From Occallatibacter gabretensis (lineage in GTDB: Bacteria > Acidobacteriota > Terriglobia > Terriglobales > Acidobacteriaceae): a stretch of DNA of 64,000 nucleotides. Positions 1-64,000 of the stretch are shown one piece after another. The stretch spans positions 486,947 through 550,946 of the forward strand of contig NZ_LAIJ01000012.1 in the NCBI RefSeq assembly GCF_001449115.1, given 5' to 3'. Numbering within the stretch: the stretch's first letter is position 1; each line of letters begins with the position of its first letter. The position numbers and the translations under genes were made by a program. A model generated the notes under the pieces. It worked only from the letters and a program-made list of their open reading frames with translations. It searched no databases and was not told the origin of the DNA.

Positions 1-3000
1 GGTTGGGGTGGATACGTGGAGCTTAGCTGAAGCAGATTTCAACGGCGACGGAATTCCGGATCTCGCAGTTCTCGGTACAAACGGCAAGGGTATTGTCATA
101 TATCTGGGAACTGGAAACGGGAATTTCACTGCAGAGCCTAACCCTTTGTCATCGAGCTTGGCGGGATTCGCGGTCGGTGATTTCAATGGCGATGGAATTC
201 CGGATCTTGCAGCGCCTTATGGGAATGGCGTAGTGCTATATCTTGGCAGTGGAACCGGCACTTTTTCGCAGTCGGCTAGCGTTTCGTATCCCAATACTAC
301 TTCCATGCTTCAAGTCAATGCAGGCGACTTCAATGGAGATGGGCTTTCCGATGTAGTTGGCGTTCCCTTCGATGGTGATCCACAGAACTTCATCACCCAG
401 GTATTCGTCAGTCTGACCTCCGGCCAGCAAAGCTCAGCTACATTGTCACCAACTCTGACATACGGCATCCACAATATTGCGGCCAGCTACTCCGGAGATA
501 GCAACTTCGCCGCCAGCACTTCTGGCACTGTTATTATCTCCAACCAGCAATCAACAACTCTCACCTTAAGTGCTACTCCAAGCTCTGGGCTGTTTGCCGG
601 GCAAACTACCCTGCTAACAGCCACATTGAGCCCGTACACAAACTCAGGCGGCAGTTCCAATGGCGAATCCGTCACATTTTCTGAAGGCGGTTCGCCGATA
701 TGCACAGGCACGCTTTCAAATGGAGTAGCCACATGCTCATTGCAGATTCTGTTCACCGGATCTCAGAGCTTTAGTGCGGCTTATTCGGGTGACGCTTACT
801 TCACCGGGAGCGCCTCAAACTCCATCACCATCACCGCCACCGCCGCACCAACCACTCTTACCCTGAGCGCAGCCCCGAGCTCCGGCCTTATTGCCGGCCA
901 GACAACTTTGCTGACCGCTACTCTTAGCCCCTATTCAATTTCAAGTATTAGCTCGGACTTTCAAGACCTCTCGTTTTATAACGGCAGCACATTTATGGGT
1001 TACGGCAGGCTCTCGGGCGGCGTGGCGACACTCACATCGTCGCCGCTCGCTGCTGGATCTCAGAGCCTGAGTGTGTCTTACCCTGGAAACTCTCTTTTAG
1101 CCCCCCGCAATACCAGCATTACGGTCAGCGTTGCAAAAACCCAGCCCAGCCTGACCCTGAGTGCAACTCCGGGCAGCACGGTGCAGGGCCAGACGGCCAT
1201 TCTCATGGCGACTCTCAGCGGTTATTACGGTTCAGGGAGCAATGAGCCCATTACATTTATGATTGGCAGCCAGGTTCTGGGGACAGGCACCCTGTCCGGC
1301 GGCACGGCAACCTTAAAGCTCTCCACGTTGCCGCCGGGCGCCAGTTCTCTTACTGCAACTTACCCCGGTGACACCAGTAATGTCGGTGCAACTTCGAATA
1401 CTCTCCCTTACACGGTCTATACATCCCAGGCAGCAACGACCACTACGCTCGCCTTGACCAGCGGCGGCAGCTCCGCCACATCGGTTTCTACCGGTTCCGT
1501 GGTCACGCTCACAGCCACAGTCATGGCCGGCTCAACTCCTGTCACCAGGGGGCTGGTCAAATTCTGTGACGCTGCGGCAACGTATTGCGAAGACTTTCAC
1601 ATCATAGGCACCGCCCAACTTACCTCCGCAGGCACCGCTGTCCTCAAGTTCCGTCCCGCAATTGGCAGCCATACTTATAAGGCAGTCTTTGCCGGCACCA
1701 ACATCAATGTAACAAGCTCCTCAACAGTCTCATCGCTGGCTGTTACCGGCATTTACGGCACTGCCACCACACTTTCCTGGGATGGTTCCACCGCCGACCC
1801 CACCCTGACCAGTTCGGTAAAAGCATTCACCTCCAGCCCGAGTCCTACAGGATCGGTCTCCTTCGTGGACACAAGCAATGGCAACGCCGTCCTGGGAACA
1901 GTGCCACTCGGTGCTTCCACTGCCACACCATCATTATTGACCTCCGCCAGTCTGGCTAACAGCAATGGGGCCTTCGCGATTGCAGACTTTAATAGAGACG
2001 GCATTCCTGACATGGTCCTCTCCACCGCGAGCGGCGTCACAGTCTACTTCGGCAATGGCGATGGAACCTTCGCGCAGACACCGGCAATTACAGCACTCCC
2101 TGGAAATCCATACGCCTCGGGATTTGTAGTCAGTGACTTCAATAGCGATGGAATTCCGGATCTGGCAATCATCACGTACCTGGACGGGAACTATGCTGTC
2201 GCAATTTTGCAGGGAAAAGGAGACGGCACCTTCACGATCGGTTCCACCATAAGCGCTGGCCCGCCGAATGTATATGTATACCCATTTGCCGGAATCATAG
2301 TGGCGGACTTTAACAACGATGGAGTTCCCGACTTGTTAGTAGAAGTGGAAGGTGCGGGATACACCTCGTATAGCTATGTAGTTCTTTTCGGCAACGGAGA
2401 TGGCACCTTTCCAGGCCTCGCGGGGGGCGTCACCACCACGAACGAGGGATTTGGATCCGTTGTAGCCGATTGGAACGGCGATGGCATTCTGGACCTTGCT
2501 AATTTCTCGTATAACGGCAGCACGGAAAAATGGCAAATTAACACATTGCTTGGCAATGGGGATGGAACCTTCACTGCGGGTACGACGTTGCCGCTCAGCG
2601 GACAGCCAAATGGAATTCTGACAGCTGATTTCAACGGCGATGGAAATCCAGATCTGGTAGCGTCAGCATACCCTGCCTATAACAACAGCACCCAAAGTTA
2701 TTCGCCTAACAATGTCACTCTATTTACGGGTAAGGGAGGCGGAACTTTTAATGTGGGGCACGGCGTGAATCCATCAACCGCCCTTTCTACCATTATTGTT
2801 GGCGATTTCAATGGCGATGGTATCCCGGATATTGCGGGTTCGAATGAAACCAACAATGGTCTGTCCGGATTCAGCTACCTGTTAGGCAAAGGGGACGGCA
2901 CTTTCACCCAGGAAAATGTGCAAACCTCCATAAGTTACGGCGCTAGTCCTGCAACAGCCGACTTCAACGGCGATGGAATCTCCGACTTGGCAATGGCCAC

Positions 3001-4015
3001 CGTTACGTCTCCACAGACAATCCTCGTCGGGCTCACAAGCCCCCTCCAGAGCACAGTTTCGCTCTCGCCAAATCTCACTGACAGTACACACGTAATCGAA
3101 GCCACCTACTCGGGCAACAGTAATTTCCTCCCAAGCATCTCCCCAACCGTCACCATTAACAACACGGTGCCCACCGGGCCCGCGGTCATCACATCGCCGG
3201 TTCCGGGAACCAAGCTCTCCGGCTCAACAGTCACCTTCACGTGGACACCCGGCAGCGGCGTCAGCGTTTACCAGATCAGTGTAGGAACCAAATGGCCGGG
3301 CGCAATTGACATTTATGGCGGAGGCGCTACCACGGCGACTTCGGCCACTGTCACAGGCATTCCCACAAATGGAATAGATGTGTACGTCATGCTCCGGTCA
3401 GTGATCAACGGCGTTGTGTATACCAATTTCTACACCTACACAGCAGCCGGTTCTCTCACACCCCCAGCCCTGATAGCGCCAGCGCCAAACAGCCACCTCG
3501 GAAGCTCTACCGTCACCTTCAAGTGGTCACCGGGCAACGGACCAACCGCGTACTTGCTGAACATAGGCACCAAATGGCCCGGCGCAGATGACATCTATGG
3601 AACAGGCGTCACAACCGCCACTTCTGTCGAAGTGCCCGGCCTGCCCACAAACGGCGTCAACGTCTATGTCCAGCTGCGTTATTTCTTCAATGGCGTCTGG
3701 ACAGATATCAACTACACCTACACGGCAGAGGGCACCACCGCCCCGCCGGTCTTATTTACTCCCGCGCCGGGCAGCCAGCTTACCGGCTCCACCGCAATCT
3801 TTCAGTGGACAAACGGCCCTGGCGTAACGGGATACACACTTTCTGTGGGAACATACGGTCCCGGCTACTTCAACATCTATAGCTCGCCGCTTCTCACCAG
3901 CACCGTCGCCGTCGTACCCAACATTCCCACCAACGGCAAGCCTGTTTACGTCATGCTCCGGTATCAAATCAATGGAGTCTGGCAAACCGCCAACTACACC
4001 TATACTGCCCAATAA
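1..4015 (+). CDS. FG-GAP/VCBS and Ig-like repeat surface protein, 5' end outside the window
   Basis: Large secreted or surface adhesin-like protein of unknown ligand. The reading frame is open from the window edge (a GTG at 8 is only an internal codon), so the N-terminus and signal peptide are missing. In order: FG-GAP/VCBS repeats with DFNGDGIPDL-type calcium-binding loops (residues about 5-130), several bacterial Ig-like modules (about 150-600) with SLSATP and YPGD-like repeats, a second FG-GAP block (about 640-1000), a partial Ig module, and three tandem C-terminal modules of about 94 residues from about 1057 to the end. Each C-terminal module carries SGSTVTFTW, GTKWPG and PTNG motifs. FG-GAP loops form integrin-alpha-like beta-propellers in known proteins; an adhesive or polysaccharide-binding role is inference. 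A perfect hairpin follows the stop. Confidence 0.85.
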   Translation, partial: VGVDTWSLAEADFNGDGIPDLAVLGTNGKGIVIYLGTGNGNFTAEPNPLSSSLAGFAVGDFNGDGIPDLAAPYGNGVVLYLGSGTGTFSQSASVSYPNTTSMLQVNAGDFNGDGLSDVVGVPFDGDPQNFITQVFVSLTSGQQSSATLSPTLTYGIHNIAASYSGDSNFAASTSGTVIISNQQSTTLTLSATPSSGLFAGQTTLLTATLSPYTNSGGSSNGESVTFSEGGSPICTGTLSNGVATCSLQILFTGSQSFSAAYSGDAYFTGSASNSITITATAAPTTLTLSAAPSSGLIAGQTTLLTATLSPYSISSISSDFQDLSFYNGSTFMGYGRLSGGVATLTSSPLAAGSQSLSVSYPGNSLLAPRNTSITVSVAKTQPSLTLSATPGSTVQGQTAILMATLSGYYGSGSNEPITFMIGSQVLGTGTLSGGTATLKLSTLPPGASSLTATYPGDTSNVGATSNTLPYTVYTSQAATTTTLALTSGGSSATSVSTGSVVTLTATVMAGSTPVTRGLVKFCDAAATYCEDFHIIGTAQLTSAGTAVLKFRPAIGSHTYKAVFAGTNINVTSSSTVSSLAVTGIYGTATTLSWDGSTADPTLTSSVKAFTSSPSPTGSVSFVDTSNGNAVLGTVPLGASTATPSLLTSASLANSNGAFAIADFNRDGIPDMVLSTASGVTVYFGNGDGTFAQTPAITALPGNPYASGFVVSDFNSDGIPDLAIITYLDGNYAVAILQGKGDGTFTIGSTISAGPPNVYVYPFAGIIVADFNNDGVPDLLVEVEGAGYTSYSYVVLFGNGDGTFPGLAGGVTTTNEGFGSVVADWNGDGILDLANFSYNGSTEKWQINTLLGNGDGTFTAGTTLPLSGQPNGILTADFNGDGNPDLVASAYPAYNNSTQSYSPNNVTLFTGKGGGTFNVGHGVNPSTALSTIIVGDFNGDGIPDIAGSNETNNGLSGFSYLLGKGDGTFTQENVQTSISYGASPATADFNGDGISDLAMATVTSPQTILVGLTSPLQSTVSLSPNLTDSTHVIEATYSGNSNFLPSISPTVTINNTVPTGPAVITSPVPGTKLSGSTVTFTWTPGSGVSVYQISVGTKWPGAIDIYGGGATTATSATVTGIPTNGIDVYVMLRSVINGVVYTNFYTYTAAGSLTPPALIAPAPNSHLGSSTVTFKWSPGNGPTAYLLNIGTKWPGADDIYGTGVTTATSVEVPGLPTNGVNVYVQLRYFFNGVWTDINYTYTAEGTTAPPVLFTPAPGSQLTGSTAIFQWTNGPGVTGYTLSVGTYGPGYFNIYSSPLLTSTVAVVPNIPTNGKPVYVMLRYQINGVWQTANYTYTAQ
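3178..4012 (+). repeat. Three tandem about 94-codon repeats in the C-terminus of the FG-GAP protein
   Basis: Three consecutive modules begin with PAVITSPVPG, PPALIAPAPN and PPVLFTPAPG and end with YTYTAA, YTYTAE and YTYTAQ. They share the order (S)GST-F-W, Y-(S/N)-(V/I)GT, PTNG, VYV-LR, NG-V, NYTYTA. The repeats are diverged at DNA level, so they are old. They look like fibronectin/Ig-like stalk or C-terminal sorting modules; their function is not known to me. Confidence 0.8.
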
Positions 4016-4035
4016 GTTCACTGAGGGGCAGTCCC

Positions 4036-4169
4036 GTTACTTTCGTCCATTGAACTTTCGTACCGTGTTCCATCCGCAGAAACTTTGCGTGCAATTAACC
4101 CCGAATATGCTTTACTCATAATCAGCAGAGAAAGCGACGGCCCGAATCCTCATGGATTCGGGCCGTCGC
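4036..4169 (+). repeat. Copy A of a duplicated intergenic element ending in a terminator hairpin
   Basis: This stretch aligns with 46574-46698 without similarity between the flanking genes. Conserved blocks, in order and at nearly constant spacing, are GTTACTTT-GTCCATTG, CTTTCGTA, TTTGC, AATTA, TATGC and ACTCATAATCAGCAG, then a GC-rich hairpin. TTTGCG and TATGCT are 16 nt apart and look like a -35/-10 pair, which would put a start just before the CTCATAATCAGCAG block. It could be a very short RNA gene with its own terminator, or a mobile or structural intergenic repeat. It lies between the FG-GAP gene and serS. Confidence 0.6.
4134..4169 (+). terminator. Perfect 16-bp hairpin after the FG-GAP gene
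   Basis: GCGACGGCCCGAATCC is followed by a TCAT loop and its exact reverse complement. No strong T-tract follows. It is the last part of repeated element A and probably terminates the upstream transcript or the element itself. Confidence 0.75.
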
Positions 4170-4400
4170 CGTTATGGGAGGGGAGGGGGCCCCTCCCCCA
4201 CCCCCTCTGCACTGAAATTTGTGCAAACGAACTGATTCACCATCACCCAACTGCACAGTCTCGAAATGAAGATCGCATAAAGATTTCTCCAGAAACTGTG
4301 CGAACGGTATGTAAGCTACAGAAAAACCATAACTTCAGAATCCGTGCAGCACAGGATAACTCGCAACAGCTGCCCTATCCTCCGGTACACTAGGAAAGTC
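4170..4400 (+). other. serS upstream region with a G/C-block hairpin
   Basis: At 4180-4198 there is GGGGAGGGG, one G, then CCCCTCCCC, a perfect 9-bp inverted repeat of pure purine/pyrimidine blocks. It follows the terminator of element A and sits about 200 nt before the serS start. It may be a second terminator stem or a leader structure of serS. I see no T-box signature and no gene here. Confidence 0.5.
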
Positions 4401-5732
4401 ATGCACGACATAGGATTTGTCCGGTCCAATCTGGACCTGGTAGAAGCAAAACTGCGCGCACGCGGAGCAGACCCTGCCGCGCTCCTCGGCGATTTCCGCT
4501 CACTCGACCTCCGCCGCCGCGAAGCCATCCGTGAGGCCGAAACCCTCAAGGCCCGCCGCAACGAACTCTCGGAGCAGGTCGGCCAGCTCAAGCGCCAGAA
4601 ACAGGACGCCACAGCGCTCATGGACGAAACCCGGGCGCTGAAAGACAAACTGGACGACCTCGACAAGACCGCCACAGCACTTGACGACGAATTGCGTCTC
4701 TCGCTCTCCCGCGTGCCCAACCTCACCCGCGACGAAGTTCCCGCCGGCAAATCCGAAGCCGACAACGTCACCGTCAAGGAATGGGGCGCAAAGCGCAGCT
4801 TCGATTTCGAAGCAAAACCCCACTGGGAGTTGGGCGAACAGCTCGGGATTCTCGACCAGGACCGCGCCGCCAAGCTCAGCGGAGCCCGTTTCGCCGTCTA
4901 CTTCGGACCCGGTGCCCGGCTTGAACGCGCACTGGCCGGCTTTATGCTCGATCTGCACACGGAAAAGCACGGCTACACCGAAGTCCTGCCGCCCTTCATG
5001 GTGAACTCGAAGTCGCTCTTCGGCACCGGCCAGTTGCCCAAGTTCGCCGAAGATCTCTTCCGCACCTCGGACGCCGACGCCGAGAGCGCGGCAAACGGTG
5101 AATTCAAAGACGCAGACCACTGGCTCATTCCAACGGCAGAAGTCCCCGTCACCAATCTTTACCGCGACGAAATTCTCGACGAAACCCGTCTGCCCATCGC
5201 CTTCACCGCCTACACTCCCTGCTTCCGCGCCGAAGCCGGAGCTGCAGGCAAGGACACCCGTGGCATCATTCGCCAGCATCAGTTCCAAAAGGTAGAGCTG
5301 GTCAAGTTCGTCAAACCGGAAGACTCAGACACAGAGCATGAAAAGCTGACCCGCGACGCCGAAGAGATTCTGGAGCTTTTGGACCTGCCGTATCGCCGCG
5401 TTCTGCTGTGCGCAGGCGATACCGGCTTCTCTGCAGCCAAAACCTACGACCTCGAAGTCTGGCTTCCAGGCCAGGGTCTCTATCGCGAAATCTCCTCCTG
5501 CTCGAACTTCGAGTCCTTCCAGGCGCGCCGCGCCAATATCCGTTACAGGGCAAGCGGACCAAAAGGCAAAAGCGAGTTCCTGCACACCATCAACGGCAGC
5601 GGATTGGCCGTCGGGCGCACCTGGCTCGCGATCCTCGAGAATTACCAGCAGGCAGACGGCTCAGTGGTTGTGCCGGAAATTCTTCGGCCCTACATGGGCG
5701 GCTTGACTACAATTAACAAGCAGAACTTCTGA
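4401..5732 (+). CDS. serS: Serine--tRNA ligase
   Basis: Charges tRNA-Ser (and tRNA-Sec) with serine in the cytoplasm. The 443-residue protein has the N-terminal tRNA-binding coiled coil (about 25-110, rich in KARRNEL-type heptads) and the class II catalytic core. Motif 2 is [18 protein letters not shown] (about 275-297), and motif 3 ends in [14 protein letters not shown] (about 397-412). I chose the ATG at 4401 because AGGAAA lies just upstream and the protein then begins MHDIGFVR-N like other SerRS; the longer GTG frame from 4344 adds 19 residues without homology features. It is followed 19 bp later by a small membrane-protein gene and may be cotranscribed. A tRNA-Ser gene is also in the window at 49328. 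Confidence 0.97.
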
Positions 5733-5751
5733 TTTTCAACGAACGGCAAGC

Positions 5752-6126
5752 ATGAACAGGATTCTCAAAAGCTACTTTTACTGGACCTACCCGCGCGGCA
5801 GCTTCCATTACGACGTCATGGTGACGCTGATCCTCGCCTTCATCTTCATCACCCCGCAGGTATGGGATTACGGCGACAAGCCGCCAGCGACCGGCGGACC
5901 AAGGCAGCCCATCCAGGTGCTCGGCGACGGCGGCAAAGGCCTCATTCTCACCGTCCCCGCCAGTGAAGTCCCCATCCCGGCAAGGGTCACGGACTACACA
6001 ATGCGCCGCGCGCTCAAACGCGCCATGCAGCCCGTCACCGGCGACGCAGTCTCCATCGAGCGCTGGGAGCTCTCGCGTGATGCCAACGGCAATCCACTGG
6101 CATGGAAGGTCTGGCTGCACAAGTAA
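5752..6126 (+). CDS. Small membrane-anchored protein of unknown function
   Basis: 124 residues. An N-terminal amphipathic stretch (YFYWTYPRGSFHYDV) precedes one membrane segment (about residues 22-38, VMVTLILAFIFIT) and a soluble tail of about 85 residues with no motif that I recognise. Starting 19 bp after serS on the same strand, it is probably cotranscribed with it. It converges on the alpha-amylase gene, with only 10 bp between the stops. Reading frame and codon use match its neighbours, so I regard it as a real gene; no function can be given. Confidence 0.75.
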   Translation: MNRILKSYFYWTYPRGSFHYDVMVTLILAFIFITPQVWDYGDKPPATGGPRQPIQVLGDGGKGLILTVPASEVPIPARVTDYTMRRALKRAMQPVTGDAVSIERWELSRDANGNPLAWKVWLHK

Positions 6127-6136
6127 AGACCTGTCA

Positions 6137-7468
6137 TTAATCGACTGGTGCGTAAACGCAATAGCCTCGCGGCGGCGCAGGAAATTCAGCGCTACCTTCT
6201 CCGTCCGTGGTTCTTTCCTCCGGCTGCGGAGCTTGGTAGCCATCCCACGCCACAGGCTTGAACTTCTTGTTAGGCCATTTCGTCTTGACCGCCCGCCCAC
6301 TCCACTGGTTTCCAAGGTTGTTAAGCACGTAAACAAGACCTGTCTGAGACTCCGTGCCCGCCCGCTGCATGACATAAAGATCAGGATCGGCGTGAAGAAT
6401 CGAAGACTCCCCGCCGGCATGCTTATGATGCGCAGACACAAGAGCATCTATGCCATTCGGTGTGTTCGGCCGAGCCAATTCATTATTGAAGTAGTCCCAC
6501 CAGAACACACACGGATAACCATCCCCAGTCAGGATGAACGAGTAGGCCAGCATCTTATCGTTTACGATTTCATTGTTTTGCATGTCATGGTTGTCGACAA
6601 AGGTGACTGCATTGAAAGGCCGCGCGGCAGATACCGATCCCTCGTCCGTCAGTTTGCGCAGATCGTAGCTCGGCGTGTCACACATATCTTTCAGCTTGTA
6701 GCGAAGCGGGAAATCAAAAGCAGCCACCTGCTGGTCAGTAACAGCGTGGACCTTGTCCAGCCAGTCGCCAATGTCATCTGGACCGGACCAATACTCGCCG
6801 ACGACGAACGGCGCAAACTCGCGGCCGTCCTTCTTCTGGTACTGATACTTGGACAGCAGGCCGATCATCCACGCCCCGTAGCCTTTCACAAAGTCAAAGC
6901 GCAGCCCCTCGAAGTCCAGCTCTTCAATCAGCAGCCGTGCGTACTCAAACATTGCGGTGTAGACCAGCGGATTGCGGTGGCAAAGATGCGGAAAACCCGC
7001 GAAATTTTCCCCTTCGATCATGGTGCGCTCATACCGGCTGGGATGAAAGCAGTTCCAGTCGCGAGGAAACTTGCCGCTTTTCGGGCGAAACTTCGTCCAC
7101 ATCTTCTGCCCGTTTAGCGGGTTGGTCTCTTCCTCATCAGCGCCGGAGTTGTGATTAATCACCATATCAGCAATGGCGCCCATGTTGTGCTCGCGCATCG
7201 TGCGGATGAGATTCTCAAGCTCTGCGCGATTGCCGTAAAGGGTCTTCATCGAACCCTTCTGGTCGATGTCGCCCAAGTCGAAATAATCGTACGGATCATA
7301 GCCGTTGGAGTTCGGGTCGGCGGCCTTGCTGATCGGCGGAAGCCAGAGCGAATTAAAGCCGGAGGCTGCCAACTGGGGAACTTTCTCGCGAATGGTATCC
7401 CACCATTCGCCGCGCTTATCTTCTTTCACAGGCGCATCCCAGTAAAAAGCCTGCATCATAACTGCCAT
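6137..7468 (-). CDS. Alpha-amylase, glycoside hydrolase family 13 (GH13_7-like, cytoplasmic)
   Basis: Hydrolyses internal alpha-1,4-glucosidic bonds of starch, glycogen or maltodextrin. 443 residues without signal peptide, so it should act in the cytoplasm. The GH13 regions are visible: region I DMVINH (101-106), region II GLRFDFVKG with nucleophile Asp192, region III VVGEYW with acid/base Glu225, and region IV FVDNHD with Asp295. The N-terminal MQAFYWD, LPP-SK, GYDPYDYFDLG and KGYGAW motifs recall the archaeal (Pyrococcus/Thermococcus) and plant alpha-amylases of subfamilies GH13_7/GH13_6 more than typical bacterial secreted amylases; that subfamily call is from memory of those sequences. 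A glycogen or maltodextrin turnover role is inferred. It stands alone on the minus strand. Confidence 0.92.
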   Translation of the reverse strand: MAVMMQAFYWDAPVKEDKRGEWWDTIREKVPQLAASGFNSLWLPPISKAADPNSNGYDPYDYFDLGDIDQKGSMKTLYGNRAELENLIRTMREHNMGAIADMVINHNSGADEEETNPLNGQKMWTKFRPKSGKFPRDWNCFHPSRYERTMIEGENFAGFPHLCHRNPLVYTAMFEYARLLIEELDFEGLRFDFVKGYGAWMIGLLSKYQYQKKDGREFAPFVVGEYWSGPDDIGDWLDKVHAVTDQQVAAFDFPLRYKLKDMCDTPSYDLRKLTDEGSVSAARPFNAVTFVDNHDMQNNEIVNDKMLAYSFILTGDGYPCVFWWDYFNNELARPNTPNGIDALVSAHHKHAGGESSILHADPDLYVMQRAGTESQTGLVYVLNNLGNQWSGRAVKTKWPNKKFKPVAWDGYQAPQPEERTTDGEGSAEFPAPPRGYCVYAPVD

Positions 7469-7660
7469 GGAAAATCTCCCGCGTGGCTAAATTGTATGTC
7501 TGAGTAAATTTGAATAAATACTTAGTTTCCGCACTCTTAGGGATGCCAATACTAACGGCGAAGTTGGTTTCAGACACAGTCAAAATGCTTCCCACGCCGA
7601 AACCGCGCGAATTTTCTCGCTCCTTTGACTTCCACCAGGCGTCTAAACTAACTGAGGATT

Positions 7661-8311
7661 ATGCGCGCACGTAAATTGCTTTTTCTTCTTTCGCTGGTCG
7701 CACTCATCGCGGCTCCCATCTCCGCCAAAGCCGATGATCTTCAGTCGGTACTGAGTCGTCTCAACGTCGCGTCAAAGAAGTTTCACTCCGTCTCCGCCAA
7801 CGTTGTCTTCGATACGGAAACGCAGGACCCTGTGCCTGACACTGACATACAGAAGGGTACAGCGTACTACGAGCGCAATGGCGGCGCCTTCAAGATGGCC
7901 TCACACTTCCACGAGCGCAACGGCCGCCCTTTCAACAGTGGTTACAACTACACCGATGGCGCGATCCATTTCTTCGACGGCACAGAGATCCACACCTATG
8001 ACTTTGCGAAGTGGCAGAGCTTTCTCATCCTTGGCTTCGGCGCAAGCGGCACGGAACTGGCCGACAAGTGGGACATCAAGTACATCGGCTCGTCTGTCCT
8101 GGATGGTGTGAACGTTGCCCAGCTCGAGCTCGTTGCCAAAGACCCTACGGTCCGTAAGAATATCGCCAAGATCACCATCTGGATCGATCCCGATCGGGGT
8201 GTAAGCCTGAAGCAGCGTTTCGATGAAAGCCCAGGCGTCTATCGCATCTGCACCTACACGGACATTAAGGTCAATGTGACTTTGCCGAAGAACGCGTTTG
8301 ACTTGAAGTAA
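7661..8311 (+). CDS. LolA-like outer-membrane lipoprotein carrier family protein
   Basis: 216 residues with a clear signal peptide (about 1-24, hydrophobic LLFLLSLVALIAAPIS, cleavage near AKA-DD). The mature part has the LolA pattern: an N-terminal helix DLQSVLSRLNVASKKFHSVSA, then the beta-rich half-barrel with DGxxxxxYD-like strands and the late IWIDPDRGVSLKQ segment typical of LolA/LolB-fold proteins. The family shuttles lipoproteins through the periplasm, but Acidobacteria carry several paralogues with unknown ligands, so the exact role is open. GAGGATT precedes the ATG. Its 3' end overlaps the convergent glycosyltransferase gene by about 40 bp. Confidence 0.75.
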   Translation: MRARKLLFLLSLVALIAAPISAKADDLQSVLSRLNVASKKFHSVSANVVFDTETQDPVPDTDIQKGTAYYERNGGAFKMASHFHERNGRPFNSGYNYTDGAIHFFDGTEIHTYDFAKWQSFLILGFGASGTELADKWDIKYIGSSVLDGVNVAQLELVAKDPTVRKNIAKITIWIDPDRGVSLKQRFDESPGVYRICTYTDIKVNVTLPKNAFDLK

Positions 8312-9749
8312 ACCACGCAACAGTGACGCCACCCAGCACAAACCACATCGGAAAGAACTCCAGCGTGTAGCGCGCTTCCGGCCCCTCAACGGTGGCCAAA
8401 AGCGCGCATCGCAATACGAAGTAAAGCAGCATCCACAGCCACAACCGTGGCCGCAGGCATAGCCCGATCACGCTCAGCAGTAAATATGCCAGGTTCAGCG
8501 CCACATAAAACCAGCTCAGAATCGTTTCATCCCAATGGTGTCTGTAGACCCACCAGTCCTGATCGATAGGCAGGTTCTCCACGCGCGGCCTCAGCAGCAT
8601 ATCTGCCACACGCGCCGCCGGCAGCCCCACATAGTAGCGCAACGGATGCGCAGCAATACGATCATCGGCCAGTTTCCCAAGCCGTGCATCCAGACCCGCG
8701 GTAAAGCTCTCGTCATTGTTCTCGTAATCCCGCGCAATCGCAGCAGTCTGATCACGCTGCTCCTTCGAATCAAACGCCCGCGCCGGAATCAGGGTCATAT
8801 CGAACGGCCCATCCGGCACATTCCAGTAAATTTCGTATGTGTTCTTAAAATCCAGCGACCACGTCTTGACCCACCTCTGCCATCCCTGCCATGTAGGCTC
8901 TCCGGGATCGGTAGCATAACGCGGCGCCAGCGGCTGAATCACATGAAACTGGCTCCAGTTATGCGCCGTCCAAATACTGAACGGGGCAGCAGCAATGACA
9001 AAGCACGCAAGCGTCATCGCCATTCGTCGCCTGAGTGAAAGCCTGCGCCCCGAAATCAGCGCCAGCACCATGGGCGCGCCAAACGCCACCCCTATCAGCG
9101 CCCCATCCGGCCGCAGCAATGCCGCAAATGTGATGACCAGCGTAAATCCCAGGGCCGCCGCCCATCTCTGTCTGTTCTGAAATCGCACCGTCAGCCACAT
9201 CGCCACCGTGATGCAGAACAGCGTCAGTGACTCCGTCAGCGGAGACGCCGCATAGCTCGAAGTAAACGGGCAAAGCGCGGCAATCCACAACGTCACATGG
9301 AATGCGCGAGACTTCGCCGCATCCGGCCACTCGGCCGGACAAATCCTCCGCGCCGTCAACGCCAGCATCACGCAGCCTGCCAATTCGCAAAAGATTTGTA
9401 CCACTGCCGCCGGAAAGAACTTGTCCACTCCAAAGAGCCGGAAGCACGCAGCCAGAAACAGTGGATACCCCGGCAGACGAATCAGCGTAGGATGCAGCAC
9501 GCCACTACCGTCTGCAATGGAGTATTGCCCGTGTAGCAGAATGTTCTTTGCCAGGTTGGCATAGAGGTGTCCATCCACAGTCACCTCAAAGAACTTCGCC
9601 ACGAACCAGAAGCGCAGCGCAGTGCCAGCAGCCAGCGCAGTGCCAGCAGCCAGCGCAGCCGCAATCGAAATTGCCGCACGCAATCTCACGCGGCCAAACC
9701 GCCCCTCTGTCGTGCCCTGGCCTGTTTGACTCCCGGAAGCCGGTTTCAT
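8271..9749 (-). CDS. GT39/ArnT-type membrane glycosyltransferase
   Basis: 492-residue polytopic membrane protein of the GT-C fold, which transfers sugars from polyprenyl-phosphate donors on the periplasmic side. After the first membrane segment comes the acidic DGHLYANLAKNILLHG motif, with the catalytic-type Asp in the first periplasmic loop. It is followed by PGYPLFLAA and ASPLTESL and about ten hydrophobic helices, with a soluble C-terminal-side loop (about 270-400) before the last helices (LARYTLEFFP-like end EARYTLEFFP). The N-terminal membrane segment contains the duplicated peptide AAGTAL encoded by a tandem 18-bp repeat. The 3' end overlaps the LolA-like gene; divergent from the GH18/GT2 fusion with 79 bp between starts. 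The acceptor is unknown. Confidence 0.85.
   Translation of the reverse strand: MKPASGSQTGQGTTEGRFGRVRLRAAISIAAALAAGTALAAGTALRFWFVAKFFEVTVDGHLYANLAKNILLHGQYSIADGSGVLHPTLIRLPGYPLFLAACFRLFGVDKFFPAAVVQIFCELAGCVMLALTARRICPAEWPDAAKSRAFHVTLWIAALCPFTSSYAASPLTESLTLFCITVAMWLTVRFQNRQRWAAALGFTLVITFAALLRPDGALIGVAFGAPMVLALISGRRLSLRRRMAMTLACFVIAAAPFSIWTAHNWSQFHVIQPLAPRYATDPGEPTWQGWQRWVKTWSLDFKNTYEIYWNVPDGPFDMTLIPARAFDSKEQRDQTAAIARDYENNDESFTAGLDARLGKLADDRIAAHPLRYYVGLPAARVADMLLRPRVENLPIDQDWWVYRHHWDETILSWFYVALNLAYLLLSVIGLCLRPRLWLWMLLYFVLRCALLATVEGPEARYTLEFFPMWFVLGGVTVAWFTSSQTRSSAKSH
9617..9652 (-). repeat. Tandem 18-bp duplication in the glycosyltransferase gene
   Basis: GCGCAGTGCCAGCAGCCA occurs twice head to tail (9617-9634 and 9635-9652). 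It adds six in-frame residues (AAGTAL repeated) to the first transmembrane helix. It is consistent with a recent slippage duplication. Confidence 0.85.
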
Positions 9750-9828
9750 ACGATTTCTACTGATAGTGTATTAGCTTAGAACCTTTATCGAGATAGCGCC
9801 CCAGCGGAACCGGAAACAGGCCCCCGAA

Positions 9829-12800
9829 ATGCCCGAGAAACAAATTTTTTACGATCCACAACGCAAGCGCTGGAAGCGCCTGCGCCGCATTCTGGACGCC
9901 AGCGCTGTCGCCGTTACGATCATTGTGGCCGGAGTGATCTTCAACACCCTCCGCGTCCAGACATTGCCGGAGCTTCTTTTCCCCAATCAGAAGCACAACT
10001 ACAAGGCGCTCAGCGACCGGACTCCACTGCTCAAGGGCACGCGTCCCGGCCCGCCCAACCGCCGCAAGTCCACAAAAAACCCATCGCAGATCACGCTCAA
10101 CACTGGCGAAGGCCTGCGTGCCGCGTACTACGTTCCCGATGACGCCACAAGCTATTCGTCCTTCAAGCAGCATGTTCACCAGATCGATATGCTCTTTCCG
10201 GAGTGGCTGCACGTCAACGCGCCCGATCCCGTCCTTTACGCCGTAGGCGCGGATGCCCGCGAATACCGAGTCATCGATGGCAATACCGTTCACGATCCCG
10301 ACGATCTGAACAAGATCAAGCGCGTCATTCAGGAAGCGCGCGAAGACACCGAAGTCTTCCCGCACATCAATAACTACAACGAGCAGACACAGCAATGGGA
10401 TCCCTCCGTTGGAGACATGCTGGCCGATCCAGCCAAACGCGCCGCATTGCGCCAGCAGCTCGTTCGGTTTTTTACCGCACAGCCCGCCTATCACGGTCTC
10501 TCGCTGGACTTTGAAAATCTGAATGAGCCGGCGGTTCCGGCCTACATGACTTTCGTGCAGGAGCTTTACCGCGACCTGCACTCGCGCAACCTTCGCCTCT
10601 ACGTGAACGCGCCGGTCTCATTGCAGGATCAGTACTTCAAGCAGCTTGCCGCAAACTCCGACGGCATCATCCTGATGAACTACGACCAGCACGAGCTCGA
10701 GAGCAACCCCGGCCCCATTGCAGCGCAGGATTGGTTCCTCGGCAATCTCCAGCATGTGCTCACCGTCGTACCCAAAGAAAAACTCATCTGCGCCATTGGC
10801 AACTATGGATACGACTGGTCCATGTCCATTCCAGGCGCGCCGAAAAAAGGCGCGAAACCCGCCAAGCCGAAGGTTCTTAACACGGATGATCTCTCTGTCT
10901 CCGACGTCTGGCAACGCGCCTCTGACGCCAACGCAGACCTTGACCTCGATTACGATACCCTCAATCCGCACTTCGAATATATCGATGAGGACAGTAATGT
11001 CCGCCACGTTGTCTGGTTTCTCGACGCCGTAACTGTGCTCAATGAGATGCGCGGCGCACGCCAGCTCGGCCTCCAGACCTTCGCTCTCTGGCGGCTCGGC
11101 GAAGAAGACAATACGCTATGGAACATCTGGGATAAGCCCAGCAACCCGGACTCACTCAACGCTCTCGGCACCGTCCCACCTGGCCACGATGTCGATACCG
11201 AAGGCGACGGAGAGATCATCCACGTCACCGGCCTACCAAAAACCGGCAAGCGTACCGTGGAAATCGACACCGACGAAAAAGACCCGCGCAAAAAACTCCT
11301 CGTCGATGAGCACATGGATGTCTACCCCAGCCAGTACACCATTCGCCAGTACGGTTACCACCCCAACAAGGTAGCCATCTCCTTTGACGATGGGCCTGAT
11401 CCCAAGTGGACCCCGCGCATCCTCGACGTCCTCAAAAGCAAAGGCGTCCATGGCACCTTCATGCTGATCGGCGAAGAAGCGCAGCAGAACATGGGCGTCA
11501 TGCAGCGCATCGTGGATGAAGGCAACGAGATAGGCAACCACACCTTCACGCACCCGGACATCAGCGAAATCTCTCAGCGCCAGCTCGATCTTGAAGTCAA
11601 GCTCACCAATCGGCTCTTCGCCGCGCGGCTAGGCGTGCAGCCACTCTACTTCCGCCCGCCATATGACATTGATGAAGAGCCGGAGACCGACGATCAGGCC
11701 GCACCCGTGGTACACATTCAGCAGTTGGGCCTCACCGTCGTCGGCAACAAAATTGACACCAATGACTGGGATGAACGCATCCGCAAAACACCGGCAGAGA
11801 TCTCCCAGTCTGTGCTCGATCAGCTCAATCGCATGAAGGTTAAGCCGCAGTTTCGCGGCTCCATCATCCTCATGCACGACGGCGGCGGCGACCGCTCAGT
11901 CACGGTAGCCGCACTGCCTGTGCTCATCGACACACTGCGCGCCCACGGCTATCAGATCGTGAATGTCTCAACACTCATGGGCAAGACCACGGCAGAAGTC
12001 ATGCCGCGGCTTACCTTCTGGCAGCGCGCCCGAACCCTGCCTGACCTTGCAGCCTTCACAACCCTCTCCGCCATCACCAACTTCATCGTCCTGGTCTTCT
12101 TCCTCGGCGACATTCTCATGAGCGGGCGTCTCATCCTCGTGGGCCTCTTCGCCATCATTGACCGCCTGCGCCGCCCGCATAAAAAAGCCTCCGTAGGCTT
12201 CAATCCCCGCGTCGCCGTGCTCGTCCCTTCGTACAACGAGGAAAAGGTCATCGTTCGCACCATCCGCTCCGTGCTCAACTCGGATTACGCCAACCTGCGC
12301 GTCATCGTCATCGATGATGGCTCAAAGGACCGCACCTCCGACGTAGCGCGTGAAGCCTACGCCGTCGAGATCGCCGCCGGCCACGTCACCGTGCTCGAAA
12401 AACCCAACGGAGGCAAGGCCGCCGCGCTCAACTATGCGCTTAACTTCGTCGATGAAGAGTTCTACGTCGGCATCGACGCCGATACCGTCATCGCAGCCGA
12501 TGCCGTCAGCAAGCTCATCCCGCACTTTGAAGATCCCCGCATCGGCGCCGTTGCCGGCAACGCCAAGGTCGGCAACCGCGTAAATCTCTGGACTCGCTGG
12601 CAGGCCCTCGAATACATCACCAGCCAGAACTTTGAGCGCCGCGCACTCGATCTCTTTCACGTCGTCACCGTCGTCCCCGGAGCCATCGGCGCGTGGCGCA
12701 CGGAAGCGGTTAAGAAGGCTGGAGGCTATCCCGAAAACACCGTCGCCGAAGATGCTGACCTCACCATGAGCCTCCTCGAACAAGGCCTTCGCGTGGATTA

Positions 12801-13359
12801 CGAAGACCGTGCCCTCGCCTTCACAGAAGCTCCCATCAACGCCAAGGGCCTCATGCGCCAGCGCTTCCGCTGGTCCTTCGGCACACTGCAGGCCGTATGG
12901 AAGCACCGCGCCGCCTTCACCAAAAATGCAGCGATGGGCTTCTTCGCGCTGCCCAATATCCTCGTCTTCCAGATGCTGCTGCCGCTGGTCTCGCCCTTCA
13001 TTGACATCATGTTCGTGTATGGCATCATCCACTACTTCATTGACCGCCACTATCACCCGGAAGCCACCTCGTCCGCCAATTTCATGAAGCTCCTTGCCTA
13101 CTTCACGGCCTTCCTGATGATCGATTTCATCACCTCTGCCGTCGCCTTCAGCCTGGAGCGCCGTCATCCCGCCAACAAAGGCGATGGATGGCTGCTCTTC
13201 CACATCTGGCTGCAGCGCTTCAGCTACCGCCAGCTCTTCTCCGTGGTGCTGTTCAGGACGTTGTGGCGCGCAATCGATGGCAAGCCCTTCAACTGGGACA
13301 AACTCGAACGCACCGCCAAGATGAGCAAACGAACCGAAGCACTGACCGAGACCCGCTGA
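9829..13359 (+). CDS. Trimodular GH18-like / NodB polysaccharide deacetylase / GT2 glycosyltransferase
   Basis: 1176-residue membrane protein combining three enzyme modules. A membrane anchor lies at about 22-45. A GH18-type barrel (about 95-430) has the catalytic stretch GLSLDFEN with Glu229 and later MNYDQHE. A NodB deacetylase domain (about 515-720) has FDDGPDPKWTP (Asp-Asp metal/catalytic pair), the HTFTHPD metal motif (about 570) and LMHDGGGD. Two or three membrane helices follow. A GT2 synthase domain (about 793-1020) has IDDGSKD, DADT, EDADLT and QRFRW, the QxxRW motif of processive cellulose/chitin/PNAG-type synthases, then C-terminal helices. The protein could polymerise, deacetylate and trim an exported beta-linked amino-sugar polymer; the substrate is inference. 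RBS quality is modest; the ATG at 9829 is the first in frame. Confidence 0.9.
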   Translation: MPEKQIFYDPQRKRWKRLRRILDASAVAVTIIVAGVIFNTLRVQTLPELLFPNQKHNYKALSDRTPLLKGTRPGPPNRRKSTKNPSQITLNTGEGLRAAYYVPDDATSYSSFKQHVHQIDMLFPEWLHVNAPDPVLYAVGADAREYRVIDGNTVHDPDDLNKIKRVIQEAREDTEVFPHINNYNEQTQQWDPSVGDMLADPAKRAALRQQLVRFFTAQPAYHGLSLDFENLNEPAVPAYMTFVQELYRDLHSRNLRLYVNAPVSLQDQYFKQLAANSDGIILMNYDQHELESNPGPIAAQDWFLGNLQHVLTVVPKEKLICAIGNYGYDWSMSIPGAPKKGAKPAKPKVLNTDDLSVSDVWQRASDANADLDLDYDTLNPHFEYIDEDSNVRHVVWFLDAVTVLNEMRGARQLGLQTFALWRLGEEDNTLWNIWDKPSNPDSLNALGTVPPGHDVDTEGDGEIIHVTGLPKTGKRTVEIDTDEKDPRKKLLVDEHMDVYPSQYTIRQYGYHPNKVAISFDDGPDPKWTPRILDVLKSKGVHGTFMLIGEEAQQNMGVMQRIVDEGNEIGNHTFTHPDISEISQRQLDLEVKLTNRLFAARLGVQPLYFRPPYDIDEEPETDDQAAPVVHIQQLGLTVVGNKIDTNDWDERIRKTPAEISQSVLDQLNRMKVKPQFRGSIILMHDGGGDRSVTVAALPVLIDTLRAHGYQIVNVSTLMGKTTAEVMPRLTFWQRARTLPDLAAFTTLSAITNFIVLVFFLGDILMSGRLILVGLFAIIDRLRRPHKKASVGFNPRVAVLVPSYNEEKVIVRTIRSVLNSDYANLRVIVIDDGSKDRTSDVAREAYAVEIAAGHVTVLEKPNGGKAAALNYALNFVDEEFYVGIDADTVIAADAVSKLIPHFEDPRIGAVAGNAKVGNRVNLWTRWQALEYITSQNFERRALDLFHVVTVVPGAIGAWRTEAVKKAGGYPENTVAEDADLTMSLLEQGLRVDYEDRALAFTEAPINAKGLMRQRFRWSFGTLQAVWKHRAAFTKNAAMGFFALPNILVFQMLLPLVSPFIDIMFVYGIIHYFIDRHYHPEATSSANFMKLLAYFTAFLMIDFITSAVAFSLERRHPANKGDGWLLFHIWLQRFSYRQLFSVVLFRTLWRAIDGKPFNWDKLERTAKMSKRTEALTETR

Positions 13360-13396
13360 CGTTGACGCAACTACGGCCTAGCCGTACCATTAAGAC

Positions 13397-13675
13397 ATGC
13401 GCTACGAGTGGGACCCGCAGAAAGATGTCCTGAATCAGCGTAAACATGGATTGCGACTCGCGGCGGGGATTCCGGCTCTGGAAGATCTGGCGGAGTTGTC
13501 CTGGATTGATGACCGATTTAATTACGATGAAATTCGATTCATCACTCTCGGATTAGGTTCGGATGGCGTCCTTTATGTAGTTTCAACTGAGCCGGATGAC
13601 AATCTGGTTCGCATTATCTCGGTAAGGAGGGCAGAGTATGAAGAAATCCAGTGGTATGATCTCGGTCGAGCATAA
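13397..13675 (+). CDS. brnT: BrnT-family toxin
   Basis: 92-residue ribonuclease toxin of the BrnT family (RelE-like fold). The family pattern is clear: MRYEWDPQKDVLNQRKHGLR at the N-terminus (the W/F-D-x-x-K-x-x-x-N-x-x-KHGV motif), ALEDL, RF-ITLG-GSDGVLYVVST (usual RY-xxG-xxxxLLVVVYT), and the late IIS-RRAEYEE segment (R-ISAR-A-R-E). In characterised systems BrnT cleaves RNA and is neutralised by BrnA. The 3' end overlaps the antitoxin gene by 38 bp, and the antitoxin RBS (AAGGAGGG) lies inside this gene, so the two are translationally linked. The start codon is the first ATG, which lies 38 bp after the upstream gene. Confidence 0.9.
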   Translation: MRYEWDPQKDVLNQRKHGLRLAAGIPALEDLAELSWIDDRFNYDEIRFITLGLGSDGVLYVVSTEPDDNLVRIISVRRAEYEEIQWYDLGRA

Positions 13676-14027
13676 CCCCGGCGACCCGCCAATCAAGACC
13701 GATACGGACTGGGATTATGTGAACTCATTGACAGATGAACAAATTCACGCCGCTGCCCTTTCTGATCCGGACTGCCCTCCTCTTCCACTTGGCAGCGACG
13801 AGGAGATGGAAAAGGCCGGATTCATCCGCATCGTGAATGTCTTCAAACTCCGCACAAAGCTCGGTATGACGCAAGAGGAGTTCGCTGCGCTCTATAGCAT
13901 CCCCATTGGGACGCTGCGCGATTGGGAACAGCGCCGCAAGAGACCGGATGCTACAGCACGGGCGTATCTGAAAATCATCGAGCGCGACCCTAAAGCAGTG
14001 GCAAAGCTGCTAGGCAGCGCTGCATGA
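13638..14027 (+). CDS. BrnA-position antitoxin with a C-terminal XRE helix-turn-helix
   Basis: 129-residue antitoxin partner of the upstream BrnT toxin. Residues about 20-50 (TDTDWDYVNSLTDEQIHAAA, then DPDCPPL) match the toxin-binding N-terminal segment of BrnA (DUF4415-like). The expected ribbon-helix-helix C-terminus is replaced by a Cro/XRE-type HTH (about 70-125: RTKLGMTQEEFAALYSIP, then LRDWEQRRKRPDATARAYL). It should bind and neutralise the toxin and autorepress the operon. The start is fixed by a very good AAGGAGGG 8 nt upstream. A perfect hairpin follows the stop. Confidence 0.85.
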   Translation: MKKSSGMISVEHNPGDPPIKTDTDWDYVNSLTDEQIHAAALSDPDCPPLPLGSDEEMEKAGFIRIVNVFKLRTKLGMTQEEFAALYSIPIGTLRDWEQRRKRPDATARAYLKIIERDPKAVAKLLGSAA

Positions 14028-14044
14028 GAATACTCGCCGAAACA

Positions 14045-14080
14045 AAACGGCGGATGAGCTTTCACTCTCATCCGCCGTTT
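14045..14080. terminator. Bidirectional terminator between brnTA and the DUF3300 gene
   Basis: A perfect 14-bp stem, AAACGGCGGATGAG with an 8-nt loop and its exact complement, is flanked by A-rich sequence on the left and T-rich sequence on the right. It sits between convergent genes, so it can serve both. Confidence 0.85.
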
Positions 14081-14098
14081 CTTATTGCATCGCTTGCC

Positions 14099-15703
14099 TT
14101 AGCGGTGATGCCCGCCGTCGCTGCTGTGTCCGCTGGAGTGACTTTCCTTCGGAGCCTTGTACGACTGCATCTTCGGCATCTTAGGCTCTTTGTATTTCGA
14201 CTCCTTGAAGGACTGCGTCTTCGGCTCTTTGTAGCCGCCTCCGCCCCAGCCGCTGCTCTCACGTCCACCGCCGTACGCCTGCGCTCCGCCGCGATCCTGC
14301 TTAAAGTTCGGCGCCGCATATGTCATATTTCCCGGCCTGCTCGTATTTCCGTAGCCGCCCATATATCCACTCGGTGAGGCCGGACGCGTCCCCTGCGGAG
14401 CGAGTGTCCTTGGCGCATAGCCATTACTCACCGGCCCTCTATTCCCGGAATCCGGACGCGCAGCCTCCGGCGCACGATTGAACGCCTGCTGTTGCGAAAA
14501 CGCGGGCTGCTGCGGTCTGTTGTTGTTCATCCATCCCTGCGGCCGCACCGTGTTGCCACCGAACCTGTCGCCCCCAAAGCCCGCGCCGCCATGCACCGCA
14601 ATCGGCTGGTGGTTATACCCCTCGCCAAACCCGGCCCGCTGCGCCTGATATGAGGCCCGATACGAACCCGGATAAGCTCGCGGCATATATCTCGGCCCGC
14701 CGTGCGGCAGTCCCCAATCGCGCACAGATGCGCTGTGCGTGTAGTAATCCGAGTGATGGAAGGTCAGAGCGTTGAAGAGCCAATCCAGTCCCCACGCAAC
14801 CAGCCCAAAGGGAGTATGGTTAAACGCGCCCAGCGCAAAGCTAGCCAGAAACTGCAGCCCGCCGCCGCCATAGCCCGCGCCGTAGCCGCCATGGCCCCAT
14901 CCGCCTGCAACCGCCCCCGCCAGCGTACTTAGAATCCCCGTAAAGGAAAAGCCCGGATACGGCTGCACCGGCGCGCCATACACCGCCCACGGGTTATACG
15001 TCGGTACATACACCACATCGGGATTCGCTGGCTGCAACGCAATATATCCGGGGTTCTGCACCACCTGCATCTGCGGAGTGTTCGTTAGTGTTCCGGCTTG
15101 CTGGGCGCGCATCCGCATCACCTGCACCGTCTGCAGCACATCCTGCGGCTGGTTGTAATAGGCATTGCCCAGCGCCGTGGCCCATTGCAGGTTTCCAGCC
15201 AGCATATCCAGAACCTGCGGATAAGCCGTCAGCGCCTTGATGCTCGGGTCCCACATCGTCTGCGCGCTCGCCCCGGCTGCCACCTGGTCCGGGCCGGAAT
15301 ATCCCATCGTACGCACCCACTGGTCCGCCGCCGCCAGTTGCGCCGGGTAAGTAGCCCCGGCCAGAATTTGCGCCACCAGCGCATCCGGGTAAAGCGCAAT
15401 CGGAGCCACCAGCTGCTCCAGCTGGTCGGGAGTCACTGCCTGCATCGCAGCACTCTGCTGCCCATAACCATCCTGCGGCTGAGGCGCGTAACCCTGCTGG
15501 TCTGCATAGTTCTGCGGCTGTTGAGATTGCGGCTGGGAATACTGGGGCTGAGGATATTGAGGTTGCTGAGGGTATTGCGGCTGCGCATAACCGCCGCCCT
15601 GTGGCGGATATCCCTGCGCCACCAACGGACTAGCCGCGAGAGAGACCAAGGCAACAATCAGAGCGCCGCCAGGCAGACGCATCTTCGGGGAAAGGGATTC
15701 CAT
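14099..15703 (-). CDS. DUF3300 domain protein, secreted, Q/P- and G-rich
   Basis: 534 residues with a signal peptide (about 1-30, ending SPLVAQG). A Q/P/Y-rich low-complexity stretch (about 31-90, PQYPQQPQYPQPQYSQPQ-like) precedes the DUF3300 domain (about 95-260), recognised from LVAPIALYPDALVAQILAGA, YPAQLAAADQW and VPTYNPWAVYG. A glycine-rich patch and a long, basic, low-complexity tail follow, with YKEPK/KSYKAPK repeats rich in Lys, Ser and Gly. The biochemical function of DUF3300 is unknown; the composition suggests a cell-envelope or matrix protein. It is a single gene converging on the brnTA terminator. Confidence 0.85.
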   Translation of the reverse strand: MESLSPKMRLPGGALIVALVSLAASPLVAQGYPPQGGGYAQPQYPQQPQYPQPQYSQPQSQQPQNYADQQGYAPQPQDGYGQQSAAMQAVTPDQLEQLVAPIALYPDALVAQILAGATYPAQLAAADQWVRTMGYSGPDQVAAGASAQTMWDPSIKALTAYPQVLDMLAGNLQWATALGNAYYNQPQDVLQTVQVMRMRAQQAGTLTNTPQMQVVQNPGYIALQPANPDVVYVPTYNPWAVYGAPVQPYPGFSFTGILSTLAGAVAGGWGHGGYGAGYGGGGLQFLASFALGAFNHTPFGLVAWGLDWLFNALTFHHSDYYTHSASVRDWGLPHGGPRYMPRAYPGSYRASYQAQRAGFGEGYNHQPIAVHGGAGFGGDRFGGNTVRPQGWMNNNRPQQPAFSQQQAFNRAPEAARPDSGNRGPVSNGYAPRTLAPQGTRPASPSGYMGGYGNTSRPGNMTYAAPNFKQDRGGAQAYGGGRESSGWGGGGYKEPKTQSFKESKYKEPKMPKMQSYKAPKESHSSGHSSDGGHHR

Positions 15704-16017
15704 GCTTCCTCCAGGCAGCGCGGACGCGCCGCTTACTGCCTTCCCTTGCCCGCCCGCTTCTTGCGGATCAAGCAGGGCTCAATTCAACCTTGGGGACGCA
15801 CCAATAACAGACTCACGCCCCCTTCATCCCGGGGCAGTTTCGCCGCACAGATGAATGCAATGTCAATCCAGACCCTGTCCCACCCTATTAGTTTCGTTTT
15901 GGGAAGAAAATTACGGAAATTCGCCCTTAGACGCCGCTCTTCGCAGCCGGCTTACCGTCTCTTCGCCGTCAGTCCGGTGTCCCCGTTCCACACTTTTCGG
16001 ACTACAATCAAGAAGCC
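15704..16017. other. Intergenic region between DUF3300 and P5C dehydrogenase genes
   Basis: This divergent 314-bp gap should hold the promoters of both genes. I see no gene, convincing hairpin or repeat in it. Confidence 0.5.
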
Positions 16018-17610
16018 ATGGCAACCGTAACTCTCTCCACCAAAATTCAGCCGCGCTCGCCCCAGGGCGAGTTCCGCAATGAGCCTTTCGTCGACTTCAA
16101 AACCCCCGACAACGCCCGCTCCATGCGCGCCGCGCTCGATCACGTGGCGCACCAGCTTGGCCGCGAGTACGACCTCGTCATTGGCGGCGAACACCTGAGC
16201 ACCCCAGGCAAAATCCAGTCGCTGAATCCCGCCAAGCCCGCGCAAATCGTCGGCATCCACCAGAAGGCTGGCCTCGAACACGCCGAGCAGGCCATGACTG
16301 CCGCTCTTGCCGCCTACGAAACCTGGAGCCGCACCACCGTCGAAGAACGCGCCTCGCTGCTTCTAAACGCCGCCGAGATCATCCGCCAGCGCAACTTCGA
16401 CTTCTGTGCCTGGCTCACCTACGAAGTCGGTAAAAACTGGGCCGAGGCCGACGCCGACGTAGGCGAAACCATTGATTTTCTTGAGTTCTACGCCCGCGAA
16501 GCTCTCCGCCTCGCACAGGCCACTACCCCCATCCAATACCCCGGCGAGCGCAACCAGCTCCTCTATATTCCCCTCGGCGTCGGCGCGGTCATTCCCCCGT
16601 GGAATTTCCCCTTCGCCATCATGGCTGGCATGACTGCCGCCTCCATCGTTGCCGGTAACACCGTCATCCTCAAGCCCTCCAGCGACTCGCCAACCATCGC
16701 CGCCAAGTTCTTTGAGGTTCTCGAAGAGGTCGGCCTGCCACCCGGCGTGGTCAATTTCTGCCCCGGCTCCGGCGCCACCTTTGGCAACGCCATCGTGCAG
16801 CACCCGAAGACTCGCTTCATCGCCTTCACCGGCTCCAAACCCGTCGGCCTCGACATTCACGAGCGCGCCGCCAAAACCCAGCCCGGCCAGATCTGGATCA
16901 AGCGCACCATCCTCGAAATGGGCGGCAAGGATTCCATTCTCGTTTGCGCCGATGCCGAACTGGACGCAGCCGTCGATGGGGTCGTCGCCTCGGCCTTCGG
17001 CTTCAGCGGCCAGAAATGCTCCGCCTGCTCCCGCGCCATAGTGGAAGCTCCCGTTTACGACATCTTCGTTGAGCGCGTCCGCGAAAAGGTAGCTAAGCTT
17101 ACAGTCGGCAACCCGGTAGAGAACTTCAACATGGGCCCCGTGGTCAACAAGGCTGCGTATGAGTCCATCCTCGGCTACATTGAGCAGGGCAAGCACGAAG
17201 GCCGTCTTGTTGCCGGCGGCCATGCCGTCGAAACCGCGGACGGCGGCTATTTCCTCGAGCCCACCGTCTTCGCTGACATCGCCCCCGGCGCCGTCATTTC
17301 GCAGGAAGAGATCTTTGGCCCCGTCCTCGCCATCATCAAGGTCTCGAGCTTTGAAGAAGGCCTGGCTGTCGCCAACAACACGGAATACGGCCTCACCGGC
17401 GCACTCTACACCAGTGATAAGGCCCGCCTCGACATCGCCCGCCGCGAATTCCACGTCGGCAATCTCTACTTCAACCGCAAGTGCACCGGCGCAATGGTTG
17501 GCGCGCATCCCTTCGGCGGCTTCAACATGAGTGGCACCGACTCCAAGGCCGGCGGACCGGATTATCTCTACCTCTTCACGCAAGCCAAATCCGTCGCCGA
17601 GAAAATTTAG
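16018..17610 (+). CDS. L-glutamate gamma-semialdehyde (P5C) dehydrogenase
   Basis: Oxidises glutamate-gamma-semialdehyde (from 1-pyrroline-5-carboxylate) to glutamate with NAD+, the second step of proline catabolism. 530 residues, the usual length of the stand-alone RocA-type enzyme. Visible are the NAD-binding PWNFPFAI and FTGSKPVG (about 194-276), the general base Glu300 in LEMGGKD, the catalytic Cys334 in GQKCSACSR, and the late EEIFGPV and PFGGFNMSGTDSKAGGPDYL segment typical of P5CDH. The N-terminal FKTPDNARSMRAAL extension also fits. No proline dehydrogenase (putA/prodh) is adjacent. The gene is followed by a perfect 15-bp hairpin. Confidence 0.93.
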   Translation: MATVTLSTKIQPRSPQGEFRNEPFVDFKTPDNARSMRAALDHVAHQLGREYDLVIGGEHLSTPGKIQSLNPAKPAQIVGIHQKAGLEHAEQAMTAALAAYETWSRTTVEERASLLLNAAEIIRQRNFDFCAWLTYEVGKNWAEADADVGETIDFLEFYAREALRLAQATTPIQYPGERNQLLYIPLGVGAVIPPWNFPFAIMAGMTAASIVAGNTVILKPSSDSPTIAAKFFEVLEEVGLPPGVVNFCPGSGATFGNAIVQHPKTRFIAFTGSKPVGLDIHERAAKTQPGQIWIKRTILEMGGKDSILVCADAELDAAVDGVVASAFGFSGQKCSACSRAIVEAPVYDIFVERVREKVAKLTVGNPVENFNMGPVVNKAAYESILGYIEQGKHEGRLVAGGHAVETADGGYFLEPTVFADIAPGAVISQEEIFGPVLAIIKVSSFEEGLAVANNTEYGLTGALYTSDKARLDIARREFHVGNLYFNRKCTGAMVGAHPFGGFNMSGTDSKAGGPDYLYLFTQAKSVAEKI

Positions 17611-17640
17611 CAGGAATCCTCGGTGCGTATCGCAATCATG

Positions 17641-17674
17641 TACGGCCACTGCCAATCCCTTGGCAGTGGCCGTA
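17641..17674. terminator. Bidirectional hairpin between P5CDH and encapsulin genes
   Basis: TACGGCCACTGCCAA, a TCCC loop and the exact complement form a perfect 15-bp stem between two convergent genes. There is no obvious T-tract on either side, so termination efficiency is uncertain. Confidence 0.75.
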
Positions 17675-17701
17675 ACTTGATGCGCTCGACTTGCCAGCCG
17701 G

Positions 17702-18514
17702 TCAGGAAGATTTTTGTGACGGGGATAATGCAACACCTGCTTCCGTGGTGAGCACCCGAAAGACAAACGTCTCCTGAAGATACAGCTGCACGGCGGAATC
17801 GGTATGGCTGAGATAGCCGATCGAAACATCCTGTCCGATATTGAGTTCGAAGTCACCGCCTCGAGTCGTCAGAACAAACGCGCCTTCAATCGCGGGCGCC
17901 CATATCAGGTTGCCGTCCACAATGCGTTTTACGTGCTCAAGCACGGGATATCCGTGATCGCGGGTTTCGGCCAATGCCGTGTATTCGTCGGCTCCCAGCA
18001 CAACAGAATAGGGTCCATTCACACCCACCAGACGCAACTGGCTCAGTGCATGGGCAACTGCATCCGGATAATCCCGTACATCGGAAGGCAGGGTCTCGAT
18101 GGGATTGCTGGTGCTTTCCCGAATGCCCTGAATATTCGCGTCTTGGTATCCGTTGAAGATCGCCCGGTCTTCCGCAAAGGCGAGTTTCTTTGCGGCGTCC
18201 TTCGCAGGCTGCCAGTCGGAGTCCTCGGAACCGCGTTCAACGTCATCGATGGTCTGACGCGACAGTTCAAACGGAACCCGCAGTTCCACCAGTGGTTTCA
18301 CCTCACGCTGTCTCGCGAGAATGCCGTCCGCAGGAGCGGAGATGGATTTGAGATGCCCGGTCCCAACACCGGGAAAGCCGATCCCTCCCGGTGTCGGAAC
18401 GTCCACAATGCGTCGCCCTGCCAGATAGCGCTTCAGCGTTCTGGTCGTCTCTTCCTCAATCTGCGCCCATGCTGCGTCAGAAATCGGCGCAAGTTCCCGA
18501 TGGAGGTTATTCAT
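17702..18514 (-). CDS. Family 1 encapsulin shell protein
   Basis: 270-residue HK97-fold protein that self-assembles into a protein nanocompartment. Recognised from the N-terminal MNNLHRELAPISDAAWAQI, the segment RRIVDVPTPGGIGF, the E-loop and P-domain region with LVELRVPFELSRQTIDD, the ERGSEDSDWQPAKDAAKKLAF helix, EDRAIFNGY, and the A-domain GPYSVVLGADEYTALAET and GAFVLTTRGGDFELNIGQD. Length and order match class 1 encapsulins of the DyP-cargo type. The ATG overlaps the end of the DyP gene by 8 bp and is preceded by GGGGAGA, so cargo and shell are translationally coupled. The interior would hold the peroxidase. No other cargo gene is adjacent. Confidence 0.95.
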   Translation of the reverse strand: MNNLHRELAPISDAAWAQIEEETTRTLKRYLAGRRIVDVPTPGGIGFPGVGTGHLKSISAPADGILARQREVKPLVELRVPFELSRQTIDDVERGSEDSDWQPAKDAAKKLAFAEDRAIFNGYQDANIQGIRESTSNPIETLPSDVRDYPDAVAHALSQLRLVGVNGPYSVVLGADEYTALAETRDHGYPVLEHVKRIVDGNLIWAPAIEGAFVLTTRGGDFELNIGQDVSIGYLSHTDSAVQLYLQETFVFRVLTTEAGVALSPSQKSS

Positions 18515-19592
18515 CTTTCTCTCCCCGTAATGATCCTATTTTGAGTGAAGTGTCGTGTACGGCAGCCGGTTTGGATGTCGGAGCCGATGAAGTTGACTCG
18601 TCGGATGGCGCTTTAGTGTTCTGCGCCGCGTTCGGTGCATCTGGAGTGACGCTGTCGAGGAATGTCCCCGTAGGTACGAAAAACAAGCCGCCTGTCACAG
18701 GATGGCTAAAGTCGAGAAGCCGATCATAATTTCCCGGGGGATTGCCGACGAACATATTCTCAAGCATTTTTTCGGTAATGCTGGGAGTCCTGCAATAGCC
18801 GATAAAGTAGGTCCCAAACTCGCCGTGGCCCGGACGTCCAAACGGCATGTTGTCCCGCAGAATCTGCAGCTGGCGTCCATTCTCCTCAATGTTTGTGAGC
18901 GCATTGTGCGCGTAGGCCGGCTTGTCCGCGTCGCTCAATTCAATGTCTGAGAGCTTGCGGCGGCCAATGATCTTTTCCTGCATCTCGACAGGAAGCGAGT
19001 TCCACGCCTTCAAGTCGTGAAGATACTTCTGCACGATGACATAGCTGCCGCCCGCAAAGGCCGCGTCCTCGCTGCCAACGATTGCCGCGTCGCGTGCCAC
19101 ATCTCCTCGTGGATTCTCCGTGCCGTCGACAAAACCCATTACATCGCGGTCGTCGAAGTAACGAAAGCCATGTACCTCGTCGGCCACGGAAACCGTGTCT
19201 CCCAGGCTATCCATGATCTGCGCGGCCAGTTCGAAGCAGAGATCCATGCGCTTGGCTCGAATGTGAAAGAGAATGTCACCCTGCGTAGAAACGGCATGGC
19301 GGCCTGCGGAGCGAATCTCGCGGAATGAATGAAGCTCGGCAGGGCGAGGCGCTCCGAAGAGTTTATCCCAGGCATCGGAACCGAATCCGGCGATGCAGGT
19401 AAGACCTGCCTCGACATCGCGAAACTCCACTGCGCGAATCAGCCCGGATAGTCCCGCGCAGAAGTCGCGTAGTTCTGCATAAGCATCTTCATCCTGGCGA
19501 ATGCACAACACCAGGAAGATCGCCGACCGCGTAAGCGGACCGATCACATTCTGCGGAAGGACAACCTCATTAAGCTCGCTGGGTGCATCCAT
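18507..19592 (-). CDS. DyP-type heme peroxidase, encapsulin cargo
   Basis: 361-residue dye-decolourising peroxidase that uses H2O2 to oxidise organic substrates. The GxxDG motif is GFVDGTENP with Asp156, the proximal heme ligand is likely His229 (DKPAYAHNAL), and the distal Arg is Arg246 (ILRDNMPFG). After the peroxidase domain (ending near GTFLDS) comes a low-complexity linker rich in Pro, Ser, Thr and Ala (about 318-345). The last 15 residues start DTSLKIGSLRG, the encapsulin cargo-loading peptide. Its gene overlaps the shell gene by 8 bp. A regulator gene lies 102 bp upstream on the same strand. Protection against peroxide stress is the expected role. Confidence 0.95.
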   Translation of the reverse strand: MDAPSELNEVVLPQNVIGPLTRSAIFLVLCIRQDEDAYAELRDFCAGLSGLIRAVEFRDVEAGLTCIAGFGSDAWDKLFGAPRPAELHSFREIRSAGRHAVSTQGDILFHIRAKRMDLCFELAAQIMDSLGDTVSVADEVHGFRYFDDRDVMGFVDGTENPRGDVARDAAIVGSEDAAFAGGSYVIVQKYLHDLKAWNSLPVEMQEKIIGRRKLSDIELSDADKPAYAHNALTNIEENGRQLQILRDNMPFGRPGHGEFGTYFIGYCRTPSITEKMLENMFVGNPPGNYDRLLDFSHPVTGGLFFVPTGTFLDSVTPDAPNAAQNTKAPSDESTSSAPTSKPAAVHDTSLKIGSLRGEKDE

Positions 19593-19694
19593 TCCTTCAA
19601 TCGTAATCTACGTTTGTGCTTATTTAGCATCGCGTTGGCAGCGCCACTCAGAGGTCAAAGCGAAACCGCCCGGAAAGCGCGTTCCGCCTGCCTT

Positions 19695-20372
19695 TTACGC
19701 TACCGCCGTGGACTGCTGTTCCTCGGCTTCGAGCTTGCTACCCACCTCTGCCGCGGCCTGGGCCAGCACGCGATGGTGAATCGTAAACAGCGCCAGCTCC
19801 AACCGATCGCTTACGCCTGTCTTGTCGTAAATTGACCGCAGATAGTTCTTGATCACCTGCTCGGTAGTCTTCAGCCGGATGGCAATCTCGCGGTTCTTGC
19901 ACCCCTGCACGATCAGAGCGACAATCCGCATCTCCTTTGGCGTAAGGCGATCGCGCACGCGCCGTCCCACCGCGTCCTCATCATGCGACTCAGCAACCAC
20001 AAGCTGCGGAGGAACCCAGGTGTTGCCCCCTGCCACACGCCGCACGCAATCCACCAGAGCCTGTCCTGTCACGGAACGGAAAACCACGCCCTTGAATCCC
20101 TGCTGCATATACTGCGCCGCAGTCTCGTTGTTCTCCGCAATCACGACTCCGCGACTGCCCGCTTCCTCCAGCGATCTTTTCAGCAGCGACATCTCAGGTT
20201 TGAGCGATGCTGAAAACAGAACCACCGAGCCCGGGAACGTCGCAATCGCATGAAGCAGCCTGTCCATGTCGGAACACTGCGCAATGATGCGCAGATCTTC
20301 ATCCATGGCGAGAACCTTGGCCGTGCCGGCTCGAAATATTGCCTGTGAATCCGCAAGTATGATCTTGGTCAT
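19695..20372 (-). CDS. LuxR/NarL-type regulator with degenerate receiver domain
   Basis: About 225 residues from the ATG at 20372 (MTKIILADSQ); a GTG at 20402 would add ten. The N-terminal receiver fold is recognisable, but the phospho-acceptor Asp is Ser54 (VVLFSASLKP), the second acidic residue of the usual DD pair is Ser9, and the conserved Lys is replaced by Arg (VVFRSV). It therefore probably does not work by normal phosphorylation. The C-terminal LuxR HTH is intact (LTPKEMRIVALIVQGCKNRE, then IAIRLKTTEQVIKNYLRSIY). It is upstream of the DyP-encapsulin operon on the same strand (102 bp), so control of the nanocompartment genes is plausible but inferred. Confidence 0.85.
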   Translation of the reverse strand: MTKIILADSQAIFRAGTAKVLAMDEDLRIIAQCSDMDRLLHAIATFPGSVVLFSASLKPEMSLLKRSLEEAGSRGVVIAENNETAAQYMQQGFKGVVFRSVTGQALVDCVRRVAGGNTWVPPQLVVAESHDEDAVGRRVRDRLTPKEMRIVALIVQGCKNREIAIRLKTTEQVIKNYLRSIYDKTGVSDRLELALFTIHHRVLAQAAAEVGSKLEAEEQQSTAVA

Positions 20373-20462
20373 GACGTGTGTCTCATTCCACGTGCCTGGC
20401 ACAGGCGCTCGCTTGGCATGCTCTTTGGCATACTCATCGCGTCCCCTCGCGCAGCAGATTGC

Positions 20463-20753
20463 CTAAAACAGTATGGCTGCGGCCCACCGGTTGCTGACAG
20501 CGGATGCGCCCCCATTGCACTTTGTATCGACTGTCACACAGAAATCTCTGCCTTGCGTCGAATTGATACACATCGAGCGGTGAAGTAACCCCTTCTCCAC
20601 CATGTATCGAATGACGTTCTGGTCCGAGTATCTATCTGGAAGATACCAAGGAACACGGCCCTGAGCCAACCAAAAATCCTTCAGGTGTCTTTCATCTGCC
20701 AGTAGTACATCCTTGAGCCGCCCATGCTCCCTGTACACTGTTGTCCATGGCAC
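20463..20753 (-). CDS. Possible small hypothetical protein (weak)
   Basis: A 96-residue frame on the minus strand, the only sizeable ORF in the 370-bp gap between the LuxR-type regulator and the receiver-flavoprotein gene. It overlaps the start of the latter by a few bases. No domain, signal peptide or convincing RBS is visible, and codon use is less GC3-biased than in neighbours. The gap would otherwise hold the promoters of both divergent genes. It may be spurious. Confidence 0.25.
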   Translation of the reverse strand: MPWTTVYREHGRLKDVLLADERHLKDFWLAQGRVPWYLPDRYSDQNVIRYMVEKGLLHRSMCINSTQGRDFCVTVDTKCNGGASAVSNRWAAAILF

Positions 20754-22411
20754 GCCCGATACTCCTTGCTGTAGACGACGACGTACATGTGCTTGAAGCC
20801 GTTGTCCAGGATCTCCGCCGTCAATACGGCAACGAGTACCGGATCATGCGCGCTGCAAGCGGACAGGCGGCGCTTGATACCCTTGCCCAGGTGAAGGCCA
20901 AAGATGAGCCCCTCGCGCTCATCGTCAGCGATCAGCGCATGCCCGGCCTGACCGGCGTTGAGTTCCTCGAGCGCGCCCGGCTCATCTATCCTGACGCTCG
21001 CCGCGTCCTGCTCACCGCCTACGCCGATACCGAGGCCGCAATCCAGGCCATCAACACCGCGCGTATTCATTACTACCTCACCAAGCCCTGGGATCCACCC
21101 GAGGAAAAGCTCTACCCGGTTCTCAGCGACTTGCTGGACGACTGGAAGGCCGGCTATCGTCCGCGCTTTGAAGGCCTGCGCGTCATTGGCCATCGCTGGA
21201 GCCCGCGCGGCCACCAGATGCGTTCTTTCCTCACCTCGAACCACGTTCCCTATCGCTGGCTGGACGTAGCCAGTGACGAAGCGACCACATTCCTTAAAGA
21301 ACGCGGCGTCGATTCCACATCCCTCACCTCCGATCAGCTTCCGGTCGTCCTCTTTGCCGACGGCAGCGCCGTCATGGCTCCTACCGCGGAGGCCCTGGCA
21401 GAGCGTGTCGGGCTCCGAGTCCAGGCCAGCCAGGAGTTCTACGATCTTGTCGTTGTCGGTGCAGGCCCCGCTGGCTTGGCCGCGGCGGTTTACGGCGCCA
21501 GCGAAGGTCTCCGCACGCTAGTCATCGAGCCCCAGGCTCCGGGCGGCCAGGCCGGAACTACTTCAAAAATCGAAAATTATCTCGGCTTCCCTGCGGGCAT
21601 CACCGGAGCCGATATGGGACGCCGCGCACTCATCCAGGCCACGCGCTTCGGCGCGGAATTCGTCACCCAAAGCGCCATCGGGCTGCGCATTGAAGGCCAG
21701 TACCGCATAGTTCAGCTGGCCGACGGACGCTCTGTCTCCACCCATGTTGTCTTGCTGGCTCCGGGTGTTCAATATCGCCGCCTCGATATCCCCGGCTGCG
21801 ACAATCTCACCGGCTGCGGAATTTACTATGGCGCGGCCCTGGTAGAAGCGGCTTCCTGCAAGGGCGAGGACATCTATCTTGTTGGCGGAGCCAACTCCGC
21901 CGGGCAGGCTGCGCTGCATTTCTCCCAGTACGCCAGCCATGTCACCATGCTCGTCCGCGGTCCCGGCCTCGGTGCGACCATGTCCCGCTATCTCATTGAC
22001 GAAATAGAGCGAACTCCCAACATCATCCTCAAGCCGCACACGCAGGTCGTCGAAGTCATCGGCACCGACCACCTGGAGCAGCTACGGCTCAGCGGACCGG
22101 AAGGGGAGACCGTGGTTCCCGCCACCTCGCTCTTTGTCTTCATCGGCGCAGCTCCGCGCACCGAGTGGCTGCCCAGCACCATACACCGCGATGACAAAGG
22201 TTTCCTGCTGGCCGGACCCGACCTCCGCATCGACGGCAAGCTGCCGCCGGAGTGGAAGGAGACGCGAGAGCCATTTCTGCTCGAATCCAGCGTTCCCGGC
22301 GTCTTCGTTGCCGGGGATGTCCGCCATGGCTCGGTCAAGCGCGTGGCATCGGCGGTCGGAGAAGGTTCCATTGCCATCCAGTTTGTGCACCAATATCTGG
22401 CCGGCTTCTAG
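20747..22411 (+). CDS. Response-regulator receiver fused to a thioredoxin-reductase-like flavoprotein
   Basis: 554 residues from the ATG at 20747. The receiver domain (1-125) is intact: acidic DDD at 10-12, phospho-acceptor Asp62 (IVSDQRMPG), TAYAD and KPW. The middle domain (about 140-225) resembles a glutaredoxin/thioredoxin fold, but its active site reads SPRGHQ and has no CxxC. The C-terminal part (about 230-554) is a TrxR/AhpF-type FAD/NAD(P)H domain with GAGPAGLAAAVYGASEGL, GGQAG, the second dinucleotide motif VGGANSAGQAALH and the late GVFVAGDVR. The usual redox CxxC of TrxR is missing (GCGIYYGAAL). It is followed by a histidine kinase on the same strand, its likely phospho-donor. The target of electron transfer is unknown. 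Confidence 0.9.
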   Translation: MARPILLAVDDDVHVLEAVVQDLRRQYGNEYRIMRAASGQAALDTLAQVKAKDEPLALIVSDQRMPGLTGVEFLERARLIYPDARRVLLTAYADTEAAIQAINTARIHYYLTKPWDPPEEKLYPVLSDLLDDWKAGYRPRFEGLRVIGHRWSPRGHQMRSFLTSNHVPYRWLDVASDEATTFLKERGVDSTSLTSDQLPVVLFADGSAVMAPTAEALAERVGLRVQASQEFYDLVVVGAGPAGLAAAVYGASEGLRTLVIEPQAPGGQAGTTSKIENYLGFPAGITGADMGRRALIQATRFGAEFVTQSAIGLRIEGQYRIVQLADGRSVSTHVVLLAPGVQYRRLDIPGCDNLTGCGIYYGAALVEAASCKGEDIYLVGGANSAGQAALHFSQYASHVTMLVRGPGLGATMSRYLIDEIERTPNIILKPHTQVVEVIGTDHLEQLRLSGPEGETVVPATSLFVFIGAAPRTEWLPSTIHRDDKGFLLAGPDLRIDGKLPPEWKETREPFLLESSVPGVFVAGDVRHGSVKRVASAVGEGSIAIQFVHQYLAGF

Positions 22412-22572
22412 GCCGTGCCAGGAAAGCCATTGATTCTTCAGTCTCAGGGATCACTTTTTTGCGTTTTTGGTCGAAAAACTATGCGAAGCTCGTAAGAAAT
22501 GCTCCAAGAAACTGAATCATTTATGAGAAAACGGAATCAGTTTTAGATGGGGGAATTGCGGAATAGCTCCAA

Positions 22573-24051
22573 ATGAGTGAAGGCAGCCAAACGATTCAGA
22601 CGGAACATGTTGCGTTGAGGGAGATTGCTCCTCGAATCGCCTGCATTCCCGCTTTCGCGCAGTCCAGTCTCTGCACCGTCTTCGGAGACGAGCAAGTCGA
22701 TCTCTTCCATGCTCCCGCCGGCACCCAGCTGGTCAAGTCCGGCGAATCGCACATCTTTTATCTGATCGTTCTTGAAGGTAAGCTTCGCGCCGACCGCCTT
22801 GAGCAGGACGGCACAGTCACGGTAGTTGGATTCGTCTCACCGGGCGAGGGCTGCGGCGAAACACCCCTCATGCAGGGCAAAGCCTACGCCACCTTTAACA
22901 TCGTTGCTCACGAAGACTCCGTGGCCGTCCGCTTCACCCGCGAGCAGTTCTGGCAGCTTCTCGCCTGCTGCCCTGAGATCCGCTCCGTCGCCATCCGGGA
23001 CATGAACAGCCGCCTGCAGGCCTATCAGGTAGAAGCCCTGCATCGCGAAAAGCTTGTCACCCTCGGCACGCTTGCAGCCGGTCTCATGCACGAGCTCAAT
23101 AATCCCGGCTCAGCTGCCAAACGTGCCGCTGCCACGCTCCGCGAAAACCTCGTTCGGCTGCAGGAGCTGAGCCTTCGCGCCGCCGAGCACCCCAAGACCC
23201 CTGAGCAGATCGTCTGTCTGAAATCCCTTCTCGAGCATGCCGTCAGAAGCTGCCGCCTTCAGGCCCTCAGTACCATTGAGCAATCCGAAGCCGAAGAAGC
23301 GCTCTCCGAGTGGCTGGTCAACGCCGAAGTTGAAAACGCATACACCATCGGCCCGGTGCTCGTGGAAATGGGCTTTAATCCTGAAGAGCTTTCCTGTGCC
23401 CAGCAGGCCTTCGACCCGAAAGCCTTCTCGAACGCGCTCAACTGGCTCGGCTCGCTCGTCTCCAGCTTCTCGCAGGTCTGCGCCATCGAGGAAAGCATCG
23501 GTCGCGTTACAGATCTCGTCATGGCCGTCAAGAAGTTTGCCTGGGACGACCGCGCTGTTTCCCGTTCTCTCGATGTCCATGACAGCATTCAGTCCACGCT
23601 CACGATTCTCAGCCACAAGCTCCGCATCAAGCACATCAAGGTTGAAAAGCGCTTTGACGCCTCACCGTCCATCATCGAAACTCGCGGCTCCGCGCTCAGC
23701 CAGGTCTGGACCAATCTGATCGACAACGCAGCTGACGCGTCTCCCATGAACGGCGCTCTTGAAGTTGCCACCTGGACCGAGCCGGACTGGCTCGTTGTCG
23801 CCATCGGCGACCACGGATCCGGCATCCCCAAGGAAGTTATGCCGCATATCTTCGAAGCCTTCTTCACCACCAAGCCACAGGGCTCCGGCACAGGACTTGG
23901 TCTTGAAATCGTCTACCGCATCATCACGCAGGGCTTCGGCGGACGCATCGACGTGGAATCTGAACCCGGAAACACCCGTTTCGTTGTCCGCCTCCCTCGC
24001 CAGACCGCTCCCGCCGCCGAGCCCCAGCCGGTCCAGGCCGCCACGGCCTGA
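22573..24051 (+). CDS. Sensor histidine kinase with N-terminal cyclic-nucleotide-binding-like domain
   Basis: 492-residue soluble kinase. Residues about 20-140 form a cNMP-binding (CRP-type) beta-barrel (FHAPAGTQLVKSGESH, LEGKLRADR, GEGCGETPLM). The dimerisation and phospho-acceptor helix has His173 in AAGLMHELNNP. A long helical insert (about 185-330) separates it from the HATPase domain: N box NLIDNAADAS, G1 DHGSGIP, F box FEAFFTTKP and G2 GSGTGLGL. There is no transmembrane segment. It follows the receiver-flavoprotein gene after 161 bp on the same strand, so a cognate pair is likely. The signal (a nucleotide or a redox cue) is unknown. Confidence 0.92.
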   Translation: MSEGSQTIQTEHVALREIAPRIACIPAFAQSSLCTVFGDEQVDLFHAPAGTQLVKSGESHIFYLIVLEGKLRADRLEQDGTVTVVGFVSPGEGCGETPLMQGKAYATFNIVAHEDSVAVRFTREQFWQLLACCPEIRSVAIRDMNSRLQAYQVEALHREKLVTLGTLAAGLMHELNNPGSAAKRAAATLRENLVRLQELSLRAAEHPKTPEQIVCLKSLLEHAVRSCRLQALSTIEQSEAEEALSEWLVNAEVENAYTIGPVLVEMGFNPEELSCAQQAFDPKAFSNALNWLGSLVSSFSQVCAIEESIGRVTDLVMAVKKFAWDDRAVSRSLDVHDSIQSTLTILSHKLRIKHIKVEKRFDASPSIIETRGSALSQVWTNLIDNAADASPMNGALEVATWTEPDWLVVAIGDHGSGIPKEVMPHIFEAFFTTKPQGSGTGLGLEIVYRIITQGFGGRIDVESEPGNTRFVVRLPRQTAPAAEPQPVQAATA

Positions 24052-24052
24052 C

Positions 24053-24550
24053 CTAAAACGCCTCCAGCTTCGCCGTCCCGAAGACCGCCCGAAACCGCTC
24101 ACAATAAATCGCCACCGTGTCGTACCGCGTCAGGTCCACGTTCTCCGGCAGCCTGTACTCCTGGTTGCCCTCATTGCCCTTGAGCGTGTCCACCTCAATC
24201 GCCTGCAGTGCCTGGCCCGGAAGGTTGTTCTTCAGCCCCGGATCGCTCGCCGCCACCAGCACCACATGCACATCCGGACCGTTCGATGTGCTGAAGTCGG
24301 TCAGCCGCAGACTCATTGTTCCATTCTCCGCGCGGTATACCGTCGCGCGGCCCTTCGTCTCATGCAAACTGCTGCGCAACAGCCCTGTAAACGCAGGCCG
24401 CGCAGCGTCATCGGCGGCAAAAGGCGCCGCCTCATTCACTCGTTGCGTGGTAAATAGCTTCTCTGGCCGGAAGAGATACCAGAATCCCATCGCGGTGGCC
24501 AGAATCGCAATCGCCATTACCACCCGATGCCGTACAAGAAACACAAGCAT
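24053..24550 (-). CDS. DM13-domain protein, membrane-anchored
   Basis: 165 residues. An N-terminal signal anchor (about 8-26, VVMAIAILATAMGFWYLF) is followed by a DM13 domain (about 52-165) with the family features F-G-L-----HETKGRATVYR, LRLTDFSTSNGPDVHVVL, NQEYRLPE, YDTVAIYC and the final F-A-F-VFGTAKL. The conserved Cys is present in AIYCERF. DM13 domains are proposed electron-transfer or cytochrome-like redox modules. A paralogue lies 57 bp upstream, with a hairpin between the two. The stop is 2 bp from the kinase stop on the other strand. Confidence 0.85.
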   Translation of the reverse strand: MLVFLVRHRVVMAIAILATAMGFWYLFRPEKLFTTQRVNEAAPFAADDAARPAFTGLLRSSLHETKGRATVYRAENGTMSLRLTDFSTSNGPDVHVVLVAASDPGLKNNLPGQALQAIEVDTLKGNEGNQEYRLPENVDLTRYDTVAIYCERFRAVFGTAKLEAF

Positions 24551-24571
24551 AAAAACCCTTTGCTGGAAGAA

Positions 24572-24599
24572 ATGGCCGGTGCCTCACAGCACCGGCCAT
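24572..24599 (-). terminator. Hairpin between the two DM13 genes
   Basis: An 11-bp perfect stem (ATGGCCGGTGC, 6-nt loop, complement) is followed on the minus strand by TTCTTCC. It may terminate or attenuate transcription between the paralogues and so set different expression levels. Confidence 0.65.
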
Positions 24600-24607
24600 G
24601 CTCATTG

Positions 24608-25042
24608 TTAGAACTTCTCAAGCGGCGCGGCCCCGAATGTCGCATTGAACCGCTCACAATAAATGGCGACTGTCTTGAACTTTGCCAGATCGGTGCCCGT
24701 GGGAATCTCATAGTTTTGATCCCCCTCGTTGCCCTTCAATTTGCCCAGTTCCACGCGCTCCGTCATGCTGCTCAGAAAGTTCTGGTTATCCTCCGCATCT
24801 TTCGCGGCAATCAACAGCACATGCACATCCGGCCCGTTTGAAGTTTTGAAGTTCGTCAGCCGCAGCACCATCTTGCTGTCCATGTCCTTGTAGATCGATG
24901 CGCGACCGCTTGTGGCGTGAACCTGCCCGTGAAATGTTCCCGTCGCAACCGGCTCCGACTTCTGCATGGAGCTCTGCCCAAACGCTGCCGCAGTTGCCAG
25001 CAGCAACACACCGGCCATCGCCATCTTCCGAATCCCGTTCAT
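24608..25042 (-). CDS. DM13-domain protein, secreted
   Basis: 144 residues from the ATG at 25042, chosen because GAGAGG precedes it and it opens a clean signal peptide (KMAMAGVLLLATAAAFGQ). The DM13 domain fills the rest: GTFHGQVHATSGRASIYKD, LRLTNFKTSNGPDVHVLLIA, LKGNEGDQNYEIP and KTVAIYCERFNATFGAA. It is clearly paralogous to the membrane-anchored protein downstream, sharing the TSNGPDVHV, KGNEG and VAIYCERF blocks. Located 85 bp downstream of the secreted beta-propeller gene, it may belong to the same transcript. Redox or envelope function is inferred from the family. Confidence 0.85.
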   Translation of the reverse strand: MNGIRKMAMAGVLLLATAAAFGQSSMQKSEPVATGTFHGQVHATSGRASIYKDMDSKMVLRLTNFKTSNGPDVHVLLIAAKDAEDNQNFLSSMTERVELGKLKGNEGDQNYEIPTGTDLAKFKTVAIYCERFNATFGAAPLEKF

Positions 25043-25127
25043 ATTCCTCTCGCTTTCTTCCTTTGCGGAGAGCATCGCTCCCGCGGTTCAAACTGCATAA
25101 GGTTGAACTGCGCTGCTGCACAACGCG

Positions 25128-26207
25128 CTATTCGCTGAACGCCACGCCGCTGAAGCCAGCCGCTCCAATCGAAGGCGAAGTCGTCATCCCCTTCAGATCT
25201 CCGCGCTCATCAATCGCAAACGTCGCTACATGCGCGCCATCGGCAGATGTATAGATCACAGCCAGCCATTTTTGATCGCGGGAGACAGCAATATCCGTCG
25301 GCGACCCCGGCAAGGGCACGGATTTGTAGAACGAGCCGCCCTTTGCATCGGTGAAGAAGATGGAAACAGCCTGTCCCGGCGAGTTCCCTGCGTACCAGAT
25401 GCTCAGCGGCCCCTTCGCCAGCCAGCAGGGAGCATTCGTCGGATAAGCCGGCATCGGCCCGGGAATCGGAAAGATCTCCGCGTCCGCATTCATCAGCGCC
25501 AGGCTATCCACGCTGTGTGCCGGATCGAACCCCAGCAGATTACCCCAGAACGCTTCGCCAAGCGGAGTATTGTTCGCATCCTCGGGCAGCGTAACAACAT
25601 TGCTCGTCCCATTCAGCACGCCGCCTTCATGCGTCAGCGGAAGCTGCAACACCGATCCCGATGTCATCGTCACTGCCGCCCACGTCTTGCCCACCGCGAT
25701 CTGCGCCGCCGTATTGTCCGGCAGGCTCACCGCGCCGCCATCTGGATAACCCTCCGGCCACGCATAGCTCTCGGCACAGTTCGCGCCCACTACAAACAGG
25801 TGCTCACCGCTCAGCGCCACAGAGTCCGGCTTCGCGCAGCCGGACGCAAGCCGGATGCTCCCTTGGACGCCAATCGCATTGCCTCGCCGTACCAGCTGGC
25901 TCACTGTGTTCGAACCGTAATTCGCCACTGCTCCAAGGTCGCCCTGGAACTGCAGAATTCCAGCGTTGTTGCTTGCGCCTCCCTTGCCTCCCGTAGGCAG
26001 CGTGTATTCCAGTTTCAACGAAGGGTTCTGCCCGCCCTTGAGCGCAAACACAGCCACCTCGTTGTGCTGTGTGTTGTTCGTGCTCGTCAGCACAAATGTG
26101 CTGCGCTCCTGCGCGCCGGCTGCAACAGCCATTCCGCACGCAAGCATCACCGCTGCTGAAAAAACACTGCGCCACGGCGCACGCATCTTGAGTCCTTGAG
26201 AATTCAT
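25128..26207 (-). CDS. Secreted beta-propeller (lactonase-like) protein
   Basis: 359 residues from the ATG at 26207, which has AAGGAGAG 4 nt upstream and opens a signal peptide (VFSAAVMLACGMAVAAGAQ). The mature protein has repeats of the type NEVAVFAL, LVRRGNAIGVQGSI, DSVALSGEHLFVVGANC and PTDIAVSRDQKWLAVIYTS, as in seven-bladed lactonase/YncE-type propellers. A binding or hydrolytic role cannot be decided. It is upstream of two DM13 genes and divergent from an ECF sigma gene, whose region carries a palindrome; the cluster is probably its regulon. The longer frame from 26393 lacks an RBS. Confidence 0.75.
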   Translation of the reverse strand: MNSQGLKMRAPWRSVFSAAVMLACGMAVAAGAQERSTFVLTSTNNTQHNEVAVFALKGGQNPSLKLEYTLPTGGKGGASNNAGILQFQGDLGAVANYGSNTVSQLVRRGNAIGVQGSIRLASGCAKPDSVALSGEHLFVVGANCAESYAWPEGYPDGGAVSLPDNTAAQIAVGKTWAAVTMTSGSVLQLPLTHEGGVLNGTSNVVTLPEDANNTPLGEAFWGNLLGFDPAHSVDSLALMNADAEIFPIPGPMPAYPTNAPCWLAKGPLSIWYAGNSPGQAVSIFFTDAKGGSFYKSVPLPGSPTDIAVSRDQKWLAVIYTSADGAHVATFAIDERGDLKGMTTSPSIGAAGFSGVAFSE

Positions 26208-26374
26208 CGCACTCTCCTTGAAGTTAAGCCTGAAAATTTGGCGTTGATTGGATTCCGCTCTCTCCAGCACTCCAGACCGTGAGAGAAGTGGACCTGTTTG
26301 TACTCGGATGTTCGCTGCGCAGACGCGAAAGGTTACGCTCAAGCGCAGAATTCGTGGAGAGATAAAAATCTTTA

Positions 26375-26422
26375 GAATTTCGCTCAGACCCATGTAACTT
26401 TTCTATCGATCTGAGCGAATTC
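26375..26422. promoter_or_regulatory. Inverted repeat in the divergent sigma/beta-propeller promoter region
   Basis: GAATTTCGCTCAGA (26375-26388) and TCTGAGCGAATTC (26410-26422) are inverted copies with one extra T in the left arm, separated by 21 nt. The 309-bp gap 26208-26516 contains no gene. The repeat is a candidate operator or pair of divergent binding sites for the ECF/NrsF system or another regulator. Confidence 0.55.
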
Positions 26423-26516
26423 AAGAAGGATGGGGTCGGCAGTCTGCTAGGCTTCAGACGGCGGATGATCGAACGGCGTCCGTGCTGATTACAGTTGCAG
26501 GAAGACGATCCATCGG

Positions 26517-27083
26517 ATGCATCAGGAAGACAATCTCGAGATGCTTATGGCCCGCTATCAACAGGGCGACCTTTCTGCTGCGTCGGCGCTTATCCATCGC
26601 GTGAGTCCTCAGTTGCATCGTTTTTTTACAGCGCAATCTCTCAGCCGCACCGACGCCGATGACCTCTTGCAGGAGACATGGCTTCGCATTCATCGCGTCC
26701 GCCACACCTATCGTTCCAGCGAACCGGCTCTGCCGTGGTTTTATGCCATCGCACGGCATATTCGCGTCGATCACTACCGCAAAGCGATCCGCATATCCAC
26801 GCGGGAGCAAAGACTGGAAGTAGAGCCCGTGCATGCAACGGCCGATCATGAGCCGTTTGCGAAGGCCAATAGCTTGGCGACTCTGCTTGCCCCGCTCTCC
26901 CCTGCGGAGCGCGAAACCGTCGTCATGCTGAAGGTGACAGGAATGTCCCTTGAAGAAGTCGCGCGCGCCACCTCTTCTACCGTGGGATCGGTGAAACAAA
27001 AAGCCCATCGCGCGTATAAGAAACTGAGAAATCTTCTGAGTGCAACGCCGCAAAGCAGCCGGCAGAGAGGAGAGCAGTCGTGA
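26517..27083 (+). CDS. ECF-type RNA polymerase sigma factor
   Basis: 188 residues. Region 2 (about 15-85) has QLHRFFTAQSLSRTDADDLL followed by QETWLRIHR, the core-binding and -10 recognition helices; region 4 (about 120-175) has LAPLSPAERETVVMLKVTGM followed by EEVARATSSTVGSVKQKAHRAYKKLR. It directs transcription of a small regulon and is expected to be held inactive by the NrsF-type membrane protein encoded next, whose GTG overlaps this stop codon. The divergent beta-propeller/DM13 cluster is the natural candidate target. Its promoter specificity cannot be told from this window. Confidence 0.93.
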   Translation: MHQEDNLEMLMARYQQGDLSAASALIHRVSPQLHRFFTAQSLSRTDADDLLQETWLRIHRVRHTYRSSEPALPWFYAIARHIRVDHYRKAIRISTREQRLEVEPVHATADHEPFAKANSLATLLAPLSPAERETVVMLKVTGMSLEEVARATSSTVGSVKQKAHRAYKKLRNLLSATPQSSRQRGEQS

Positions 27084-27793
27084 AAGATAACGAAATCGAC
27101 AATCTCCTCCAGGCGGCAGGCGCATCGCATGAGCCTGATTCCGGCCTCAATTCCGATGTGCTCAACCACATTACGGCTACCGTTCAGCAATCGCTCAAAC
27201 CGGTTCGTCCGCTGCCTGCGCGCTGGGTGTTCGTCGCGGGACTGCTCCTCATTGGATTCGCCGTCGCAATTGCAGGCGCTGCCCGCGCCGGCTTCTTCGG
27301 AATCGAGCAGATGTCTCCCTGGCAACGGCTGCTCATCTTCCCCTCGCTCGGTATCCTCGCCGTCATCGCCGCTGGCGAATTTGCCTCCGCCATGATTCCC
27401 GGCCGCCTGCGCCGTATTTCCTCTGGGGCACTGCTCGCAGTCGCCATCGTGGCGATGCTCGCTGTCTTTGCGCTCTCTTTCCGCGACTATCAGACCACCA
27501 ATTTCGTCTCTGCCGGCGTCGCCTGCCTGCTCCGTGGCCTGCTCCACGCCGTTCCCGTTGCGTTATTAAGCGGGCTCCTGCTTCGGCGTGGCTTTGCCGT
27601 CAAACCCGTCTCCGCAGGCTTGGCCGCAGGCGCGCTCGCAGGCCTGGCGGGGCTTGGCGTTCTTGAACTGAACTGCACCAACTTCCAGGCGGCACATGTC
27701 CTGATCTGGCACACTGCGGTCGTACTCGTCAGCGCAGCCGCAGGCGCACTGATTGGCTGGGCACTCCATCTGCTACGGTCTCCGCGCGCATAA
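27080..27793 (+). CDS. NrsF/DUF1109-family anti-sigma factor
   Basis: 237 residues. A short cytosolic N-terminus (about 1-45, DNLLQAAGASHEPDSGLNSD) is followed by six hydrophobic helices (about 48-230) with small-residue motifs. This is the layout of NrsF/DUF1109 membrane anti-sigma factors that sequester an ECF sigma in the cytosol and release it on an envelope or oxidative signal. The GTG start overlaps the sigma stop (GTGA), so translation is coupled. Cys residues (ACLL, NCTNF) are candidates for redox sensing, but their role is inference. Confidence 0.8.
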   Translation: MKDNEIDNLLQAAGASHEPDSGLNSDVLNHITATVQQSLKPVRPLPARWVFVAGLLLIGFAVAIAGAARAGFFGIEQMSPWQRLLIFPSLGILAVIAAGEFASAMIPGRLRRISSGALLAVAIVAMLAVFALSFRDYQTTNFVSAGVACLLRGLLHAVPVALLSGLLLRRGFAVKPVSAGLAAGALAGLAGLGVLELNCTNFQAAHVLIWHTAVVLVSAAAGALIGWALHLLRSPRA

Positions 27794-27966
27794 CGCGCCC
27801 ATCCTGCTCCCAGCATTTCCCTTGTCCGTGGACTCCCTGAAGTTACTTCCGGAACTGCCGATAGATGCGGAAAGGGCAAAGAGTCCGCGTCACAGTGAAA
27901 TTCGGATAGCGTCCGGATCATTCTGGGGCCGGATATCTGTCTGTCTGCGCTGCTTGGGAGGCGGTT

Positions 27967-28842
27967 ATGTTCGCCATTATCGGCATTCTGGTAGTATTTT
28001 GCGCCGTTCTCGGCGGATATCTCATGGAGAAGGGCCAAATTCTGGTCCTCCTCCAGCCTGCGGAGCTGCTCATCATCGCCGGAGCTGCTGCCGGCACGGT
28101 TCTGGCAGGCAATCCTGTGCATATCCTCAAGGGAATTGTCTCCGGACTCCTCAGCGTTCTTCGCGGCTCGGGCCTGACCTCGAAAACCTATCTCGCCACG
28201 CTCAAAATGATGTACCAGCTTCTCAACAAGGTCCGTAAAGAGGGCCTGCTCAGCATTGAAGCCGACATCGAAAAGCCCGAAGCCAGCGCTTTCTTCAAGT
28301 CCAATCCTGAATTCCTCGCCGACCATCACGCCCGCGACTTCGTGTGCGATACCCTCCGCGTCGGTCTGACCGGCGGAGTGGAAAGCTTCGACATGGACCA
28401 GATGCTCGAGCTCGATATGGAAGTGCATCACAAGGAGGCGCAGCTGCCTGTAACAGCGCTTTCCAATGCGGCCGACGCCCTGCCAGGCCTTGGCATCGTG
28501 GCTGCGGTCCTCGGCGTCGTCATCACCATGGGCTCGCTCGGCGGACCGGCTGAAGAGGTGGGCAAAAAAGTTGCCGCCGCACTCGTCGGAACATTTCTGG
28601 GAATCCTGCTCTGCTATGGCCTCTTCGGACCAGTCGCAGCTCACATGTCCAAGATCTCCGATGAGCACCACGCATATCTCCATGTACTGCGCGTCCTGCT
28701 GATGGCCTTCATGAAAGGCTCTGCACCGCTCATCGCCGTGGAGATGGCCCGTCGAGCCATCCCTGCCCGCGTTCGCCCCAGCTTTGACGAGATGGAAAAA
28801 CATTGCAAGGGACAGACTGCGAATAAGGCCATCGCGGCCTGA
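27967..28842 (+). CDS. motA: Flagellar motor stator protein MotA
   Basis: 291-residue inner-membrane protein forming the proton channel stator with MotB. Four membrane segments: about 2-20, 30-48, 170-190 and 200-222. The conserved cytoplasmic loop and the MotA motif PALGIVAAVLGVVITMGSLG (here LPGLGIVAAVLGVV) precede the third helix, and GKKVAAALVGTFLGIL precedes the last. GGGAGGCGG lies before the ATG. motB follows 35 bp later. No other flagellar genes are in the window, so the pair is a detached stator operon. Confidence 0.95.
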   Translation: MFAIIGILVVFCAVLGGYLMEKGQILVLLQPAELLIIAGAAAGTVLAGNPVHILKGIVSGLLSVLRGSGLTSKTYLATLKMMYQLLNKVRKEGLLSIEADIEKPEASAFFKSNPEFLADHHARDFVCDTLRVGLTGGVESFDMDQMLELDMEVHHKEAQLPVTALSNAADALPGLGIVAAVLGVVITMGSLGGPAEEVGKKVAAALVGTFLGILLCYGLFGPVAAHMSKISDEHHAYLHVLRVLLMAFMKGSAPLIAVEMARRAIPARVRPSFDEMEKHCKGQTANKAIAA

Positions 28843-28877
28843 CGCACCTGGAAACCTGACGCGTCTGGAGAGAAGAC

Positions 28878-29738
28878 ATGACACCTGTGCCGCCCGCAGC
28901 CCCATCCCGCACGCAACCCATCATCATCAAGCGCAAGGCGGTCCACCATGGGCACCATGGCGGAGCCTGGAAGGTGGCCTACGCCGACTTCGTCACAGCT
29001 CTCATGAGCCTCTTCATCGTTCTCTGGCTCACCAGCCAGAGTTCCAAAGTCAAAGAAGCCGTCGCGGGCTACTTCAATGACCCTCGCGGCACCTCAAACC
29101 AGCTCGGCACCACCATGAAAGGCACCGGCGTCCCGGCACCCGTGCCAGCCACCGATCTCAACGCGCTCAAAGATCGCCTCATCCAGGAGATCAAGGCCAG
29201 CAAAAACCTGGAAAAGCTCTCCAAACAGATTGAAATTACCGTCACGCAGGAAGGCCTGCGCATCGAGCTGCTCGAAGGCAGCAACGCCACCTTCTATGAG
29301 AGCGGCAGCGCACACTTGAGCGACAACGGCCAGCAATTGCTTGCCTTGCTCGCCGGCGAGCTGAAGACTCTCCCCAATCATCTGCTCATCGAAGGGCACA
29401 CCGACGCCGCACAATATTCCACCGGCGCGGAGTACACCAACTGGGAGCTCTCTGCCGACCGCGCCAACTCCGCCCGCCGCCTGATGCAACAGGATGGCGT
29501 CCGTGGCGATCAGGTGACCCAGGTTCGTGGTTACGCCGACCAGCTGCTCCGCGTCCAGTCCAATCCCTACGACCCCTCGAATCGCCGAGTCACTATCCTG
29601 GTGAAAAACGAGGCCGGAGCTCCGGCTCGGCTGCCCGGAAGCAACAGCCCAAAACAACAGCCGCCTCCGCAACCCGCTCAGAAAACAGCTTCCGCGGCAC
29701 CTGCTCCCAGTCAGCCCTCAAAGAAAACCAGCAAATAA
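28878..29738 (+). CDS. motB: MotB/OmpA-family stator protein
   Basis: 286 residues. The N-terminal basic stretch (IIIKRKAVHHGHHGG) is followed by the single membrane helix with the proton-carrying Asp37 (WKVAYADFVTALMSLFIVLW). The plug/linker (about 60-140) leads to the peptidoglycan-binding OmpA domain (about 145-245) with LLIEGHTDA, NWELSADRANSARRLM and PSNRRVTI. A Pro/Ala/Lys-rich tail follows. The stop lies in the A-rich left shoulder of the shared terminator with the convergent receptor gene. Confidence 0.93.
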   Translation: MTPVPPAAPSRTQPIIIKRKAVHHGHHGGAWKVAYADFVTALMSLFIVLWLTSQSSKVKEAVAGYFNDPRGTSNQLGTTMKGTGVPAPVPATDLNALKDRLIQEIKASKNLEKLSKQIEITVTQEGLRIELLEGSNATFYESGSAHLSDNGQQLLALLAGELKTLPNHLLIEGHTDAAQYSTGAEYTNWELSADRANSARRLMQQDGVRGDQVTQVRGYADQLLRVQSNPYDPSNRRVTILVKNEAGAPARLPGSNSPKQQPPPQPAQKTASAAPAPSQPSKKTSK

Positions 29739-29740
29739 AA

Positions 29741-29770
29741 ATGCCGAAGCCGCATACGCCGCTCCGGCAT
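29741..29770. terminator. Terminator between motB and the first TonB receptor gene, paralogous to 34017-34046
   Basis: ATGCCGAAGC, loop CGCATACGCC, GCTCCGGCAT: a 10-bp stem with one mismatch. Its left flank GCAAATAAAA and its loop are nearly identical to the hairpin after the second receptor gene. It serves the minus-strand receptor transcript and perhaps motAB on the plus strand. Confidence 0.8.
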
Positions 29771-29792
29771 TTCTGTTGATATGAGTTACACG

Positions 29793-32700
29793 CTAGAAGT
29801 CGTAGCGCAAGCTGAACTGCATACGGCGGGGCGCCGTCAGCAAGGAACTCGCAACACCCAGGTTGCCGCCCAGCAAGCCTGATCCAATCGATGCCGGATC
29901 GAAGCGGACTGTGTTTGTCACGTTGTAAACCTCCCAGGCAAATTTGAGCCCGCCCCAATCGCCAAGCTTCCAGTTCTTGGCCAGTCCGGCGTCGATATCA
30001 AAGTAGCCGTCGCCGCGGAAGTTGTTCCGTTCGCCCGCTTCTCCGGGATACGGGAGCCGCTCAGGAGTTGCCCCATTTTTGATGCCAGTGTTGATGGCTG
30101 CGGCATTATCGAAGAATTGCGGCTCGCCATTCTCATCGAAGTGGCGACGCATCTTGATCGGCCCAGTCTTGACGCCGAAACTCTCCTGCTGCCAATCGGT
30201 TGTGAAGCCCGGCTCAAAGAGCGTGAAGGGCAGACCGCTGGAGACGCGGCTGATGCCTGAGAGCTGCCAGCCGCCAATGAATGCATCCGTCAAATTACTG
30301 GCGCCTCCGGCAAGCATCTTTCCACGACCGAACGGGAGTGCGTACACCCAGTCGATTGTGAGCAGATGCTTCGTATCGAAGTCGGAGATACCGCGGTTCA
30401 AATACGGTTTCCAGGTATTCATAATGCTGGAAAACGAGTTGGTGCCGGAGAACTCGGTATTGCGCTCTGCATCCGAGCCCATATCGATGGACTTGGATAG
30501 CGTATACGCAACATCGAGTTGTAGACCGTGGCTGACCGGATGACGCAGCACTACCTGCAAAGCGTTGTAATAGCTCATGCCGATGGTCGAAAGTGCATAG
30601 AGCGAGGAGAACTGCCCTTGCCAGAAGTGCGGTTGCCAGTTGGCCGGCGCAGGATAGAAACCTTCAAGCGGCCCGTAAAAGTCGAGATCGGACAGGGACG
30701 TTGTAGCACCGAGGTTGTAACGGTACGGTGCCCACTCGTTGTTGTAGACCGCCTGGGTAGCGCTTTCACCGGGGTAATCATAACCTTGCATGAACGAGAA
30801 GACATCTTCATAGTACTGAATCGTCGGCACGTTCACCACAGAGCCAGTTCCGCTGCTGTTCACGCCGTAGTTGCCTTTATTGGTATCGACCAAAGCCGAA
30901 AGCTTTCTGCCTGCGGTAAAGTAGTCGCCTCCACCCTGCGGATCCACATAGTTCACCGGCTCCGCGAGGTCAAGCTGCTGGATAAGATGACGCCCCAGCG
31001 TGCCTACATAATCCGTTTCGAGCGTGAACCCTTTACCGATCTCACGCTGGACAGAAAAGTTGAACGCTTCCGAATATGGGGTCTTCAACTTGCTGTCGAT
31101 GCCCCATGTGATTGCAAATCCTTCCACGGGGCCAGTGGGCGGCGAATATGGAAATACCGCGTTTCCCGGAAACGCGCCGTTGCTGAATGGAAGGGCATTC
31201 CGCGCCGTATAACGCGGCGAATCTTCCGAGCCATAGGTTGCAGCCGGGTTGGTGATGGCAGTGGTAAGACCGAAGGCGCCGTTCTGGTCAAAAATGTTGA
31301 TCAGCGACTGGCCGTAGTGATTGTAGAAGATACCAGCACCAGCGCGGATCGAGGTCTTTGAATCCGGTGCGTACGCAATGGCTAAGCGCGGAGCGAAGTT
31401 GTCCTTGGACTTAGGCCAGAAGCCTGGCTTGCCGTAATACGGGCCTGCAGGCGCAAACGAAAGTTGAGGCTCATAAATCTGGCCCTGCTGCGCTTCAGAT
31501 TCACGCTGTAGGTACCAGGTGTGTGTATCAATAGTAGGAGTAACCTCCTGCCCGCTGGTTTCCCAGGGCGTTTGCAAGATGCTGTGGCGAAGTCCGACCG
31601 TGATGGTCAAATTCGGCATGACGCGCCAGGCGTCCTGCACATACCACTCGAATTCATTTGCGCTGAAGTGGCGCGTAAGATTTGCGCCGTCTGCCAGAAG
31701 CGTGCCTGAGCTACCGTTTAGCTGGTAGTTATAAACGTTTGTCACTGAAGGAACTGTGCCTACCAGATTCGCATAGGCAATCACGTATGAGTTTGAAAAG
31801 CCGTTATCAACGGGGTCTAGGCCGAGAACCTGATCCGGCGCGGGAGGGTTTCCGCCCAGCCAGTAAGGGTTCGAACTACCACTATTGAATGAGGCTGCGT
31901 TGGAGATGCGGTTCTGATGAATCAGCCGCCAGTTACCGCCAAATTGTAGCGTGTGATTGCCCTTAGTCCATGTCAGATTGTCCACGATGTTATTCACCGG
32001 AACCCAGCTAATGGTAGAGCGGGTCTCAGCAGTAGGGGTCGCTAGAAAGCGGAAATCGACATAGTCGCCGGAGCCTATGCCGCGAGTGCTGTTACCTTGG
32101 CGGACATAACCATAGCGGACGTCATTGATGAGGTTCTGCGTGATCGTCCATGTGTCGCCGGCAATAACGCCCTTGCTGTTGTCTTCAAAGTAGCTGGACG
32201 GCCCTTGACCTGGAAACTGCTCCGTAGCCTGCGTGGTGTCTTTCTGCAGGTCCCCGCGGATAAAGATGCGATGCCGCTCGGACGGGGTGTAGTCAAGACG
32301 TACGATCGATGTATTTTCCGTGATTGGGTTAGGCGAGGAAAAAGAATACGAGCCCGAATTCAGTCCGTCGCCTTCGGTAAAGCCATTGGCTGCAGGCATC
32401 GACTGAAAATAAGCCAACGCGTTCGGATTTGGGCCCGGCGGTGGCGGGTACCCGGCAGTATTGCAAACCTGGCATCCCCCGTCCAGTTGTGCAACCTGGT
32501 TCGAGCTGAGCGTGACATTCTCAATGGCTCCGCTCGATGAATCTCCCTGATAGATAAGATTGCCTTGCTGATAGGACGATGTGGGAACGGTTTGCGTGAC
32601 CTGAGTATTTTCCGCAATCCGTTCGGCCTCGTAGTTTGCGAAGAAAAAGAGCTTGCCCTTCTTGATTGGCCCGCCTGCGTCGGCGCCAAAGATATTACGA

Positions 32701-33545
32701 ATCAACTTACCGGGAATGTTTGGCAGGCCGCTGTTGATTTCCCCCTGCTTATTGAACCAATTATTGGCGACCGTGATAGTGGGCCGGTTGTACTCGTACA
32801 AAGCCCCGTGATATTTGTTTGTCCCGGACTTAGTCACCAGGCTCACCTGAGCACCGGCAGAGCGGCCCTGGTCGGAGTTAGCATTCGCGGTAGCCACGCG
32901 GAATTCCTCTACTGAGTCTTGCGTCTCGCGCAGAACGCCGGTAAACGCGTAGCCGTTCACCTGGTCGTTATCGTCAACGCCATCCATCGTCACATTACCC
33001 TGATCAGAGCGGACGCCATTGACTGCACCACTACGGCTGTCATCGTTGTTCGGCAGATACAGTACGCCGGGCTGCAGTGAAAGCAGGTCAGGAACGTTGC
33101 GCGTCTCCGAAGGCAGCGCTTGAATGAGTGCATTGTTTGCGGAGCTACCCAGCGAGGCATCCGTAGTATTCAGCGTCTGCGCCTCAGCCGAGACATCCAC
33201 AGTAATAGTGTTGGCCTGGACAGAAACTGCAAAATCAATCGTAGCTGGCTGGTTCACCAGCAGTTCCGCCAGCTTGCTCTGGTCGGAGAATCCCATTGCG
33301 CTAACAGTGATCTTGTACTTCGCCGGTGGGATCTGCGCAAACTCATACAGGCCGGCTGTATTCGCTGTGGCTGTGTAGGTGCGGCCCGCGTCTGCATCGG
33401 TGATAGTGACCTTGGCGCCAGGAACCAGTGCGCCGCTTGGATCCTTAATAACGCCACGAAGTGAGGTGGCTGCGCTTTGACCGAATGCAAGGGAAGTCGT
33501 CGAGAGGATGCAAAGAAGCATCCATCCCAGAAGGGATCGTTTCAC
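29793..33545 (-). CDS. TonB-dependent receptor, Oar-like with carboxypeptidase-regulatory-like domain (paralogue 1)
   Basis: About 1250 residues from the GTG at 33545, chosen because GGAGG lies 7 nt upstream and it opens the signal peptide KRSLLGWMLLCILSTTSLAFGQ; the longer frame from 33695 lacks this logic. Domains: CarboxypepD_reg-like beta-sandwich (about 25-115, LRGVIKDPSGALVPGAKVTI), plug (about 120-300, PDLLSLQPGVLYLPNND, VNGVRSDQGNVTMDGVDDND) and 22-stranded barrel to the end (SLRYDF, final Phe). Acidobacterial receptors of this type take up polymers or are of unknown ligand. It has a close paralogue 500 bp upstream with shared leader and terminator. Confidence 0.93.
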   Translation of the reverse strand: MKRSLLGWMLLCILSTTSLAFGQSAATSLRGVIKDPSGALVPGAKVTITDADAGRTYTATANTAGLYEFAQIPPAKYKITVSAMGFSDQSKLAELLVNQPATIDFAVSVQANTITVDVSAEAQTLNTTDASLGSSANNALIQALPSETRNVPDLLSLQPGVLYLPNNDDSRSGAVNGVRSDQGNVTMDGVDDNDQVNGYAFTGVLRETQDSVEEFRVATANANSDQGRSAGAQVSLVTKSGTNKYHGALYEYNRPTITVANNWFNKQGEINSGLPNIPGKLIRNIFGADAGGPIKKGKLFFFANYEAERIAENTQVTQTVPTSSYQQGNLIYQGDSSSGAIENVTLSSNQVAQLDGGCQVCNTAGYPPPPGPNPNALAYFQSMPAANGFTEGDGLNSGSYSFSSPNPITENTSIVRLDYTPSERHRIFIRGDLQKDTTQATEQFPGQGPSSYFEDNSKGVIAGDTWTITQNLINDVRYGYVRQGNSTRGIGSGDYVDFRFLATPTAETRSTISWVPVNNIVDNLTWTKGNHTLQFGGNWRLIHQNRISNAASFNSGSSNPYWLGGNPPAPDQVLGLDPVDNGFSNSYVIAYANLVGTVPSVTNVYNYQLNGSSGTLLADGANLTRHFSANEFEWYVQDAWRVMPNLTITVGLRHSILQTPWETSGQEVTPTIDTHTWYLQRESEAQQGQIYEPQLSFAPAGPYYGKPGFWPKSKDNFAPRLAIAYAPDSKTSIRAGAGIFYNHYGQSLINIFDQNGAFGLTTAITNPAATYGSEDSPRYTARNALPFSNGAFPGNAVFPYSPPTGPVEGFAITWGIDSKLKTPYSEAFNFSVQREIGKGFTLETDYVGTLGRHLIQQLDLAEPVNYVDPQGGGDYFTAGRKLSALVDTNKGNYGVNSSGTGSVVNVPTIQYYEDVFSFMQGYDYPGESATQAVYNNEWAPYRYNLGATTSLSDLDFYGPLEGFYPAPANWQPHFWQGQFSSLYALSTIGMSYYNALQVVLRHPVSHGLQLDVAYTLSKSIDMGSDAERNTEFSGTNSFSSIMNTWKPYLNRGISDFDTKHLLTIDWVYALPFGRGKMLAGGASNLTDAFIGGWQLSGISRVSSGLPFTLFEPGFTTDWQQESFGVKTGPIKMRRHFDENGEPQFFDNAAAINTGIKNGATPERLPYPGEAGERNNFRGDGYFDIDAGLAKNWKLGDWGGLKFAWEVYNVTNTVRFDPASIGSGLLGGNLGVASSLLTAPRRMQFSLRYDF

Positions 33546-33800
33546 GTCAGTTCCTCCAGAAAATCCGTCTGTGCAGCGTTGTATGGTTCCGCCGCATCTT
33601 GTGATTGCTTTTCGGCGCTGTCCTGCTCTTGCGAGGTGCAGCACAGTGGGTACGGTTTTACGTCCCAGTTCGGCTGGGATCCGTATTTGATCCAAATCTA
33701 TGATCGACTCGACTGTCTTGCGTGTAATTCAGCGCCCGGAGAGCATCGGGCAACTGACTCAGTCGTAGATTTGTGTAATTTTGTCGGAATTTAGCAAAAT

Positions 33801-33858
33801 ATTCAATCAAAAAATCTACTAGGCAGGGTCAAAGGACCGTATAAAGATCTCTTATTTT
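33801..33858 (-). repeat. Conserved upstream block of receptor 1 (pairs with 38106-38162)
   Basis: Written on the plus strand, ATTCAAT, AGGCAGGGTCAAAGGACC and ATAAAGATCT are matched in the same order upstream of receptor 2. Both blocks sit 256-260 bp upstream of their GTG starts. On the minus strand TTGACC/TTGATC suggests a -35 element, so both genes would have leaders of over 200 nt. The rest of the gap 33546-34016 holds no gene. Confidence 0.6.
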
Positions 33859-34016
33859 ATTCCATTACTGCTATATCTGCTGGATTTCGATGTTTCACTC
33901 AAACAGCACCACCGATTTCCGAACATGCTCTACCTGCTCTACCTACAGAGCGGACAGAAAGCCACTTTTGCACCGGTAGCTCCAAATTAGGTAGCAAACA
34001 AGGCTGGCAAATAGAA

Positions 34017-34046
34017 ATGCCGGAGTCGCATACGCCACTCCGGCAT
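34017..34046 (-). terminator. Terminator of the second TonB receptor gene, paralogous to 29741-29770
   Basis: Perfect 10-bp stem ATGCCGGAGT / ACTCCGGCAT with loop CGCATACGCC, followed on the minus strand by TTTCTATTTG. The loop is identical to that of the hairpin after receptor 1. Confidence 0.85.
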
Positions 34047-34069
34047 CTCAAATATTTTTTTGATACAGC

Positions 34070-37000
34070 TTAAAAGTCGTACCGCAGCGAGCCCTGCATC
34101 ACGCGCGGCTTCGAGAGCTCGGTACCGGCCTCGCCAAGCCCGGAAGAGGTCAGCTGCGCTCCAATCGACTGCGGATCGAAGCGAACGGTATTGGTAACGT
34201 CGTAGACCTCCCAGGTGAACTTGAGCTTGCCGAATTCGCCCGTCTTCCAGGTTTTGGAAAGACCGGAGTCCAGGTCGAAGTAGCCGTCTCCGCGGAAGTG
34301 ATTCCGCATGCCTGCTTCGCCGGGATAGGAGAGGCGCATCGGGTTGCCTACATAAGTGCCGTTCATCGAAATGTTATCGCCATTATCAATGAACGTGTAC
34401 AGCGTGGAGGCGTCAATATGGCGGTGCATTTTGATGGGCCCCGTCTGGACGGCATAGCTGGAAAGCTCCCAGTTGGTATTCCAGCCCGGATCATAGAACG
34501 AGTAAGGAAGAGCGCTCGACCAGTGGAGGCCTCCGGCAAGCTGCCATCCTCCGATGAAAGCATCGAGTATGCCGTTGGCCCTGCCCCCAATCGACTTTCC
34601 GCGGCCAAAGGGCAGCTGATAGACGTAATCGCCGGTGATGAGGTGACGAACGTCGAACTCGGAAGAGCCCCGGTTCAGGCTAGGATTCCAGGAGTTGTAG
34701 ATAGCCGACAGGGAGACGCCGCCGTTGCCGCCGCCTGGGGCAAAGGAGTTGCGCTCGCTGTCCGACCCCATGTCGATCGAGTGGGCCAGGGTATAGCTGA
34801 CATCGAAGGCGAGACCGTGGCTGAATGGGTGACGAAGCGTGAACTGCCCGGAGTTGTAGTAGCTGCTGCCGATGGAGGAAAGGGCAAAGAAGGAGGAGAA
34901 CTGGTTCTGGAAGAAGTGAGGAACCCGGTCGGCCGGACCTCCGTCATAGCCAAGATCCAGGTCATAGATGGCGTTGGTTTCGCCGTAGGTATAGCGCGCC
35001 CATCCCCATTCGGCGTTGTAGATAGCCGTGGTGGCGGATTCGCCGTTGCCGGTAAAGTTCTTCATCCAGGGAAATACATCTTCAAAGTACGGAATGGTCG
35101 GTACGTTGGCGATGTAGTTGGCGCCGCCGTCACCGACCGAGTCGGAGAACTTCGATAGTTTATCGGCGTTGGAGAAGTAGTCGCCCCCGCCCAGCGGATC
35201 AACGTAGTTGGTAGGCTCGGCGAGATCGAGATTCTGTAGGAGATGGCGGCCAAGACGGCCCACGTAGGCAGCCTCGAACGTGAAGCCTCCGCGGAACTCG
35301 TGCTGAACGGAGAGGTTGAAGGTCTCAGAGTAAGGAGATTTGATGTGGTTATCCACGCCCGCTTTGATGGCCAGCGAATTTTCGGGATACGTGTACGGGA
35401 AGGTCGCGGAGGTAGGCGGCGCCTGTCCCAGATCGATGTTCGGCAGCGTGTTGCGATCCGTGAAACGCTGGGAAGCCGGATGCGGACAGGTGGTCTTGTC
35501 ATACACCGCGCAATCACTATTAATAACGTATCTTGAGGCGGGGTTGGTCACGGAGGTGGACATGCCGTAAGAAGCCTGGCTGGACAAGGTACTCACCATG
35601 GCTTCGCCATAGTGGTCAAAGTAGATGCCGGCGCCGGCGCGGATGGAGGTGTGCGCGTCAGGAGCGAAAGCGATGGCCAGGCGCGGAGCGAAGTTGTTCT
35701 TGTTCATGGGGAAGAAGCCGGGCTTGTTATAGTATTTGCCGCCGGGACTGAAAGAGAGATCCGGCTGGTTGACCTGTCCTGCCGCTGCGGCTATTCCGCG
35801 ATTCAAAAACCATTGGTGGGTGTCCACAGTGGGAAGCACTTCCTGCCCCTTTGTCTCCCAGGGGGTCTGCAGGATGGTGTAGCGGAGACCGAAGGTCAGG
35901 GTCAGGTTCGGCTGAATACGCCAGGAATCCTGCCCATAGCCCTCGTACTCGTTGGCCTTGAAGTGGCGCTCAACTGGAACGCCTTCCGACAGCGCGGTAG
36001 CCGCGGTGGCGGAGTCCAGATGATAGTTGTAGTTGTTGGTGCGTGAAGGAATGGCGCCAACAAGGTCCGTATAGGCCCACTTGTAATTAGTCTCAAAGCC
36101 GCTGTTGACCAGGCTGTTACCATCTCCGCCCATGGGTTCGGGAGCATTGCCGGAAAACCATGAGGGATTGGTGCTGGCGCCATCGTAGGAATTGGCATCG
36201 GAAAGGCTGTTATGGCTGATGCCGCGCCAGTTGAAGCCGAATGACAGCGCATGATTGCCCTTGGTCCACGAGAGGGTTTCCACAATGTTGTTGACTGGGG
36301 TGTTGCTGATCGAGCTGCGCGACTCCGAGGTAGGCGAGGAGACGCCGCGGAAGTCCACATAATCCCCTTTTCCAACACCGGAGGAGCCGCCGCCCGCGCG
36401 GATAAAGCCATAGCGGAAATCATTGATGAGATTTTGCTTGAGGGTCCAGGTATGGCCGGCTATGATGCCGCGGTTATTGGCAACCGTGAGGCTGGAAGGT
36501 CCCGCGCCTGGGAACTGCTCCGTACCAATCGTCGTATCACCCTGCAACTGGCCGCGGACAAAGATGCTCTGCCTCGACGAGGGTTGGTAATCCAGGCGCG
36601 CTATATAGGTATCTCTATTTATTGGATTATGAGAAGAGAAAGTATACGTGCCTAAGTTATAGGGCACGCCTCCGGTGGCGTCGCCTCCGGATGGAACGTT
36701 TGCCGTCGGCATGGACTGTAAGTACTTGAGCGAGTTAGGATTGGGTCCCGGCGGATTCGGATAAGCAGTGGAATTGCAGATGACGGTGCAGCCGCTATCG
36801 ATAGCGGCCACATCGCCAGGCTGGAGCTGCTGCTTGTTTCCGTTCACATCCTGGTAGCTGAGGATGCCATTCTTAAAGTCATCAGTCGCAGTAGTCTGGG
36901 AGACCTGGGCATTTTCCGCCAGACGCCAACCCTCATAGTTCATGAAGAGAAAGAGCTTGTCTTTCTTGATGGGCCCGCCCAGGTCGGCGCCGAAGATGTT

Positions 37001-37846
37001 GCGGATGAGCTTGCCAGGGATATTGGGCTCGCCGTTACCTACCTGCGCATTCTTATTAAACCAGTCGTTGCCATCAAGGCCATTGCGCATGTACTCGTAG
37101 GCGGCACCATGGATCCTGTTCGTGCCCGATTTGGTGATCATCGAGACTTGAGCGCCGGAGGAGCGGCCGGAGTCAGAGTTGCCGCCCGCCGTAACGACAC
37201 GGAATTCCTGAATGGCATCCTGCGTCTGGCGGAGTACGCCGGTGAAAGCTGTGCCGTTGATCTGATCGTTGTCGTCGATACCGTCGATCGTGATGTTGCC
37301 CTGATCAGAGCGACCACCGTTGACTGCGCCGGAGCGCGAGTCATCGGTACCAGGAAGATAGAGAACGCCGGGCTGGAGCGCAAGCAGGTCAGGCACATTG
37401 CGTGTTTCGGATGGAATGTCCTGAATCATGGTGTTGTCCATGGAGTTGCCCAGTGTGGCGTCGGATGTGTTGAGTGTCTGCGCCGCAGCGGAAACGTCCA
37501 CTGTTACCGCACTGGCCTGCACCGTAAGGGCAAAGTCCACTGTGGCAGGCTGGTTCACCAGCAGCTCGGCGAACTTGGACTGGTCGCCAAACCCCATTGC
37601 AGTCGCCGTAATGGTGTACTTGGCTGGAAGAATCTGAACAAACTGATACTCACCGGCTGCATTGGCAACGGCGGTATAAGTGTGATCGGTTTCCTTTTCC
37701 GAGAGCGTAACCTTGGCGCCGGGGACGAGCGCGCCGCTGGGGTCCTTGATGGTGCCGCGAAGCGAGGTTGTCGCGTTCTGGGCAAAGAGGCAGGAAGCGG
37801 TGGAAAGGATGCAGAGAAGCATCCATCCCTTAAAGGATCGTTTCAC
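34070..37846 (-). CDS. TonB-dependent receptor, Oar-like with carboxypeptidase-regulatory-like domain (paralogue 2)
   Basis: About 1258 residues from the GTG at 37846 (GGAGG 8 nt upstream, then the signal peptide KRSFKGWMLLCILSTASCLFAQ). The same architecture as its neighbour: regulatory-like sandwich (LRGTIKDPSGALVPGAKVTL), plug (TRNVPDLLALQPGVLYLPGT, SRSGAVNGGRSDQGNI-DGIDDND) and a long barrel ending in SLRYDF. Identity between the paralogues is high in the N-terminal half and in barrel segments such as PDAHTSIRAGAGI and FAPRLAIA, and lower in surface loops, so ligand specificity has probably diverged. It lies downstream of the transglutaminase/ATP-grasp operon on the same strand but has its own upstream block. 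Confidence 0.93.
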   Translation of the reverse strand: MKRSFKGWMLLCILSTASCLFAQNATTSLRGTIKDPSGALVPGAKVTLSEKETDHTYTAVANAAGEYQFVQILPAKYTITATAMGFGDQSKFAELLVNQPATVDFALTVQASAVTVDVSAAAQTLNTSDATLGNSMDNTMIQDIPSETRNVPDLLALQPGVLYLPGTDDSRSGAVNGGRSDQGNITIDGIDDNDQINGTAFTGVLRQTQDAIQEFRVVTAGGNSDSGRSSGAQVSMITKSGTNRIHGAAYEYMRNGLDGNDWFNKNAQVGNGEPNIPGKLIRNIFGADLGGPIKKDKLFLFMNYEGWRLAENAQVSQTTATDDFKNGILSYQDVNGNKQQLQPGDVAAIDSGCTVICNSTAYPNPPGPNPNSLKYLQSMPTANVPSGGDATGGVPYNLGTYTFSSHNPINRDTYIARLDYQPSSRQSIFVRGQLQGDTTIGTEQFPGAGPSSLTVANNRGIIAGHTWTLKQNLINDFRYGFIRAGGGSSGVGKGDYVDFRGVSSPTSESRSSISNTPVNNIVETLSWTKGNHALSFGFNWRGISHNSLSDANSYDGASTNPSWFSGNAPEPMGGDGNSLVNSGFETNYKWAYTDLVGAIPSRTNNYNYHLDSATAATALSEGVPVERHFKANEYEGYGQDSWRIQPNLTLTFGLRYTILQTPWETKGQEVLPTVDTHQWFLNRGIAAAAGQVNQPDLSFSPGGKYYNKPGFFPMNKNNFAPRLAIAFAPDAHTSIRAGAGIYFDHYGEAMVSTLSSQASYGMSTSVTNPASRYVINSDCAVYDKTTCPHPASQRFTDRNTLPNIDLGQAPPTSATFPYTYPENSLAIKAGVDNHIKSPYSETFNLSVQHEFRGGFTFEAAYVGRLGRHLLQNLDLAEPTNYVDPLGGGDYFSNADKLSKFSDSVGDGGANYIANVPTIPYFEDVFPWMKNFTGNGESATTAIYNAEWGWARYTYGETNAIYDLDLGYDGGPADRVPHFFQNQFSSFFALSSIGSSYYNSGQFTLRHPFSHGLAFDVSYTLAHSIDMGSDSERNSFAPGGGNGGVSLSAIYNSWNPSLNRGSSEFDVRHLITGDYVYQLPFGRGKSIGGRANGILDAFIGGWQLAGGLHWSSALPYSFYDPGWNTNWELSSYAVQTGPIKMHRHIDASTLYTFIDNGDNISMNGTYVGNPMRLSYPGEAGMRNHFRGDGYFDLDSGLSKTWKTGEFGKLKFTWEVYDVTNTVRFDPQSIGAQLTSSGLGEAGTELSKPRVMQGSLRYDF

Positions 37847-38105
37847 GTCTGTTCCTCCAAAGAATGACTCATCTATGCGGCGGCATGTACTTCTGCCGTT
37901 CGCTGGAAAAGTGCTTACCACGCTGCCGTGTATTGTCAGCAGCGCGGTGATACGGTCGATCCGTCTTGCGCCACAACTGCGACGTATGCATCGCCGCCGA
38001 ATGTGTCGCAATATCTTCGATTTCGTAAATCTTTGTGTAGCGGGAACCTCGAGCTATGCACCGAAAGGGGGGATAGTTCGCAATTGTGCAGGAAATTGAC
38101 CGGAG

Positions 38106-38162
38106 ATTCAATAAGAAATTTATAAGGACGGATCAAAAGATCCCATAAAGATCTTTCATTTC
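38106..38162 (-). repeat. Conserved upstream block of receptor 2 (pairs with 33801-33858)
   Basis: ATTCAAT, AGGACGGATCAAAAGATCC and ATAAAGATCT match the block upstream of receptor 1 in order and spacing. It ends 4 bp before the stop codon of the upstream transglutaminase gene. The 37847-38105 part holds no gene and is probably the receptor leader. Confidence 0.6.
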
Positions 38163-38165
38163 CTT

Positions 38166-39149
38166 TTATTGTTGCTGCTGCATCTGCTGAATTTCGATGG
38201 TTGGCATGACTTGTGCCACCGGTTCCTGCGCCCGCTCCACCAGTACAGACCAGTCCTCTGGAATCGGCAGGTTGCGGTCCAGTTCGGGAGCCTTTTCACC
38301 GGCCTCCACATGCACCGCCACATACAGCTCGCTCTCCGTCTTGCCGCGAAAGATGCCCCGCGTCGGCGGCACATCCGCATAATCACGGCCTACGGCGGTA
38401 CGAATGTGACGATGATGCGCCACCAGGTTGTTCGTTGGATCGAAGCCAACCCACCCGAGATACGGAAGCAGCACATCCACCCATGCATGCGTTGCATCGG
38501 GCGTCGAACGGTCATGGTCTTCGCGGCTCCGGTACAAATAGCCGGAAACATACCGCGCCGGAATCCCTACATGTCTCAGGAGCGCAATCATCGTATGCGC
38601 AAAGTCCTGGCAGACACCCATGTGGCTTTCAATCGCGAGATCAATCGGCGAGTCCACGCGCGTGGACTTCGGCACATATTCAAAATATTCAAAGAGCCTT
38701 TGATTCAGCTCATGCACCAGCATCATAGGATCATCGCGACGCCTCACCTCCAGCTTGCCGGCAAGCTCCAGCAACGCTGCTGACTCTATCGCGTAGGTCG
38801 AAGGAAGCAGCATCTCGGAGTAATCGCCGCCCTGCACCATCTCATCAAGCGCTCTCCACGCATCCGGAGACAGAAATGCGGGCACATCCGCAGCCGTCTG
38901 CTGCTCCACAATGCTCTCCGCCACAATGATGAGCTGCGTGTGGTCACCCGGAATGTCGAAGTGATGTACATTGTTGCCGAGATGGTCGCGATAGGTAAAG
39001 ACGCGGCAGCGCGGGCTCACTGACAGCGAAAACGCCAGGCAATGCTGCAACGCATCCGATCGCGGATGCATACGCGTTTCCATGATGCTCTCGCTGATGG
39101 GCCGCGAATAGCGAAAGCGGGTCAAATGCCGTATCGAATAAAAATTCAT
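38166..39149 (-). CDS. Transglutaminase-like protein of the ATP-grasp/alpha-E system
   Basis: 327 residues. An N-terminal bacterial transglutaminase-like domain (YSIRHLTRFRYSRPISESIM, LGNNVHHFDIPGDHTQLII) precedes the papain-like core with Cys180 (GVCQDFAHT), His221 (DATHAWVDV) and Asp237 (VGFDPTNN), followed by the GRDYADVPP-RG motif typical of this subfamily. The C-terminus ends in QQMQQQQ. It is the last gene of an operon with circularly permuted ATP-grasp and alpha-E genes (15 bp after the latter). Such trios are predicted to make and process a peptide or a peptide tag; the product is unknown. Confidence 0.92.
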   Translation of the reverse strand: MNFYSIRHLTRFRYSRPISESIMETRMHPRSDALQHCLAFSLSVSPRCRVFTYRDHLGNNVHHFDIPGDHTQLIIVAESIVEQQTAADVPAFLSPDAWRALDEMVQGGDYSEMLLPSTYAIESAALLELAGKLEVRRRDDPMMLVHELNQRLFEYFEYVPKSTRVDSPIDLAIESHMGVCQDFAHTMIALLRHVGIPARYVSGYLYRSREDHDRSTPDATHAWVDVLLPYLGWVGFDPTNNLVAHHRHIRTAVGRDYADVPPTRGIFRGKTESELYVAVHVEAGEKAPELDRNLPIPEDWSVLVERAQEPVAQVMPTIEIQQMQQQQ

Positions 39150-39164
39150 GCTCGCTCTCGCCTC

Positions 39165-40127
39165 TTACACCGTCAGGGCTGACTGAATGGAATAATGCAC
39201 ATAATGCCCATAAATCTGCTCGTGAATTGCCATGCACTGCACTCGGATCGAGTGCAGAAATGCAGCCGCATCACCGGAGATAATTTCGTTCACGGTCGTG
39301 TATCCCAACATCGCATGGAGTCGCCCGATCGCCGCGCGCAGCTCTTCCGGCGGCCGCCGTCCTCCACTGCGCTGAATCGAGTCAATCGCCTGCAGACTCC
39401 CCTCGATACAGTAGCGAATCGCATGAGGAAAATCACGATTGAGAACCAGAAATTCAAGAATGCGATCTGCATCGATATCAGCCGTATAAACCTGACAGTA
39501 AGCCTCAAATGCAGTGCAGCACCGCAGCAGCCCCACCTGTTCCAGGTACTTGTAACCGGAGTGTTCGTGATCCGGCAGACTCAGAAGGTCGGGGTGAAAG
39601 ACCTCCAGCAGCGTAGCCGTTGCATACGCGCGCTCCAGGTATCGCCCCAGCCGGATAAACTGCCACCCCTGCCCATGCAGCATTGTCGTATCGGTCACAC
39701 CCTTGAACAGATGAATCCCGTCCAGCACGCCTGCCAGCACATCACTCAGATTGTCGCGCGCCTGCAGTTGTGTGTTTGGCGAGTGCACGTGATGAAAAAG
39801 CCGGTTCAGCCTCTGCCACTGTTCGCTTGAGATCTCTTCTCTCACCTGCCGTGCATTCTCACGCGCGCAATTCACGCAGTAAATCACCGATGCATGATTC
39901 GATGTATCAAAAACCAACCCGCGTGTCATTGCTTCCAGATCGCCGTTCCACTCCAGACCCGTCGGCCTGCCCAGGGATGCCACAAAACGCTTCCATCGTG
40001 TCTCCGCGCTTGCCTCACCGGGATCCAGCATCAGGTTCATCGTCACATCCAGTTGGCGCGCGGTATTCTCCGCCCGCTCCAGGTAACGGCTCATCCAGTA
40101 GAGGCTGTCGGCAACCCGGCTCAGCAT
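39165..40127 (-). CDS. Alpha-E domain protein
   Basis: About 320 residues from the ATG at 40127 (MLSRVADSLYWMSRYLERAE). The longer frame from the ATG at 40187 would overlap the ATP-grasp stop by 19 bp and lacks family similarity. All-helical alpha-E domain: the N-terminal LYWMSRYLERAENTARQLDV, the central REEISSEQWQRLNRLFHHVH, FIRLGRYLERAYATATLLEV and the late AIGRLHAMLGYTTVNEI. The two YLERA motifs are diagnostic. Function is unknown; it is always linked to the ATP-grasp and transglutaminase, suggesting a complex. Confidence 0.92.
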   Translation of the reverse strand: MLSRVADSLYWMSRYLERAENTARQLDVTMNLMLDPGEASAETRWKRFVASLGRPTGLEWNGDLEAMTRGLVFDTSNHASVIYCVNCARENARQVREEISSEQWQRLNRLFHHVHSPNTQLQARDNLSDVLAGVLDGIHLFKGVTDTTMLHGQGWQFIRLGRYLERAYATATLLEVFHPDLLSLPDHEHSGYKYLEQVGLLRCCTAFEAYCQVYTADIDADRILEFLVLNRDFPHAIRYCIEGSLQAIDSIQRSGGRRPPEELRAAIGRLHAMLGYTTVNEIISGDAAAFLHSIRVQCMAIHEQIYGHYVHYSIQSALTV

Positions 40128-40168
40128 CCGCGCATTCTCCCGATCTCCGTGCTTGCTTCCGAAATCAA

Positions 40169-41632
40169 TTAATCCTGCAATACCCATGTATCTTTACTGC
40201 CGCCGCCCTGCGATGAGTTCACTACCAGCGAACCCTTTTCCAGAGCCACCCGCGTCAATCCTCCAGGCACAATGTTCACCTTGTCGCCAAATAAGATGTA
40301 AGGCCGCAGATCCACATGCCGCGGCTCCAGTTGGTCGCCTATCAAACATGGCGCCCTCGAAAAATCCAGCGTTGGCTGCGCAATATAGTTCCGCGGATTC
40401 GCCTCGATCCTCTGTGCAAATTCCTCCCGCTGCGCTGCCGTCGAGTGCGGCCCGATCAGCATCCCATAACCGCCGCTCTCGCCCACAGCCTTCACTACCA
40501 GCTTGTCCAGATTCGCCAGCACATGCTTCCGTTCCTTCTCGTCCGTCATCAGGAACGTCTCCACATTTGGCAGAATCGGATCTTCGTCCAGGTAATAGCG
40601 GATAATCTTCGGCACATACGCATACAGCGCCTTGTCGTCCGCCACGCCTGTACCGAATGCATTCGTTACCGTCACATTGCCCGCGCGATACGCATTGAAC
40701 AATCCCGAGCAGCCCAGGATCGAATCCGGCCTGAACACAAGCGGATCGCTGAAGTCGTCATCCACGCGCCGGTAAATCACATCCACGCGCTTCAGCCCGT
40801 CCGTCGTCCGCATGTACACAATGTTGTCGTGCGTAACCAGGTCGCGGCCTTCCACCAGGTCAATGCCCATCTGGCGCGCCAGGTACGTGTGCTCAAAATA
40901 AGCTGAGTTAAAAACACCCGGCGTCAGCAGCACGATATTCGGCTCCGGCCTTCCCTCCGGCGCAAGTGACCTCAACGTCGATAGCAAGAGCTGCGGATAG
41001 CGCTCAATCGGCCGCACGCCGTAGTTGTGAAAGAGCTGCGGGAAAGTCCGCTTCATCACTCTTCGGTTCGTCAGCATATAGCTCACGCCGCTGGGCACGC
41101 GGAGATTGTCCTCGAGCACCACAAACTCGCCCGTATTCAATCGCAGCAGGTCTGACCCAATCACTGCGATATACACATTCCGCGGCACCTGCAGCCCGCG
41201 CATCTGCCGCCGGAACTGCTTGCAGCTGTACACCAGCTCCTGCGGCACCACCTTCTCGTTCAGAATTCGCGCGTCCGAATAAATATCCCGCAGAAAGTGG
41301 TTCAGCGCCGTAATGCGCTGCGTCAGCCCGCGCTCAATGTGCTCCCACTCCCGCGCCGTAATCAGCCTCGGCAGCATGTCGTAGGGAAATATCCGCTCGG
41401 TCCCCTCGTCGCGCCCATAAACCGTGAAGGTAATGCCTTGCGTCAGAAACGAAATATCCGCTGACTGCTTTCTCCGCTTCAGCTCGTCTGTCGGCAGCTT
41501 CGCCAGCGTCTCCGCCAGCGCGCAGTAATGCTCGCGAAGTTCACCGTTCGGCTCGCGCATCTCGTCAAAGGCGTCGTCAAGCGGATAGTCGCCCAACAGG
41601 CCTTCCAGCTCCGCAATGGGACCAGCGCTCAT
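40169..41632 (-). CDS. Circularly permuted type 2 ATP-grasp protein
   Basis: 487 residues, first gene of the ATP-grasp/alpha-E/transglutaminase operon. Family motifs: [15 protein letters not shown] (about 20-35), [115 protein letters not shown] and the C-terminal [13 protein letters not shown] and [20 protein letters not shown], then GG-KDTWVL. ATP-grasp enzymes form amide bonds via acyl-phosphates; a peptide-ligase role in a secondary or post-translational pathway is the published prediction. It is 144 bp from the HigBA genes, same strand. Confidence 0.93.
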
Positions 41633-41776
41633 GGACAGAGGAGAACTTCCTTTGCTGCAAATTCAAGGTGCAGGCTTCCTTCACCGGGCAAAAGCCGCAT
41701 CTGTCTGCTCCCTGTTCTTCTGCTTGTAACATGCGGGACCTAAGGGAGCAATCAGGAAGCAAAAGCAAACCGGCTC

Positions 41777-42160
41777 TCAAGCAGCCTTTTTTCTACGACG
41801 GGGATGCACTGGCTGAATTAGGACCTCCGCCGGTATATGCAATTCCGCATTTAACCGCCGAATCATCGCTAGCGAAAGCGCGCGATCACCACGCATCACC
41901 TCATAGACGCGAGTGCGGTTGCCGAGGATGCCGATGAGCGCTTTCACATCCTCTCCCTGCTGCTCAAGGCGAAATTTAATCGCTTCAATCGGGTCAGGCA
42001 GGTCAATAGGAAAATTCGCTTCTTCATAGGCTTCGACCAGAGTCATCAGAACTTCGAGACGATCACCTTCCGCAGTGCCTTCCGCAGTGTTCCACAAGCG
42101 TTCAATCTCACGCAGAGCGGCCTCATGGTCAGCGTTAGTCTTAATTGGCTTCAGGTCCAT
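41777..42160 (-). CDS. HigA-type antitoxin
   Basis: About 127 residues from the ATG at 42160 (GAGGG upstream). The N-terminal part IKTNADHEAALREIERLWN and LVEAYEEANFPIDLPDPIEA is the typical HigA2 antitoxin leader. The XRE HTH (about 68-125) reads IKFRLEQQGEDVKALIGILG, NRTRVYEVMRGDRALSLAMI, RRLNAELHIPAEVLI. It should bind the upstream-encoded HigB-type toxin and repress the operon. Its start overlaps the toxin end by about 20 bp. Confidence 0.9.
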   Translation of the reverse strand: MDLKPIKTNADHEAALREIERLWNTAEGTAEGDRLEVLMTLVEAYEEANFPIDLPDPIEAIKFRLEQQGEDVKALIGILGNRTRVYEVMRGDRALSLAMIRRLNAELHIPAEVLIQPVHPRRRKKAA

Positions 42161-42473
42161 ATTCAATTGCCCTCACATCTATCGAGTCATATTCCTTGTG
42201 CGTTCCGATCCACTTAATAAAGACACTGGCGCGCATATAGTTCACTGCGACAACCAGCCGATACGAATTGCCCTTAATGTTGAACACAACCCGATCCCCG
42301 CCCACAATGCTCGCATGCGCATAGCTTCTCTTAACATCCGCCGATGACTTCCAGGCAGCCCGCCGAACTTCATGGAACCATGCATCCAGCGCCGACTTCA
42401 CCGCAGGCTGGTCTTTATGGCCTGCCAGTTTCTCTACGGACTTGGTTAGGGTGTTTCGCGAAAACACTCGCAC
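42141..42473 (-). CDS. HigB-type mRNA interferase toxin
   Basis: About 110 residues from the GTG at 42473 (VRVFSRNTLTKSVEKLAGHK), which matches the usual MRI-S-KTL N-terminus of the HigB_toxin family; upstream in-frame codons have no family similarity. The core reads ALDAWFHEVRRAAWKSSADV, then AHASIVGGDRVVFNIKGNSY, RLVVAVNY and VFIKWIGTHKEYDSID, the conserved end of ribosome-dependent RNases of this family. It is the first gene of the pair, as in other HigBA systems. The start is uncertain because no strong RBS is visible. Confidence 0.88.
   Translation of the reverse strand: MRVFSRNTLTKSVEKLAGHKDQPAVKSALDAWFHEVRRAAWKSSADVKRSYAHASIVGGDRVVFNIKGNSYRLVVAVNYMRASVFIKWIGTHKEYDSIDVRAIEYGPEAN
42451..42467. 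promoter_or_regulatory. Palindrome at the start of the HigB-type toxin gene
   Basis: GTGTTTCGCGAAAACAC has 6-bp perfect arms around a CGCGA centre, inside the first codons of the predicted toxin frame. It could be an autoregulatory operator if the true toxin start is further downstream, or chance. Confidence 0.3.
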
Positions 42474-42567
42474 CAGAAGACAATACCATGTTCCCATTTT
42501 GGGTACAACCCAATCACATGCAGGGCCCGCTCGCCCCGTGCGATACCCTTTCTTCACAGGAGTATTC

Positions 42568-44493
42568 ATGCACACGTTCCGCTTCCCTGCCCGTCTCGGC
42601 GCGCTTGCCCTTAGCGCCCTTGCTTCGCTCGCAGTCGCGCAAAAAACGCCCATTCAGATCACCGCCGATCTCACCGACGCCCCGCGCAAGCTCTATCACG
42701 CCGAAGTCGACATCCCCGTCACCGGCGGCCCAGTCACCCTCACCACTCCCCAGTGGATCCCCGGCAACCATCGTCCCACCGGCCCTGCTGAAGACATCAC
42801 CGGCGTCGTCTTCACCGTCGATGGCAAGCCCGTCGAGTGGCGTCGCGACGATGTCGATCTCTACCAGTTCCACGTCAACGTTCCCAAAGGCGCAACCACT
42901 CTCCACGCGCATCTCGATTGCATCGTCCTCGCTCGCGTCACGCAGAAGATGGCCGTCCTCGAGTGGGAAAAACTCCTGCTCTATCCCGCGCACACGCCAG
43001 TCCGCGACATTCCCATCCAGCCCTCGTTGAAAGTCCCCGCCGGTTGGGGAGTCGGCACCGCACTGCAGCCGGAAGGCGCATCCTCCTGGCCCGTCCCCGC
43101 CGCCGGAAGCACCACAAAATTCGCCGTCACCAGCGTCGAGCAGCTGGAAGACTCGCCCATCATCTCCGGCCAGTACTTCCACGAGTTTCCCCTCGCCCCT
43201 CAGATCAAGCCCGCGCACTATCTCGACGTCGTCTCCGACGATCCCGAAGACTCAAAGATGCGTCCTGCCACACTGGCTGAAGTCGCAAATCTCGTCCGCG
43301 AAGCCGACTCGCTCTACGCCTCGCATCACTACAACGTCTACCACTTCCTCCTCACGCTCTCTGACATCGCCGGCGGTGAGGGCCTGGAGCATGGCCAGTC
43401 CTCTGACAACGGCGTCGGCGAAAAAGGCTTTGCCGATGACGCCCACCAGCTCGCCGAATCCGATCTGCTCGCCCATGAGTTCACCCACTCCTGGAACGGC
43501 AAATATCGCCGTCCCGTCGGCCTCTATCAGCCTGACTTCGCCACCATGCAACAGGGCGCTCTGCTCTGGGTCTATGAAGGCATGACGCAGTATCTCGGCA
43601 ACGTCCTCGCCGCTCGCTCCGGCCTCAAATCCCAGGCCCAGTACCGCGATCTGCTCGCCTCAAGCGCCGCCAGCCTGGACTATAAAGTAGGCCGCGAATG
43701 GCGCTCCACCGGAGACACCGCCATCTCCGCCAGCATCCTCCGCGGCGGCAACCCCGCATGGTCCAACTGGAAGCGCGGACAGGACTACTACCAGGAAGGC
43801 GAGCTCCTCTGGCTCGACGCCGACACACTCATCCGCAAGCTCACCGACAACAAAAAATCCCTCGACGACTTCCAGAAGATCTTCCTCGCCAAGGGCGGCA
43901 CCACTGGCCCACTCATCGTCCCCTACAACTTCGATGAGCTAGTCACGGATCTCAATCAGGTCACGCCCTACGACTGGGCCAAATTCCTTCACGACCGCGT
44001 GGACCACATCAATCCTCGCGCCGATCTCGAAGGCATCGAGCGCGGCGGCTACAAGCTCGTCTACAAAGACAAGCCCTCCGCCTCATCCCGCATGGTTGCA
44101 GCGGCATACGCGCGTTACGGCTTCGGCATCGATGTCTGGTACTCGCTCGGCATCCGCATCGGCGGCGAAGGAACCATCTCCGACGTCCGCTGGAACGGCC
44201 CCGCCGACAAGGCCCGCCTCGCTCCCGGCTACAAGGTCCTGGCCGTCAACGGCCGCACCTTCTCTGCCGATGCCCTTAAGGGCGCCATCGACGCCGCCAA
44301 AGGCAACAGCGAACCCATCCACCTCGTTGTCCAGTCCGAAAGCTATGTCAACAACTTCGACATCGACTACCACGACGGCGAGCGCTATCCCGTCCTCGAG
44401 CGCACTGAAGGCACGCCCGCTTACCTCGACGACATCACCAAGCCCCTAACCACCCCGGAAAAGGCCCCGGAAGCGAAGAAAGCTGAAGAGTAG
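42568..44493 (+). CDS. M61-family metallopeptidase with PDZ domain
   Basis: 641 residues from the ATG at 42568 (AGGAG upstream), with a signal peptide (LGALALSALASLAVAQ). Periplasmic or secreted aminopeptidase of the M61 (glycyl aminopeptidase) family: an N-terminal beta-domain (about 28-200), catalytic domain with HEFTHSWNGKYRRP (zinc ligands His303 and His307, catalytic Glu304) and the third ligand Glu337 (LLWVYEGMTQY), and a C-terminal PDZ domain (about 515-600) with GGEGTISDVRWNGPADKARL and GYKVLAVNGR. It releases N-terminal Gly or Ala from peptides. It is followed by a CocE-type hydrolase gene with a 147-bp gap. Confidence 0.92.
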   Translation: MHTFRFPARLGALALSALASLAVAQKTPIQITADLTDAPRKLYHAEVDIPVTGGPVTLTTPQWIPGNHRPTGPAEDITGVVFTVDGKPVEWRRDDVDLYQFHVNVPKGATTLHAHLDCIVLARVTQKMAVLEWEKLLLYPAHTPVRDIPIQPSLKVPAGWGVGTALQPEGASSWPVPAAGSTTKFAVTSVEQLEDSPIISGQYFHEFPLAPQIKPAHYLDVVSDDPEDSKMRPATLAEVANLVREADSLYASHHYNVYHFLLTLSDIAGGEGLEHGQSSDNGVGEKGFADDAHQLAESDLLAHEFTHSWNGKYRRPVGLYQPDFATMQQGALLWVYEGMTQYLGNVLAARSGLKSQAQYRDLLASSAASLDYKVGREWRSTGDTAISASILRGGNPAWSNWKRGQDYYQEGELLWLDADTLIRKLTDNKKSLDDFQKIFLAKGGTTGPLIVPYNFDELVTDLNQVTPYDWAKFLHDRVDHINPRADLEGIERGGYKLVYKDKPSASSRMVAAAYARYGFGIDVWYSLGIRIGGEGTISDVRWNGPADKARLAPGYKVLAVNGRTFSADALKGAIDAAKGNSEPIHLVVQSESYVNNFDIDYHDGERYPVLERTEGTPAYLDDITKPLTTPEKAPEAKKAEE

Positions 44494-44640
44494 AACCGTC
44501 TAATCCGCACCCTTGTGGCTCGCCTGGCGCAAGGGTGCGCATATTTATAGCCTTTCTCTTTTTATCTATAACCCTATTCCCTTATCCCTATTCCCTGTTC
44601 CCTGCTTTACTCTGTTCTCTCAAGGAGATTCCAGACTTTC

Positions 44641-46554
44641 ATGCACAGACTTCTCTGTCGCACCCTGGCCGTTCTGGCCCTCTGCACCTTCGCGCTCGCC
44701 AAACTTCCCGCGCAAGATGCAACAGAAAACTTCGTCAAATCCCACTACACCAAGTACGAATTCCGCATCCCCATGCGTGACGGCAAGCGTCTCTTCACCT
44801 CTGTCTACGTGCCCAAGACCGGCGCATTCTCCGACGCAGGCCCGTATCCCTTCCTCATGGATCGCACACCGTACAGCGTCGGTCCTTATGGTGAAGACCA
44901 ATACCCAATGCACCTCGGCCCGTCAGACGAGTTCGAAAAGGGCGGCTACATCTTCGTCTATCAGGATGTTCGCGGCCGCTGGATGAGTGAAGGCGATTTC
45001 GTCGAGATGCGTCCACACATCGACGATAAAAAAGGTCCGCAGGACGTCGATGACGCCTCCGACACACACGACACCATCGACTTCCTGCTCAAGAACGTGC
45101 CCGGCAACAACGGCAAAGTCGGCATCTGGGGCATCTCCTACCCCGGCTTCTATACCTCAGCCTCGATGATCGACTCCCACCCCGCACTCGTTGCCGCCAG
45201 CCCGCAGGCGCCCATGACAAACCTCTTCAAGGGGGACGATGCCTACCACGGCGGAACCTTCATGCTGGAAGCAAACTTCGGCTTCTACGTCTTCTTCAAG
45301 CCTCAGCACAATCCTGAAGATCCCGCACACGCCCAGCGCGATAACTTCGACTTCGGCACCCCCGATCACTACCAGTGGTATCTCAAGGCCGGCAGCCTCG
45401 CCGACATGGAAGCCAAATCTCTCAAGGGCTCCAACTGGCTCTACAACGACCAGTTCCAGCACGACACCTACGACGCCTACTGGAAATCCCGCGACCTTGC
45501 GCCGCACATGAAGAACGTCAAATGCGCCGTGCTCGTTGTCGGCGGCTGGTATGACGCGGAAGATCTCGCCGGTCCCTACGGTACCTTCTACGCCGTCAAC
45601 AAATTCAATCCTGAAACCCCCACCACGCTCGTCGAAGGCCCCTGGGTCCACGGCGGCTGGGCGCGCGGCGATGGCTCTCACCTCGGCGACGCGCAATTCA
45701 ACGCCAAGACAGCCGAATACTTCCGCGCCAACATCCAGTTCCCCTTCTTCGAGCACTATCTCAAAGGCAAATCCGCAGGCGCGCAGCCCAAGGCTGTCGT
45801 ATTTGAAACTGGAACCAACGTCTGGCGCAGCTTCGATGCGTGGCCGCCAAAAGCCGCCCAGCCAAAGACGCTCTACTTCCACGCCAACGGCAAGCTCAGC
45901 TTCGATGCTCCTGCCGATGCAAAGGGCTTTGACGAATACGTCAGCGACCCCAACCATCCCGTTCCCTTCGTCGGCTACACCACAGACACCGTGCCGCAGC
46001 GTTACATGGTTGACGATCAGCGCTTCGCCAGCTATCGCCCGGACGTTCTCGTCTACCAGACCGAGCCTCTTGAAGAAGATGTCACCATCGCCGGCCCAAT
46101 CGCACCTAAGCTGAAAATCGCGAGCTCCGGTACGGATTCGGACTTCGTCGTCAAGCTCATTGACGTCTACCCCGATGACGCACCCGACGTCGAAGGCAGC
46201 GGCAACAAGCGCATTCTCGACTCAGCCCCGCTCCACATGGGTGGCTACCAGCAGCTTCTGCGCGGCGAGCCATTCCGTGCAAAATTCCGCAATAGCTGGG
46301 AGAAGCCCGAAGCCCTCACGCCCGGCAAGCAGACAGCGATCGACTTCACCATGCCGGACCTCTTCCACACCTTCCGCCGCGGCCATCGCATCATGGTGCA
46401 GGTGCAGAGCACATGGTTCCCGCTCACAGACCGCAACCCGCAAACCTTTACCGACATTCCGCACGCCAAACCGGAGGACTTCGTAAAGGCAACCGAGCAG
46501 GTCTTCCATCAGAAAGACGCAGCAAGCGGCGTCGAAGTGCTCGTCATGCCTTAA
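44641..46554 (+). CDS. CocE/NonD-family hydrolase (X-Pro dipeptidyl-peptidase or alpha-amino-acid ester hydrolase type)
   Basis: 637 residues with a signal peptide (LAVLALCTFALAKLPAQ). Alpha/beta-hydrolase core of peptidase family S15: MRDGKRLFTSVYVPK, YIFVYQDVRGRWMSEGDF, nucleophile Ser166 in GISYPGFY, an Asp in GGWYDAED and the His in GPWVHGGW. The C-terminal jelly-roll (about 440-637) carries the PX-binding-like end with VMVQVQSTWFPLTDRNPQ. Substrate is not determined by the sequence: X-Pro peptides, amino-acid esters or acylated drugs are all possible for the family. The next 20 bp begin the second copy of the repeated intergenic element. Confidence 0.9.
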   Translation: MHRLLCRTLAVLALCTFALAKLPAQDATENFVKSHYTKYEFRIPMRDGKRLFTSVYVPKTGAFSDAGPYPFLMDRTPYSVGPYGEDQYPMHLGPSDEFEKGGYIFVYQDVRGRWMSEGDFVEMRPHIDDKKGPQDVDDASDTHDTIDFLLKNVPGNNGKVGIWGISYPGFYTSASMIDSHPALVAASPQAPMTNLFKGDDAYHGGTFMLEANFGFYVFFKPQHNPEDPAHAQRDNFDFGTPDHYQWYLKAGSLADMEAKSLKGSNWLYNDQFQHDTYDAYWKSRDLAPHMKNVKCAVLVVGGWYDAEDLAGPYGTFYAVNKFNPETPTTLVEGPWVHGGWARGDGSHLGDAQFNAKTAEYFRANIQFPFFEHYLKGKSAGAQPKAVVFETGTNVWRSFDAWPPKAAQPKTLYFHANGKLSFDAPADAKGFDEYVSDPNHPVPFVGYTTDTVPQRYMVDDQRFASYRPDVLVYQTEPLEEDVTIAGPIAPKLKIASSGTDSDFVVKLIDVYPDDAPDVEGSGNKRILDSAPLHMGGYQQLLRGEPFRAKFRNSWEKPEALTPGKQTAIDFTMPDLFHTFRRGHRIMVQVQSTWFPLTDRNPQTFTDIPHAKPEDFVKATEQVFHQKDAASGVEVLVMP

Positions 46555-46573
46555 GGCAGACCGCACAAGGCAC

Positions 46574-46698
46574 GTTACTTTAGTCCATTGTCCTTTCGTA
46601 ATGAAACCTCGCTCAGATAGTTTGCATAAAATTACCGCCGTTTATGCCACACTCATAATCAGCAGCGGAAAAAGGCCCGATGGACAAATCGGGCCTTT
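46574..46698 (+). repeat. Copy B of the duplicated intergenic element ending in a terminator hairpin
   Basis: Homologous to 4036-4169. Shared blocks in order: GTTACTTT-GTCCATTG, CTTTCGTA, TTTGC, AATTA, TATGC and ACTCATAATCAGCAG. TTTGCA and TATGCC are again 16 nt apart. The block from TTTGC through CAGCAG is the same length (45 nt) in both copies. The hairpin sequences differ apart from GGCCCGA, so the terminator is conserved by structure. Confidence 0.6.
46671..46698 (+). terminator. Rho-independent terminator after the CocE hydrolase gene and element B
   Basis: AAAGGCCCGAT, loop GGACAA, ATCGGGCCTTT form a perfect 11-bp stem followed by CTTAATTT. Confidence 0.85.
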
Positions 46699-46994
46699 CT
46701 TAATTTAGGGAATTCATCTCCCGAAAAAAAAGGAAAAAAAACAAATTTCTTTGGGAAAAGTAACCACTTTTTGCCAATCTATTGCACAATTAGTTAACAG
46801 CAGGAAATCGAGTCACTCAACTGAATCTAAAGGGATTTACATACTTAACTCCCTGCATGATCCTCTCGGCTAACTTGCTGACTCGCCACCGCGCAAAGCG
46901 CGGCTAACCTGCTAATAAACAAATCCGGATGCTCAGGCCGTCTCTCCCCCTGCCTCACACTTTCAGTAAATCTGTAACGGCCTCGCGAGCTGCC

Positions 46995-48125
46995 TCAGGC
47001 TTCCGTCTTCTGCCGCATCCGCACCAGCGGCATCAGGCAAATCATCACCACCAGCGCGGCTGGTACCGTACAGAGTCCCAACCGCAAGCTGTTTGCACTC
47101 GATGAAACCAGCCCTGTCACCCACGGTAGTGCCGATCCACCAAATCCGGCCACGAAAAGCACCCACCGCGAATGCTTCACCTGTGCCCGCGCAAAAAACC
47201 TTGAGATCAGCAGCGGAAACACCGGCGCCAGCGCCGCACCGAGCAACAGCATCGCTACCGGAGCCACTCCTGTAAAGCTAACCAGTGCCCCTGCCGCCAA
47301 CAGCGCGGCCACAACCATCACACTCAGCACACGCATGGCATTCATGCGCGTAAGCAGCAGCGCAAAGAGTCCTCGCGAAGCCAGAAACCCGCACCAGTAC
47401 AACGAAGAAGATGCCGCCGCCTTCGCCGCTCCCGTGCTCGCCACGCGCATCGCATAAGAAGCCATCCACGTCGCCGTCGTGTTCTCAATCCCCACTTCAA
47501 GAAAAGCCAGAAACGCGAACAGCACAACAACGCCCCACGGCCCCATTCCGGATTCAGTCTCGCGCTCCCCAGCCGCTACAACCGCTTCCTCTGGTGGTTC
47601 TTGCAGCCCGAGCCAGCACGCCACCGCAGCCACAACAGCAGCCACAGCCAGCAGCCCATACGCCGTGCGCCATCCATGCCCCGCCAGCACCCGCGCCGCC
47701 AACAGCGGAGCAGCCAGCGCGCCAGCGCTCCACGTAAAATTCAGCAGCGTCAGCGGAGCGGCCGTCTCGCCCGCAAACGCCCGCCCCGCGTACATACTCA
47801 CCGCCGTCATGGGAACGCCCACACCCACGCCCATCGCAAAAAACAGCACCGGCAGCAGCGCAGATCCGCCCGCAGCAATCCCCCAGCACACCACCGCAGT
47901 CAGCAGAAAGCCCGCCGTCAGCATCCGCACATGACGCCCCACGCAGACCAGCGCACCCAGCGGCGTTCCAATGTAGTAGCAGAGAAACAGCGTCCCCGAC
48001 CGGCTGTCCGACAACCCAAAGGAAGCCGCAATCGCCGGCAGCAGCGCCCCGCCGATCGCATGCAGCACACCCGTCAGCCCAAACGCCGCATGAAGAACAA
48101 CCAGCCTGCCCTTGTGCATCTTCAT
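46995..48125 (-). CDS. Major facilitator superfamily transporter
   Basis: About 376 residues from the ATG at 48125 (AAGG upstream, 5 bp after the LacI stop; the longer frame overlaps lacI). Twelve hydrophobic segments with MFS features: GGALLPAIAASFGLSDSRSG, then YYIGTPLGALVCVGRHVR (loop 2-3), PMTAVSMYAGRAF and the C-half NTTATWMASYAM. The fold is of the sugar-porter/FucP-like type. It is cotranscribed with a LacI-family regulator, which suggests a carbohydrate substrate, but no sugar enzyme is next to it. Confidence 0.85.
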   Translation of the reverse strand: MKMHKGRLVVLHAAFGLTGVLHAIGGALLPAIAASFGLSDSRSGTLFLCYYIGTPLGALVCVGRHVRMLTAGFLLTAVVCWGIAAGGSALLPVLFFAMGVGVGVPMTAVSMYAGRAFAGETAAPLTLLNFTWSAGALAAPLLAARVLAGHGWRTAYGLLAVAAVVAAVACWLGLQEPPEEAVVAAGERETESGMGPWGVVVLFAFLAFLEVGIENTTATWMASYAMRVASTGAAKAAASSSLYWCGFLASRGLFALLLTRMNAMRVLSVMVVAALLAAGALVSFTGVAPVAMLLLGAALAPVFPLLISRFFARAQVKHSRWVLFVAGFGGSALPWVTGLVSSSANSLRLGLCTVPAALVVMICLMPLVRMRQKTEA

Positions 48126-48130
48126 GCGCC

Positions 48131-49210
48131 TTAGCTTCGTTTGTTTCGGTTCCGCTTCGGATTCGGCGGACACGTCGACTCGCGAATCACCAACTCCGGA
48201 TGAATGGGCACAATATCAGGAAACGTAGCCTGTCCCCGAATTCTCTGCAGCAGAATCCGCGCCGCCACCGCTCCCATCTGGTTCAGCGGCTGGCGTATCG
48301 TCGTCAGGCTCGGGTTGTGAAATGCTGCTCCCTGAATATCGTCAAAGCCCACAACCGAAATATCTTCCGGCACCCGCAGCCCGTGATTCATCAATGCGCG
48401 AATCGCCCCAATCGCCGCAATGTCGTTATAGGCCAGCACCGCCGTAAAATCCACACCGCGAGCAATCAGTTCATTCATCGGTCCAAACCCCAGCTCAGGC
48501 GTTGAAACGCGCAGTTCCAGCACCACGCATCGCTCCGGTGCTACCTCAATCTTCAGGTCTTTCGCCACCGCCATCAGGCAGTTCCACCGGTCGTCCGCAT
48601 CAGAGCTGTGGCTGCCACCGCGCATAAACGCAATCTTGCGGTGCCCCAGCTGATACAGGTGCCGCAGCGCCAACTCCGCCGCGCGCTTCTGGTCCAGCAC
48701 CACATTCGTCACGCCCTCGATCTTTCTATGCCCCGCCACCACCACCGTCGGCAGGCTCAGCGCTTCCTCCAGAACCGTGTCGATAAAGACGAATCCCTCC
48801 ACGGAGCGGTCCATCAGCAGCCGCGGATACTCCTGGATCAGGTCCGGCTTTCTCCGGTGGCTCGCTGTCAGGTAAAAGTACCCTTCCTCCATCAGGACTT
48901 CCTCTACCCCCGCCATCACCTGCGTCGCATAGCTGTCATTCAGTTCCGGCACCAGCACGCCGATTGAAAAACTCTGCCGCTTCCTGAGCGACCGCGCATA
49001 AAAGCTCGGCCGATAGTCAAACTTTGCCGCAGCCTCCATCACCCGGTCCCGCGTGTCTTGCGGAATCGACCGCACTCCCGGTGCATTGTTCAGCACCAGC
49101 GAAATCGTCGCCGGCGAAAGATTCAGATACTCGCCCAGTGTCTTCAGGCTGATTGGCTGTCCCGGCTGAGGACTTCGTGGATTGCTTCCCGATGGAGCTT
49201 TCTTAGGCAT
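48131..49210 (-). CDS. LacI-family transcriptional regulator (paired with MFS transporter)
   Basis: 359 residues. The HTH is near 20-65 (ISLKTLGEYLNLSPATISLV, LNNAPGVRSIP) and is followed by the hinge FDYRPSFYARSLRKRQ. The periplasmic-binding-type effector domain has GVLVPELNDSYATQVMAGVE, GHRKIAFMRGG, AVLAYNDIAAIGAIRAL and ISVVGFDDI, then LTTIRQPLNQMG. It probably regulates the downstream MFS gene, with which it forms an operon (5 bp gap). The effector sugar is unknown. Confidence 0.93.
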   Translation of the reverse strand: MPKKAPSGSNPRSPQPGQPISLKTLGEYLNLSPATISLVLNNAPGVRSIPQDTRDRVMEAAAKFDYRPSFYARSLRKRQSFSIGVLVPELNDSYATQVMAGVEEVLMEEGYFYLTASHRRKPDLIQEYPRLLMDRSVEGFVFIDTVLEEALSLPTVVVAGHRKIEGVTNVVLDQKRAAELALRHLYQLGHRKIAFMRGGSHSSDADDRWNCLMAVAKDLKIEVAPERCVVLELRVSTPELGFGPMNELIARGVDFTAVLAYNDIAAIGAIRALMNHGLRVPEDISVVGFDDIQGAAFHNPSLTTIRQPLNQMGAVAARILLQRIRGQATFPDIVPIHPELVIRESTCPPNPKRNRNKRS

Positions 49211-49327
49211 CTCTTTCTATGGGCCCCCGCGACAGTCTTAATTGCGGCTGTCCGCGCAACGAAAGAATACGCCATCGTTCTGGCCCCGTCCCCGCATTCC
49301 CAAGTACAATCAAATCAGTCCTGCCGC

Positions 49328-49417
49328 GGAGAGGTGGCCGAGCGGTTTAAGGCAGCGGTCTTGAAAACCGCCGAACCTTTACGGGTTCCGTGAGTTCGAA
49401 TCTCACCCTCTCCGCCA
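49328..49417 (+). tRNA. tRNA-Ser (TGA anticodon)
   Basis: Acceptor GGAGAGG pairs with CCTCTCC; discriminator G and encoded CCA at the 3' end. D-arm GTGGCCGAGCGGTTTAAGGC, anticodon stem GCGGT/ACCGC with loop CTTGAAA (anticodon TGA at 49362-49364), long variable arm, and T-arm GTGAGTTCGAATCTCAC. It reads UCA and other UCN codons. Confidence 0.97.
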
Positions 49418-49456
49418 TATTCCTGAATATCAATAATTTAAACCCATCTATCAGAA

Positions 49457-50515
49457 TCACTCCTGCACGCCAAATTCAAAAATTGTGGTGCTATGAAGCA
49501 TTTGCCCCGGACGCAAAATCGTAGACGGAAACTCCGCCTCATTGGGAGAATTCGGGAAGTGCTGTGTCTCCAGGCAAAACCCCGCATATTTTTCATACGG
49601 TCTTCCATCGCTGTCGATCACTGACCCATCCAGAAAATTGCCGGAATAGAACTGCACGCCCGGCTCCGTGGTTGAGACGGTGAGCGTTCGGCCACTATGG
49701 GGATCAAACGCTTTGGCAGCCAGCCGCAGTCCCTCTCCATTGAGAACAAAATTGTGATCGTACCCGCCCGCCAGCTTCAACTGCTCGTCTTCACTCTGGA
49801 TACGCTCCCCAATACGATGGCTCTGTCTGAAATCAAGAGGCGTCCCGCTGACCGGCGCAAGCACTCCGGTAGGAATCATCACGGCATCGATCGGCGTGTA
49901 ACGATCCGCGTTCAGCATCAACTCATGATCGAGCACGGTGCCACCACTTCTACCCGCCAGGTTGAAATAGCTATGATTCGTCAGATTCACCACCGTAGGC
50001 TTATCTGTTGTGGCAGTGTATTCAATCCGAAGACTTGAAGACTCCAGAGTGTAGCGAACATGCACTGTGAGCGTGCCAGGAAAGCCCATGTCGCCATCCG
50101 GGCTGACGAGGGTGAACTCGACTCCGTTGGGAATGATGGCGGCACTCCATACCTTACGGTCAAAGCCGATCGTGCCGCCATGCAGCGCGTAGTCACGATG
50201 ACGCGAGGGGATGTGATAGACACTGCCGTCGATGGCAAATGTACCGTCGGCAATGCGGTTGGCATAGCGGCCAGCGATGGCCCCCATATAGGTCTTCTCA
50301 TCGCGCAGATAGTCATCGAGTTTTTTGAATCCGAGCACTACATCGGCTTTTGCCCCGTTTTCGTCAGGGGCTTCAATGCTTGTAACGCAGGCCCCGAAGT
50401 TGGTGATGGAGGTCGTGAGAGAAGAATTGGAGATGGTGTAAAGATCGACCGGCTCACCATCGACCGTTCCCCAATGCGTTTTCTGTGCGACGACCAGCAT
50501 GTCGAGAGCGCTCAT
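49457..50515 (-). CDS. galM: Aldose 1-epimerase
   Basis: 352 residues; interconverts alpha and beta anomers of aldoses. Beta-supersandwich fold with ITNFGACVTSIEAPD, VVLGF, GRYANRIADG, LHGG-IGFDRKVW, the first catalytic His in VVNLTNHSYFNLAG and the catalytic acid region ETQHFPNSPN. It is the last gene of the araB-araA-galM operon (48 bp after araA), so it probably mutarotates arabinose released by the secreted arabinanase. No signal peptide. GAGGAAT lies upstream of the ATG. Confidence 0.93.
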   Translation of the reverse strand: MSALDMLVVAQKTHWGTVDGEPVDLYTISNSSLTTSITNFGACVTSIEAPDENGAKADVVLGFKKLDDYLRDEKTYMGAIAGRYANRIADGTFAIDGSVYHIPSRHRDYALHGGTIGFDRKVWSAAIIPNGVEFTLVSPDGDMGFPGTLTVHVRYTLESSSLRIEYTATTDKPTVVNLTNHSYFNLAGRSGGTVLDHELMLNADRYTPIDAVMIPTGVLAPVSGTPLDFRQSHRIGERIQSEDEQLKLAGGYDHNFVLNGEGLRLAAKAFDPHSGRTLTVSTTEPGVQFYSGNFLDGSVIDSDGRPYEKYAGFCLETQHFPNSPNEAEFPSTILRPGQMLHSTTIFEFGVQE

Positions 50516-50563
50516 TCGAAATTCCTCGATTAAAAACCTTGTATTGTTTCAAATGCTGCATGT

Positions 50564-52045
50564 TTATTGGAGTTTATATGCCGCATCGCTCCAGACAAGT
50601 TCGCGCCGCAGCAGATGAATGCGCGTTTCACTGTCGATCCGCACCAGCTCAACACCTGAGATCTCGGCAAAATCTTCCATGTGGTCCATGGTAAGCGCTT
50701 GGCTAAAGCAGGTATGGTGCGCCCCTCCAGCATAGATCCAAGCCGCCGCTGCGATTTTCAGATTGGGACGTGGGTGCCAGATCGCTCGCGCCACGGGAAG
50801 CTTTGGCAGTGGCTGCTCCGGAGGCACGACATCCACATCATTCACGATCATGCGAAAGCGATTGCCCATATCGACGATCGTTGCGACAACCGCAGGGCCA
50901 GCAGGAGCAGTAAAGACAAGGCGAACCGGATCTGCTTTGCCGCCGATGCCAAGCGGATGAACCTCAAGCGCAGGCTTGCCACTTGCAATGGATGGACAGA
51001 TCTCGAGCATGTGCGATCCAAGCACCTTCGGAGTTCCTCCAAAGTCGTAGGTGTAGTCCTCCATGAACGAGGTGCCCTGCTGCAGGCCCGCCGCCATCAC
51101 CTTCATGATTCGCGCCAGCGCGGCCGTCTTCCAGTCTCCTTCTCCGCCAAACCCGTATCCCGAGGCCATCAGCCTCTGCGTAGCAATGCCCGGGAGCTGT
51201 CCCATTCCATGCAGGTCTTCAAATGTATCGGTGAATGCGCCAAAGCCGCCGTCTTCGAGAAACGCACGCAGCCCCAACTCGATGCGCGCTGCCACGCCAA
51301 GCGAATCCGCACGATCATGTTCTTTGGCGATCGAATAGCTCTCGCGATACTCGGCAACCAGCTTTGCAACCTCATTATCAGAGAACTCCGCCATACGATC
51401 GGTCAGATCGCCGATCCCATAACCGGAAACGGTATAGCCAAAGACCTTTTGCGCTTCCACCTTATCGCCTTCTGTCACGGCGACATTGCGCATGTTATCC
51501 CCAAATCGCGCAACCTTCAGATGCTGTGATTCATGCCAGCCCATAGCTGCACGTGTCCAGGTCGCAATCTCGGCAATCGTCTCGGCATCCTGCCAGAAAC
51601 CTACGACCACCTTTCGGGCAAGCCGCAGGCGAGCCGTGATGAATCCAAATTCCCGATCCCCGTGAGCCGCCTGATTCAAATTCATAAAGTCCATATCGAT
51701 CGTGCTGTAAGGCAGCTCGCGATTGAACTGAGTATGAAGGTGAAGGAATGGCTTGTTCAGCAAGCTGAGACCGGCAATCCACATCTTCGCCGGCGAGAAG
51801 GTATGCATCCAAAGCACCAGCCCGATGCAGTTCTTTGCCGCATTCGCTTCCTGGCAGAGATCGCGAATGCCGTCGGCCGTAATCATCACTGGCTTCGCAA
51901 TAACCCTCACCGGAATCGTGCTCTCGCTGTCGAAATAATTAGCGATGCGGCGCGAGTTCTCAGCGACAACACCCAGCGGACCCGGCCCGTAGAGATGCTG
52001 GCTTCCCGTAACGAACCACAGCTCCAGAGTTTCCACGCTCTTCAC
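50564..52045 (-). CDS. araA: L-arabinose isomerase
   Basis: Converts L-arabinose to L-ribulose. About 493 residues from the GTG at 52045, preferred because GGAGGAGACA sits directly upstream and the product starts [20 protein letters not shown], like other AraA; an ATG at 52072 would add nine residues without an RBS. Metal-binding and catalytic residues are in [12 protein letters not shown] (Glu), [13 protein letters not shown] (Glu), MLEICPSIA (Glu/His region GSHMLEICP) and [12 protein letters not shown] (His). Operon: araB (45 bp upstream) and galM (downstream). Confidence 0.96.
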
Positions 52046-52090
52046 TGTCTCCTCCAATATATGTTTCAGCATTCTATGAATTGCATCGCA

Positions 52091-53689
52091 TTACGCCGTG
52101 AGAATCGAGGCAGATTTCGTCTGCCGGGCCGCAATCTCACGCAACTCCCGCAACACACCGGAAAGATCCTGCGGCTTCGCAGAGCGATCACCAAAGCTGA
52201 AGTAAACGGCGCGATAAAGTTTGTATAGATCCTCATAAACAGCTGCCGCTTCAGGTTGCGGCATAAAGGCACGATGACCGGGAGCCATTTTGTCCTGGGC
52301 TGCTTCAACGGTCGGATAGATGCCGGCTGCTACGCTGGCAAAGATTCCCGATCCCACACTTGTCGGCGTCGAATCAGGAACCAGCACCGGCTTATTCAAA
52401 ACATTTGCATACACCTGGTTCAGCGTTGCATTGTTCTGCGGAATGCCGCCGGCATTAATGACACGCTCGATTGGAGTTCCATATTCGCCCATGCGCTCCA
52501 GAATGATGCGGGTATGGAATGCGGTGCCTTCAATTGCTGCGAAGAGTTCATCCTGTGCTGTGTGCAGAAGGTTCCAGCCCAGCGTAATGCCACCAAGTTC
52601 GCTGTTGACCAGTACAGTTCGGTCGCCGTTATCCCATGAAAGCCGCAGCAGGCCTGTCTGCCCAGCGCGGTATTGATCGAGTCCTTCGGATAAAGCCTTC
52701 GCCGTGGTACCCGCGCGCCGCGCAATCGCCTCAAAAATATCTCCCGTAGCCGAAAGGCCCGCTTCAATGCCGGTCAAATGAGGATGAACGCTTCCGGGAA
52801 CAACTCCGCAGACCCCTGGAATCAGTTGCGTCTTTTTAGCCATCGCGATGATGCAGGTGGAGGTGCCAACAACATTGACAACATCGCCTTCACGGCAGCC
52901 CGCGCCGATCGCGTCCCAATGCGCATCGAAGGCGCCAACTGGAATCGGAATGCCGGCGCGAACTCCGAGCTTCACGGCCCATTCCGGCGAAAGCGTTCCG
53001 GCAAGATGATCGGAAGTGAGAACCGCGCTCTCCATCTTCGCGCGAACCCCCTCCAACAGCGGATCAAGCTCAGAAAGAAATTCCTGCGGCGGCAAGCCAC
53101 CCCATTTTTCGCCCCACAGCCACTTATGACCCATGGCGCAGGCGCTGCGTTTCACCAGTTTGGGATCTTTAATCCCGCAGAGCGTTGCAGCCACCATGTC
53201 ACAGTGCTCAAATGCGGAAGCAAATGTGCCGCGCTTTTCAGGATTATGACGCAGCCAGTGAAGCAGCTTTGCCCAGCCCCACTCGTGGGAGTACACACCA
53301 CCGCACCATGCAATGGCTTCGAGTTTTCGTTCATGCGCCAACTTGGTAATTTGCTGCGCCTCGTGCAGCGCACGATGATCGCACCACAAGTAGTAATCGT
53401 CGAGCGGCTCCATCGCACTATCAACAGGGATTACGCTTGAACCCGTTGTATCGAGCGCAATCGCCTGGATGCTTTCGCCGTCCACGCCTGCTTGCTTGAG
53501 CACATCCGCCATTGCCGTAACCAGTGCATTCATCTGGTCAGCGTGAGACTGAGTTGCGAAATTCGGATCTTCTTTCTTTCGCTTCAACGGATAGGAGGCA
53601 GAAGCGGTACCAAGACGGCCTCGGTCACTTTCCAGAAGCGTGACACGCGTACTCAATGTTCCAAAATCCACACCGGCAACAACTTTCAT
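52091..53689 (-). CDS. araB: Ribulokinase
   Basis: Phosphorylates L-ribulose with ATP to L-ribulose-5-phosphate. 532 residues from the ATG at 53689 (GAGGAG 8 nt upstream). FGGY kinase: phosphate-1 motif VAGVDFGTLSTRVTL, DTTGSSVIPVD, LWCDHRALHEAQ, GVYSHEWGWAKLLHW, PVGAFDAHWDAIGAG, and the adenosine motif region VINAGGIPQNNATLNQVYAN. It is the first gene of the araB-araA-galM operon. An operator-like sequence lies about 115 bp upstream. No L-ribulose-5-phosphate 4-epimerase gene (araD) is adjacent. Confidence 0.95.
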   Translation of the reverse strand: MKVVAGVDFGTLSTRVTLLESDRGRLGTASASYPLKRKKEDPNFATQSHADQMNALVTAMADVLKQAGVDGESIQAIALDTTGSSVIPVDSAMEPLDDYYLWCDHRALHEAQQITKLAHERKLEAIAWCGGVYSHEWGWAKLLHWLRHNPEKRGTFASAFEHCDMVAATLCGIKDPKLVKRSACAMGHKWLWGEKWGGLPPQEFLSELDPLLEGVRAKMESAVLTSDHLAGTLSPEWAVKLGVRAGIPIPVGAFDAHWDAIGAGCREGDVVNVVGTSTCIIAMAKKTQLIPGVCGVVPGSVHPHLTGIEAGLSATGDIFEAIARRAGTTAKALSEGLDQYRAGQTGLLRLSWDNGDRTVLVNSELGGITLGWNLLHTAQDELFAAIEGTAFHTRIILERMGEYGTPIERVINAGGIPQNNATLNQVYANVLNKPVLVPDSTPTSVGSGIFASVAAGIYPTVEAAQDKMAPGHRAFMPQPEAAAVYEDLYKLYRAVYFSFGDRSAKPQDLSGVLRELREIAARQTKSASILTA

Positions 53690-53801
53690 CAACGCCGCTC
53701 CTCAATCAACTGCATTCAACCTTCTATTGGACGACCAACTCCTGGGCCAGGACGCCCCGGATCATCCGTCAATAACACCGCATCATACGGAGTTGAGTGA
53801 C

Positions 53802-53823
53802 CGTTAGCAAACGTTTTCCCGAA
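53802..53823. promoter_or_regulatory. Possible LacI-type operator upstream of araB
   Basis: The core AAACGTTT (53809-53816) is followed by TCCCGAA, which matches ACTCGAA of the better palindrome at 55129 in five of seven positions. The left arm matches poorly. It lies about 115 bp upstream of araB in a 250-bp gap that holds no gene. Confidence 0.4.
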
Positions 53824-53941
53824 ATCTTCCACGTGTCGCTTGAGAAAAATCTGCCCTGGCGAAACACTACTGGATGCGGATGCGCATCTCAGCGGACTTC
53901 AGTTTACTGCGTCCTTCTTCTGCCAGGCATAGGGTGACCGG

Positions 53942-55015
53942 TCAGGCACCATCAGCAGGGCGAAGATCCTGCATCGCGCCCGGTGGATAGCCCGTCGACT
54001 CCCGTACCACCAGGCGCGTATCAATGCTGTACTCCCGCTGAGGCGCCGTGTTTTCAACGTGAGATCGCAGGGCCGTCACGGCTGCGTGCGCCAGATCCAC
54101 CCGCGACATTTGTATCGAAGTAAGAGGCGGGATCATGACGCGCGCCATCTGTACGTCGTCAAATCCGATCACAGATAGATCAGCCGGCACACGCAGCCCA
54201 GCCCTGTACGCCTTGTGCAGCACGCCAATCGCCGTCATATCGTTCGAGCACATCACGGCTGTCGGAAGCCGATTGCCGGCCAGCAACTGCTCTGTCGCCC
54301 GAATTCCGCCCTCCAGCGTGTGATCGCCTTCGATCATCCATTCAGGCTGCGGTGGAATCCCGCACTCCCGCAGCGACTGAGTAAACGCTTCAAGACGGGC
54401 ATGGGCCGAGCGCAACCGGCTGGGGCCGGAAATGAATCCGATATTTCTATGACCAAGAGCCGCGAGATGCTGCACCCCTTGGCGAATTCCGTGGTGATAA
54501 TCCACCTTTAGCAAGCTCACCTGCGAGCGGTCAGGACCGCTGTCGATAAAAACCAGGGGAACGTTGCGCTCGGCCAGTTGCTCGAGAAGCGGCTCTTCAA
54601 TGCCAAAGGTCATCACGGCCACGCCTTCGACCTTGCGCTCCAGCATGCGCCGAATGCAAAGCTCCCAGCGCTTGGGATCGTAGTTGGTTGAGCTCACCAG
54701 GATTTCGTAGCCGTTTTCAACCGCTACATCTTCAAATCCCTGTATAAGTTCCGGAAAAAACGGATTGGTAATTTCAGAAACAATCAGACCGAAGACGCCG
54801 CTCCGTCCTGAGACAAGAGCCCGCGCCTGCGTATTCGGAAAGTAATTGAGTTCACGAATCGCATCCCACACGCGCTTCGCCATCTTGGCGTTGACCGTCG
54901 GAACGCGATTGATGGTTCTCGAAACAGTGGCAACGGAGACATTCGCCCGTTCTGCTACGGTGCGTATGTCCATCAAACCGCTTTTGGAGCCAGGACTCCG
55001 TCTTGGCTTTGGCAT
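53942..55015 (-). CDS. LacI-family regulator of the arabinose/arabinan locus
   Basis: 357 residues. The HTH (about 15-62) is MDIRTVAERANVSVATVSRT, INRVPTVNAK, then the hinge FPNTQARALVSGRSG. The effector domain has GLIVSEITNPFFPELIQGFE, KRWELCIRRMLERKVEGVAV, GHRNIGFISGP, MCSNDMTAIGVLHKAYRAGL and LSVIGFDDVQMARV. Flanked by araBA-galM on one side and the divergent GH43 gene on the other, it is the likely arabinose-responsive repressor of both. Confidence 0.93.
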   Translation of the reverse strand: MPKPRRSPGSKSGLMDIRTVAERANVSVATVSRTINRVPTVNAKMAKRVWDAIRELNYFPNTQARALVSGRSGVFGLIVSEITNPFFPELIQGFEDVAVENGYEILVSSTNYDPKRWELCIRRMLERKVEGVAVMTFGIEEPLLEQLAERNVPLVFIDSGPDRSQVSLLKVDYHHGIRQGVQHLAALGHRNIGFISGPSRLRSAHARLEAFTQSLRECGIPPQPEWMIEGDHTLEGGIRATEQLLAGNRLPTAVMCSNDMTAIGVLHKAYRAGLRVPADLSVIGFDDVQMARVMIPPLTSIQMSRVDLAHAAVTALRSHVENTAPQREYSIDTRLVVRESTGYPPGAMQDLRPADGA

Positions 55016-55092
55016 AAGGGTTAACCGGCTGGCGAGAATGCGTTTTCAGAATAGGAGCAATTCCAAAAAATATCAACCTTAATAAGTTGTTC

Positions 55093-55150
55093 TTGACAGC
55101 ATACGGAAACAACATCTACTTTCAGATTTTCGAGAAAATGTTTACTCGAA
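55093..55150 (+). promoter_or_regulatory. Promoter and LacI-type operator of the GH43 arabinanase gene
   Basis: TTGACA (55093-55098) and TCTACT (55115-55120) are spaced 16 bp. Starting 8 bp downstream of the -10, at 55129-55150, is a 22-bp near-palindrome: TTCGAG, one base, AAA, TG, TTT, one base, CTCGAA. Size, symmetry and the centre fit LacI-family operators, and the site lies where it would block transcription initiation. Confidence 0.7.
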
Positions 55151-55227
55151 TCCTTCCAGCAAAACATCTTTCAGAGCCACCTTTCACGCAATTCACCTGG
55201 CAGGGCTACTTAAGTGGAGAGACGCAG

Positions 55228-57137
55228 ATGAGTCGCATATCGCAGATGGCTCTCAGCCAATGCGGAATCCTCTTCGGGATGGTGCTGTTCAGCGCCGTCC
55301 TTCTCAACGGCTGTGGCGGCAACTCTTCCACCAGCTCCTCCGGACCCACCCAGACCACGGCCACTCCCGTCATCTCCCCCCTGGCGGCATCTACTCCTCT
55401 GCGCAGACCATCACCATAACGGACTCTACACCGGACGCGACCATTTATTACACCATTGATGGCACCACGCCCAGCGCATCATCTACCAAATACGGCGCGG
55501 CCATCTCCGTTTCTACTTCGAAAACCATTACCGCCATGGCCTTGGCCAGCGGTTACAACAACAGTCCAGTAGCCTTGGCTACATTCACCATCAACAGCGC
55601 AACGAATGATCTCGGCACGCTCACCGTGCCCGGCGCCACATATCAGTACCAGATCACGAACGCTTTCAGCGGCATGGTGCTCGGCATCAACGGCCAAAGC
55701 CAGGTTGCGGGAACCAGCGCGATTCAGGAAACCAATACAAACTCCACCGATTCGATGTGGCACTACATGCCATTCGACTACACATCGGGCCAGCAAAATG
55801 GCAGCCTCGAAAACATGCTCACCCATCAGGTCCTCGGCATATCCGGCGCGTCCACGGCCGCCGGAGCAGCAGCGCTGCAATGGGCAGACAATGGCACCAA
55901 GGACCACCTCTGGCAGTTCTATCTCCTCCAGGATGGCAACTACCTCATCAAAAATGTGAACAGTGGCCTGTACCTGGAAGACACTAACTCGGGCACAACC
56001 CCTTCCGCCGCAGTCGACCAGAACACGCGCAGCAACTGCACCTGCCAGGAGTGGGCACTGACGCAAACAAGCAACGCTGCCTATTCCATGCCGCTCACGG
56101 TCAGCGGCAACGGCGCCTCCGTGCATGATCCCAATATGCTGAAGGATTCCAGTGGAACCTATTGGCTTTACGGCACGCACCAGACCATTGCTTACTCAAC
56201 CGATATGACCACCTTCACATACACAACTGCAACTTCCCCGCTCGGTGCCTGCACCACAACGCAAGGCGGACAATGGCTTGTGCAGGACGGTCATTGCCCC
56301 ATTATTGGACCGGACTTCGCGTCGTGGACAGGACTGCAGACTCCAGCCTCCGATAACAATGGTTCAAATACGGATATTTGGGCGCCCGACGTAATGTACG
56401 CGAACAGTATGTACTACCAATACTATGCAATTCCTGTCGAGCCTGACACCGTAGGCGGTGAGGCAATCATCGGACTTGCCATCAGCACAACTCCCTCCGG
56501 GCCATGGAAAGATGCCGGATTCATCATCTCTTCGTGGAGCAACACCACAAACACTCCCCTTACCGGCAACTATGGATGGAACTTCGTATCCGGAACCACA
56601 TACAACGCAATTGATCCGTCTCCCTTTATCGATGCCGATGGAAACTGGTGGCTGGTCTTCGGCTCATTTTATGACGGTACTCACCTGGTTCAACTGGATC
56701 CCGCCACCGGCCAGGTGAAATCGGGAGCAACCATTAGTGCTCCCATTGCCTTCCGCTACGGAGGTGAGGAAGGCCCATTCATCTATCCCTGGGTAGTTAA
56801 CGGCACGCAGTATTACTATTACTTCGCGTCAGCTAACGTCTGCTGCAGCGCCACCAGCGCATACCGCATCATCGTGGGAAGATCTACCAGCCCGACAGGA
56901 CCATTCGTCGATCACGGCGGGCTCGATCTGTCCAGTGCCGCCGGCGGAACGATTCTGCTGAGCACGCACACAAACATCGTCGGCCCAGGCGGAGAGAGCG
57001 TCTTTACGGACACAGTCAACGGCACTCTGACTCCAACTCTTGTCTACCATTACTACAACGGCAACGCCAACGGAGCGCCGACCCTGGGCATCAATCGGCT
57101 CGGCTTCACCTCAGATGGCTGGCCTTATGTAGAGTAG
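55228..57137 (+). CDS. Secreted GH43 arabinanase with chitobiase-like and ricin-type lectin domains, frameshifted
   Basis: The gene starts at the ATG 55228 (GGAGAG upstream) with a lipoprotein signal (GMVLFSAVLLNGCGG, lipobox LNGC) and runs to ATPVISP in one frame. From about 55380 the sequence continues in the +1-related frame with PPGGIYSSAQTITITDSTPD, a chitobiase/FN3-like module. The switch falls in a run of six C (55376-55381); a seventh C would restore one frame. Then follow a ricin-type beta-trefoil (about nt 55620-56080, QEW-like WQFYLL, SGLYLEDT) and a GH43 propeller with catalytic-type acids in GASVHDPNML, DPSPFIDADGNW and GGEEGPFIYPW. Expected to cleave alpha-1,5-arabinan. It could be a disrupted gene, a phase-variable switch or a sequencing error. 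Confidence 0.85.
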
Positions 57138-57148
57138 TTTGCATAGGT

Positions 57149-57183
57149 AACAGCGGTGCGCGCTTTCATAGTGCACCGCTGTT
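57149..57183 (+). terminator. Hairpin between the GH43 gene and the next glycosidase gene
   Basis: AACAGCGGTGC and GCACCGCTGTT form an 11-bp perfect stem with a 13-nt loop, 12 bp after the GH43 stop and 20 bp before the next ATG. A weak T-rich GTTGTCT follows, so it may attenuate rather than stop read-through. Confidence 0.65.
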
Positions 57184-57202
57184 GTTGTCTCTAAGGAATC
57201 GT

Positions 57203-59389
57203 ATGGGCATCGAAATTCGGCTACACATGATTTCTACCGCATCCATCCGCAAGGCCCTCTTCCATTCCATGCCTCAGCACATTCTGCTCTTCTGCCTGCT
57301 TGCCTGCATACCCTTGCTTCACACTCAGGCACAGCCCAAATCCGCCAATTACTCTCTACCAAAGCAGCAACTAGCCGCCAAATACTTCGGAGCAGACGCT
57401 CCATGGTTTCTCGACAACATTCCTTTTCTTGAGATCGACGACCCGGAAATCCAGCAGATTTACTACTATCGGTGGAAGTTATACCGCTCCCACATTCGCG
57501 AAATCGGACCGCAAGGGGCCATGGTTACCGAATTCCTCGACAACGTTCCATGGGGACGCCAACCCTATACAGATCTGAATGACTCTTCGTCCTTCCATTT
57601 GCTGGAAGGCCGCTGGATGCGCAATCCCGCAGTCATCAATTCATTGATCGATCACCTATATTCCGGCGGAGGAAACGACCGCCATTTCTCTGAATCCATA
57701 GCCGCCGCCACATGGAGCACAACCCTGGTCACAGGCGATCCCCAACCGGCCATTCGTCACCTCGACACGATGCAATACATCTTCAACGAGTGGGACGACC
57801 ATCTGGACAGCACACGCTCCCTCTACTGGATTGATCCCATCAGTGACGCCACAGAGTACTCCATCGCATCCATCGATGCCTCAGGCGCGGGATTCACCGA
57901 TCATCCCAGCACCGACGAGCGGCAGAATGGTTTTTTATTTGGCTCTGCTTTCCGTCCATCCATCAACAGCTATCAGTTCGCAAATGCCAATGCCATCGCA
58001 GAGATTGCCTCAGCAGCCGGCCGGCATGACATTGCAGATGAATATCAGCAGCGCGCCGAGAAAATTCGCTCCGCCATGTTATCGCAGCTCTGGAATCCAG
58101 ACCTCGAACACTTCACAGATCGCTATCAACGATCCACATCATCTGTGAAAGCCGGCGAATTCATCCGCGGCAGAGAACTCGTCGGCTACGTCCCCTGGCT
58201 CTATGAGCTTCCTCTGAAAGACGCCTCCGCAACCGAAACTGCAAAGGCTTGGCGCCACATACTTTCACCTTCGGAACTCGCCGGCCCCTACGGGCTTCGC
58301 ACCGCCGAACCAAGTTATGCGAAATACATGGTCCAGTATCGCTATGACAGACCAACCGGCAATCCGGAATGCCAGTGGAATGGCCCGTCCTGGCCATTTC
58401 AAACCTCGCAGGCGCTTGGCGGTCTCGCAAATCTGCTCAATGACTACCACCAGAACATCATCACCAGCGGAGACTATCTCCGGCTGCTCAGGCAATATAC
58501 GCATCAGCATTTTCTTTCACCGGATCATCCGGATCTTCAGGAGGACTACAACCCCGACACAGGACGTCCCATCGTCGGCTTGCCTCGCTCGCACCACTAC
58601 AATCATTCGACGTATATCGATCTGATCTTGAGCGGCCTCGTAGGAATTCGCCCGCGTGTGGACAACGTTCTGGAGCTGAATCCTCTCATTCCTTCCGATG
58701 AAGATTCAGCGGGCCGTCCGATTCGATACTTTCTCTTGGACAACCTCATATATCACGGACACGCAGTCACGATCATCTACGATCAGACCGGCGCTCACTA
58801 TCACGCGACTCGCGGGCTATCCGTGATTGTGGATGGAAAACTCGCCGCTCGCTCTTCATCTCTCAAGCGAATCCAGGTTCTTCTATCCAGCCCGCGCAAC
58901 GTCATCTCCCATCAGCCTCGCAATCCAATCGACCTCGCAGTGAATCCCGGAATTTCGGAACCTCCGTCAGCAACTGCATCGTCAAGCGGCACGACCGGCT
59001 CTCCTTCTCAGGCTATTGATGGCCGCCTCTGGTTCTTTCCAGAAATCGCGAAGGGCTGGTCGCCCGCATCCGATACAGCCGGCAAGCAGAGCTGGCTTTC
59101 CATCGACTTTGGCCACGTGCACGAAGTGAATACTGTGGACCTCTATTTCCTCGGAGACGCTCCGGATTATCAGGCGCCCGCAGGCGCAGCTCTCGAATAT
59201 CAAGTCGGCCAGGAATGGCGGCCCATACCAGGGCAACTGCATGAACTCGGCAAGCATCCGATCTCCAATGGTCGCAATCGCATTACATTCTCTGCAGTCC
59301 AGACGCAGGCGATTCGCGTTATAGTGGACGGGCCACCTGCTCCTGCAACCTTTCGGTTGATTGAAGCAGAGGTGTTCGACCTTAAATAA
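57203..59389 (+). CDS. Secreted (alpha/alpha)6 glycoside hydrolase (MGH1-like) with C-terminal discoidin-like domain
   Basis: About 728 residues from the ATG at 57203 (AAGGAATC upstream), with a signal peptide (HILLFCLLACIPLLHTQAQ). The catalytic part (about 60-500) shows the six-hairpin glycosidase pattern: WFLDNIPFLEIDDPEIQQIYYYRWKLYRSH-type N-terminus, YWIDPISDATEYSIASID, RPSINSYQFANANAIAEIA and CQWNGPSWPFQTSQALGG-like, which recall MGH1-like and GH63-related enzymes. The last 150 residues form an F5/8-type (discoidin/CBM32-like) sugar-binding domain (SQAIDGRLWF, SIDFGHVHEVNTVDLYF). Placed next to the arabinanase gene, a role in arabinan or pectin side-chain degradation is likely; the exact bond is unknown. 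Confidence 0.75.
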   Translation: MGIEIRLHMISTASIRKALFHSMPQHILLFCLLACIPLLHTQAQPKSANYSLPKQQLAAKYFGADAPWFLDNIPFLEIDDPEIQQIYYYRWKLYRSHIREIGPQGAMVTEFLDNVPWGRQPYTDLNDSSSFHLLEGRWMRNPAVINSLIDHLYSGGGNDRHFSESIAAATWSTTLVTGDPQPAIRHLDTMQYIFNEWDDHLDSTRSLYWIDPISDATEYSIASIDASGAGFTDHPSTDERQNGFLFGSAFRPSINSYQFANANAIAEIASAAGRHDIADEYQQRAEKIRSAMLSQLWNPDLEHFTDRYQRSTSSVKAGEFIRGRELVGYVPWLYELPLKDASATETAKAWRHILSPSELAGPYGLRTAEPSYAKYMVQYRYDRPTGNPECQWNGPSWPFQTSQALGGLANLLNDYHQNIITSGDYLRLLRQYTHQHFLSPDHPDLQEDYNPDTGRPIVGLPRSHHYNHSTYIDLILSGLVGIRPRVDNVLELNPLIPSDEDSAGRPIRYFLLDNLIYHGHAVTIIYDQTGAHYHATRGLSVIVDGKLAARSSSLKRIQVLLSSPRNVISHQPRNPIDLAVNPGISEPPSATASSSGTTGSPSQAIDGRLWFFPEIAKGWSPASDTAGKQSWLSIDFGHVHEVNTVDLYFLGDAPDYQAPAGAALEYQVGQEWRPIPGQLHELGKHPISNGRNRITFSAVQTQAIRVIVDGPPAPATFRLIEAEVFDLK

Positions 59390-59419
59390 CGTCTCTCGAA
59401 AATCTCAGGTGAGAATTCA

Positions 59420-60814
59420 ATGACTTCACGCTTTGACTCAATTGTGATTGGCGCTGGCCAGGCCGGTCCAACTCTTTCCTCACGTCTTGTATCAGCAGGC
59501 GAAAAGGTCGCACTCATTGAAAAGGGCTGGCTTGGCGGCACCTGTGTCAACGTCGGATGCACGCCGACCAAAGCACTCGTCGCCAACGCGAGAGCCATTC
59601 AACAGACGCGCCGCGGCGAAGAAATGGGATTCAGCATTTCCGGAGACGTGGCCATCAACATGACCCGCATCAAGGCGCGCACTCAGGAAATCGTTCTGAA
59701 ATCAAGAAGCGGACTCGAAAAGTGGCTCGGAGAGATGGAGCATCTGACGCTGCTCAAAGGTACTGCCTCATTCGTCTCAAGCCACACGCTCCAGGTAAAT
59801 GGCGAGACATACGAAGCGGACAAAATCTTTCTAAACGTCGGCGCACGTCCCACCATTCCAAACCTGATTGGGGTCGATTCCGTTCCATATCTCACCAGCA
59901 CAACCATTCTCGACCTCGATATAGTCCCTGAACATCTCGCAGTCGTCGGAGGAAGCTACGTAGGCCTGGAGTTCGCGCAAATCTTCCGGCGTCTCGGAGC
60001 AAAGGTAACGGTCGTCGAGCGCGGCTCAAGGCTCGTCTCGCATGAAGATCCCGACGTAAGTGATGCTGTCGCCAAAGTGATTGCCAGTGAAGGAATCGAC
60101 CCGCGTCTCGATGCGGAATGTATCCGTCTGGACCGGGCCAATCCGGGCCAGGCGGATGGAAAAATCCTGGTCCATGTCTCCTGCAAGACTGACCCTCCAT
60201 TCGTCGAAGCCTCGCACGTGCTTCTAGCAGTGGGCCGCACGCCAAACAACGACCTGCTCGCACTTGACAAGGCAGGAATCCAGCTCGACGCCCACGGCTA
60301 TATTCAGGTGGACGATCAGCTTCGCACGAATGTCTCAGGCATCTGGGCTCTCGGAGACTGCAATGGACATGGCGCATTCACGCACACCTCCTATAACGAT
60401 TACGAAATCGTCGCAGCAAATTTACTCGATGGTGATTCCCGCAGACTCAGCGACCGCATCCCCGCCCACGCTCTTTACATCGACCCACCACTGGCACAGA
60501 TCGGCATGACGGAAGAGCAGGTGCGAGAAACCGGAAAGCCCGCGCTCATCGGCACTCGCGCCATGACCCGCGTTGCTCGCGCCACGGAAAGAGGCGAGAC
60601 GCAGGGCTTTATCAAAATCCTCGTCGACAAAGAGTCTCAGCTAATCCTCGGCGCATCCATCCTCGGTACGGAAGCCGATGAAGCAATCCACTGCATTCTC
60701 ACAGCTATGTATGCCCGCAAACCTGTCTCGCTCCTGCAGCGCTCAGTGCATATACACCCCACCGTCGCCGAACTCATTCCAACAACGGCACAAGATTTGA
60801 AACCACTTCAATAG
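59420..60814 (+). CDS. FAD-dependent pyridine nucleotide-disulfide oxidoreductase (mercuric-reductase/dihydrolipoamide-dehydrogenase-like)
   Basis: 464 residues. FAD motif IVIGAGQAGPTLSSRLVSAG, redox-active cysteines in GGTCVNVGCTPTKA (CxxxxC), NAD(P) motif VVGGSYVGLEFAQIFRRLGA, GRTPNNDLL, and the second FAD motif GIWALGDCNGHGAFTHTSYND. The C-terminal dimerisation domain ends with SVHIHPTVAELIPT, where the His-Pro-Thr(-x-x-E) catalytic motif of this family is present. It lacks the N-terminal NmerA domain and the C-terminal vicinal Cys pair of MerA, so a mercuric reductase role is not supported. It lies 34 bp upstream of the photolyase gene on the same strand. Confidence 0.9.
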   Translation: MTSRFDSIVIGAGQAGPTLSSRLVSAGEKVALIEKGWLGGTCVNVGCTPTKALVANARAIQQTRRGEEMGFSISGDVAINMTRIKARTQEIVLKSRSGLEKWLGEMEHLTLLKGTASFVSSHTLQVNGETYEADKIFLNVGARPTIPNLIGVDSVPYLTSTTILDLDIVPEHLAVVGGSYVGLEFAQIFRRLGAKVTVVERGSRLVSHEDPDVSDAVAKVIASEGIDPRLDAECIRLDRANPGQADGKILVHVSCKTDPPFVEASHVLLAVGRTPNNDLLALDKAGIQLDAHGYIQVDDQLRTNVSGIWALGDCNGHGAFTHTSYNDYEIVAANLLDGDSRRLSDRIPAHALYIDPPLAQIGMTEEQVRETGKPALIGTRAMTRVARATERGETQGFIKILVDKESQLILGASILGTEADEAIHCILTAMYARKPVSLLQRSVHIHPTVAELIPTTAQDLKPLQ

Positions 60815-60848
60815 TCGTCAGTCGAATTTTCCTTGTTGCACTCTTCGT

Positions 60849-62279
60849 ATGCCCAACCCCAGCCCGCTGCCGGAACCCCTGCTCTCCCACACACAAAATC
60901 CGCGTGTGACAGTGCGTCGTGCAGGCTCTCCGCTCAAAGGCGGCAAGTGCATTGTCTATTGGATGCAGCGCGCCCAGCGCTCTCTCGATAATCCAGCCCT
61001 CGATCTCACTATCGCGCTTGGCAATGAACTCAACCTTCCCGTCATCGTCGTTCTCTCCATCATCGCCAACTATCCAAACGCCAACCTGCGCCACTACGCA
61101 TTCCTCAGCCAGGGCCTCGCTGACATTGAGTCCGACCTCGCCGAGCGCAACGTCACCTTCATCGTTCGTCGGCCGCCAGATAACCAGCTCGAAAAATTTC
61201 TCCAGGAAGTGGATGCCGCACTTCTCATCGGCGATGAAAACCACTGCCGCGAGCCGGAGCGCTGGCGCAAAGTCCTAGCCCGCCGTCTCAAACTTCCCTT
61301 CCTCACCGTCGATGCCGACGTAGTCGTTCCCTCAAGCCTCTTCCACAAGCATTTCTACGCGCTCCACATCTTCAAGCCGCGCCTCTTCGCGCATGTGCCC
61401 ACGTATCTGGTCAAGCAGCCCAACCTCAAAGCCACTCACTCCTGGCGCACTCCAAAAAACTTCCTCCGCTATGATCTCCAAGGCGACATTACCGAAGGCT
61501 GGACCAACTTCGACCGCTCCATCCAGCCCGTCGATACCTTCACCGGCGGAACGCACGCCGCTCTAAGCCGCCTCAAACACTTTGTCTCCCGCCTTCTTCA
61601 CGCCTACCCGGAAAATCGCAATCACCCCGAGCATGACGGCACCAGTTGCCTCTCGCCTTACTTGCATTTCGGCAACATCAGCCCCATCACCATCGCGCTA
61701 GCCGCGCAGGACGCCGTCAAGCAGGGCAAAGCCAGCGCCGCAGCCTGCGACATCTTCCTCGGCGAACTCATTGGCTGGCGCGAACTCTCAGTCAACTTCG
61801 TCAAATTCGTTCCCGATTATGATTCCCTTGACTGCGCCCCCGACTGGGCCGCCAAAACCCTCCGCGAGCACGCCAGAGATGCCCGCCCAACTCTCTACAC
61901 TCTCAAAGAAATGGAAGAAGGCCGCACCCACGACGATCTCTGGAATGCCGCGCAGCTCCAGATGGTCCACTACGGCTGGATGCACAACCGCATGCGCATG
62001 TACTGGGCCAAGAAAATCCTCGAGTGGTCCCCATCACCCCATCTCGCTTATCAGCACGCCGTCCTCTTGAATGACCGCTACGAGCTCGATGGCCGCGATC
62101 CCAACGGCTACAGCGGAATCGCATGGTCCATCGCCGGCGTCCATGACCGCCCCTGGTTCGATCGCCCTATCTTCGGCACCATCCGCTACATGTCAGGAGC
62201 ATCCACCGGCAAAAAATTCAACTCCCGTCACTACATCGAAAACGTAGCCGCAGGCCGCTGGCGCGGCGACGTCGAATAA
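60849..62279 (+). CDS. Class II CPD photolyase
   Basis: 476 residues; repairs cyclobutane pyrimidine dimers with blue light and FAD. N-terminal Rossmann-type domain (CIVYWMQRAQRSLDNPAL, the class II signature). The FAD-binding helical domain has SCLSPYLHFGNISPITIALA, FLGELIGWRELSVNFVKF, ARPTLYTLKEMEEGRTHDDL, WNAAQLQMVHYGWMHNRMRM, YWAKKILEW, and LLNDRYELDGRDPNGYSGIA followed by W-IAGVHDRPWFDRPIFG. This combination is class II specific. The tRNA-Leu gene follows after 36 bp. Confidence 0.95.
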   Translation: MPNPSPLPEPLLSHTQNPRVTVRRAGSPLKGGKCIVYWMQRAQRSLDNPALDLTIALGNELNLPVIVVLSIIANYPNANLRHYAFLSQGLADIESDLAERNVTFIVRRPPDNQLEKFLQEVDAALLIGDENHCREPERWRKVLARRLKLPFLTVDADVVVPSSLFHKHFYALHIFKPRLFAHVPTYLVKQPNLKATHSWRTPKNFLRYDLQGDITEGWTNFDRSIQPVDTFTGGTHAALSRLKHFVSRLLHAYPENRNHPEHDGTSCLSPYLHFGNISPITIALAAQDAVKQGKASAAACDIFLGELIGWRELSVNFVKFVPDYDSLDCAPDWAAKTLREHARDARPTLYTLKEMEEGRTHDDLWNAAQLQMVHYGWMHNRMRMYWAKKILEWSPSPHLAYQHAVLLNDRYELDGRDPNGYSGIAWSIAGVHDRPWFDRPIFGTIRYMSGASTGKKFNSRHYIENVAAGRWRGDVE

Positions 62280-62315
62280 CCCTCCGGGTACAATAAAAAG
62301 AAAGGCCCACCCCAT

Positions 62316-62400
62316 GCGGAAGTGGTGAAATGGCAAACACACCAGCCTTAGGAGCTGGCGCCCAAAAGGCTTAGGGGTTCAAGTCCCCTCTTCCGCACCA
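62316..62400 (+). tRNA. tRNA-Leu (TAG anticodon)
   Basis: Acceptor GCGGAAG pairs with CTTCCGC; discriminator A and encoded CCA. Anticodon stem CCAGC/GCTGG, loop CTTAGGA with anticodon TAG at 62349-62351; long variable arm; T-arm GGGGTTCAAGTCCCC. Reads CUA and related Leu codons. A terminator follows at 62429. Confidence 0.96.
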
Positions 62401-62428
62401 TAAACATTCTGAAGGACTTAAATAGACT

Positions 62429-62450
62429 GGGCGGCTCTCATGGGCCGCCC
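62429..62450 (+). terminator. Terminator after tRNA-Leu
   Basis: GGGCGGC, loop TCTCATGG, GCCGCCC (7-bp stem), then TTAGTTTTGTAATTG. Confidence 0.8.
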
Positions 62451-62463
62451 TTAGTTTTGTAAT

Positions 62464-62537
62464 TGTAACGGTTTTTGTAACGGTGACGCTTACTGTGGGT
62501 CATCTGGTGCAAACGGTGTAACCGAGAGGGGTTACAC
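62464..62537. repeat. TGTAACGG repeats and a GTTACAC hairpin next to the tRNA-Leu gene
   Basis: TGTAACGG occurs at 62464-62471 and 62476-62483, a variant TGTAACCG at 62517-62524, and GTGTAACC / GGTTACAC form an 8-bp stem at 62516-62537. Repeats of this kind beside a tRNA 3' end resemble integrase arm or core sites, but no integrase gene is seen in the window. Confidence 0.45.
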
Positions 62538-62580
62538 GGTCCTTGCAATACAAAAGCACAGGCAGAGTTAGAGCTAGAGG

Positions 62581-62781
62581 TTAACGGGCCTGAGTATTGA
62601 AGCCTGATTGAGTTGATTGTCTGAAAAACAGGGGAGTTGCGGAAATAGGGCCACGCTCCAGCGGATAACTAGGCGCACTGCAACACGGGCTTAACGTGTC
62701 GGCATAGTGAGACAGATCGTGTTTATGGCCGCAGCGTCCGCAGTAATGCGACTCTGTTTCGATATTCGTTTCAGGTTCCAT
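62581..62781 (-). CDS. Small zinc-ribbon-like hypothetical protein
   Basis: 66 residues from the ATG at 62781; a longer frame to 62856 would run through the terminator at 62812-62831. Two Cys pairs, CGRCGHKHDLSHYADTL and PCCSAP, could bind one zinc. No family is recognised. It is the only gene-like frame between the tRNA-Leu terminator and 62812; RBS support is weak. Confidence 0.4.
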   Translation of the reverse strand: MEPETNIETESHYCGRCGHKHDLSHYADTLSPCCSAPSYPLERGPISATPLFFRQSTQSGFNTQAR

Positions 62782-62811
62782 GCCGCGCAGAGTACCACAC
62801 GCCAAGAAAAA

Positions 62812-62831
62812 GCCCCGACCGGAGCCGGGGC
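62812..62831 (-). terminator. Minus-strand rho-independent terminator
   Basis: GCCCCG / CGGGGC stem with an 8-nt loop, followed on the minus strand by TTTTTCTTGG. It suggests a minus-strand transcript coming from the 62867-63680 side. Confidence 0.75.
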
Positions 62832-62866
62832 CATTCAAGGTTCTTTCGTTTTTCATGGAGTAATGG

Positions 62867-63232
62867 TCAAGGTTTGAGACGGTGTAACGCCGTCTTCGCC
62901 TTCATCGCCAGCAGGTTCGATTCATTCAACATCGCCATGCGCTGAACCTCCTCAACAGAGCGCGGATGCAGATGGATTCGCGGTTTCCCCACGGAACCCC
63001 TCGTTTTCCCTAACTCCTTCGATGCGAGGACGTTTACCCAGGTGCACCCAGAGGTTTCCCCACAGTTCCCTACAAGGGGTGGAGTGTCAACATTCACCCC
63101 ATGCGCAGCATGGCCCCCACACCGGCAAGATATTCCCCGGAGATCACAGCGGCCTTTAGCGCGGCGATTGGCATGGCGATGGCCCTTGGATACGCTCAGC
63201 AGCTCATCAGCGCGTCTGCGGGCCAGCCACAC
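62867..63232 (-). CDS. Possible hypothetical protein (weak)
   Basis: A 121-residue frame that ends 36 bp before a good minus-strand terminator, which is the main reason to list it. No domain is recognised; it is rich in Lys and Arg and has no signal peptide. Two overlapping frames on the other strand compete with it, and the start is uncertain. A strong GAGGAGG before an internal ATG could instead start a peptide of only about 23 residues. Confidence 0.25.
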   Translation of the reverse strand: MWLARRRADELLSVSKGHRHANRRAKGRCDLRGISCRCGGHAAHGVNVDTPPLVGNCGETSGCTWVNVLASKELGKTRGSVGKPRIHLHPRSVEEVQRMAMLNESNLLAMKAKTALHRLKP

Positions 63233-63235
63233 GCA

Positions 63236-63265
63236 GCAAGGCCGCCTCCGAAGAGACGGCCTTGC
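63236..63265 (-). terminator. Hairpin after the small membrane-protein gene
   Basis: GCAAGGCCG and CGGCCTTGC form a 9-bp perfect stem 16 bp downstream of the minus-strand gene ending at 63282. There is no T-tract. Confidence 0.6.
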
Positions 63266-63281
63266 TGGAAGCTATGCCCGT

Positions 63282-63680
63282 TCAACAGCCCTTCACAAGG
63301 GTCAGCTTCACCGCGTGGCCATCGGAGAACGTGACCATCCACTCGCTTTTTCCGAGCATCATGGAGTTCCCAGCAGCCAACTCGGTTGCTGCACAGGTCT
63401 GCACATAGGCTGATGCCTCGGTCAAGGGAACAAGAGGCCCGAACTTTTTATCGATCTGATCCTTGCTCTTCCCAACTACTAGACTGGCCGGGTCTCGGTC
63501 ATGCGTCATGATCGACAGCGCCCTGCTCGTATCGATCTTCCAGAGATCGTGCTTCCACAGCACATAAGCGATGTTTTTCGGATCGTAGTAGCCACTGTAA
63601 AGCGATGCCCATCCCGCGATCAGCAGGCAGGGCAACGCAACTAAGATAAGGATCAACGACCGTCTCCCTTTATTTGTCAT
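63282..63680 (-). CDS. Small membrane-anchored protein coupled to an NlpC/P60-like gene
   Basis: About 132 residues from the ATG at 63680. One N-terminal membrane segment (SLILILVALPCLLIAGWASL) and a soluble, probably periplasmic domain with VVGKSKDQIDKKFGPLVPLT and the end WMVTFSDGHAVKLTLVKGC, whose rhythm resembles BamE/SmpA-like folds. Its ATG overlaps the TGA of the upstream peptidase gene (ATGA), so the two are translated together. A small membrane-tethered periplasmic partner of a cell-wall hydrolase suggests an immunity protein, as for peptidoglycan-hydrolase effectors; this is inference. Confidence 0.6.
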   Translation of the reverse strand: MTNKGRRSLILILVALPCLLIAGWASLYSGYYDPKNIAYVLWKHDLWKIDTSRALSIMTHDRDPASLVVGKSKDQIDKKFGPLVPLTEASAYVQTCAATELAAGNSMMLGKSEWMVTFSDGHAVKLTLVKGC

Positions 63681-64000
63681 GGCAGACCCACCCACTTTCT
63701 GACGACTGGGCCAGCGTCGCCCGCATGCTCTCCGTTCTGTCCGGGACCACGGAAGCCCCAGTTGTTTACCGTGATCCGTCCACCTTGATACGCATTCGCA
63801 GATGCCGTCATGCCGTTGCCGACGTATATGCCAACATGGCCTTCTGGATCGTCATGATGGGCCATCGCGATCACATCGCCCGGACTGGCCGTACTTAGCG
63901 GAAGAGGGCCGGAGTAGCCGGGTATGGCTATCGTCGCCCACTCCTTCGCCGTAGGATCACGAGTAAACCCGAGCCATCCCAATATTCCAGACTTCGGAAC
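63677..64000 (-). CDS. NlpC/P60-like peptidoglycan hydrolase domain, 5' part outside the window
   Basis: The frame is open to the window edge, so only the last 107 residues are seen. SPGDVIAMAHHDDPEGHVGI followed by YVGNGMTASANAYQGG and ITVNNWGFRG match the C-terminal half of NlpC/P60 or CHAP-type cysteine peptidases: the PGDVI strand and the catalytic His in GHVGIYVG. The catalytic Cys would lie upstream of the window. It may be a lysin, a secreted toxin domain or a C-terminal effector domain. Its stop overlaps the start of the small membrane protein. Confidence 0.7.
   Translation of the reverse strand, partial: VPKSGILGWLGFTRDPTAKEWATIAIPGYSGPLPLSTASPGDVIAMAHHDDPEGHVGIYVGNGMTASANAYQGGRITVNNWGFRGPGQNGEHAGDAGPVVRKWVGLP

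Follow-up and report, generated by a model that had tools for sequence, protein, structure and literature searches.

The window, meaning the whole 64,000-nucleotide stretch that was analysed, contains two copies of an intergenic element on its forward strand, copy A at 4036-4169 and copy B at 46574-46698. A sequence-only reading of this DNA had placed both copies correctly, and they align over their whole length as it claimed; the blocks that it named as conserved (GTTACTTT.GTCCATTG, CTTTCGTA and ACTCATAATCAGCAG) are present in each. Its statement that the flanking genes are unrelated holds for the neighbours of A and B, which gave no match to one another, but the family of the gene upstream of A is common to two further places where the element is found (L031 and L101).

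Copy A opens with an upstream block, U1 (GTTACTTTCGTCCATTG..CTTTCGTACCGT; 4036-4066), which the majority of the 39 exact copies described below retain. The candidate core promoter (4084-4116) comprises TTTGC (4084-4088), TATG (4106-4109), one further base and the hexamer TTTACT (4111-4116), and from this extended -10 geometry an RNA start near 4123 is predicted. The 15-mer ACTCATAATCAGCAG (4114-4128), identical in all 39 copies, covers the end of the -10 element and then the discriminator. It is followed by a terminator-type hairpin with a 16-bp stem (4134-4169; -36.1 kcal/mol, z -8.6), backed by covariation across the family, and by two tail modules: M1 (4176-4226), a G-rich then C-rich tract with TGCAC..GTGCA, and M2 (4250-4362; TGCACAGT..GATCGCATAAAGATT..GCACAGGATAACTC).

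Copy B repeats this order, with U1 at 46574-46600 (recognized from the alignment with A and from the contexts of the 39 copies) and a core promoter at 46621-46653, in which TTTGC (46621-46625) and TATG (46643-46646) precede one base and the hexamer CACACT (46648-46653). In both copies the core was assigned from base counts relative to the 15-mer and from the columns of a MAFFT alignment. The hairpin of B has an 11-bp stem followed by CTTAATTTAGGG (46671-46698; -19.4 kcal/mol, z -3.4), and its tail is a different module, M3 (46720-46799; AAAGGAAAAAA..GTAACCACTTTTT..GTTAACA). Both copies are ORF-less leaders with tails, and no co-directional gene lies directly downstream of either.

Neither window copy matches an Rfam RNA family. 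At or above the gathering threshold, an Rfam scan of the window returned two tRNAs only, and around copy A the best sub-threshold match was Pxr on the minus strand, at 27.3 bits versus 80. The 15-mer bears a likeness to an anticodon arm. A tRNA origin was rejected when the lists were compared, as none of the 39 places is among the 46 tRNA matches; among 30 tRNA loci read, the one containing CTCATAATC has a different stem.

A dispersed family with a common core and a covarying hairpin

Across the host genome (5.35 Mb in 19 contigs, window included) the 15-mer occurs exactly 39 times, 23 on the forward and 16 on the reverse strand, compared to none for the reversed control, which excludes chance as the source of the likeness between A and B. 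All 39 contexts were read. A covariance model built from these copies (R1) gave 148 matches at E <=1, many of them the opposite strand of the hairpin. A second model (R2), built from 113 copies, gave 126 matches at 0.001 and, less one antisense and one hairpin-only row, about 106 places down to an E value of 2.2e-5, most of which are training rows of R2; copies A and B, also training rows, scored 1.1e-20 and 6.6e-19. Further copies in the genome, on which the sequence-only reading had staked its proposal, are thus present in number. Among the 107 host places read in all, three (L009, L185, L377) are without most of the core, two (L112, L115) deviate from TTTGC, and in five (L186-L189, L374) a hairpin of the usual type is not clearly recognizable, L186-L189 retaining no clear GGCC hairpin.

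Conservation in relatives was another point on which that reading had made its proposal depend, and R2 detected related families in congeners. With the host included, 11 of 79 genomes of the genus were positive: G139 has 23 matches, G178 17, G160 10 and G126 8, and six genomes have one or two each, counts in which some matches are antisense and low-scoring ones may be chance hairpins. The exact core pattern was found in three of 80 genus genomes (host 24, G139 10, G165 2). R1, a narrow model applied with strict filters, matched the host genome alone among 120 genomes of the taxonomic family. An exact-pattern scan of named genomes, a set from which the host itself may be missing, gave no match, and no copy was seen by eye upstream of serS in 12 relatives. 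The genes of the host point to an acidobacterium; its SerS shares 81% identity with those of two acidobacterial bins. No description of the family was found in the literature, judged on titles and abstract openings. In G165, both copies of the core promoter (L301, L304) have TGTTCCACGTGGAACA no more than about 60 bp upstream, and no family hairpin is evident behind these cores; TGTTCCACGTGGAACA resembles a ParB binding site (parS).

Nearly all copies share one plan, in which TTTGC is followed after 24-25 bp by TnTGn-nAnACT and, 14-23 bp further on, by the hairpin. Counted relative to the 15-mer alone, each of the five bases of TTTGC is kept in 36-38 of the 39 copies and the T, T and G of TnTG in 37, 38 and 38, with the base between the two T variable. 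Because the T and G of this motif are kept while the intervening base varies, the hexamer ending in ACT makes the better -10 element, with TG one base before it; a TG one base ahead of the hexamer is the extended -10 arrangement. The TTTGCR/TATGCY pair of the sequence-only reading does exist in A and B, but it is not the form conserved across the family, and TATGCY was rejected as the -10 element since its second base varies. A TAGAAT-like box after TTTGC was also discarded, as about half of the 39 copies have G at its second base.

In a MAFFT alignment of 113 copies from two species (A2; 115 copies less two without the core), TTTGC is present in 108-113 copies per column, the T and G of TnTG in 112 and 113, and ACT in 104, 108 and 112, although these counts are not independent, since the model that retrieved the copies had itself been trained on the 39. 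Anchored spacing was 25 bp in 83 of 93 host copies and 24 bp in the other 10 (4 of 97 were not anchored); as anchoring rewarded TG and ACT, the T and G counts of 93/93 are true by construction and the spacing leans likewise. The stretch between TTTGC and TnTG is A/T-rich. The -10 hexamer is weak, most commonly CACACT, and at its second position, where A is expected, 21 of the 113 copies have T and 5 have C. TTTGC lies about 20 bp from the hexamer, too far for a usual -35 element. At L179 and L322 the family core is kept and the hairpin is unrelated.

The stem ends 42-55 bases after ACT. Double changes occur in all 13 of its pairs in A2, where paired cells reach 92.5% versus 80.5% after shuffling, and covariation is 0.351 versus 0.164 for shuffled and at most 0.098 for slid versions; A2 was aligned without structure, but many of its rows were found by a structure model, which leans the covariation result. 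Among the 39 copies found by the 15-mer alone, double changes affect 9 of the 17 pairs predicted. The compensatory changes bear out the claim that the hairpin differs in sequence between copies and keeps its structure, and a hairpin conserved in this manner is expected of an intrinsic terminator or attenuator. Among the copies with the searched stem form (95 of 115), A occupies 67-78% of each of the four positions ahead of the stem, and T after the stem reaches up to 64% overall. The T tract is poorer where M1 follows, with a mean of 4.7 T in 14 nt (31 copies) versus 7.0 in the 64 copies without M1; copy A is an M1-bearing case with a poor T tract. The searched form is absent from the other 20 copies, L186-L189 among them.

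Tail modules, small genes and genomic surroundings

The block upstream of TTTGC differs between subtypes; that of type 2 consists of TTGTCAAGCCC with TGTGGAAA and is also found in G126 and G160. Behind the hairpin lie further repeated modules, labelled M1 to M5; M3-M5 were recognized from short motifs or visually, and their boundaries are approximate. M2 is present at 38 places in the host genome at <=1 mismatch, and all 38 have a same-strand leader upstream (0.015 expected for each), at a distance of at most 501 bp in 37 cases and of 1,089 bp in one, where the leader (L371) precedes two small ORFs and then M1 and M2. The short M3 motif of copy B is exact in L010, L011 and L112. M4 (L012, L121, L133, L177 and others) consists of iteron-like CCGCATTTT repeats and then 8-bp repeats such as ACAGAATCTGTAATTCTGTAAATCTGT, located 60-150 bp behind the hairpin, and a similar stretch is found in three G139 copies. 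The tail modules were rejected as structured RNAs, since M2 gave no consensus fold (0.0 and -0.01 kcal/mol; 46 sequences) and M4 short palindromes only (14 sequences).

A small ORF of the kinds described here stands behind the leader at 12 of the 107 host places, and there is none at roughly nine in ten, both window copies included. Six host copies lead into a small ribbon-helix-helix-type (RHH) ORF; four of the six ORFs were scanned, and all Pfam matches fell below curated cut-offs. Among eight more host places obtained with R2, four lead into an ORF of a four-helix protein family, in addition to L371, and the leader of L179 also precedes such an ORF. In all of these the small ORF lies behind the hairpin and has a ribosome-binding site. 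In G178, a leader stands ahead of a phage lysozyme ORF (PF00959, 3.1e-41). The tails that follow ORF stops in the host genome are those that follow the hairpin in ORF-less copies: M1, elsewhere 3' of the hairpin, is 3' of the ORF stop in L383, M4 in L388 (4 mismatches in 26), M3 in L398 (1 mismatch in 13) and weakly in L402 (3 in 13), M2 in L118 and L126, and part of M5, by eye, in L396, while in L130 M2 overlaps the ORF end. At L182, a leader and a ribosome-binding site precede a 329-codon frame (as read), 133 bp past the 15-mer position.

The small four-helix protein carries a motif like FIACVAHG and is predicted to fold as a four-helix bundle (model pLDDT 81). Comparison with Pfam, NCBIfam and PHROGs gave nothing above chance level, and the model of the protein matched nothing in the PDB at E 0.001. 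It is encoded in 11 of 150 genomes of the taxonomic family. It has 8 matches in the host, 19 in G160, 2 in G126, 4 in G139 and 3 in G178. A same-strand leader lies upstream of 21 of 30 small-protein loci at E <=1e-4 (from the host, G160, G126 and G178) and of 27 at E <=0.0073, which adds G139 and includes some weak, partial matches; one of the 30 is a training row of R2. At this latter level R2 found no leader at L386, L394 and L400. In G160, 13 of 13 small-protein loci read (19 found) have a leader. Among 12 further loci outside these five genomes one has a firm leader, L414 in G044, a member of another genus (R2, 1.4e-6); L410 scored 0.0089, and none of the remaining ten did better than 0.26. 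A firm leader thus stands upstream of the four-helix gene in five genomes, one of them from another genus. At seven G160 loci (L384, L389, L392, L395, L397, L403, L404), about 150-250 bp with GGTGCCCC-type hairpins separate leader and ORF, which indicates that other repeats insert inside the unit.

The orientation of neighbouring genes was determined at 82 places from ad hoc gene calls. The upstream gene is co-directional with the element in 55 of 75 cases (p 6e-5), and between tandem gene pairs the element points in the genes' direction 28 times and opposite 11 times (p 0.009); the downstream gene is co-directional in 38 of 78, without bias. The element therefore prefers gene ends and is generally not the leader of the next gene, a general rule that the downstream count led us to reject. 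Along contig C2, orientation appeared mixed by eye. One host copy (L117) and one G139 copy (L170) share the same flanking genes, the best frames being 94% and 76% identical, and have the core at the same place, with U1 in L117 only; three more pairs clearly share one flanking gene (L175/L160, L030/L173, L008/L161). It follows from L117/L170 that at least one core copy predates the species split and that its sequence has drifted by lineage. Upstream of copies such as L027, L028 and L113 and of many G139 copies, two further intergenic repeats, likewise dispersed, were seen, of the forms GGGTGCCCCA..hairpin..TGGGATAGCA and GTCATCCTGA..GTCGAAGGACCTGCTTTTG.

A candidate promoter-attenuator unit

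The claim of a repeat family with an internal promoter and terminator is supported by the number of places, the covarying hairpin, the fixed promoter geometry and the homologues in congeners. With a confidence slightly above even, we read the element as the 5' leader of a dispersed modular promoter-attenuator unit with optional cargo, mostly gene-less in this genome. The order of the unit would be a promoter, an intrinsic terminator within ~50 bp, an optional small ORF and one of several tails. Transcription would begin about 7 nt downstream of ACT, and most rounds would stop after ~40-55 nt at the hairpin. Where an ORF follows, the small gene would be expressed from transcripts that pass the hairpin by read-through or antitermination (attenuation), whereas ORF-less copies would produce the short hairpin RNA only and would also end transcription arriving from the upstream gene. 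We infer from sequence that the promoter works, where it starts and that the hairpin attenuates, and likewise any promoter strength, read-through and mobility of the unit. The ORF-less copies may have descended from ORF-bearing ones, rather than the reverse. No sensor or antiterminator, as attenuation needs, was identified.

Type III toxin-antitoxin loci consist of a promoter, a short RNA, a terminator and a small protein gene, and the present family has the same parts, its short RNA being a predicted one. Unlike at those loci, the RNA part showed no tandem repeats and its sequence is not conserved, and the four-helix family is without a Pfam or NCBIfam match. ORF-bearing copies resemble attenuators generally in having a promoter, a short leader, an intrinsic terminator and a gene. 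The family differs from them in that a small gene is missing behind most of its terminators, about a hundred relatives occur in one genome, and no sensing structure was seen in the leader. In 2010, a function had been assigned to hardly any of the predicted attenuators of such phyla as the Acidobacteria (PMC2965389). If the promoter-attenuator reading is true, about a hundred related units would give this genome a single kind of cassette at which much of its intergenic transcription begins and ends. The reading would also offer a way into an unnamed family of small proteins and into predicted Acidobacteria attenuators without a known function, and a test case for the spread of gene-less regulatory units.

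The sequence-only reading had suggested an sRNA family or a mobile repeat, and both were weighed. Each copy could be the gene for a 40-55 nt trans-acting RNA whose 5' end (about AUCAGCAG) pairs with targets, so that the copies are sibling sRNAs. The promoter-like and terminator-like parts, the general lack of an ORF, the unbiased direction of the downstream gene and the identity of the 15-mer in 39 copies all suit this model, which we nevertheless consider doubtful. The 15-mer overlaps the promoter and is restricted to part of one species' copies, with type 2, type 4 and the congeners differing there, and the leader also precedes ORFs in the host and its relatives. The stretch that would be RNA keeps an A-rich tract and a hairpin, but no RNA sequence or seed, as a trans-acting sRNA would have, was found to be conserved across subtypes or relatives, which argues against a base-pairing sRNA; since the presence of promoter and hairpin is conserved and the letters of the RNA are not, a control device fits better. 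It is a slimmer prospect that the element is a miniature non-autonomous mobile element of the Correia, BOX or SPRITE kind, with its own promoter and terminator and a transposase acting in trans. In favour of mobility are the dispersed, modular, intergenic copies with lineage-specific forms, and such repeats are described as intergenic, present in tens to hundreds of copies and carrying promoter-like or terminator-like sequences (PMC10969869). The present family departs from them in that no inverted ends were found, in its linkage to ORFs and tails, and in a hairpin under compensatory change. Against mobility, a comparison of 22 units running from U1 to M2 gave no terminal inverted repeats (best 12-mer match 7.55 versus 7.5 in the control), one copy is orthologous in two species, and orientation is biased towards the upstream gene.

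A plain regulon, in which a single activator or sigma factor serves about a hundred promoters that have leader terminators and were duplicated with or without genes and without being mobile, would explain a common core ahead of genes as different as those for the RHH and four-helix proteins, the lysozyme and the L371 pair. We regard it as very improbable: a small ORF is missing behind most places, the direction of the downstream neighbour is random, and a promoter motif alone would not explain why the M2 tail accompanies the leader. An unlikely further reading is a dispersed gene-cassette system, in which leader and tail frame small cargo genes that a tyrosine recombinase moves. The four-helix family would be the commonest cargo, and the hundred copies made of leader and tail would be cassettes without a gene, which place promoters and terminators between the genes of the host. 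In Vibrio superintegrons, gene-less integron cassettes with promoter activity have been described (PMC11014356), and the present unit is similar to these in occurring with or without an ORF and in having a promoter in its gene-less form. It differs in that the copies are scattered over many contigs and not collected in one array. The four-helix gene lies directly behind a tyrosine recombinase gene at five loci (in G136, G221, G035, G117 and, as L400, the host; L429, L430, L431, L432 and L428:12349-13481), from five genomes including the host, of which three belong to other genera within the taxonomic family. The absence of a leader from all five in the R2 search opposes the cassette reading, and leader and recombinase are therefore linked only via the shared protein family. 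At all five the two genes overlap by 4 bp and the recombinase matches PF00589, the phage-integrase family; given this position behind the integrase gene, the four-helix protein may be the partner of the recombinase, and hence a possible accessory factor.
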